Below, one piece after another: positions 1 through 34,547 of a stretch of DNA of 34,547 nucleotides. The stretch covers positions 1 through 34,547 of the forward strand of contig JAITBS010000343.1 of NCBI GenBank assembly GCA_031283515.1, in the 5' to 3' direction. This stretch comes from Planctomycetaceae bacterium. Its GTDB lineage: Bacteria; Planctomycetota; Planctomycetia; Pirellulales; Thermoguttaceae. The position numbers and the translations under genes are program-made. Positions within the stretch are counted from its first letter, which is position 1, and every line of letters starts with the position of its first letter. The notes under the pieces were generated by a model. That model had not been told where the DNA came from and made no database searches. It worked only from the letters and a program-made list of their open reading frames with translations.

Positions 1-63
1 ATTCTCATGTAAAAATGGCGCATTTTCATATGAGAATGCGCCATTTTCATGTGAAAATGGCGC
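1..63. repeat. Overlapping palindromes of a GCGCCATTTTCAT unit in alternating orientation
   Basis: AATGGCGCATTTTCATATGAGAATGCGCCATT (14-45) and GCGCCATTTTCATGTGAAAATGGCGC (38-63) are near-perfect palindromes sharing one arm. Confidence 0.8.
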
Positions 64-70
64 AGGTTAG

Positions 71-176
71 TTAATAGTTGATAGTGAATAGTGAATAGTT
101 GCGCAAGCGGAGTACGACCAAAACGGTAATACTCCGCATTGCGAACTATCCACTGTCAACTATCCACTATCAATTA
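71..176. repeat. Hairpin repeat copy 1: 7-bp-repeat arms around a conserved core
   Basis: Left arm TTAATAG TTGATAG TGAATAG TGAATAG TTGCGCAAGCGGAGTA; right arm TACTCCGCATTGCGAACTATCCACTGTCAACTATCCACTATCAATTA. Confidence 0.8.
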
Positions 177-190
177 CTTTATGAGGTTGG

Positions 191-298
191 TTTTTAGTTG
201 AGAGTTGAGTGGAGAGTGTCGCAAGCGGATTACGACCAAAACGGTAATACTCCGCATTGCGAACTATTCACTATTCACTCATAACTATTCACTAAAAA
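191..298. repeat. Hairpin repeat copy 2 (adjacent to copy 1)
   Basis: TTTTTAGTTGAGAGTTGAGTGGAGAGTGTCGCAAGCGGATTA - CGACCAAAACGGTAA - TACTCCGCATTGCGAACTATTCACTATTCACTCATAACTATTCACTAAAAA. Confidence 0.8.
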
Positions 299-341
299 CT
301 GTTCTTTCAGGACGAGGAGGAACGGAATAATACGTAAAAAT

Positions 342-363
342 AATAATTCCACAGATAGATTAC
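342..363 (+). repeat. 22-bp dispersed repeat AATAATTCCACWGATAGATTAC, copy 1
   Basis: AATAATTCCACAGATAGATTAC; also present at 10105-10126 and 24732-24753. Confidence 0.8.
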
Positions 364-371
364 ATAATTAT

Positions 372-1148
372 TTATTTTTCTATTCCGGTTTTTTCATTTT
401 TTATTCCTACCGGTTTTATTTCAACGGGAAACAATTCTTTATCCGGTAAGTCGTTTAAACTGCCAAGTCCGAAAACTTGCAGAAAATTTTTTGTAGTACC
501 ATAGAAAAAAGGACGACCAAGTTCTTCGGAACGTCCCGCGATTTTCACTAAATCCCGATCAAGGAGTTGCCGGATGAGTTCACCGCATTGCACACCGCGT
601 ATTTTTTCGATTTCGGTGCGGTGAATTGGCTGGCGGTAGGCGATGACGGCAAGAGTTTCCATTGCCGGACTGCTCAACCGGACAGTAATCGGAACTTCCT
701 GAATTCGGACAAGCCATGCTGCAAATTCCGGTCGAGTACGGAGTTGAAATCCGCCGGCAACCTCAATAACCCGAAACGCCGATTGCCGGCGATCATATCG
801 ATCATTCAATTCCTGAATGATCGAACGGATTCGCGTACCTTCCGGTAATTCTGCTAATTGAACAAGACGGCGACCGGAAAGCGGTTCACGGGACAAAAAA
901 AGAACCGCTTCCAGATTCGCAATGACCTCACTCCGAAAATCACTCGAAAACGGAATTGCCGCACCATCGGAATCGTTTGAAATCTCTTCCTCAACATAAA
1001 ATTCCGGCAATCGATGCTTCCACAGGTTTGCCTGACAAACTTGTTTCTTTGTAAAAAAATCTGCCGGATATTTGATATTAAACGGATGTCTTTTCATTTG
1101 CCGGAATAATACATGGAATACAATTATTTGTCCAGAGCAATTGATCAC
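372..1148 (-). CDS. scpB: Segregation and condensation protein B (ScpB); true start probably downstream of the ORF start (e.g. Met at about 1097)
   Basis: Protein contains ANLEAVLFLSREPLS...LETLAVIAYRQPIHRTEIEKIRGV...LLDRDLVKIAGRSEELGRPFFYGTT, typical of ScpB winged-helix domains. Confidence 0.9.
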   Translation of the reverse strand: MINCSGQIIVFHVLFRQMKRHPFNIKYPADFFTKKQVCQANLWKHRLPEFYVEEEISNDSDGAAIPFSSDFRSEVIANLEAVLFLSREPLSGRRLVQLAELPEGTRIRSIIQELNDRYDRRQSAFRVIEVAGGFQLRTRPEFAAWLVRIQEVPITVRLSSPAMETLAVIAYRQPIHRTEIEKIRGVQCGELIRQLLDRDLVKIAGRSEELGRPFFYGTTKNFLQVFGLGSLNDLPDKELFPVEIKPVGIKNEKTGIEK

Positions 1149-1285
1149 AACAGACGTAAAATGATAACTGTTGTACTTTTACCAACAACACTTACCGCAT
1201 TAATTGCCGGCGTGAATGGTTATACCTGCCGCACACTCTGTACAGCATACTGCACTTGGTTTGAAAAACCTTTGTTCAGTAACAC

Positions 1286-1313
1286 TTGACAGATTCTTTT
1301 CTTTTACTAGAAT
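1286..1313 (+). promoter_or_regulatory. Sigma70-like promoter upstream of flavodoxin
   Basis: TTGACA (1286-1291), 16-bp spacer, TAGAAT (1308-1313), about 57 bp before the ATG. Confidence 0.5.
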
Positions 1314-1369
1314 TAAACGAAGTTTTGTACAGCAAACTCATGTTTTAACAAAAAGAAAGGAATTTCACT

Positions 1370-1789
1370 ATGAAAGTTTCCATCGTGTATTGGTCTGGAA
1401 CCGGCAACACCGAAGCAATGGCAAAATTAATTCAGGAAGGCGCAGTCTCTGCTGGTGCGGAAGTTGCTCTCAAAGAAGTTGCGAAAGCTAGTGTGGAAGA
1501 TGTTACTGGAGTTGATGTTGCATTTCTTGGTTGCCCGTCCATGGGAAGCGAAGAATTGGAGGATAGCGAATTTGAACCGTTTATTACTTCTATTGAAGGT
1601 AAAGTTAATGGTAAAAAACTCGCATTGTTTGGTTCTTACGGTTGGGGTGATGGTCAATGGATGCGTGACTGGGCAGACCGAATGAAAAAAGCCGGTGCTG
1701 TCCTTATTGCCGAATCGTTGATCGTCAACGAAGCTCCTTCCGATGACGACGCCGAAAAATGTAAATCTTTTGGAAAGTCAATTGCTTAA
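1370..1789 (+). CDS. Flavodoxin
   Basis: MKVSIVYWSGTGNTEAMAKLI phosphate-binding loop and FGSYGWGDGQWMRDWADRM; 139 aa; SD-like AAAGGA upstream. Confidence 0.93.
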   Translation: MKVSIVYWSGTGNTEAMAKLIQEGAVSAGAEVALKEVAKASVEDVTGVDVAFLGCPSMGSEELEDSEFEPFITSIEGKVNGKKLALFGSYGWGDGQWMRDWADRMKKAGAVLIAESLIVNEAPSDDDAEKCKSFGKSIA

Positions 1790-1847
1790 ACAATACTTAG
1801 AAAATTAGATAACCATTTGTATCTATTCTGTTGTGATCTTATTTTAT

Positions 1848-2001
1848 GGTAGGCAACGTTTCGCCGAAATGTCGCAACGTCGCAATGTCGCAACGATTGG
1901 TTTTTTTATTTGTGTTCTACGCGATTGTTTTTTAGTTTCCTTCTGTCAATAGGAACAAGTCGGCTATCGCCGACCAACCTTTCGGCGAAAAGTTGCCTAC
2001 C
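1848..2001. repeat. About 154-bp intergenic element bounded by 22-bp near-perfect inverted repeats
   Basis: GGTAGGCAACGTTTCGCCGAAA (1848-1869) pairs with TTTCGGCGAAAAGTTGCCTACC (1980-2001), 1 mismatch; inner hairpin GTCGGC-TATC-GCCGAC; 8-bp tandem TGTCGCAA x3 at about 1870-1893. Confidence 0.75.
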
Positions 2002-2030
2002 TACTGAATAGTTGCAAAAAATCTCTAAAA

Positions 2031-2116
2031 ATCCGCGAACATCGGCGTAATCAGCGGACTAAATATCCGCGAATATCTGCGTAATCAGCGGACTAAATAT
2101 CCGCGAATATCTTGAT
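2031..2116. repeat. 34-bp tandem repeat (2 full copies plus a partial third)
   Basis: ATCCGCGAACATCGGCGTAATCAGCGGACTAAAT (2031-2064), ATCCGCGAATATCTGCGTAATCAGCGGACTAAAT (2065-2098), partial from 2099. Confidence 0.85.
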
Positions 2117-2361
2117 AACATAGACAGTTACTCGCCTGCCTTCCGATTATTTTTGTGAATAGTTACAACAAGCAAAATATATGTCAAAATGAATTTTAGA
2201 GCGGAAATTAAATGTCCCCGACTTTTATTTCTCAAGTTTTCACCTATAATACACGCTTCATAATACACACTTCAATTAACTTCGATTAACCTTTTGATTA
2301 TTTGAGTGACGGGATTTTATTTTGATTTAGTTTTGTTTCCAATTCTCACCGAAGTATCAAT

Positions 2362-3654
2362 ATGCAGGATATTATTCAGGAATTATCGTGGCGCGGTCTG
2401 ATTTACCAAACAACAGATGCTACTCATCTCACAGCGTGGTTAATGGAAAAACCACGAACAATTTATGCTGGTTTCGATCCGACCGCTGATAGTTTACATG
2501 TGGGACATCTTGTTGCACTTATGAATTTGCGGCGTTTCCAGCAATTCGGACATCGCCCGATTGCTCTTGCCGGCGGTGCCACCGGAACAATCGGCGACCC
2601 AAGCGGAAAAAGTGAAGAACGAAAACTTATCACCAAAGAACAAGTCGAATTTAATATCAAATGTATCGAACGGCAAATTCGTAAATTTCTACGCTTCGAT
2701 CATTCGTCAACCGGCGCACTGTTGGTTAATAATGCCGATTGGTTTTCCCAGTTTTCTTACATTGATTTTTTACGCGATGTTGGGAAACATTTTCCCGTCA
2801 ATATCATGTTGGCAAAAGATTCCGTCAAAATGCGTCTCGAAAATTCAGAATCCGGTTTGAGTTTTACGGAATTTAGTTACATGCTGATGCAAAGTTATGA
2901 TTTTGTACACCTTTACAAAACATACAACTGTGAAATGCAAATTGGCGGTAGTGATCAATGGGGTAATATTACGTTGGGGTGTGAATTTGGACGGCGAATT
3001 GGTATTCTTCCGAAGAATGGGCAACTGTATGGGCTGACGAGTCCGCTTTTGACCAAGAGTGACGGCGGAAAAATGGGAAAAACCGAATCCGGTACCTTGT
3101 GGCTCGATCCTGCCAAAACATCGCCGTATCAGTTTTATCAATATTGGATCAATCTTGACGATTCCGATGTAGAACGAACACTCAAAATATTTACCGATCT
3201 CACCCAACCGGAAATTGAAACAGTTTTAGCCGATCACAAAACCGATCCGGGAAAACGAATTGCTCAAAAACGTGTTGCCGATGAATTGACGCAATTAGTT
3301 CACGGCGAATCGGGTTTAACTATTGCGCAAAAAGCAACGGAAATCTTTTTCGGTGCTGAAATTTCCGAACTGGACGACGTACAACTCCGTTCTATTTTTG
3401 CCGATGTTCCAAGTAAAGAATTACCGCATGACCGGCTCAATAACGGCTTAACAATAACCGATGCACTTGTCGAATCGGGTCTTTCCGCTTCAAAAAGTGA
3501 CGCACGCCGGACAATTCAGCAAGGAGGTGCGTACATTAACAATAAGCAAATTAAAGACACTGAAACGAAGATCGGAACAGAATATCTTGTTGGTGAAAGT
3601 ATGATGGTTCTTCGTACCGGAAAGAAAAAATACGCTCTTTTACGTTTCAAATAA
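2362..3654 (+). CDS. tyrS: Tyrosyl-tRNA synthetase
   Basis: YAGFDPTADSLHVGHLVALMNLRRFQ (HIGH-like motif), GSDQWGNIT, KMGKT (KMSKS-like), C-terminal S4 domain. Confidence 0.97.
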   Translation: MQDIIQELSWRGLIYQTTDATHLTAWLMEKPRTIYAGFDPTADSLHVGHLVALMNLRRFQQFGHRPIALAGGATGTIGDPSGKSEERKLITKEQVEFNIKCIERQIRKFLRFDHSSTGALLVNNADWFSQFSYIDFLRDVGKHFPVNIMLAKDSVKMRLENSESGLSFTEFSYMLMQSYDFVHLYKTYNCEMQIGGSDQWGNITLGCEFGRRIGILPKNGQLYGLTSPLLTKSDGGKMGKTESGTLWLDPAKTSPYQFYQYWINLDDSDVERTLKIFTDLTQPEIETVLADHKTDPGKRIAQKRVADELTQLVHGESGLTIAQKATEIFFGAEISELDDVQLRSIFADVPSKELPHDRLNNGLTITDALVESGLSASKSDARRTIQQGGAYINNKQIKDTETKIGTEYLVGESMMVLRTGKKKYALLRFK

Positions 3655-3699
3655 TTTCCGTTTCAGATGTTCTTAACCCGTTTTTAAGAAAGAACAGTT

Positions 3700-4875
3700 A
3701 TGTACTACAACCGATTTATTGATGACAGTTTTATGGATTATCTTAACCGGTATTGTACAGGTATTGTGTTATTAAAAGATAAGATTGAGAAAATATCCGT
3801 AACTTATTATTTATCGGATGCCTATTCAAATTATGCTTGCCGGTTTGCTGTTCAAGTGGAACTTTTTGATTATCAAGGTCTTGATTTGGAAGACAAGAAA
3901 ATCGCAACACAATATTTATACAACAGTATTAACGAAACAGGGAGTCAATTTGTTTCTTTTATTTATCGTTCCAGTCACGACGGGGATATTGATATTGAAA
4001 TTATCGAAAAATTTATTTATCATTACGAATTTGCCAAGAGTATTTTTAATGATTTTATTAGGAAGATTCTTCCGCAAACATGTTTATTAGAGATTGATGA
4101 TTTGGAATCGATTCCGTTTTTTATTTACATGATTTCTTTTTTATCGAAGATTAAATCGGAAAGAAGAGATTCAAACGAGATTCGTTTTTTTTCAAAAACG
4201 TATGACCAAATCAATAAAAGAACTTTTGAATCCGATTGTTATCTTCACCCAATCCTGAAAGAAACCGCAACACAAACATTAGATATTAATAAAACAATAT
4301 CGGATGAAGAATTACACAATGCCGGCGGCGGAAATATAGCGGCAATAAGACAATTTGTTATTGATGCAAAAATTCCGTTTTGTATTCCTCATTATTTTCG
4401 TACAATTGATAAAATTCAAATAGATACTTCTGTATTGAAAACGAAACTAAAAAATGATGTTCCTAAAAATTCCGATGAGGATATTCGACCGGAAGTGATT
4501 CTCGGCTTGCTCGAAAAAAAGGAAAAGGAAAAAGTTGCGAAAAAAGAAAAACTGGAACAAAAATGCAGAACAATAGGAGTTAGAACGGGAGATTACATTT
4601 ATGTCAAGAATGAGCAACAACAGATCGGTGTGATAAAAGAAATAAAACTGTACGGCAATGACGATTTGGAAATCCAATACAATATCTTAAAAAGTGACCT
4701 GACGGAAAGCCGTTTACCTTTAAAAGACATAAGTTGTAAGAATAAGCGTTTTTATACGTTAAGCCAAGAGATCATCGAAGAAGAAAAAAGAAACGGTTCT
4801 CTAAAAACAAAACAACAATTAATCGTTTTCTTCCGTAAAAAAGGTATCAAAAATCCTTTGTTTACCTCATCGTGA
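3700..4875 (+). CDS. Hypothetical protein, no family recognised
   Basis: Long 391-aa ORF starting 45 bp after tyrS; Lys-rich segment (KKEKEKVAKKEKLEQKC). Confidence 0.75.
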   Translation: MYYNRFIDDSFMDYLNRYCTGIVLLKDKIEKISVTYYLSDAYSNYACRFAVQVELFDYQGLDLEDKKIATQYLYNSINETGSQFVSFIYRSSHDGDIDIEIIEKFIYHYEFAKSIFNDFIRKILPQTCLLEIDDLESIPFFIYMISFLSKIKSERRDSNEIRFFSKTYDQINKRTFESDCYLHPILKETATQTLDINKTISDEELHNAGGGNIAAIRQFVIDAKIPFCIPHYFRTIDKIQIDTSVLKTKLKNDVPKNSDEDIRPEVILGLLEKKEKEKVAKKEKLEQKCRTIGVRTGDYIYVKNEQQQIGVIKEIKLYGNDDLEIQYNILKSDLTESRLPLKDISCKNKRFYTLSQEIIEEEKRNGSLKTKQQLIVFFRKKGIKNPLFTSS

Positions 4876-4925
4876 TTCGTCCCAAATTCAATTATCGCAT
4901 CGATAATATCACGCCTTTTCAAATC

Positions 4926-5672
4926 TCACGGACAATCGCAACAATTACAAACAAAAACGCATGGTGTATTAGTATCTGCTATAAAGTTGCTGTAACCGTT
5001 TTTTTGATTTGTATGGCAATCTGAAATTGTTGAATTTCGTTCGATAAAATCACATCCGATTTTTTCCGACAAATATCTTATCGATCTTTTTATTTGCCAG
5101 CCAAAACTTTCATTTGCTAATATATGTTTTCTCCATTCATTATTATGAGTCAAAATTAATAACACTAATTGAGTGCTTGGACTAACATGATTGAAATATC
5201 TACAATAACCGACAATACTTACAAAGATTAATTTTGAATAATTATTTTTGTTATAAATATATTTGTCCGCGATAGTAATCGTTCCATCAGTAAAAGAATA
5301 AGAAAATCTATTGGTTCCCCATTGCTCATTTGTACATCGAATTCCGTGAAAAATAGATGCAGGTATTAAAACTAAAAAAAGGATACCAATTCCAAAACAC
5401 GTGATTGTTATCATCCATAAAATCATTCCATCCATTCCATGTGGAAAAAATTGTCTGTTAGCGTATAAAACAACTCCAACTAAAAACATAATTCCCGATA
5501 AAACTATTCCCAATAAAATTGTAAAAATTTTAAATACATTAATAATTTCTAATCTATTTAAATTATTATTAACTCGACATTCCCAAGCATTGTTAGCATC
5601 TGAAGATTCAAATGGAAAATAATCAAATAATTGATTCTCTGTGATAAAAATTGTGTTCGTTTGTGTATCCAT
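4926..5672 (-). CDS. Hypothetical membrane protein with Cys-rich C-terminus
   Basis: 248-aa ORF with two hydrophobic segments (IFTILLGIVLSGIMFLVGVVLY; MILWMITITCFGIGILFLVLIPASIF) and C-terminal PCVFVCNCCDCP. Confidence 0.7.
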   Translation of the reverse strand: MDTQTNTIFITENQLFDYFPFESSDANNAWECRVNNNLNRLEIINVFKIFTILLGIVLSGIMFLVGVVLYANRQFFPHGMDGMILWMITITCFGIGILFLVLIPASIFHGIRCTNEQWGTNRFSYSFTDGTITIADKYIYNKNNYSKLIFVSIVGYCRYFNHVSPSTQLVLLILTHNNEWRKHILANESFGWQIKRSIRYLSEKIGCDFIERNSTISDCHTNQKNGYSNFIADTNTPCVFVCNCCDCP

Positions 5673-5783
5673 CTTTTTTTATCTTATTAAATGATTGGAA
5701 CATATTAGTTACAATTTCATAAAAGTACAGAAATTAAACACTGTAATTTGGGTATTTCGGCAATAATAATTCGGATTTTTTGT

Positions 5784-6659
5784 TCAGGAATTAAGAAGTG
5801 AAGCCGTATTATTACGGTTTTGGTTTATCAGACCGAGCATTTGGATTCCGGATTGGAGCAGAATCTGATCGCGTACCATATTGGAAACAGCAACCGCATA
5901 ATCCGTATCCGAAATAATTGATTTCGCGTCGCTCAATGAAACAAGCGAATCTTGTAACGTATTGACATTGGAATCCAATGTGTATTTTTGTACGGCTCCG
6001 ATATCGCCGCGTTGTGTTGCAATTTGTGAGATAGCGGCACTTAGAATTTTGTCAGCCAATACCGGATTTGCTGCCAAAGACGCCGTACCGCCGCTGCGCA
6101 GTTGCATGAGCACATCCGAACCATTACCGACACGGCTTGTTTGTGTCCCTTCTATCGGAACCGACACTTGCTGCGACGACACAACATCTTGTCCCAACTG
6201 GAACAACGCCCCGCCGTTTTCTGATGAAAGTGATCCATTTAATAACGGTTTACCGAGCCAGTTTGTCATTGAGGAAAGCCGGTCAATGGAATCGAGAATG
6301 GCGTTCATTTGAATTTGGTTGGCTTCAATCATTTGCGGTGTCATTGCTCCGCTGTTGGCAGCTTCAACCGCTAATCCCTTCGCTTCAATGAGAAGATTAC
6401 TAATCTGATGCATTCCGCTTTCGGCGACATTGAGCATACTGTTTGCCAGACGAGTATTTTTCAATGCTGCATGACTTGCGGTTATTTCGGAGCGAAGCCA
6501 TTCCTGAGCAATGAGTCCTGCCGGATCATCTTGGGCAGAATTAATCCGGTTGCCAGTGGAAAGTTGTGTAAGCGAATTAGCCAGACTTGACTGAACGCGT
6601 TGCACTTGATGAGTTGCAGACAGTGATTGGGAAACTGAATTGATCGATAAACCGGACAT
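5784..6659 (-). CDS. Short flagellin (D0/D1 domains only)
   Basis: N-terminal ...SLTQLSTGNRINSAQDDPAGLIAQEWLRSEI and C-terminal ...MVRDQILLQSGIQMLGLINQNRNNTASLLNS; 291 aa. Confidence 0.93.
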   Translation of the reverse strand: MSGLSINSVSQSLSATHQVQRVQSSLANSLTQLSTGNRINSAQDDPAGLIAQEWLRSEITASHAALKNTRLANSMLNVAESGMHQISNLLIEAKGLAVEAANSGAMTPQMIEANQIQMNAILDSIDRLSSMTNWLGKPLLNGSLSSENGGALFQLGQDVVSSQQVSVPIEGTQTSRVGNGSDVLMQLRSGGTASLAANPVLADKILSAAISQIATQRGDIGAVQKYTLDSNVNTLQDSLVSLSDAKSIISDTDYAVAVSNMVRDQILLQSGIQMLGLINQNRNNTASLLNS

Positions 6660-6825
6660 AATCTTTTTTACATCGTTAAATTTGTTAATCTTTTTTAATT
6701 ATTTTTAACCATTCGCATCAATTACCAAAAAATAAACCATTTGCCGTGATTCCGTAAAACTAATTATTCATTAACATTTTTATCAATATACAATTTATAC
6801 CTTATTTACCGGCAATGATCAAGTA

Positions 6826-6870
6826 ATACCGTTTTGGTAGTAATCCGCATTGCGGCACTCTCAACGATTA
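6826..6870 (-). repeat. Half copy (inverted) of the hairpin repeat seen at 71-298 and 9945-10072
   Basis: ATACCGTTTTGGTAGTAATCCGCATTGCGGCACTCTCAAC resembles the reverse complement of the 205-245 segment (loop plus left arm). Confidence 0.6.
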
Positions 6871-7250
6871 ACTACAAAACACATCGCCTGAATGGCGAAA
6901 CGAAACAATCCGAATTGTACAACCTGTGATGATTAAAATTCTGTTTTTCAGACAGAGTGTTGTCGCCGCGAGTCTGCCGGATGACCTGCGGTTATGAAAA
7001 TCGCACCACTTCGAGGTGAAAATCGAAAAACAAAAAACTTGTTGCAATATAAATTAATTGTTGTGCCAATTTAACCCTTATAATTTATGACTACCCAAAG
7101 TATAGAACGGAATTTCCGAGAAGTTTCTGAAGTCTTCTTGACACTTTTTTGTTCCGGTGTATATTTACAGAGTCAAGTTTGATTCTACAAATAGATTTCG
7201 ATAAGTAATTTTTTGGACAAGTATTTAATGAACAACTTTTTCTAAAAGCC

Positions 7251-7547
7251 ATGATTGCTAACATCAATTCACCTACTCCTGAAACTGTATTTCGTTCGGA
7301 GAAAGTCGATTATTTATGTCATTTTTCTGAAGGGCAAAGCGGTACAATTGTCGATTTGGTTCTCGAACCCGAATTACAAGGACGATTAATGGGAATGGGA
7401 CTTTTTGCCGGAACTCGTTTCCGTGTTCTGCAAGGCGGCAACTCCTCTAAAATAAAATCGTCCGCCAGACCCATGTTGCTCGCCATCGGTAATACCCGAA
7501 TCGCCTTAGGACAATCGATTGCCTCAAAAATTCTAGTCGAAAAATAA
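7251..7547 (+). CDS. feoA: FeoA-family ferrous iron transport protein
   Basis: LVLEPELQGRLMGMGLFAGTRFRVLQGG...MLLAIGNTRIALGQSIASKILVE; directly upstream of feoB. Confidence 0.9.
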   Translation: MIANINSPTPETVFRSEKVDYLCHFSEGQSGTIVDLVLEPELQGRLMGMGLFAGTRFRVLQGGNSSKIKSSARPMLLAIGNTRIALGQSIASKILVEK

Positions 7548-7665
7548 TATCAACATCAAATCCAAATTAGAGAACGTACTCACAACCTAACCACATAATG
7601 TTTCCTTTACGGAATTTCTTTCAAGAGTTTTTTCAAATAGATTCATTCATTAAACGTTTATTAAA

Positions 7666-9951
7666 ATGCACAATGCCATGAATATTGTCGCGGAGCATGA
7701 ACATAATGAAATTCTTGCTGCATTGGTTGGGCAACCCAATTCCGGTAAATCAACTGTTTTCAATTATCTCACCGGTTTACATCAAACAGTTGCCAATTAT
7801 CCCGGAGTGACAGTAACAAAAAAGTCCGGGCATTATCACGATGGTAAGCGGCGTATCGAAGTTGTTGATCTTCCTGGTACGTACAGTTTGACCTCGTATT
7901 CTCAGGAAGAACGGGTTACGCGGGATTTTCTGTTGCTTGAACGCCCTGAAGTTGTTGTTATCGTTATTGATGCTTCCAATTTACGGCGTCATCTTTATTT
8001 TGTGTTTCAGCTGCTCGAACTTCAGATACCGCTGGTCATTTGCCTGAATATGATGGATATTGCACGGCGTCGCGGTTTTTCGATTGATATTCCGGTGTTG
8101 GAACAAACGCTTGGAGTTCCGGTGATTCCGGCGAATGGTCGTACCGGAGAAGGTCTCGAAGAACTGCGCCGGCAAATTAACACGGTTTCCGCAAAACATG
8201 ACCACGAATCACCAGTCACCTGGAAAATCAATTACGGCACTTTAGAACCGTTAATTGCAGAATTTGATGCCGCACTCTCACAAAAAGAACCACTCGTTCA
8301 GGATTTTCCGACCCGATGGCTTGCGATTAAACTCCTTGAAAATGACCGCGAAGCACGGCGAATTATTCAACATCACACTCATGACAAAGATTGGGAACCG
8401 TTGCTCGAATCGTGCATGAAAAAAGTTGAAGATTACGAAACGCAAAGCGGTGATTCTCCCCGTAAAACAATCGCCTCCAGCAGGAACATTTTGGCGGAAA
8501 CCATTGAAAAACAGACCATTCAACGAACTTCCATCCCACATCGTAATTCAGATACGCTTGACCAATTTCTTTGTCATCCATTTCTTGGTTTGCTGAGTGT
8601 TGCGGCAGTCATGTTTATAACATTTCAGTTGGCGTTTAATCTGGCGGATGGTTGGACATGGTTTCCATGGTTCAATGCGGCAGGAGTTTTTGAATGGAAT
8701 ACGCCGTTTGGAGCGGTTGAGTCACTTTTTTCGGTTTGGATTCCGGCATTGCTGGATTCTTGTTTTCATCTTCCCGAAGGCAATCTCCACTCTTTAATTT
8801 ATGACGGAATTATTGCAGGAGTTGGCGGTGTACTTACATTTGTTCCGACAATTTTTTTTATTTTCCTTTTTATTTCGATTTTGGAACAAAGCGGTTATAT
8901 TGCCAGGGTGGTTGTTGTGTTGGATCGGATCATGCGTTTTTTCGGATTGCATGGTCAAAGTATTTTACCGATGATTCTTGGCGGCGGCATTGTTGGCGGT
9001 TGTGCATTGCCGGCGGTCATGGCAACACGTTCGATGCGGGAACAACGGGAGCGAATATTGACTATTATGGTTGTTCCCCTTATGAATTGCGGAGCCAAAG
9101 TTCCGGTGTTTGCTTTACTGATTTCGGCGTTTTTCCTTGAGTATCAAGGATTGGTATTGGCGGCAATTATTCTGATTTCGTGGACGATGGCTTTGTTTGT
9201 TTCTTCAATTCTTGGTAAATTATTTATTGGTGGAGAACCTTCGCCTCTTGTGATGGAGCTTCCGACGTACCAAGTTCCTGATTTACGCGATATGTTGTTG
9301 ACGGCGGTACTGCAAAGTTGGTGGTTTGTTAAAAAGGCGGGGACGATTATTCTGGCGGTTAATGTTTTTCTTTGGGTGCTTATGTATTACCCGCGTCCCG
9401 ACAATCCCGACACCGATGCGGCGACCCAACTTGCAGGTTCTTACGCTGCCCGAATGGGACGTATATTTGAACCGGTAACACGATATGCCGGTTTTGATTG
9501 GCGTGACAATGTGGCACTTATTGGTGGTTTTGCGGCGAAGGAAGTTATTGTCAGTACGATGGCGACGATGTATGGAATTGAAGAAGAAGACGAAACCGAA
9601 GCCGAGAACAATCATCAAGAAAATAAGAACAACAAAGAAAATACTTTCCAAGAACCAAACGTGAAGAGAAAAGAATTAACGAAAGAGCTTGAAGAGATTG
9701 ATACGGAAAGCCTGGATATTCAAGGCAAACATCTTGCTGTTCGTTTGCGTGCGGAAAAGAATTGGACACCATTGAAGGCATTTGTTCTTCTTCTTTTTGT
9801 GATGATTTACAATCCTTGTTTTGCGACTTGTGCGGTGATATGGCGAGAGACGGGTCATATCAAATACATGCTTATGACAATGGCGTACACGAATGGTTTA
9901 GCATTTTTAATTGCGGTTGCGGTGTACCAAATTGCAAGAATATGTAGTTGA
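7666..9951 (+). CDS. feoB: Ferrous iron transport protein B (FeoB)
   Basis: GQPNSGKSTVFNYLTG, VVDLPGTYSLT, LNMMD; membrane part with GGGIVGGCALPAVMATRSMREQRERILTIMVVPLMNCGAKVPV. Confidence 0.97.
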   Translation: MHNAMNIVAEHEHNEILAALVGQPNSGKSTVFNYLTGLHQTVANYPGVTVTKKSGHYHDGKRRIEVVDLPGTYSLTSYSQEERVTRDFLLLERPEVVVIVIDASNLRRHLYFVFQLLELQIPLVICLNMMDIARRRGFSIDIPVLEQTLGVPVIPANGRTGEGLEELRRQINTVSAKHDHESPVTWKINYGTLEPLIAEFDAALSQKEPLVQDFPTRWLAIKLLENDREARRIIQHHTHDKDWEPLLESCMKKVEDYETQSGDSPRKTIASSRNILAETIEKQTIQRTSIPHRNSDTLDQFLCHPFLGLLSVAAVMFITFQLAFNLADGWTWFPWFNAAGVFEWNTPFGAVESLFSVWIPALLDSCFHLPEGNLHSLIYDGIIAGVGGVLTFVPTIFFIFLFISILEQSGYIARVVVVLDRIMRFFGLHGQSILPMILGGGIVGGCALPAVMATRSMREQRERILTIMVVPLMNCGAKVPVFALLISAFFLEYQGLVLAAIILISWTMALFVSSILGKLFIGGEPSPLVMELPTYQVPDLRDMLLTAVLQSWWFVKKAGTIILAVNVFLWVLMYYPRPDNPDTDAATQLAGSYAARMGRIFEPVTRYAGFDWRDNVALIGGFAAKEVIVSTMATMYGIEEEDETEAENNHQENKNNKENTFQEPNVKRKELTKELEEIDTESLDIQGKHLAVRLRAEKNWTPLKAFVLLLFVMIYNPCFATCAVIWRETGHIKYMLMTMAYTNGLAFLIAVAVYQIARICS

Positions 9952-10072
9952 TAGTGGAGAGTGGCGAGTGGAGAGTTCGCAAGCGGAGTATTACCAAAAC
10001 GTTTTGAATCCGCGTGCGAACTCTCCACTATCAACTCTCCACTATCAACTATCCACTCTCAACTAACCACTG
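9945..10072. repeat. Hairpin repeat copy 3, overlapping the feoB stop codon
   Basis: TAGTTGATAGTGGAGAGTGGCGAGTGGAGAGTTCGCAAGCGGAGTA...CGAACTCTCCACTATCAACTCTCCACTATCAACTATCCACTCTCAACTAACC. Confidence 0.8.
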
Positions 10073-10104
10073 CCCTTTCAGGGCTACCTATTGTTGTTAT
10101 CTAC

Positions 10105-10126
10105 AATAATTCCACTGATAGATTAC
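10105..10126 (+). repeat. 22-bp dispersed repeat, copy 2
   Basis: AATAATTCCACTGATAGATTAC. Confidence 0.8.
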
Positions 10127-10189
10127 GGAAAATCTCACTGAATAACTGAATAATTGTGGAAATCTGTATTTTATTTTGAATTTATTCTG

Positions 10190-10218
10190 TTGACATTAAT
10201 AATTGTTTGGAGTAATAT
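10190..10218 (+). promoter_or_regulatory. Sigma70-like promoter for the lipoprotein/DUF1559 cluster
   Basis: TTGACA (10190-10195), exact 17-bp spacer, TAATAT (10213-10218). Confidence 0.65.
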
Positions 10219-10302
10219 ATCCTCTTTGGTAGATTGGATATCTATCGGAAACCTTTCGGTTATGTTGTTTGTTAACATTTATCAAAAATAAAGGAGAACT
10301 TT

Positions 10303-10770
10303 ATGACACGAACAATTGCTTGTGTCCCTATTTTTCTATTGGGACTTTTTTTTCTTGGTTGCGCAGGTGGAACCTCTTCAATCAAAACCGATTCTGTTGT
10401 CGGAACGATAACCGACGTGAACGGTTCACCGCTTGCTGGTGCCAGTGTTAATTTTTCACCTGTGACACAAAGTGTAGGTAATCCTGCTTATGCGATTACC
10501 GATCAAAATGGAAAATACCAATTACAAACCCTGTTGGGAAAACCAGACGCAGGAACAACTCCGGGTGAATACATTGTCACCATTTCAAAATCGGAAATGA
10601 TTCCTACCGGTCAGAAAGAAAAAAATTCCGACGGTAAAATGGTTGATGTCCTTGTTCCAAAATCATTGATTCCGGATGCTTATAGTTCCGCCGAGAAATC
10701 ACCGTTCAAAGTCACCGTTGTTTCTGGAAAAAACCAATTTAACTTCCAACTCAAAGCCGATGGAACTTAA
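10303..10770 (+). CDS. Lipoprotein with carboxypeptidase regulatory-like (transthyretin-like) domain
   Basis: Signal peptide with lipobox LGCA; VVGTITDVNGSPLAGASVNFSPV...ITDQNGKYQLQT; SD AAGGAGAA. Confidence 0.8.
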   Translation: MTRTIACVPIFLLGLFFLGCAGGTSSIKTDSVVGTITDVNGSPLAGASVNFSPVTQSVGNPAYAITDQNGKYQLQTLLGKPDAGTTPGEYIVTISKSEMIPTGQKEKNSDGKMVDVLVPKSLIPDAYSSAEKSPFKVTVVSGKNQFNFQLKADGT

Positions 10771-10859
10771 AAAACTCGTAGTTTTTTTGGTTCGGTTCTA
10801 AAAAAATGCCGATATTACCTATTATTCCATTTTTTACCTTAACAATTTCGGAGAATTTT

Positions 10860-12159
10860 ATGAAGAATATATTTACGTTAAAATGGGCAAGGGGGGGGGG
10901 TATGCGCAAGAAGTAAGCGTTTTGACAAGACACTTCCGAACCGTAAGACGATTCGGCGAGCATTTACTCTTGTCGAACTTTTAGTGGTTATTGCGATTAT
11001 TGGAGTTTTAATCGCTCTTCTACTTCCAGCCGTTCAAGCCGCCCGAGAGGCAGCCCGGCGTTCTCAGTGTATTAACAAGTTAAAACAACTTGCTCTTGCC
11101 ACACACAACTTTCACAGTACCTACAACCGTTTACCAGCTTCCGGTAATGATCCGAACTGGACAAAAATTAAACCGGCTTCCGGCGGTGCCTCTGTTGAGG
11201 CAACATCGTTGGTGCGAGTCCACTATGTCGATGTGTACAATCCCATCGTAACAATGTTACCGTTGCTTGAGCAGCCAGCAATGTTCGATACGTTAATGAC
11301 TGCCGCAAAATACGGAGCACAAACGGACGGTAACAACCGAAGTTACATTCCATGCACTTGGATTGATACAACGGCAACCGGAACCGGAACCGATCAATAT
11401 GTCGATTCTTCAGGAAATTCCGTTAATTCACCGCTCCGTGACCGTTTGGCTTTAACTCTTTGTCCCTCTGATCCTTTGTCCAATACTGCAACATTGGGTC
11501 GTCCTTACGGTAATTACCGTTATTGCCGCGGCGATATTTGGTGCAATTGGCAATGGCGTGAATCACGAGGGGCATTCGGACCGGGGAATCGTTTTCCGGT
11601 TTCATTCAGTAGTATTACTGACGGAACCAGCAATACCATCTTTTTTTCCGAATCATGTGTTGGTGCGGACGATGACCGAACGAATCGTGCCGGTCTTGTT
11701 ACGGGAATCAATTATCCTACGGACAAACCAAGTAAAGTTGCGGCTTATCGTGGAGTTGGGGCAGATCTGGCTGATGCCGCTCCGACTGTCGCCGGTAGTG
11801 ATCAACGAGGAAGCCGTTGGGCGGACGCTCGACTGGCTTTTTCCGGATTCAATACCGTTTTGCCTCCGAACTCTCCATCCGGTCTCTTTGATGATCCCAA
11901 TAGTGCCGGCGGAGCGGCTTATGGTAATTATGCAACTGTAAGTAGTTTCCATCCTGGGGGCGTTATTGTTGCACTGGGAGACGGAGCTGCACGGTTTGTT
12001 TCGGAAACGATTGATTGCGGTGATCTGACCAAACATCCCGGCGAAGGTGATCCGGCGTATGTTGCCACTGATCCGCATCAATGGATTGGTCCGACTCAAT
12101 ACGGCATCTGGGGAGCCGCAGGCTCTATTAGCGGACGCGAATCAAAATCGCTGCCGTAA
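10860..12159 (+). CDS. DUF1559 / type II secretion pseudopilin-like protein, copy 1; frame interrupted at a G10 tract (ORF track begins at a GTG inside the prepilin motif, 10984)
   Basis: [36 protein letters not shown] at 10963 onward; ATG with upstream GGAG at 10860 is out of frame by the G10 tract; C-terminal [22 protein letters not shown]. Confidence 0.8.
10891..10900 (+). repeat. G10 homopolymer tract in the 5' coding region of a DUF1559 gene
   Basis: GGGCAA-GGGGGGGGGG-TATGCG; the only G run of this length noticed in the window. Confidence 0.95.
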
Positions 12160-12259
12160 TATTTTCGCAACCAAAAACCGGAAGGATCATCCCACAACTT
12201 CCGGTAATGTGTTTCTCTATTTTTTGTACTTAAAACTACCTATTTGAAGGAGGTGTTCA

Positions 12260-13480
12260 ATGAAAAGATTTTTTTGTTATTTGAAAACGAATGGATTTAC
12301 CTTAGTGGAACTTCTGGTTGTTATTGCGATTATCGGAGTATTGATTGCTCTGCTTCTTCCGGCAGTTCAGGCGGCGCGAGAGGCGGCAAGACGTTCACAA
12401 TGTACCAACAATCTCAAACAACTGGGAATTACGTTTCACAATTTCCACAACACGTTTGATCGGATTCCAAACAATGGATATGATCCGACGTGGACAGGTA
12501 TCGGCAGAGCCGGTTCGACCACATCGCCTAAACGACCGGTAGAACATGCTCAAGAATATAATTTTATCGTAACATTGCTCCCGTTCTTCGAACAGCAGGC
12601 GATGTACGATGTGATTTATAGTGGAGCAATAGCATGTTCTACAGGAACAAGCTATCCGAGTAGCCCCCAAGCTCCCGGTTTCTTTGTTGGTGTTGGAAAC
12701 AGCGGAAGGTATTCCGACAACACCACATCGCCTTGCGGAGAGCAAATTGCCGTGATTTGCTGTCCTTCCGACAGGAATGCCGCTAAGGGAGCGCAAGAGA
12801 CCTCTGAAGCCCGAACCAGTTACCATGCTAATATGGGTGATTGGATGATCGGTTGGAATTGGGGTGAATATGCTACTCCACGCGGTGTATTTCGTCCCGG
12901 TACCTTTGCCAGTGGAACCGGTATTGATCCGGGAAGAGGTGGTACGGATTCATTCAGTTCTATTACGGATGGATTGAGCAATACACTCTTGTTTGCGGAA
13001 GCTTGTGTTTCCGGATCGAGTGATATTACTGTTTTAGGAACTATTGCATCGAAAACATCTTCACTCCATGGCGGAGCTGCATCAAATTGTGCAGGAAGAC
13101 GCGGAACTCAAGGGATGATTACCAATACGAATGATAAACAACCTCGCAAAGGACGGCGTTGGATGGATGCTCGTATTCCCTATTCCGGCTTCAACGCTGC
13201 TCTTCCGCCTAATCAGCCCGCTTGTGTCGGTAATGGCGATGGAGAAACGGATTGCCATGCTTTAACGGTAAGTAGTTATCATTCCGGCGGTGCAAATGCG
13301 GCACTGTGTGACGGCAGTGTTCGTTTTATTTCCGAAACAATTGACTGCGGTAATATTACCAAAAAATTAGGCGAAGAACTCGGTAATACCGGTGAAGGTC
13401 ATAAATGGACGGGACCTTCCACTGTCGGTGTTTGGGGAGCGGCAGCAACTCCTGCTCACGGCGAACCAAAATCACTTTAA
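12260..13480 (+). CDS. DUF1559 / prepilin-like protein, copy 2
   Basis: [48 protein letters not shown]; strong SD AAGGAGGTG; C-terminal [25 protein letters not shown]. Confidence 0.93.
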
Positions 13481-13525
13481 TTTTGAAACAATTTGTTACT
13501 GTTCGTACTAATTAATGAGAATAAA

Positions 13526-13539
13526 TGTAAACGTTTACA
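13526..13539. promoter_or_regulatory. LacI-family operator-like palindrome 1
   Basis: TGTAAACGTTTACA, perfect 14-bp palindrome with central CG; fits the TGWNANCGNTNWCA pattern. Confidence 0.6.
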
Positions 13540-13579
13540 CCAATAAACAGAATCATATCTTGCTTGAGATGTTAATTTG

Positions 13580-13593
13580 TGTGAACGGTTACA
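13580..13593. promoter_or_regulatory. LacI-family operator-like site 2
   Basis: TGTGAACGGTTACA; same pattern, 54 bp downstream of site 1, 60 bp upstream of the copy 3 ATG. Confidence 0.55.
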
Positions 13594-13653
13594 TTTGTAG
13601 TACATCTATTTTTATAACACTTTACTTAACAATATTTATGAAAGGAGATTTTC

Positions 13654-14865
13654 ATGAATGATTCTTTTTCCCCGAAAAGAATAGGTTTTACCTTAGTAGA
13701 ACTTCTTGTGGTTATTGCGATTATTGGTGTTTTGATTGCACTTCTTTTGCCGGCAATTCAAGCGGCACGGGAAGCGGCACGACGGGCACAGTGTACCAAT
13801 AACCTCAAACAACTGGGAATTGCGTTTCACAATTTCCATGACACCTACAAACGGATGCCGAGTAACGGATATGATTCCATGTGGGTGGCGTACAAAAAAT
13901 ATGGTACCCAGGATCGACTCGATATAGTCGATGTTTACAGTGTTTGGGTTTGCCTGCTTCCATTTTACGAAATGACAGCAGTCTTCGATGAAATCAAGTC
14001 GGGTTGTGCCAATCTTGCAACGGTCAATCCGTATCCGACGGATGATTCCCGATACGAAAAAGGACGCTTGGTTCGAACCGGAAATTGGGATTACACAAGC
14101 GGCGGCGGTGCTTCACCTGCTAGTTTGAATATAACCTCTCTTTTGTGTCCTTCGGATTCTTCTGCCTTGTTAGCAGAAGGAGCCCAAGCAACAGGACGTA
14201 CCAATTATCGAGCCAATATGGGTGATTGGATGATCGGTTGGGCATGGGGCGAATACGCCAATCCGCGAGGAACATTCCGACCAAGTTGGAATGACAACGG
14301 TTCAATCAAATGGTCAGACCGTTCTTTCAATGCCATTACCGATGGTTTGAGTAACACATTGTACGCTTCCGAAGCCTGTGTGTCCAAAGGAACCGATAAC
14401 GATATTACCATTCTTGGCGGAGTTGCCTATGAACCGAGTGGAAATTTTATTCATGGGAATGCTGCCTCACTTTGTGCTGCCAAACGCGGTTTACAAGGAC
14501 TTTTAAATCCGACCAATCAGGCAACCACTCCGCATAAAGGACATCGTTGGATGGATGCACGAATCCCTTATACCGGCTTCAACGCCGCTTTGCCGCCTAA
14601 TCAACCCGCTTGCCGAAGAGAAAGCGATGATAAAAAATGTTACGCATTGACGGTGAGCAGTTATCATGCCGGCGGAGCAAACGCCGCACTTTGTGACGGA
14701 GCGGTTCGGTTCATTTCGGAAACCATTGATTGCGGTAATATTACCAAAAAATTAGGAGAAGAACTCGGTAATACCGGTGACGGTCATAAATGGACAGGAC
14801 CATCCACTGTCGGTGTTTGGGGTGCTGCTGCAACTCCCGCTCACAATGAATCAAACTCCTTGTAG
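13654..14865 (+). CDS. DUF1559 / prepilin-like protein, copy 3
   Basis: [48 protein letters not shown]-terminus nearly identical to copy 2. Confidence 0.93.
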
Positions 14866-14903
14866 GCAATACAAATTCATGTAGCTGTCCTGTCGATTTT
14901 ATT

Positions 14904-15006
14904 TTTTTGAGAATACGAACTCTGCGAAAAAACAAAACAAACGAACAATGTTTAAATCAAAATTTTCGTTTGTTTTGTTATTTTGTTTGTTTTGTATTCT
15001 CAAAAA
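14904..15006. repeat. Inverted repeat downstream of the DUF1559 cluster (possible terminator/hairpin)
   Basis: TTTTTGAGAATAC...AAAACAAAACAAACGAAC (14904-14946) versus reverse complement of TTTCGTTTGTTTTGTTATTTTGTTTGTTTTGTATTCTCAAAAA (14964-15006); 43-bp arms, imperfect. Confidence 0.65.
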
Positions 15007-15010
15007 TAAA

Positions 15011-15039
15011 TCTGCGAAAATCGGCGTCATTTGCGGATT
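15011..15039 (+). repeat. 29-bp inverted repeat, left of the nuclease gene
   Basis: TCTGCGAAAATCGGCGTCATTTGCGGATT; inverted partner at 15857-15885. Confidence 0.7.
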
Positions 15040-15136
15040 CTGTTGATAAATATAGAACGCTAAGAAATTGGGAATAATACAATCTCATTAGAAAACTGCT
15101 CTGGACTTTTTTGAGGAAAATGCTTATTGTATTGTT

Positions 15137-15817
15137 ATGAGTAAAAGATCAAAACAATCGGTTCAGAACCAAATCAAAAAAATAATACAACACAAAATAC
15201 GTCAATATGGCGGTTATGGAGTGATTTTATTGTTTACGGTTCTTTTGGTGATTGGTTTTTTCAATCCTGATTTACGGGATCGTATCGCTGCTAAATTGGA
15301 AAATTCCTTTCCAACAGCAGGCTCAGCACGAAATAACCAACCTCTAACCTCAAAAAAACAAAGCCCCCTCAAAGAAGGAATTTGGACAGTCGTCCATGTT
15401 GTCGATGGTGATACATTGGATGTTGTCGATGACAACGGTGCCAAATATCGTATTCGTCTTATTGGAGCAGATACTCCCGAAACAGTTAAACCAAACACCC
15501 CTGTACAACCATTCGGGCACGAAGCCTCTAATTTCACAAAACTTGTCATCACGCAATCCGGTAATCGTGTTCGAGTTGCGTTTGACGGCGACCAGGTTGA
15601 CCAATACGGACGGAACCTCGCAATGATTTATCTGCAAACTCCTCAAGGCGAAATCTGGCTCAATGAACTGTTAATCCGCGAAGGATTGGCAAAAGCCCTC
15701 CTCCAATACCGATTCTCAAAAGAAGCCAAAAAACGCCTTCAAACCGCAGAAAATGAAGCCAAAAAAGCACGACGGAAAATATGGAGCACCTCAACACCAA
15801 AATGGTCTTGGTTCTAA
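15137..15817 (+). CDS. Membrane-anchored thermonuclease (SNase-like)
   Basis: VHVVDGDTLDVVDDNGAKYRIRLIGADTPETVKP...FGHEASNFTKLV...DQYGRNLAMIYL...LNELLIREGLAKAL; N-terminal TM. Confidence 0.93.
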   Translation: MSKRSKQSVQNQIKKIIQHKIRQYGGYGVILLFTVLLVIGFFNPDLRDRIAAKLENSFPTAGSARNNQPLTSKKQSPLKEGIWTVVHVVDGDTLDVVDDNGAKYRIRLIGADTPETVKPNTPVQPFGHEASNFTKLVITQSGNRVRVAFDGDQVDQYGRNLAMIYLQTPQGEIWLNELLIREGLAKALLQYRFSKEAKKRLQTAENEAKKARRKIWSTSTPKWSWF

Positions 15818-15856
15818 GGTGCAGTGGAGAGTTGGCAGTTCGACGACTTTTCAAAT

Positions 15857-15885
15857 AGTCCGCAAATGACACCGATTTTTCCAGA
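15857..15885 (-). repeat. 29-bp inverted repeat, right of the nuclease gene
   Basis: AGTCCGCAAATGACACCGATTTTTCCAGA is the reverse complement of 15011-15039 with a few mismatches. Confidence 0.7.
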
Positions 15886-15972
15886 AAAAATCAGCGTTTC
15901 TCCGCAAAATCAGTAGGAAAATTCCCCAAAAAATCATAGAAAATCAACAAAAAAACCGCTTTTCATCGCGTA

Positions 15973-16041
15973 TTTTTTGCCGTCAGACTAACATTTTTTA
16001 CCGTCGGACAAGTGTCTTTTACTGTCGGACAAGCGTTTATT
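15973..16041. repeat. 21-bp-period degenerate tandem repeat, 3 copies
   Basis: GCCGTCAGAC / ACCGTCGGAC / ACTGTCGGAC at 15979, 16000 and 16021, each followed by similar T-rich linkers. Confidence 0.7.
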
Positions 16042-16305
16042 TCTGCTTGTTTATACTTTGCACGGTTAGTAATTGGGGCATTTTAGAATCGCAGACGTCA
16101 TGCCAGCCCAAAATTACGGAAGGTTATCTTGTTTGTTGCGGGTGAGACGCCCGCGTTCCTGCCAAAAAATTGCTCTCACGGTTCAATGTATCTCAACTAA
16201 AATCAGCCGCAAAAGTCGGCAATCACAACACAACAAGGATTTGAAAAAAGAATCAATTTTTTGGCTCTGAAATGCCGATAAGCACAATGAAGTTTTTTTA
16301 CTTTC

Positions 16306-17784
16306 TTGAAAGAGTTTCCAAATTATTTTGCGCTAATTAGATTAGGTAATGAAATGCGAACTGTCTCCTGGCTGTTTCTTATTTTATCCTTTGCCTTGGG
16401 GATTGGTTGTGCCTTTATTGTTCGGTATTACGTATTCGAGGCGAAATCTGTTCCTATTACGGAACAGAAGCCGAGTATTAAAATTCTTGTCGCCAAACAA
16501 GCAATTCCGCAAGGAGCCGAAATAACCGCAGAAGTGCTCACATTTGTCGAAGTTCCCATCACAGAACTCCCCACTGCAGCAATCACTAGTTTTGATAAGG
16601 TTTATCATCGCCGTTCTGCCTATCCTATTTCAGTGGGATGCCCGATTTGCGAAGACTTGCTGGCACCGTATCAGGAAAAAGATTGGGCAACAGAAAGGTT
16701 TATTCCCGCCGGAATGCAAATCGTTTCGTTGGAAATCGAGCAAGTTCTTTTGAACGGCAATGCCGTTGAACCCTCAATCCTGTTGACGAATAATCTTTCT
16801 CCCGATCAACGAATTGATATTCGATTGTTTCCCAAAGAACCCTCACAAGGGGAACTCATAGAACGAAAAAATCAATTGCTCAAAACGTTTTTGCCAAAAA
16901 ACGAAATTGCGGAACAGGGGGAACTGCTTCTTGAAAACATTGAGATTCTTCAGATTCAAAATCAATTATCTTTCAACCAAAAACGACGGCAAATTCCAAC
17001 ATTGACCTTAGTTCTGGAAAAAGAATATGCCGCTCACCTAATCGCCGCCGCCCGAAAAGGACGACTTCGTGTTGTACCGCATCGCCAAGCCAATTCAACC
17101 GAAACATCCTTTGTCCTAAATAACAAAACAGAAAATTCCACAAAGACCGTTCTTGACGAAATAAAGACCACTACAACAAACAACACCAATACAACTGATA
17201 ACAGTAATAAAACAGAAATATCAGAACCCCTAATCAACAATAATACACCAGATAATGTAGTAACTGAAACTATTGAGAACACTGCGGAGAATACAACAGA
17301 GAACACAACTGAGAACACAAACGAGATCACAAAGGATGTTTCTTTAACTGTATCCGCATCTCTTGCTTCGACCTTACCGGCAACTCCACCGGAAATAACT
17401 CAACTCGTTCCGAAAACACCGCAAAAAGAACGTTTTTCGTTATTGTTTGTGCCTCCTGAAACTTCCGGTGTGGAAACAATTGAAAAAAATCGTAGCGATA
17501 TTCAACCTATTGCGGCGGCACCATTACCGGGTTTTTATCGGGAAAAAACGCGAGTCTTCGAACCGGAGATTCATTCGCCTACGGAGGAGAACGCTTCACA
17601 TTTGCCGCATGTTATTGAGATTGGGTTGCCTGCCGCCAACAAAATATTGGAAAAACACGCTCCCAAAAATTACTCCCCTTGGGGAAAATCTTCCATCGTT
17701 ATCGAACCGAAACCGGAAATAAAAAATGAAGAGGATTCCAATACTCTTATGCAACCATTATTGCGAAACCGAAAAAAAATGTAA
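16306..17784 (+). CDS. CpaB-like / SAF-domain protein; likely ATG start at 16354
   Basis: TM followed by IKILVAKQAIPQGAEITAEVLTFVEVPITELPTAAI...YHRRSAYPISVGCPICEDLL; Thr/Asn/Glu-rich linker near 17160-17335. Confidence 0.7.
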   Translation: MKEFPNYFALIRLGNEMRTVSWLFLILSFALGIGCAFIVRYYVFEAKSVPITEQKPSIKILVAKQAIPQGAEITAEVLTFVEVPITELPTAAITSFDKVYHRRSAYPISVGCPICEDLLAPYQEKDWATERFIPAGMQIVSLEIEQVLLNGNAVEPSILLTNNLSPDQRIDIRLFPKEPSQGELIERKNQLLKTFLPKNEIAEQGELLLENIEILQIQNQLSFNQKRRQIPTLTLVLEKEYAAHLIAAARKGRLRVVPHRQANSTETSFVLNNKTENSTKTVLDEIKTTTTNNTNTTDNSNKTEISEPLINNNTPDNVVTETIENTAENTTENTTENTNEITKDVSLTVSASLASTLPATPPEITQLVPKTPQKERFSLLFVPPETSGVETIEKNRSDIQPIAAAPLPGFYREKTRVFEPEIHSPTEENASHLPHVIEIGLPAANKILEKHAPKNYSPWGKSSIVIEPKPEIKNEEDSNTLMQPLLRNRKKM

Positions 17785-17867
17785 TAATGTATATCGTTTT
17801 GTACTATTATTGATTGGTATTTTCGGGTTTATGTTGAGTATTGTGAACGATTTTTTCAATTTTTATT

Positions 17868-18425
17868 ATGTCAATTTTTCTGGATAGTCTTTGGATTTGG
17901 ATTGGTATTACCATTGTGGTTGCGGCGGTTGGATATTTTATTTATCAAAACGATCCGCGCGGACGGACATTGGGGATTGTTGTTGGTGTAACGATATTAG
18001 TTTTTATTCTTGGCTTGGTTCTTTATTACGGAGTGGATACCGACCAAAAATCAATTTCACGCATGTTGAATCATTTGGCGTCCGAACTGGAACAAGATGA
18101 TTTGGATGGTGTATTGAGTTTTATTTCTCCCAAAGCCGGAGAAACTCGCGGGATTGCAAGGCTTTATATGGGGAATTATCATTTGACCAGTGCCAAATTT
18201 CGTAATCTGAAATTTGAAGTTAATCAGTTAACCTCTCCGCCGCAAGCTAAAGTTTCATTTCTTGCTGTTGTGTATTGGAAAACCAAACATCCGACATCAG
18301 ACGGTTTTGTTGTTGACACGCCTCAATTTCAAACTGTCCGGTTCGATATCGAACTCGAAAAAACAATGAATCGTTCATGGTTTGTTACCAATAAATGCGA
18401 TTTCGATTACCGCCTTCAACCGTAA
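17868..18425 (+). CDS. Hypothetical membrane-anchored protein
   Basis: 185 aa with two N-terminal TM helices; no family recognised. Confidence 0.65.
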   Translation: MSIFLDSLWIWIGITIVVAAVGYFIYQNDPRGRTLGIVVGVTILVFILGLVLYYGVDTDQKSISRMLNHLASELEQDDLDGVLSFISPKAGETRGIARLYMGNYHLTSAKFRNLKFEVNQLTSPPQAKVSFLAVVYWKTKHPTSDGFVVDTPQFQTVRFDIELEKTMNRSWFVTNKCDFDYRLQP

Positions 18426-18564
18426 TCATGTTACCCGAATAATTCCTCAAAAGACAATCTCGTAACATTCCGCTGAACAGCACCGCAATTATGTAACTGT
18501 CTATTTATTTATTGCTTCGAATACTTAGTTCAAGTCGTTCACAGATTACGCTGATAAATATGAA

Positions 18565-18701
18565 GTCCGCAGATTTTCGCAGATTCTTTTAAAAAGTTTA
18601 TTGAATAGAATCCCGTCGGTTCTCTTCCGGCTGTTTTGTTATTTTTTCTGTTTCGTCATTCTCAAAAAAATAATCTCCAAAAATCTGCGTAATCTGCGGA
18701 C
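18565..18701. repeat. About 137-bp intergenic element with inverted termini
   Basis: GTCCGCAGATTTTCGCAGATT (from 18565) versus AATCTGCGTAATCTGCGGAC (to 18701), one bulge. Confidence 0.7.
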
Positions 18702-18738
18702 TAAAAGCAGTTACAATTATTAAATTCTAAATTCCGGT

Positions 18739-19854
18739 TTAGAGATATTCGTTCCAGTTTCGTTTTTTGAGTTCTTCAATTACTTCCCGAACCGATTCTT
18801 CACAATCTTTTCGTGCAATAAGTGTGGCGTCTTGGGTCTGAACAACAATAACATTTTCCATACCAAGTAACGCAAAAAGATGTTTCGGATCGTTACCGCG
18901 AACAATACAATTTGAGGACTGAATCGCTAGAACTTTTGAACCAACAGCAAGATTTCCTGCAACATCATGTTGTTCCGCATAAAGCCGGTCAAGCGAACAC
19001 CATGTTCCCACATCATCCCATGAAAAACCTGCTTCAAGCATAATAATTGTTTCAGCACGTTCCATGACTGCAAAATCAATTGAGATTTTTTTCATCAACG
19101 GAAAAATTCGTTCCGTAACAATTTGTTCTTGATCCGTTCCAATCGCATCGGCAATGTCGTTAAGATATTCTCCGATTTCGGGTTCAAAACGGTTGAGGAG
19201 TTCGAGAATCGTTTTGGCTTTCCAGACGAAAATTCCGGCGTTCCAACCGAAGTTGCCCGATTTCAAAAATTCCAACGCCTTTTCCAACGGCGGTTTTTCG
19301 TGAAACCGAACAACATTGAATGCCGTAGTCAGGTGTTTCCATTTTTCAGCGGCAACCGATTCCAAAGGCGAATTACGGTTACGTTGAATATAACCGTACG
19401 ATGTTGACGGAAATGTCGGTTTGACACCAAGTGTAACAAGCCGTTCCGGTAATTCCTCGACAAGATCAACCGCAAATCGTAACGTGTCACAAAAAACAGA
19501 GTCCGGTTGAATCACATGATCCGACGGTAATACAATCATTGTTGCCTCAGGATCATTTCTGAAAAGTTTTACAGCTGCCCAACCAATACAGGGTGCCGTA
19601 TTTCTTGCTGCCGGTTCCGCTAAAATGTGATCTTGGGGCAATTCGGGTAACGATTTTTCAATTAATCCGATCATGGGTTGTCCGGTGAGTGTCCAGACAC
19701 GCTCCATCGGAATTAATGAACTTAACCGCTGAACTGTTGATTCGAGCATTGTCCGATTGGTTTCAAAAGACAAAAACTGTTTCGCCAGAGATTGCCGGCT
19801 TTCGGGCCAAAGCCGTGTTCCTGAACCGCCCGCTAAAATAACCGCATAAAGCAT
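18739..19854 (-). CDS. Mannose-1-phosphate guanylyltransferase
   Basis: MLYAVILAGGSGTRLWPESRQSLAKQFL...AEPAARNTAPCIGWAA...FGWNAGIFVWKA...SWDDVGTW. Confidence 0.93.
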   Translation of the reverse strand: MLYAVILAGGSGTRLWPESRQSLAKQFLSFETNRTMLESTVQRLSSLIPMERVWTLTGQPMIGLIEKSLPELPQDHILAEPAARNTAPCIGWAAVKLFRNDPEATMIVLPSDHVIQPDSVFCDTLRFAVDLVEELPERLVTLGVKPTFPSTSYGYIQRNRNSPLESVAAEKWKHLTTAFNVVRFHEKPPLEKALEFLKSGNFGWNAGIFVWKAKTILELLNRFEPEIGEYLNDIADAIGTDQEQIVTERIFPLMKKISIDFAVMERAETIIMLEAGFSWDDVGTWCSLDRLYAEQHDVAGNLAVGSKVLAIQSSNCIVRGNDPKHLFALLGMENVIVVQTQDATLIARKDCEESVREVIEELKKRNWNEYL

Positions 19855-19998
19855 AAAAAATAAAATAATGTAAAAGGTGAATAGTAACAAAAATAAAAAC
19901 AGATTGGTGCTTACATTTGAATTTGTTCAAAAATGTAACAATTCGTGTTTTTATCATACGTGAATAGTTCGCTGAAATTTCAAGTGCAGCGGATATCG

Positions 19999-20856
19999 TT
20001 ACATAAATTGAAAAATCATTGTTATGATCATTGTAATGATCATCGAAACCGGTACAACAATAGATAGGCTAAGACCAATTGCCAAAACAAATCCAAACCA
20101 TGGAAAACAGGCGTTGACCCAAAATCGCCGGTTGGGCGGCGCCAATTGCCAGTTCATTCGGAACATTTCAGTAACGTTCATAAACATAAAAAATGTGAAC
20201 ACGATCACTGCAAACAAAGTGTAAAGCGGAATGCCGACTCCTTCAAAATATTCAAAAAATAACAAAAAACGATCCGTGCCAAACCATATTCCTCCCAACG
20301 GAGGAAACGCAACAACCAAACCCAAAATTGCTGTCAATAAATGGTTTGTGTCGCTGCATCGTAAAAATGCCGCCGTAACATAAATATTGATGACTTGTGT
20401 TAAGAGAAAAAGTTCGGACAAAGTACATCCCAATATCACAATATCAACACCGCGTAACATCCAGGCAATTGCCAAAAATGGTAACGTTACAAAATAAAAC
20501 AATAACGTTAGTAATATTGCCGACCATGTTTTACCAAATCCTGTTGTATGGGAATCGATGAGAGTTTGAAACAATATTTCCTGATGAAGTCCCTGATCTG
20601 TTGTTGTGATGATCGTGTGAATCAGGAGAACTCCAAGACTGAAACTATTGAGCAACCGTAAAATAGAACCGGTTAATTTCGCACCAAAATGAAGATGCTC
20701 TTCGGTCAATAAACCATTTTGCTGCGCAGAGATGAGTTCATAACCAACCAAAGCAATAAGCAATAGAAGATAAAAACACAACGCCCCCAAAATCAAACGA
20801 TTACGGACTACCTGACGTATTTCAAAAACAAATATCGGATTGAATTGATCGGGCAT
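19999..20856 (-). CDS. ABC-2-type permease-like integral membrane protein
   Basis: NPIFVFEIRQVVRNRLILGALCFYLLLLIALVG plus several TM segments; family call by style only. Confidence 0.55.
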   Translation of the reverse strand: MPDQFNPIFVFEIRQVVRNRLILGALCFYLLLLIALVGYELISAQQNGLLTEEHLHFGAKLTGSILRLLNSFSLGVLLIHTIITTTDQGLHQEILFQTLIDSHTTGFGKTWSAILLTLLFYFVTLPFLAIAWMLRGVDIVILGCTLSELFLLTQVINIYVTAAFLRCSDTNHLLTAILGLVVAFPPLGGIWFGTDRFLLFFEYFEGVGIPLYTLFAVIVFTFFMFMNVTEMFRMNWQLAPPNRRFWVNACFPWFGFVLAIGLSLSIVVPVSMIITMIITMIFQFM

Positions 20857-20923
20857 TGTGATTTTCGTTTAGTAATTATTGTTTCTGTTGAGTTTATTTT
20901 AGTGAATGTCCGTCCGTAATCCG

Positions 20924-21343
20924 TCAATGTTTTTCCGTAACCGAAAACGAAACATTCCAAATTAGGCAATGAGCGGCAAGAACAAGAATGGGTTCAATTT
21001 CGCCGAAAGGAATATTTTTATTTGTACGAATACGGAGTTCGGTTTTTTCTCCCCAGATTTGTTGTTGCTGAATCAGATATTCACGCAATTGATTTTGATT
21101 CACTATTTGTGATCCGATTAAAACAGTTCCTGATTGGGGAATATTAATTGTAATTTTACGGGATTCGGATTCTTCGGTTGGTACAGCGGTTTCGGCTTGG
21201 GGAAGATCAATTGGTACGGAAACATCCTGTTGAATCAGATTACTGGAAACAATAAAAAAAATGATCAGTAAAAACACAATATCAATCATCGGCGTAAGAT
21301 TCAGCGAAAAACATTTCGGTTTTAAATCATCTAATACTTTCAT
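20924..21343 (-). CDS. ExbD/TolR-family biopolymer transport protein
   Basis: FSLNLTPMIDIVFLLIIFFIVSSNLIQQDVSVPIDLPQAE. Confidence 0.93.
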   Translation of the reverse strand: MKVLDDLKPKCFSLNLTPMIDIVFLLIIFFIVSSNLIQQDVSVPIDLPQAETAVPTEESESRKITINIPQSGTVLIGSQIVNQNQLREYLIQQQQIWGEKTELRIRTNKNIPFGEIEPILVLAAHCLIWNVSFSVTEKH

Positions 21344-21462
21344 TGCCCCATACCTTCCTGAAAATAATCAATAATAATATTCGTAATATTTCAGCGGAAT
21401 TTTGTCAATAACCAATTTAAGGCGTATTGAAGTTGTTACAAAACATAAATATTTATGATTCC

Positions 21463-22365
21463 CTAAGATTTATCTGTTTTATTTTTTCGTGCAAAACTTT
21501 TTTTGATGGGCGACAACACTTGTTCTACGACAAAAGTTGTTTCGGAAATCAATGCGGCGATTCTGTTACTGAAGAAGGAATACAATGCCAGACAAGGAAT
21601 TGCAACGAGTAATCCTTCGACAGTGGTGATGAGGGCGAGATAAATTCCGCCGGCGAGGTCAGCGGCTCTGGCGTAACCTTCTGATTCTGCGAGTTGCTGA
21701 AAGGCGGTTACCATTCCGACAACTGTTCCGAGCAATCCGAGCATGGGGGCGATATTACCGATTACGTTCAGATATTCGATTTTTCGATACAGACGTGATG
21801 CTTGTTCGGCGGTTGTTTCTTCGACGGCTTTTTCAATGGCGTCCCAACCAAATTCGTATTCTTTGATTCCCGCATGAAGAATTTGGGCAAGCGGACTCGT
21901 CTCTGATTGACATTTCTGTACAAATGCCGCCCATTGTCCTTGCGAGAGAAGTTGAAGAACCTCATCGGCAAAACCGGACGGCATCAGAATTTTGGAACGA
22001 ATAGTCAATGAGTATTCGATTATCAGCGCAACTGCAAACAAGGATAACAAAATAATGGTGTAGCCAATCAAACCGCTGGCGGCAATAAGATTCCAAAACG
22101 AATTTCGATGTTTCCGTGACGGTGTTTCAGTTATTGGAGTATCTGACGGCAATGGGATATCCGAAGACACAACCGAAGTTACCGAAGCGGGTTGTTGTGC
22201 GGATATTGGGATTGATTCTGTTGCGGTAATTTTGTCAACTGCCGTATTTTCTTTATCTTTAGTAATCGTTTCAAGACCATCAAGATTTAACGGCGTTTCC
22301 TGTGTATTTGAATATACCGGTATTAAAAAAATAACAATAATTAAAATAATCGTTCGTAATATCAT
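21463..22365 (-). CDS. MotA/TolQ/ExbB proton channel family protein with signal peptide
   Basis: NVIGNIAPMLGLLGTVVGMVTAFQQLAESEG...GGIYLALITTVEGLLVAIPCLALYSFF. Confidence 0.93.
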   Translation of the reverse strand: MILRTIILIIVIFLIPVYSNTQETPLNLDGLETITKDKENTAVDKITATESIPISAQQPASVTSVVSSDIPLPSDTPITETPSRKHRNSFWNLIAASGLIGYTIILLSLFAVALIIEYSLTIRSKILMPSGFADEVLQLLSQGQWAAFVQKCQSETSPLAQILHAGIKEYEFGWDAIEKAVEETTAEQASRLYRKIEYLNVIGNIAPMLGLLGTVVGMVTAFQQLAESEGYARAADLAGGIYLALITTVEGLLVAIPCLALYSFFSNRIAALISETTFVVEQVLSPIKKSFARKNKTDKS

Positions 22366-22821
22366 GTTACACCATCATTTGTAAATCATTGGCGTTTGCG
22401 TTTAACAAAACCTTTCAATCCGAATACATTATTGATTGAAATCATTAATCGAATTGTCCGTTTGTTCTTAATTTTCCTAATGTTCTAACGGATTGAAGAG
22501 AGTATTTTACTCCGAAAATTATTTTTTTCAAGAGTCGTTGATAAAGTTCTTGAGATTTACAGCCATTCACGCCAATAATCAACGAGTTAGGCGATGTTTT
22601 TCCGAAAGGTTTTCACTTACCGTTGCACCAAAACGGACTGACAAAGTAATATCTTTTATTCATTTTGCCTTATGATTGACGCTAATTGAGAGAATGGATA
22701 AAATAATAACAAAACCGAATTTTAATATGTAAACGAGCATAACAATATTTATTGAAGTAATTAATTTTGTTTTTCTCATAAATTTAATTTTTTGTCATCA
22801 ATCTTCTATCTTATTGGAACA

Positions 22822-24408
22822 ATGAAATCAAGTTTTTCTGAAAAAATACAAGAATCTATTTTCCTTAATCGGTGTTTTCCGGTAGGAGCGGAAGTTGTTA
22901 CTTCGCGAGGAATTTCGGTTCGGGGCGATTCTTCGCCGGTAGTTCTGGCTCGCGAATTATTATCGGATGATCGGATTAGTTGGGTTTCTATTACAGATAA
23001 CCCCGGCGGTAATCCAATGTTACCGGCAGATTGGCTTGCCGGTCAATTAACAGAATTTACTCATAATATTGTTCTGCATCTTGCCTGCAAAGATTATAAT
23101 CGTGCCGGTTTAGAATCAAATCTTTGGCGTTATGCGGCAGAAGGTTTTAATAATATTCTTGTTCTTTCCGGCGATCTTCCTGTAACAGGTTATCCGAAAC
23201 TTGCTTCCGGTGTATTTGATATGGATTCTGTCGGGTTGCTCGATATGGTAACATCAATGAATCACGGATTACCGGTTCCTTCGCGGCGCTGCGGTACCGA
23301 AACACTCACACCAACTGTTTTCTTTTCCGGTTGTGTGGTCAACCCGTTCAAACAAAACGAAAATGAACTCATTCCGCAATATTATAAATTAGTACGGAAA
23401 ATTCATGCCGGAGCCGTTTGGGTATTACCTCAATTAGGTTACGATATGCGGAAATTCCGCGAAGTGAAACAATTTCTCCATTCGCAAAATCTTAATGTTC
23501 CCATGATCGGTAATGTGTACGTCCTGACAAAAACTGTTGCGAAAATGTTCAACTCCGGTAAACTTGCCGGTTGTGTGGTCAGTAACCGATTGCTTGAGGA
23601 GATTGAAAAATATTCTACCGGTCAAGATAAAGGAAAACAATATTTTCGGGAACTTGCCGCGAAACAGTTAGCCGTTTTCAAAGGACTTGGATTTGCTGCC
23701 GGTTATCTTGGCGGAATAACGAAACCGGAATCATTTTTTGAAATTATTGAACAATCCAATCAATATTCCGGCAACGATTGGAAACAGTTTTATCAGGAAA
23801 TTCAATTTCCGCAACCTAACGAATTTTATCTTTTTGAAACGGATTTTTCGACGGAGTCCGGTAACTCTTCTCTGCCGCCGACTCTAAACCTAAACCTGAA
23901 AAATCCGCAAAAAACAAAAAATATTAACTTATTTTATCGTTTTTCGCGATTGGTTCACGCAATAGCGTTTCATCGGGATCATGGTTTGTATTCTACAATG
24001 AAAACGATATTTCTTTTTTTGAACAAAAACAATTCGTTTTGCCGTTTTTGTTTTCGGCTAATTCATCAAATTGAAAAGGATGTGAAACATTTATTTTACG
24101 GCTGTACGGATTGCGGAGATTGTGGACTTCCCGACACTGCCTATCTTTGTCCAATGAACAGTTGTTCGAAAAATATGCGTAACGGTCCTTGCGGCGGTTC
24201 CTCGAAAAGCCGTTGCGAATCGAATGACAAAGATTGTATCTGGACTATTGCGTATGACCGGTTGAAATATTTCAATGAGTTTGACGATTTCATAAATTCA
24301 CCGGTTATCACTTACAACGCAGCACTCAAAGGAACAAGCGCATGGTCAAATCTTTACCATGACCGCGACCACAACGCCAACTTGTCCAAAACTCAAGAAA
24401 ACAAATAA
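22822..24408 (+). CDS. metF: Methylenetetrahydrofolate reductase with C-terminal Cys-rich (MTHFR_C/MetV-like) domain
   Basis: N-terminal VGAEVVTSRG...SITDNPGG...HLACKD; C-terminal YGCTDCGDCGLPDTAYLCPMNSCSKNMRNGPCGG; ATG at 22822. Confidence 0.87.
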   Translation: MKSSFSEKIQESIFLNRCFPVGAEVVTSRGISVRGDSSPVVLARELLSDDRISWVSITDNPGGNPMLPADWLAGQLTEFTHNIVLHLACKDYNRAGLESNLWRYAAEGFNNILVLSGDLPVTGYPKLASGVFDMDSVGLLDMVTSMNHGLPVPSRRCGTETLTPTVFFSGCVVNPFKQNENELIPQYYKLVRKIHAGAVWVLPQLGYDMRKFREVKQFLHSQNLNVPMIGNVYVLTKTVAKMFNSGKLAGCVVSNRLLEEIEKYSTGQDKGKQYFRELAAKQLAVFKGLGFAAGYLGGITKPESFFEIIEQSNQYSGNDWKQFYQEIQFPQPNEFYLFETDFSTESGNSSLPPTLNLNLKNPQKTKNINLFYRFSRLVHAIAFHRDHGLYSTMKTIFLFLNKNNSFCRFCFRLIHQIEKDVKHLFYGCTDCGDCGLPDTAYLCPMNSCSKNMRNGPCGGSSKSRCESNDKDCIWTIAYDRLKYFNEFDDFINSPVITYNAALKGTSAWSNLYHDRDHNANLSKTQENK

Positions 24409-24502
24409 TTGTCCGTAAATTACGCAGAATTTTAAAATTATTGTAATCTGTCAGCGGCATAATTTTTAGAATACGTCATTTGTCAAAATCGTCCTTAACA
24501 AA

Positions 24503-24694
24503 ACCTCATTTTCACCTAATTTTTCCGAACAATTGTTTAAAAGACCTCAGTAGTAACAAGTTAAGAACACAACGACCTCATTACCTCATTCACATAGAAA
24601 ACAATGAGGTAATAAGGTAATGAGGTTGACATGTGGGGAAACAATTGGCTACTGAGGTTGTTTTGTTAGGAAAATTAGGTTGAAAAATGAGGTT
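24503..24694. repeat. About 190-bp compound imperfect palindrome between convergent genes
   Basis: Outer arms AACCTCATTTTCACCTAATTTTTCC / GGAAAATTAGGTTGAAAAATGAGGTT; core ACCTCATTACCTCATT (24575-24590) / AATGAGGTAATAAGGTAATGAGGT (24603-24626). Confidence 0.8.
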
Positions 24695-24731
24695 CATTGT
24701 TTATTACTTTGATCATTCATAATTACAAAAT

Positions 24732-24753
24732 AATAATTCCACTGATAGATTAC
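24732..24753 (+). repeat. 22-bp dispersed repeat, copy 3
   Basis: AATAATTCCACTGATAGATTAC. Confidence 0.8.
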
Positions 24754-24890
24754 AAGGATTTTTATTTAATTTCAATAAACGTTTTGAAAAATCTGCGTAA
24801 TCTGCGGATTCCGTTAATAAAATAGAATGTTACAATAAAAATCCGTTTGTTCCGGCTGAAAATCCAAGCGAAAGGCGAAAACGTATCCGG

Positions 24891-26282
24891 CTACTCAACC
24901 GGATTATTCTGTTTCAATTTTTGTTCTGGAGCGGCAGCGTTTAGGACGAAACAAAATAAAATCATTGCCGTAAACGACGCCCCTATTAAACAAAGAAAAA
25001 CTATATTCCAGTTGTATTTTTCCGCTATAAACCCAACTCCCCAACCTGTAACAATCACACTCATATAACCAAAAATTCCTGTCAAACCGTTCGCGGCGGC
25101 AGCAGCTTTTTTCGTTGCAATATTAGCAACAACCACGCCAATCAAACATTGAGGACCATAAATGAAAAAACCAAGTACCGCAAGAAATAACGCATTGACC
25201 CAAACAGACGATGAATCTGTCCACCAAAAAAGTCCCATCGTTATCGTACAACCAAACATGTAAAGAAAACAAACCTTCGAACCTTGACTCCGAAATATTT
25301 TGTCCATAAGAAACCCGCTGCATAGCATTCCGATAACGCCTATTAATTCGTAACAACTACTCACCACACCGCTCTGTATAATATCAATTCCTTTGGCTTG
25401 TTTCAAAAATGTCGGTGCCCAATCAATAATTGAAAACCGAACAATATAAACAAAAAAATTAGCAAAACTAATTATCCAAATCGCCGGATTTGAATAAACG
25501 TACTTATACAATGTTTGACCCAGTCCTTCGCGAATCGGTTCTGTTTTATTTTCATTTTTTGGTTCTTCGATTATTTGCCCGCTTTTTTTAGCGTAATAAT
25601 TTTCAACCGGTTCAAGTCCCATTGATTCCGGCGAATCCCGCAATCGCTCAAAAAGAAAAATCGATCCCAAAACAGCAATCGTACCGGGAATAAAGAAACA
25701 ATATCGCCAATCATGAAACAATAAAAACACTCCGCTATTAAGAAGAAATACAAGTCCGGCTCCAATCGAATGAGAAGTATTCCAAATCGAAAATTTCACA
25801 CCGCGTTCTTCGGCGGCAAACCAATGAGTTAAACTTTTAGCGCACGGCGGAAATCCCATTCCTTGAAACCACGCATTCACTACCCAAAACATTCCCATCA
25901 CCCAAACAACATTGCTCATTCCGAATCCGAAATTCGCTGCGGCACAAAAAAATAATCCCGTTGCCATAAACCAACGCGGATTCACACGGTCAGCAATAAT
26001 TCCATTCGCAAATCGGGAAAATCCGTACAATAAACCATGAAACGTTAAAAATAAACCGAGTTGCGTCTTGCTAATACCAAGATCAGATTCTATCAACGGC
26101 ATCGCCATCGAAAGATTCTTACGGATAAAATAAAAGAAAATATACCCAAACATCGTCGTGTACAATATCCGCATCCGCCAATATTCGTACGATTTATCTG
26201 TCGCTTTCATATTGTAATAAATTGTATTAAGTTGTTGTGAAAATGATTTGAAGTCAACCCGTTTTTGTTCGTTTAATTTCAC
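24891..26282 (-). CDS. MFS transporter, organophosphate:Pi antiporter (GlpT/UhpT-like) family; start may be 26210
   Basis: MFGYIFFYFIRKNLSMAMPLIESDLGISKTQLGLFLT...GFPPCAKSLTHWFAAEERG; overlaps the HAD gene end by about 29 nt if the longer start is used. Confidence 0.88.
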   Translation of the reverse strand: MKLNEQKRVDFKSFSQQLNTIYYNMKATDKSYEYWRMRILYTTMFGYIFFYFIRKNLSMAMPLIESDLGISKTQLGLFLTFHGLLYGFSRFANGIIADRVNPRWFMATGLFFCAAANFGFGMSNVVWVMGMFWVVNAWFQGMGFPPCAKSLTHWFAAEERGVKFSIWNTSHSIGAGLVFLLNSGVFLLFHDWRYCFFIPGTIAVLGSIFLFERLRDSPESMGLEPVENYYAKKSGQIIEEPKNENKTEPIREGLGQTLYKYVYSNPAIWIISFANFFVYIVRFSIIDWAPTFLKQAKGIDIIQSGVVSSCYELIGVIGMLCSGFLMDKIFRSQGSKVCFLYMFGCTITMGLFWWTDSSSVWVNALFLAVLGFFIYGPQCLIGVVVANIATKKAAAAANGLTGIFGYMSVIVTGWGVGFIAEKYNWNIVFLCLIGASFTAMILFCFVLNAAAPEQKLKQNNPVE

Positions 26283-27066
26283 GGGCGAGATCGAAAATTG
26301 TGTCGAAAATAAAATTTGGTTTTTGTTCGCTTTTTTCTAAATCTGCTTGAGTTGCTTCGCCGCTGAGAACAAGAATACCAATAATTCCAGAGCGTCTTGC
26401 CATTTCAATATCAGTGTAAAGCCGGTCGCCGACCATGCCGATTTCGTTCGGTTTTAGTTTGTATTTTTGTACGATTCCGTCAATCATCAACCGATTCGGT
26501 TTGCCGGAAATCTGATCCGGTTTTCGTCCGGTAACTGATGCGATACATTCGCAAACCGCACCGCAATCAATGAGAATTGTCGGCGAATCTGTCGGGCAAA
26601 CCATATCGGGATGTGTTGCCAGATAAGGTTTGCCTTGCTTGATCCACCACGCCGTTTTGCAAAGTTTTGCATAAGTTAGCGTAACGTCAAAAGCAACCAC
26701 GACTGCTTCCGGTTCCTCCGAATCATCATCCGAAATCACACGATAACCCGCTTCGATAAATTCCATCTTGAGACTTTCCGTTCCAAGAAGATAAATAGTC
26801 GAAACATTCGGATAATTATTGTGCATAAAATCAATTGTCGCCAACGAAGAAGTGTACAAATTTTCTTCTTGACAACGCAAACCAAGCCGGCGTATTTTTT
26901 GTACATAATCTTTCGCACTAATCGAAGAATTGTTTGTCAAATAAGTATAAGTAACGCCGCAAGACTCCAAAATTTCAAGAGATTCCAACGTGTACGGAAA
27001 AAGAGTCTTTCCGCGATAAATCGTTCCGTCAAGATCAAAAACTAAGTGTCGAATATCAGAAAGCAT
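26254..27066 (-). CDS. HAD-IIA family sugar-phosphate phosphatase (NagD/AraL-like)
   Basis: MLSDIRHLVFDLDGTIYRGKTLFPYT...YLTNNSS...KPNRLMIDGIVQKYKL...MVGDRLYTDIEMARRSGI; ATG at 27066 preferred over 27120. Confidence 0.88.
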   Translation of the reverse strand: MLSDIRHLVFDLDGTIYRGKTLFPYTLESLEILESCGVTYTYLTNNSSISAKDYVQKIRRLGLRCQEENLYTSSLATIDFMHNNYPNVSTIYLLGTESLKMEFIEAGYRVISDDDSEEPEAVVVAFDVTLTYAKLCKTAWWIKQGKPYLATHPDMVCPTDSPTILIDCGAVCECIASVTGRKPDQISGKPNRLMIDGIVQKYKLKPNEIGMVGDRLYTDIEMARRSGIIGILVLSGEATQADLEKSEQKPNFIFDTIFDLAREIKRTKTG

Positions 27067-27252
27067 CGTATTAGCAAATTTTGAAATAATTAAATAAGAC
27101 AATAAATTAAATATTGTCAAGACAAATATTGTTAAAATAAATTGACGTGAGAATATTTTTAGTGTTCATATAAATCATCAAAAAAGTTAGGTAATTTTTT
27201 ATTGATTGGTGTAAACGGTTATAATCTATTACAATTCAAAAAAATGTTAATA

Positions 27253-28608
27253 TTATAATAAATTTTCTGTTGTTTTTGTATTATTGTTCTTTTTTTTCCA
27301 TGTTAATGCGATAAAAAACATTGCGGCAAAACAGGATGCGAGAAGCAAAATAAAATTTCCGTTCCATCCGAAGTTATCGACAATCCAACCAATAACAATA
27401 TTTGCCGACATTGCCCCGAAAAAATAACCGAACAAACCGGTTAATCCGGCTGCGGTTCCGGCGGCTTTTTTTGGAACAAGTTCTAAAGCGTGCAAACCGG
27501 TCATCATTACAGGACCATAAATCAGGAAACCAATACTAATTAACGAAACATTGACCAACCAAATCATACCCGGCGGATGAAGCCAATACACGGCAATTGA
27601 AATTGTAACTAAAATCAAGAAGAGAATTGTTGCCGGAGCGCGATGTCCTTTGAAAAACTTGTCGCTCATCCAACCACAAAGTAAAGTGCCGGGAATTCCT
27701 GCGTATTCGTACGCAAAATAAGCCCAACTCGCCTTGTTGATCGAATACCCTTTAACTTCGGTCAGATAAGTCGGAGCCCAATCAATAACTCCGTAACGAA
27801 TTAAGTAAATAAAAGCGTTTGCTAAGGCGACAAACCAAAGGAGTTTGTTGTTAAATACGTACAAAAAGAAAATTTCATACGGAGTCATTTCTTTTTCGAA
27901 CGATTCATTATAATTTTCGGGATATTCATTTTTATATTTTTCGATAGGCGGCAAACCGCAAGATTGAGGAGTATCACGCATCAGAAAAAACGTGATTCCG
28001 GCAACCACACAAGCAACGATTGCCGGAAAATAAAAAATACTTCGCCAATCGTTACTAAAAAGAAAAAGTCCTAAAACAGCTAAAGGACCAATCAGACCAC
28101 CGCCGACATTATGCGAAACATTCCAGATTGCCATACGAAATCCGCGTTCACGAACCGTAAACCAATGAACCATTGAACGACCACACGGAGCCCAACCCAT
28201 TCCCTGAAACCAACCGCCGAGAAACAAAATAATGTACATAATTGTAACGGACGATGTGGCAAAAGAAAAACAACCGAAAAGAAAACTAACTCCCGCTGTC
28301 AACAGAAGACCGAATGTCAAAAATTTTCGTGCATCACTCCGATCAGAGACATTACCCATCAGGAATTTACTGATTCCGTACGAAAACGCAACAGCGGAAA
28401 AAACAAAACCAAGTTGCGTTTTGGAATAACCTTGTTCCACAAGATACGGCATTGCCAAAGAAAAATTTTTCCGCAACAAATAATATCCGGCGTAACCAAT
28501 AAACGTTCCAAGAAAAACTTGTTCGCGCAACTGCCGGTAAGACGAATCAATCTGATCGTCTGGAAGTAATGGTTTCGAAGCCGCCGGTTTTAAGGAAAAA
28601 AAAGTCAT
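27253..28608 (-). CDS. glpT: Glycerol-3-phosphate transporter-like MFS protein (GlpT family)
   Basis: GYAGYYLLRKNFSLAMPYLVEQGYSKTQLG...GMGWAPCGRSMVHWFTVRERG; start overlaps the glpD stop (TAATG). Confidence 0.85.
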   Translation of the reverse strand: MTFFSLKPAASKPLLPDDQIDSSYRQLREQVFLGTFIGYAGYYLLRKNFSLAMPYLVEQGYSKTQLGFVFSAVAFSYGISKFLMGNVSDRSDARKFLTFGLLLTAGVSFLFGCFSFATSSVTIMYIILFLGGWFQGMGWAPCGRSMVHWFTVRERGFRMAIWNVSHNVGGGLIGPLAVLGLFLFSNDWRSIFYFPAIVACVVAGITFFLMRDTPQSCGLPPIEKYKNEYPENYNESFEKEMTPYEIFFLYVFNNKLLWFVALANAFIYLIRYGVIDWAPTYLTEVKGYSINKASWAYFAYEYAGIPGTLLCGWMSDKFFKGHRAPATILFLILVTISIAVYWLHPPGMIWLVNVSLISIGFLIYGPVMMTGLHALELVPKKAAGTAAGLTGLFGYFFGAMSANIVIGWIVDNFGWNGNFILLLASCFAAMFFIALTWKKKNNNTKTTENLL

Positions 28609-30185
28609 TACTGTTTATAAGGAACGAGTAAATATTGATTGGCAATTTGTACGAAATCATCAATTTGTTTTCGTTTCCAATTTTCATCATAATTTAATTC
28701 TTCGGCAATTAAATCGGCAATTATTGGAGCAATATCAATTGCAGCCCGTGCATCAAGCAATAAAGCACGAAGCCGCCGTGCCAAAACATCTTCAACCGAT
28801 CTTGCCAGTTCAAACCGAACCGCCCAAATAATTTCCGCCTTGATCGACGACAACCGCTCATGCAATCGCTCGCCCAATTTCGGACACTCCACCGCCAACC
28901 GTTCAATCTCAACACGATCAGCACCATAAACGTACAACGGATTCGTTCTGTCCGCATCTTTTTGAAAACCATGAATATGAAATTTTTCCGTAACACATTT
29001 CCGCTTCTCCAATTTGCCGATTGAGATCGCTTTATCGAGAACATCTTGCGCCATTCTCCGATACGTTGTCCATTTTCCGCCGGTAATTGTCAACAGACCT
29101 GAATCCGAAACAATAATTTTATGATTTCGTGAAATCTCGCGGGTCTTTTTTTCGGTTGACTTTTTCGGAGCGGCAAGCGGACGCAATCCGGAAAAAACAC
29201 TTCGAACATCTTCACGTTGAATCGGTTTTTCAAGATATTTTCCGGCACTTTGTAACACAAAATCAATTTCACTATCGAGTGCTTTGGGTTCTAATGATGT
29301 TTCGTTAATAGGTGTATCAGTTGTTCCGATAACAACTTTGTCATGCCAAGGAACCGCAAAAAGAACTCGTCCATCATCGGTTTTTGGAATCATCAACGCA
29401 TCGTCGCCGGGTAAAAATTCACGATCAACAACCAGATGAATCCCCTGACTCGGTCTGACAAGATCAGGCGAATTGGGAATGTCCATTTGAATTATATCGT
29501 TGACAAAAACGCCTGTCGCATTGATAACAAGTTTACTTTGCAACGAAAATGTCAAACCGGTTTCCATATCTTGTGCATTAACTCCGATAATTTCGCCGCC
29601 GGCTGATTTATTCAACGCCGTAACTTTTACGTAATTAACTGTAACGCCGCCATTTTTCAAGATACTTCGGACAAGATGAATCGCTAACCGCGAGTCGTCA
29701 AATTGCCCGTCATGATAAACGACTCCGTTTTTAAGATTGTGTTGGCGAACTGTCGGTATTCGCTTGATTACTTCCTTGCGCCCGATGTAATACGATCTTC
29801 CGAAACTGAGCCGTCCGGCAAGAATATCGTACATCGTCAACCCAATTGTATAAAACAATCCGCGCCGCCATTGGTAATTCGGAATAATAAACGTTTGATT
29901 TTTAACAAGATGCGGCGCATTTTGAAGCAGCAAACCACGTTCCCGTAACGCTTCAATAACCAAACCAACATCACCTTGTGCAAGATAACGGACGCCGCCA
30001 TGAACTAATTTTGTACTTTTACTCGACGTTCCTTTTGTGAAATCATGCTGTTCCAACAGCAACACCGAATACCCGCGAAGCGAAGCATCCAACGCAATAC
30101 CAAGTCCGGTAGCACCGCCGCCGATGACAATCACATCCCAAAATGTTTGTTGGCGAATCTTGTTAAAAAGTTCTTCACGTTTCAT
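28608..30185 (-). CDS. glpD: Glycerol-3-phosphate dehydrogenase (FAD)
   Basis: WDVIVIGGGATGLGIALDASLRGYSVLLLEQHDFTKGTSSKSTKLVHGGVRYL...GGKWTTYRRMAQDVLD. Confidence 0.96.
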   Translation of the reverse strand: MKREELFNKIRQQTFWDVIVIGGGATGLGIALDASLRGYSVLLLEQHDFTKGTSSKSTKLVHGGVRYLAQGDVGLVIEALRERGLLLQNAPHLVKNQTFIIPNYQWRRGLFYTIGLTMYDILAGRLSFGRSYYIGRKEVIKRIPTVRQHNLKNGVVYHDGQFDDSRLAIHLVRSILKNGGVTVNYVKVTALNKSAGGEIIGVNAQDMETGLTFSLQSKLVINATGVFVNDIIQMDIPNSPDLVRPSQGIHLVVDREFLPGDDALMIPKTDDGRVLFAVPWHDKVVIGTTDTPINETSLEPKALDSEIDFVLQSAGKYLEKPIQREDVRSVFSGLRPLAAPKKSTEKKTREISRNHKIIVSDSGLLTITGGKWTTYRRMAQDVLDKAISIGKLEKRKCVTEKFHIHGFQKDADRTNPLYVYGADRVEIERLAVECPKLGERLHERLSSIKAEIIWAVRFELARSVEDVLARRLRALLLDARAAIDIAPIIADLIAEELNYDENWKRKQIDDFVQIANQYLLVPYKQ

Positions 30186-30221
30186 GAAATTTTGTTCCTT
30201 TATTTTTTAAGTTTCGGAAAT

Positions 30222-31583
30222 TCAAGGGATTATTGATGAAATGAGTTCCCAATGTCCTGTTTCCATAACAAAATCGAGAATATTATAACGATATCGAATC
30301 AATTGTGCTTGCCCGAAACTTTGGAGTAATCGATCATGGTTGATACCGATTTCTTCCGGTGAAGAAGGAGCGTTCGCTTTTCGGAGCATTTCGCGAATTG
30401 TTGCAGCAGGAAGAAGTTGATATCGTAACTCTTCTTTTAATTCGTCCCAATGTTCCAGAAATACATCGAAACGCCGAATAATTTCAGGAAGATCGACATA
30501 TTTTTGACGGCTCTGCTCTAAAACTTGTTCCGCTAAATTTCCGTCACCAAAATTTGTATGAACCGCTTGTTCGATTTCATGCCAACGGCGATGAGTTGCG
30601 GCAATATTTTGTTTCGATTTTGAAAATTCTTCTGTTGTGAGAGCAAGCACTTTTTCGTACAATAACGAAACGGCAATACTGCCGATACCAACCTTAAAAC
30701 CGTGTGAAGGAATTTTGCCTTGACAGGTATGATGCTGGTTATCCCAAAGATGACTGAACATGTGTTCGGCACCGGAAGCGGTTCGGGATGTTTTGGCTAT
30801 TTGCATTGCGAGACCGCTCATAATCAAACCTTCAATCAATAAACAAAGAGCGTCCGAATCATTTCTTGCAATTCCTTCCGGTTGTGAAAGCCATTGACGA
30901 AGTGGTTTTTGTACAATATCCCATGCTATCCGGTGAATTGATTCCGTACCGATTTTGTCCGCTAATATCCAATCGGCTCCCGCAGGAATTTTCGCAAGAA
31001 GATCCGCATATCCAGCGGCGTTCAATTCTTGCGGCGCACGTTCTAATACCTTCAAATCAATCAAAACAATATGCGGTGCCGAACAGGTCAAGGTTTGTTT
31101 CATACCGTCAACCTCAATTGATGCTCCAAATGATGTGTAACCGTCAACAGATGCGGCTGTTCCGATAATCATGTAAGGGCGTTGACATTCAAAAGCCGCC
31201 CGTTTTACAAGATCATTAATTGTTCCCGAACCGACTGCTATCGGAATCGCATCGGTTTTCGCCAAACAAGAACGAACCGCTTCAAGATGTTTTGAGTCGG
31301 CATGAAATTCCTGTTCCAGAAATAAAAACGGTTCTTCAACCGACAATATATTTTCGGAACAAAGATTTGTGTTGACAATGCGACCAGCCGCTTCGAATGT
31401 GTTACGATCTGCGATAACAACAACCCGTTTGCTATCAAAACAATGTTGAAAAAGGTTGCTTGTTTGCAAAAGATTGTTTTGACCAATCGACACTAAACGG
31501 GTTTCATCTGCAAGCAGTAAACATTGTTCCAAACGTTTTGTTGTTTCTTCAATAATTTTGTTCATAAATTGATTATAAAACAA
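30222..31583 (-). CDS. araM: sn-glycerol-1-phosphate dehydrogenase family protein (AraM/EgsA-like); start may be internal Met
   Basis: AVGSGTINDLVKRAAFECQRPYMIIGTAASVDGYTSFGASI...AGYADLLAKIPAGADWILA...ASGAEHMFSHLWD...SHGFKVGIGSIAVSLLYE. Confidence 0.9.
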   Translation of the reverse strand: MFYNQFMNKIIEETTKRLEQCLLLADETRLVSIGQNNLLQTSNLFQHCFDSKRVVVIADRNTFEAAGRIVNTNLCSENILSVEEPFLFLEQEFHADSKHLEAVRSCLAKTDAIPIAVGSGTINDLVKRAAFECQRPYMIIGTAASVDGYTSFGASIEVDGMKQTLTCSAPHIVLIDLKVLERAPQELNAAGYADLLAKIPAGADWILADKIGTESIHRIAWDIVQKPLRQWLSQPEGIARNDSDALCLLIEGLIMSGLAMQIAKTSRTASGAEHMFSHLWDNQHHTCQGKIPSHGFKVGIGSIAVSLLYEKVLALTTEEFSKSKQNIAATHRRWHEIEQAVHTNFGDGNLAEQVLEQSRQKYVDLPEIIRRFDVFLEHWDELKEELRYQLLPAATIREMLRKANAPSSPEEIGINHDRLLQSFGQAQLIRYRYNILDFVMETGHWELISSIIP

Positions 31584-31744
31584 AAATGGTTATAAGATAA
31601 AAAATGATGAATTCAAATTGACAAATTCAAATTTTTGATGATTATGTTATGATAATCGAAAATATTTTTTTGACAAGGTATGATTTTGAAAAAAAAGCAT
31701 ACGATTTTGGAAACTTCCCGATTCCAGAATCATACTATTCCATC

Positions 31745-31773
31745 TTGACATTTTAAACAATTCTCGATACAAT
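31745..31773 (+). promoter_or_regulatory. Sigma70-like promoter for the XylR-like regulator
   Basis: TTGACA (31745-31750), 17-bp spacer, TACAAT (31768-31773). Confidence 0.6.
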
Positions 31774-31890
31774 GAGTAACGTATCACGAATAACGATTAC
31801 AAAAACAAGATTACGAATTAAGAATATTGATCAAAATTATCAGACGTTATTAAAGTTATTGGTCAATAATTATCAAAATTTTGAGCGGAA

Positions 31891-33132
31891 ATGATTCTTA
31901 TGGCTAAATATCGAAACAAAATACAGAATATTGTTTTTTATCACGGAAATCATATCGGTTCTATTCGGGAAACCTTGCAAGGGATTCAACGTTATGCAAA
32001 ACTGTACGGACCTTGGAGACTTCAAGTGTTATCCGGCGGTGTTCAGGAACTTCAATCGTTTCTTTCAATTAAACGGAACAAAAACATGATTTCCGGTCTT
32101 CTTGCGGATATTACGGAGGAGCAGGAAGCGAAACTTTTAACCGGAGTACGTATTCCGGTTGTTCTTTTGGATCCGCCTCCGAAGTTGCGGACTCAATACG
32201 CAACACTACTCAAGTTTCCGTTTGTAACACAGAATAACGTACAAATAGGAGAACTTGCCGCCGATTATTTTTTGGCAAAGAAAATGTCCCACTTTGCTTT
32301 TGTTCCTTCGGCATCCGGTGCTTATTGGTCGGAGGAACGATTTCAGGCATTTTCACACCGAATTGGTGAAAAAGGGTTGACGGTACATCTTTTTTCCGTT
32401 CCATTTTCGGGAAACAATTTTTCTGTTTCACCTTCCCGTCATCTTTCTCAATGGTTACAAAAATTGCCTAAACCGGCGGCTCTTTTTACGGCGTCAGACC
32501 AAGTTGGTCAGGAAATTCTAACGGTTTGTCAATCTTTAGGACTTGCGATTCCGTACGAAATTGTAGTTCTTGGTGTTGGAAACGATGAAATTCTTTGCGA
32601 ATCTTCGTTTCCAACACTTTCCAGTATTGCAGTTCATTGGCAACGCCGCGGATTTATTGCAGCGGAAATGCTTGATCAATTAATGAATCAAATACCGTTA
32701 AAACAGGACATGGGCATTTATCCGGCAATTGGTGTTGTGTCGAGAAGTTCAACAGATTTACCGGTTCATCCGGCGACGCAGTTACCTGTATTGCGTAACG
32801 ATTTTGTTATTCGGGCATTGGAATTTATTCGTATCAATTCGGGATTTTCTATTCGAGTTGTTGATGTAGCCCGACAAACCGGAGTTTCCCGACAATGGTT
32901 GGAAAGGCAATTCAAAAAGGAATTGGGATATTCGATTCTTGACGAAATCCGAAAAAATCGAATGGAACGAATTTGTTTTCTTTTAAGTGAAACAACAATT
33001 CCTATCAACAAAATTGCCGAGATGAGCGGTTACGAAAATGCAAATCATCTTCGCTTGCTCTTCAAAGAAAAATTCAGCATGACCATGACAGAATACCGCA
33101 ACCAATTCTGTACAATATCCGAACAACAATAA
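31891..33132 (+). CDS. XylR-type transcriptional regulator (LacI-like sensor domain plus AraC-type HTH)
   Basis: Periplasmic-binding-like N-terminal part (AALFTASDQVGQEILTVCQSLGLAIPYEIVVLGVGNDEI) and AraC HTH (IRVVDVARQTGVSRQWLERQFKKELGYS...INKIAEMSGYENANHLRLLFKEKFSMTMTEYR). Confidence 0.93.
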   Translation: MILMAKYRNKIQNIVFYHGNHIGSIRETLQGIQRYAKLYGPWRLQVLSGGVQELQSFLSIKRNKNMISGLLADITEEQEAKLLTGVRIPVVLLDPPPKLRTQYATLLKFPFVTQNNVQIGELAADYFLAKKMSHFAFVPSASGAYWSEERFQAFSHRIGEKGLTVHLFSVPFSGNNFSVSPSRHLSQWLQKLPKPAALFTASDQVGQEILTVCQSLGLAIPYEIVVLGVGNDEILCESSFPTLSSIAVHWQRRGFIAAEMLDQLMNQIPLKQDMGIYPAIGVVSRSSTDLPVHPATQLPVLRNDFVIRALEFIRINSGFSIRVVDVARQTGVSRQWLERQFKKELGYSILDEIRKNRMERICFLLSETTIPINKIAEMSGYENANHLRLLFKEKFSMTMTEYRNQFCTISEQQ

Positions 33133-33151
33133 CATTATGTAAGAGAAACAA

Positions 33152-33235
33152 AGAAGCAGACAACCGCTCTCCAAACATTCAATATAATGTTTCGGAAAAA
33201 AGGTTGCCTGCTTCTGGAATTTTTGTTTTGTTTTT
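33152..33235 (+). terminator. Hairpin terminator after the XylR-like gene
   Basis: AGAAGCAGACAACC (33152-33165) pairs with GGTTGCCTGCTTCT (33202-33215), inner AAACATT/AATGTTT, followed by TTTTTGTTTTG. Confidence 0.7.
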
Positions 33236-34547
33236 ATTCTTTCAAAAGAAGAATACAACCAGTCCATTGGGACTGTGGTACGGAAATTTTTTCGCCGGTT
33301 TTCATTGGTTTTGAATAAATCGACATTTTCGTTTTTCCGCCGTCTGTGTAATAAAGAGCGTCTTTTTGAACAAGTTTCCAATCACCAAGAGGTTCTAACT
33401 CTTTGGGTCCGGTTAAAAGAAAAAGTATTGTCTCTTTTTTAACGGTTACGTTAATAGTTGGATTTTCACCGCCGCGCGTTTGAGTAAAAAAGACCGGTGT
33501 TGCTTTACTGCTTTGATATTGCAACGGAATGTCTTTCCAAACGTAATTTCTGTTGCTAAAAGCAACGGCATCGTTTTTAAATTCCAGAACAACACAATCT
33601 TCTCCTTGAACCGAAAATGATACCGTTTCATAATTCATTGGTTTACGGTGCCAAGGATTTTCCGCTCCGGAACTTCGCGGATTCTTTTTGTAATAAAAAT
33701 ATCCGTCTTCGGCACCAATCAAAATGTCGGGAATCTTATTGTTATCGAAATCAACAACAGTCGGACTGGTACTGTGACCGCGAATATTGCGGACATCAAT
33801 TTGTTTCATATTTCTGAATGTCCATAGTCCGTTTTCGTGCTTTATTTGCCGGAACGCATCGGCGTTCGTCGAATTAACAAAAAAATCAACCGCTCCGTCA
33901 CCGTCGTAATCCGTGAAACAAATTTTCCGGCGTCCGCTTCTTCCTGATTTTCCGGCGTTTAATTGAAACGGCTGACCATTTTCGTCAACAAAAACTCGTT
34001 TCGGCGGAAGAAGAATCAGTTTGTTATCAATCTTTTTTCGTTCAAAAAAAGCAAGAAAACCTTCGTGGTCAAGCATTGACAAATCCATAAGTCCGTCGTT
34101 ATTCCAGTCGAACATAACCGGAGTTGTCCGCCATTGTGTCAGCAAACCTTTACCTTCGGGACACAGCCAACCGTAAGCCAGTCTTGGTTGTTCGCCGTTC
34201 CATTCCACTTCAACCGGTTGCGGAGCGGCAAGTTTTGGTACAGTTTTCGTACCGATATTGCGGAGCCAGAATACTTTACCCCAAATGGAATTCGCTACAA
34301 TATCCGGCAAATCATCGCCGTCCCAATCGCCAACTGTTAATGTAGTGTAACCCCATTTCGATTCGATGGGACCTTGAATCGAGCCATTCGGTCCTGCCAT
34401 GATACGAAAAACCTTACCATCAGCTTCAAGCCTTTTCGGAGCATTCCACTTAGGCGGGTCAACTCCGCGACCGCTTAAATTTTCAAAAAATTCGATGTAA
34501 CCGGAAGCGTTACCGCAAATCAAGTCATCATCGCCGTCGTTGTCCCA
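33234..34547 (-). CDS. FG-GAP/VCBS-repeat protein, 5' end beyond the window
   Basis: Repeated D-W/Y-D-G-D-x-x-D/V motifs (VGDWDGDDLPDIVANS, TDYDGDGAVDFFVNS, VDFDNNKIPDILIGAEDGYFYY); in-frame WDNDGDDDLICGN continues to the window edge. Confidence 0.88.
   Translation of the reverse strand, partial: WDNDGDDDLICGNASGYIEFFENLSGRGVDPPKWNAPKRLEADGKVFRIMAGPNGSIQGPIESKWGYTTLTVGDWDGDDLPDIVANSIWGKVFWLRNIGTKTVPKLAAPQPVEVEWNGEQPRLAYGWLCPEGKGLLTQWRTTPVMFDWNNDGLMDLSMLDHEGFLAFFERKKIDNKLILLPPKRVFVDENGQPFQLNAGKSGRSGRRKICFTDYDGDGAVDFFVNSTNADAFRQIKHENGLWTFRNMKQIDVRNIRGHSTSPTVVDFDNNKIPDILIGAEDGYFYYKKNPRSSGAENPWHRKPMNYETVSFSVQGEDCVVLEFKNDAVAFSNRNYVWKDIPLQYQSSKATPVFFTQTRGGENPTINVTVKKETILFLLTGPKELEPLGDWKLVQKDALYYTDGGKTKMSIYSKPMKTGEKISVPQSQWTGCILLLKE

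Follow-up and report, generated by a model that had tools for sequence, protein, structure and literature searches.

Heptamer-armed palindromes in a Planctomycetaceae genome: a REP/MITE-like repeat often found inside IS66-type MITEs

Two adjacent hairpins at the start of a Planctomycetaceae contig are members of a dispersed palindromic repeat family of MITE-like or REP-like type, whose copies are short and contain no genes. A preliminary description of this DNA had suggested a mobile hairpin of this kind, and the suggestion is supported by a high and patchy copy number, by lineage-specific sites and by the many copies found inside MITEs with terminal inverted repeats and 8-bp duplications; a TnpA_REP/Y1 transposase and a transcript-end structure of the intrinsic-terminator kind were not supported. 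Our best reading is that of a REP-like, non-autonomous palindrome hitchhiking in IS66 MITEs in its own species. For the pair itself, we consider it fairly probable that it represents two copies of a non-coding, non-autonomous interspersed palindrome that is dispersed both by riding in MITEs and by a route of its own.

Hairpin elements in the window

The window, that is, the whole stretch of 34,547 nucleotides analysed here (G000:C337:1-34547), comes from contig 337 of a fragmented, 86%-complete genome of 5.03 Mb in 686 contigs. The two adjacent hairpins of 7-bp repeats around a conserved core were confirmed at positions 69-176 (element A) and 196-294 (element B). Both are read on the forward strand, as is a third full copy, element C, at 9946-10072. 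Element A comprises a left heptamer arm (69-99; AGTTAAT AGTTGAT AGTGAAT AGTGAAT AGT), a core forming an imperfect stem-loop with a bulged A at its right end (102-143) and a right heptamer arm (145-176). It is joined to element B by a forward-strand linker, CTTTATGAGGTTGGTTTTT (177-195), which is a shortened version of a longer linker found elsewhere in the genome. Element B has a left arm in which one unit is 2 nt short (196-217), a core (220-261) and a right arm (263-294).

Because the window begins at a contig end, the left side of the A/B structure is cut off: an outer palindromic module of the CGCCATTTTCATGTGAAAATGGCG type (1-68) is clipped by the contig start. To the right, a terminal inverted repeat of the MITE around A and B, ATTCCACAGATAGATTAC, lies on the reverse strand at 346-363; its left counterpart is absent, having been lost at the contig edge. 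Element C consists of a left arm (9946-9976), a core of the CAAAACGTTTTG loop class with an A.G mismatch at its right end (9978-10018) and a right arm of 7 units (10020-10072), followed by the same terminal repeat on the reverse strand at 10109-10126. A decayed half element, with one core half and a degenerate arm, is present on the reverse strand at about 6822-6870.

Copy number and site occupancy

The genome-wide core search proposed in the preliminary description returned 134 forward and 144 reverse matches, compared with 0 for a reversed-pattern control; since near-palindromic copies can match on both strands, we state the genome total as at least 144 cores. A covariance model, likewise proposed, gave at least 150 matches in the same genome at E <= 1.1e-11. 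Cores crowd at contig ends (33 of 67 sampled cores within 400 bp of an end versus 6.8 expected, or ~5x): assembly breaks at these repeats, and the first bases of the window lie within one. Such nested repeats can help to explain why these Planctomycetes genomes are assembled in hundreds of contigs. From their isolate codes, we take the Planctomycetaceae metagenome-assembled genomes matched by the heptamer-palindrome pattern to be of termite-gut origin.

The family defined by the own-species core is patchy, reaching high numbers in 9 of 21 genus members, and 39 genomes from other genera yielded no copy. The strict core pattern had no match in GTDB genomes, a set that may leave out the genome studied here, and the heptamer strings were not found in the literature searched. 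Occupied and empty sites were compared with relatives G018, G011 and G016 at ten loci, which were picked because the element abuts a gene and so give no estimate of rate. The hairpin was absent from the compared relatives at five of them (L180, L181, L187, L188 and L212). At the L016 and L006 sites it was shared but decayed, and at L178 an independent copy lay nearby. Occupancy of the feoB site of element C was also lineage specific against the compared relatives.

Anatomy and folding of the hairpin

Each element is an oriented, imperfect palindrome of ~105 bp in which heptamer arms surround a core of 41-43 nt, in the order outer module, arm, 1-3-nt junction, core, junction, arm and outer module. 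The arm heptamer is AGTKRAK, i.e. AGT[TG][AG]A[TG], and the core of elements A and B is CGCAAGCGGANTACGACCAAAACGGTAATACTCCGCATTGCG. The two ends of the core stem differ: one usually reads CGCAAGCGG, mostly preceded by GT, GC or TG, and the other is T followed by CGCAATGCGG or CGCACGCGG, so that a bulge or A.G mismatch is usually left at one stem end. Matching junctions were rarer than expected (14 versus 24.6, p 0.004), which is what two different core ends would give. Arm length ranges from 2 to 14 units across copies and would change through gain or loss of units. Many different pairings of core halves and flanking modules are seen, and linkage between core halves is significant. In the preferred reading the repeat is a polar hairpin of AGTKRAK arms around a species-specific core.

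The A/B region folds far better than shuffled sequences (RNA z -12.5), as does element A folded as DNA (z -8.2). The right arm, described previously as complementary heptamers, does consist of complementary-type units, but these are not exact complements of the facing arm: left and right inner heptamers pair at 5.785 of 7 positions compared with 5.779 in randomly re-paired arms (p 0.49). No mutual information was found at the variable facing core position, and a multi-species core alignment (21 sequences) contained 2 pairs with double changes versus 2.3 in shuffles. On these three results, the stable fold is not demonstrably kept by compensatory change. The preliminary description had named few copies without structural covariation as the refuting outcome, and one half of this was observed: with hundreds of matches the copies are not few, but their structure does not covary. 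No Rfam match reached the gathering score in the window.

Nesting of further palindromes in the flanks was little above that of re-paired flanks in the own genome and in excess in sister species (22 of 122 versus 4.6), although a few of these cases lie near contig ends and may be fold-backs of the assembly. Other species also have long, nearly perfect palindromes that surround hairpins not far from a contig end (L054 1-150, L080 5700-5850 and L107 3350-3500), possibly fold-backs as well.

Many copies lie within IS66-type MITEs

Around many hairpin copies we found a terminal repeat in inverted orientation, GTAATATATCAGTGGAAT (hereafter T). About 1,060 copies of T are present in the 5 Mb of the own genome (control 0), and the nesting of one repeat family in these units is on a large scale. 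Conservation starts sharply at GTAA over 131 T copies. T..T units span 58-425 bp, and the MITEs that hold the hairpin 90-430 bp. When lengths from 3 to 12 bp were tested, target duplications were in excess at 8 bp only; this excess was clear in other species (z 4.6) and smaller in the own genome (z 2.0). T or T-like ends were also found on PF03050 (IS66) transposase genes in G014 (L296 and L289), G018 (L294 and L284) and the own genome (L281), and a 600-bp IS66 deletion derivative in G019 (L290) carries T or a close variant at both ends. IS66 elements have 20-30-bp ends starting GTAAGCG and make 8-bp duplications (PMC11946415). Based on the GTAA start, the 8-bp duplication and the ends shared with IS66 transposase genes, the T units are IS66-type MITEs. 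They resemble known IS66-derived MITEs in these respects and in having no gene inside, but their terminal repeat differs from the classic GTAAGCG after GTAA, the heptamer hairpin occupies the centre of an interior pieced together from palindromic modules, and this hairpin also occurs without IS66 ends.

One route of dispersal is a ride of the hairpin inside IS66-ended MITEs with 8-bp duplications, and an IS66-family transposase could move these MITEs in trans. The own genome, at 86% completeness, yielded only three C-terminal fragments of an IS66 transposase and no intact gene, whereas relative G018 has a longer IS66 transposase frame; the mover of T units in the own genome may be extinct or may lie within the missing ~14%. 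At the loci examined, no autonomous copy was recognised, either between the two halves of a hairpin or in the 0.7-4 kb that separate pairs of T ends.

These observations raise an alternative that we regard as unlikely: the hairpin could be a mere inner part of IS66-derived MITEs, captured once and spread solely by IS66, with T-less copies being eroded or truncated MITEs. At least one T lies within 350 bp of 66 of 90 own-genome elements (on both sides of 22), and among 15 T..T units with a duplication identity of at least 7/8, 11 contain the hairpin. The other 4 units lack it, as does a 311-bp T..T unit with linker modules inside at 24443-24753 of the window, and for 14 of the 90 elements neither flank contains a T within 350 bp. 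Against an IS66-only history are the copies that abut genes, which begin exactly at the arm, and 30 hairpins of other phyla, around which T was never found (0/30).

Hairpin and T abundance are uncorrelated among carriers

The copy numbers of the two families argue further against that alternative. Over 21 genus members, T and hairpin counts are correlated (rho 0.64), owing only to species that lack both families; among the 14 species with either family they are uncorrelated (rho -0.12). In three species many hairpins coexist with few T copies: G011 (at least 150 hairpins versus 20 T), G013 (114 versus 36) and G016 (143 versus 66). Conversely, G020, G004 and G006 have hundreds of IS66-type terminal repeats and almost no hairpins of the own-species core, as counted with model R1; since this model favours the core of the own species, any hairpin count outside that species is a minimum.

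Returning to the preferred reading of a palindrome with two routes of dispersal, we infer the second route, in which the hairpin would also move or be copied by itself, from its abundance in MITE-poor species, the lack of IS66 ends in other phyla and its solitary occurrence at gene ends. Its own arm-end boundaries show no excess of direct repeats indicative of a target duplication, and no transposase was found to be tied to it. A cognate TnpA_REP/Y1 (RAYT) transposase, as suggested previously, was rejected: PF01797 was undetected in the own genome (G000) and in the element-rich G007 and G013, is present in element-poor species and has no link to element abundance.

Gene ends, stop codons and other phyla

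In the own genome, hairpins lie nearer to gene 3' ends than to 5' ends (median 105 versus 231 bp), and 8 of 69 facing genes stop inside an arm, a lower fraction than in other phyla (below); reading frames were called by simple rules throughout. In the window, the first heptamer of element C supplies the TGA stop of feoB (9949-9951), whose product ends ...YQIARICS* where those of relatives end ...YQVVSFLTG*. Because 7 is coprime to 3, inward arms carry TAG, TGA or TAA in all three frames; this was so for 88% of arms in the own genome and 97% in other phyla, compared with 2% read outward and 17-25% of shuffled arms. Within 21 nt, a period-7 array with stop codons thus shuts every frame, which offers a concrete explanation of how heptamer repeats, long recorded between bacterial genes, could be tolerated.

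Hairpins with the arm pattern and other cores were retrieved from Bacillota, Bacteroidota, Acidobacteriota, Chloroflexota, Pseudomonadota, Campylobacterota, Elusimicrobiota, Cyanobacteriota and other Planctomycetota, as assigned from record titles. The search pattern fixed the heptamer, so its shared sequence across phyla is not independent evidence. In this set, the stop codon falls within a heptamer arm for 24 of the 43 genes that face a hairpin. Most of the genes tested are full length: among 14 proteins scanned, 11 reach the end of their family profile or come within a few residues of it (including argH, clpP, feoB, ribBA, ddl, ligA and a potA-like ATPase), one, a 16S methyltransferase, is truncated and two had no usable test. 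Equal-composition controls, run on viral contigs only, gave a weak contrast (3 matches versus 0, 2, 0 and 0); the three viral contigs with the pattern are L311, L312 and L313.

Insertion at a gene end, as in the feoB case, swaps in the stop codon of the arm and would probably do little harm, so that a palindrome with period-7 stop arms could insert there cheaply; such insertions may persist owing to the stop codon that the arm provides. More speculatively, and in our view doubtfully, heptamer-armed hairpins of at least nine phyla could form one widespread mobile family moved by an as-yet-undescribed enzyme that prefers gene stops and palindrome tips, with the 7-bp period kept to give stops in all frames and in any orientation.

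It is distinctly improbable that the hairpin is instead retained because its RNA or DNA structure serves the host at gene ends, as terminator, mRNA 3'-end protection or insulator. Its very stable fold, its bias toward 3' ends and its position on stop codons in other phyla would suit such a role, but neither core nor arms covary, presence is patchy with lineage-specific sites, convergent gene pairs are not clearly enriched and a scan for intrinsic terminators, one form of the transcript-end structure suggested earlier, found none. Least probable of all is a passive heptamer satellite, as in cyanobacterial heptanucleotide repeats, with slippage and recombination among copies building and shuffling the arms in place of transposition: it would account for the variable arms and the many module combinations, but not for a fixed core and polarity at hundreds of unlinked sites, the significant linkage of core halves or nesting in duplication-flanked MITEs.

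Comparison with known repeats

Like GTAG REPs and REPINs with RAYT, the present elements are interspersed palindromes found downstream of genes in several phyla and supply stops; the ends of GTAG REPs often provide a TAG (PMC3733652). They differ in being ~105 bp with heptamer arms rather than palindromes of 20-40 bp, and in the lack of a detected RAYT/Y1 gene in the own and two other element-rich species. As to the GTAG tag at the foot of such REPs, some arms here start GTAGTTGA and others TTAGTTAA. Cyanobacterial heptanucleotide STRRs and the TAACTGA repeats of Beggiatoaceae are likewise intergenic 7-bp units containing stop codons, the latter mostly upstream of start codons (PMC4679880). 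However, those repeats are direct and of different heptamer sequence, whereas here, at the 3' ends of genes, inverted heptamer arms flank a conserved core on both sides.

Among other intergenic repeats, the NIME-type repeats of Neisseria are combinatorial mosaics of short modules between genes and in this resemble the present elements. The modules, ends and heptamer arms reported here are not known to be related to them.

Other repeats in the window

A second degenerate intergenic repeat, of the AATCTGCGAAAATCTGCGTAATCTGCGGA type, occurs at 2025-2112 (in tandem), 15004-15037, 18667-18700 and 24775-24808. Three tandem DUF1559 (N-methylated pseudopilin-like) paralogues occupy 10984-14865, with neighbours identical up to 86% over stretches. 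Lastly, 12-bp tandem repeats at 17275-17332 lie within a 492-aa open reading frame (16306-17784) that has no Pfam match.
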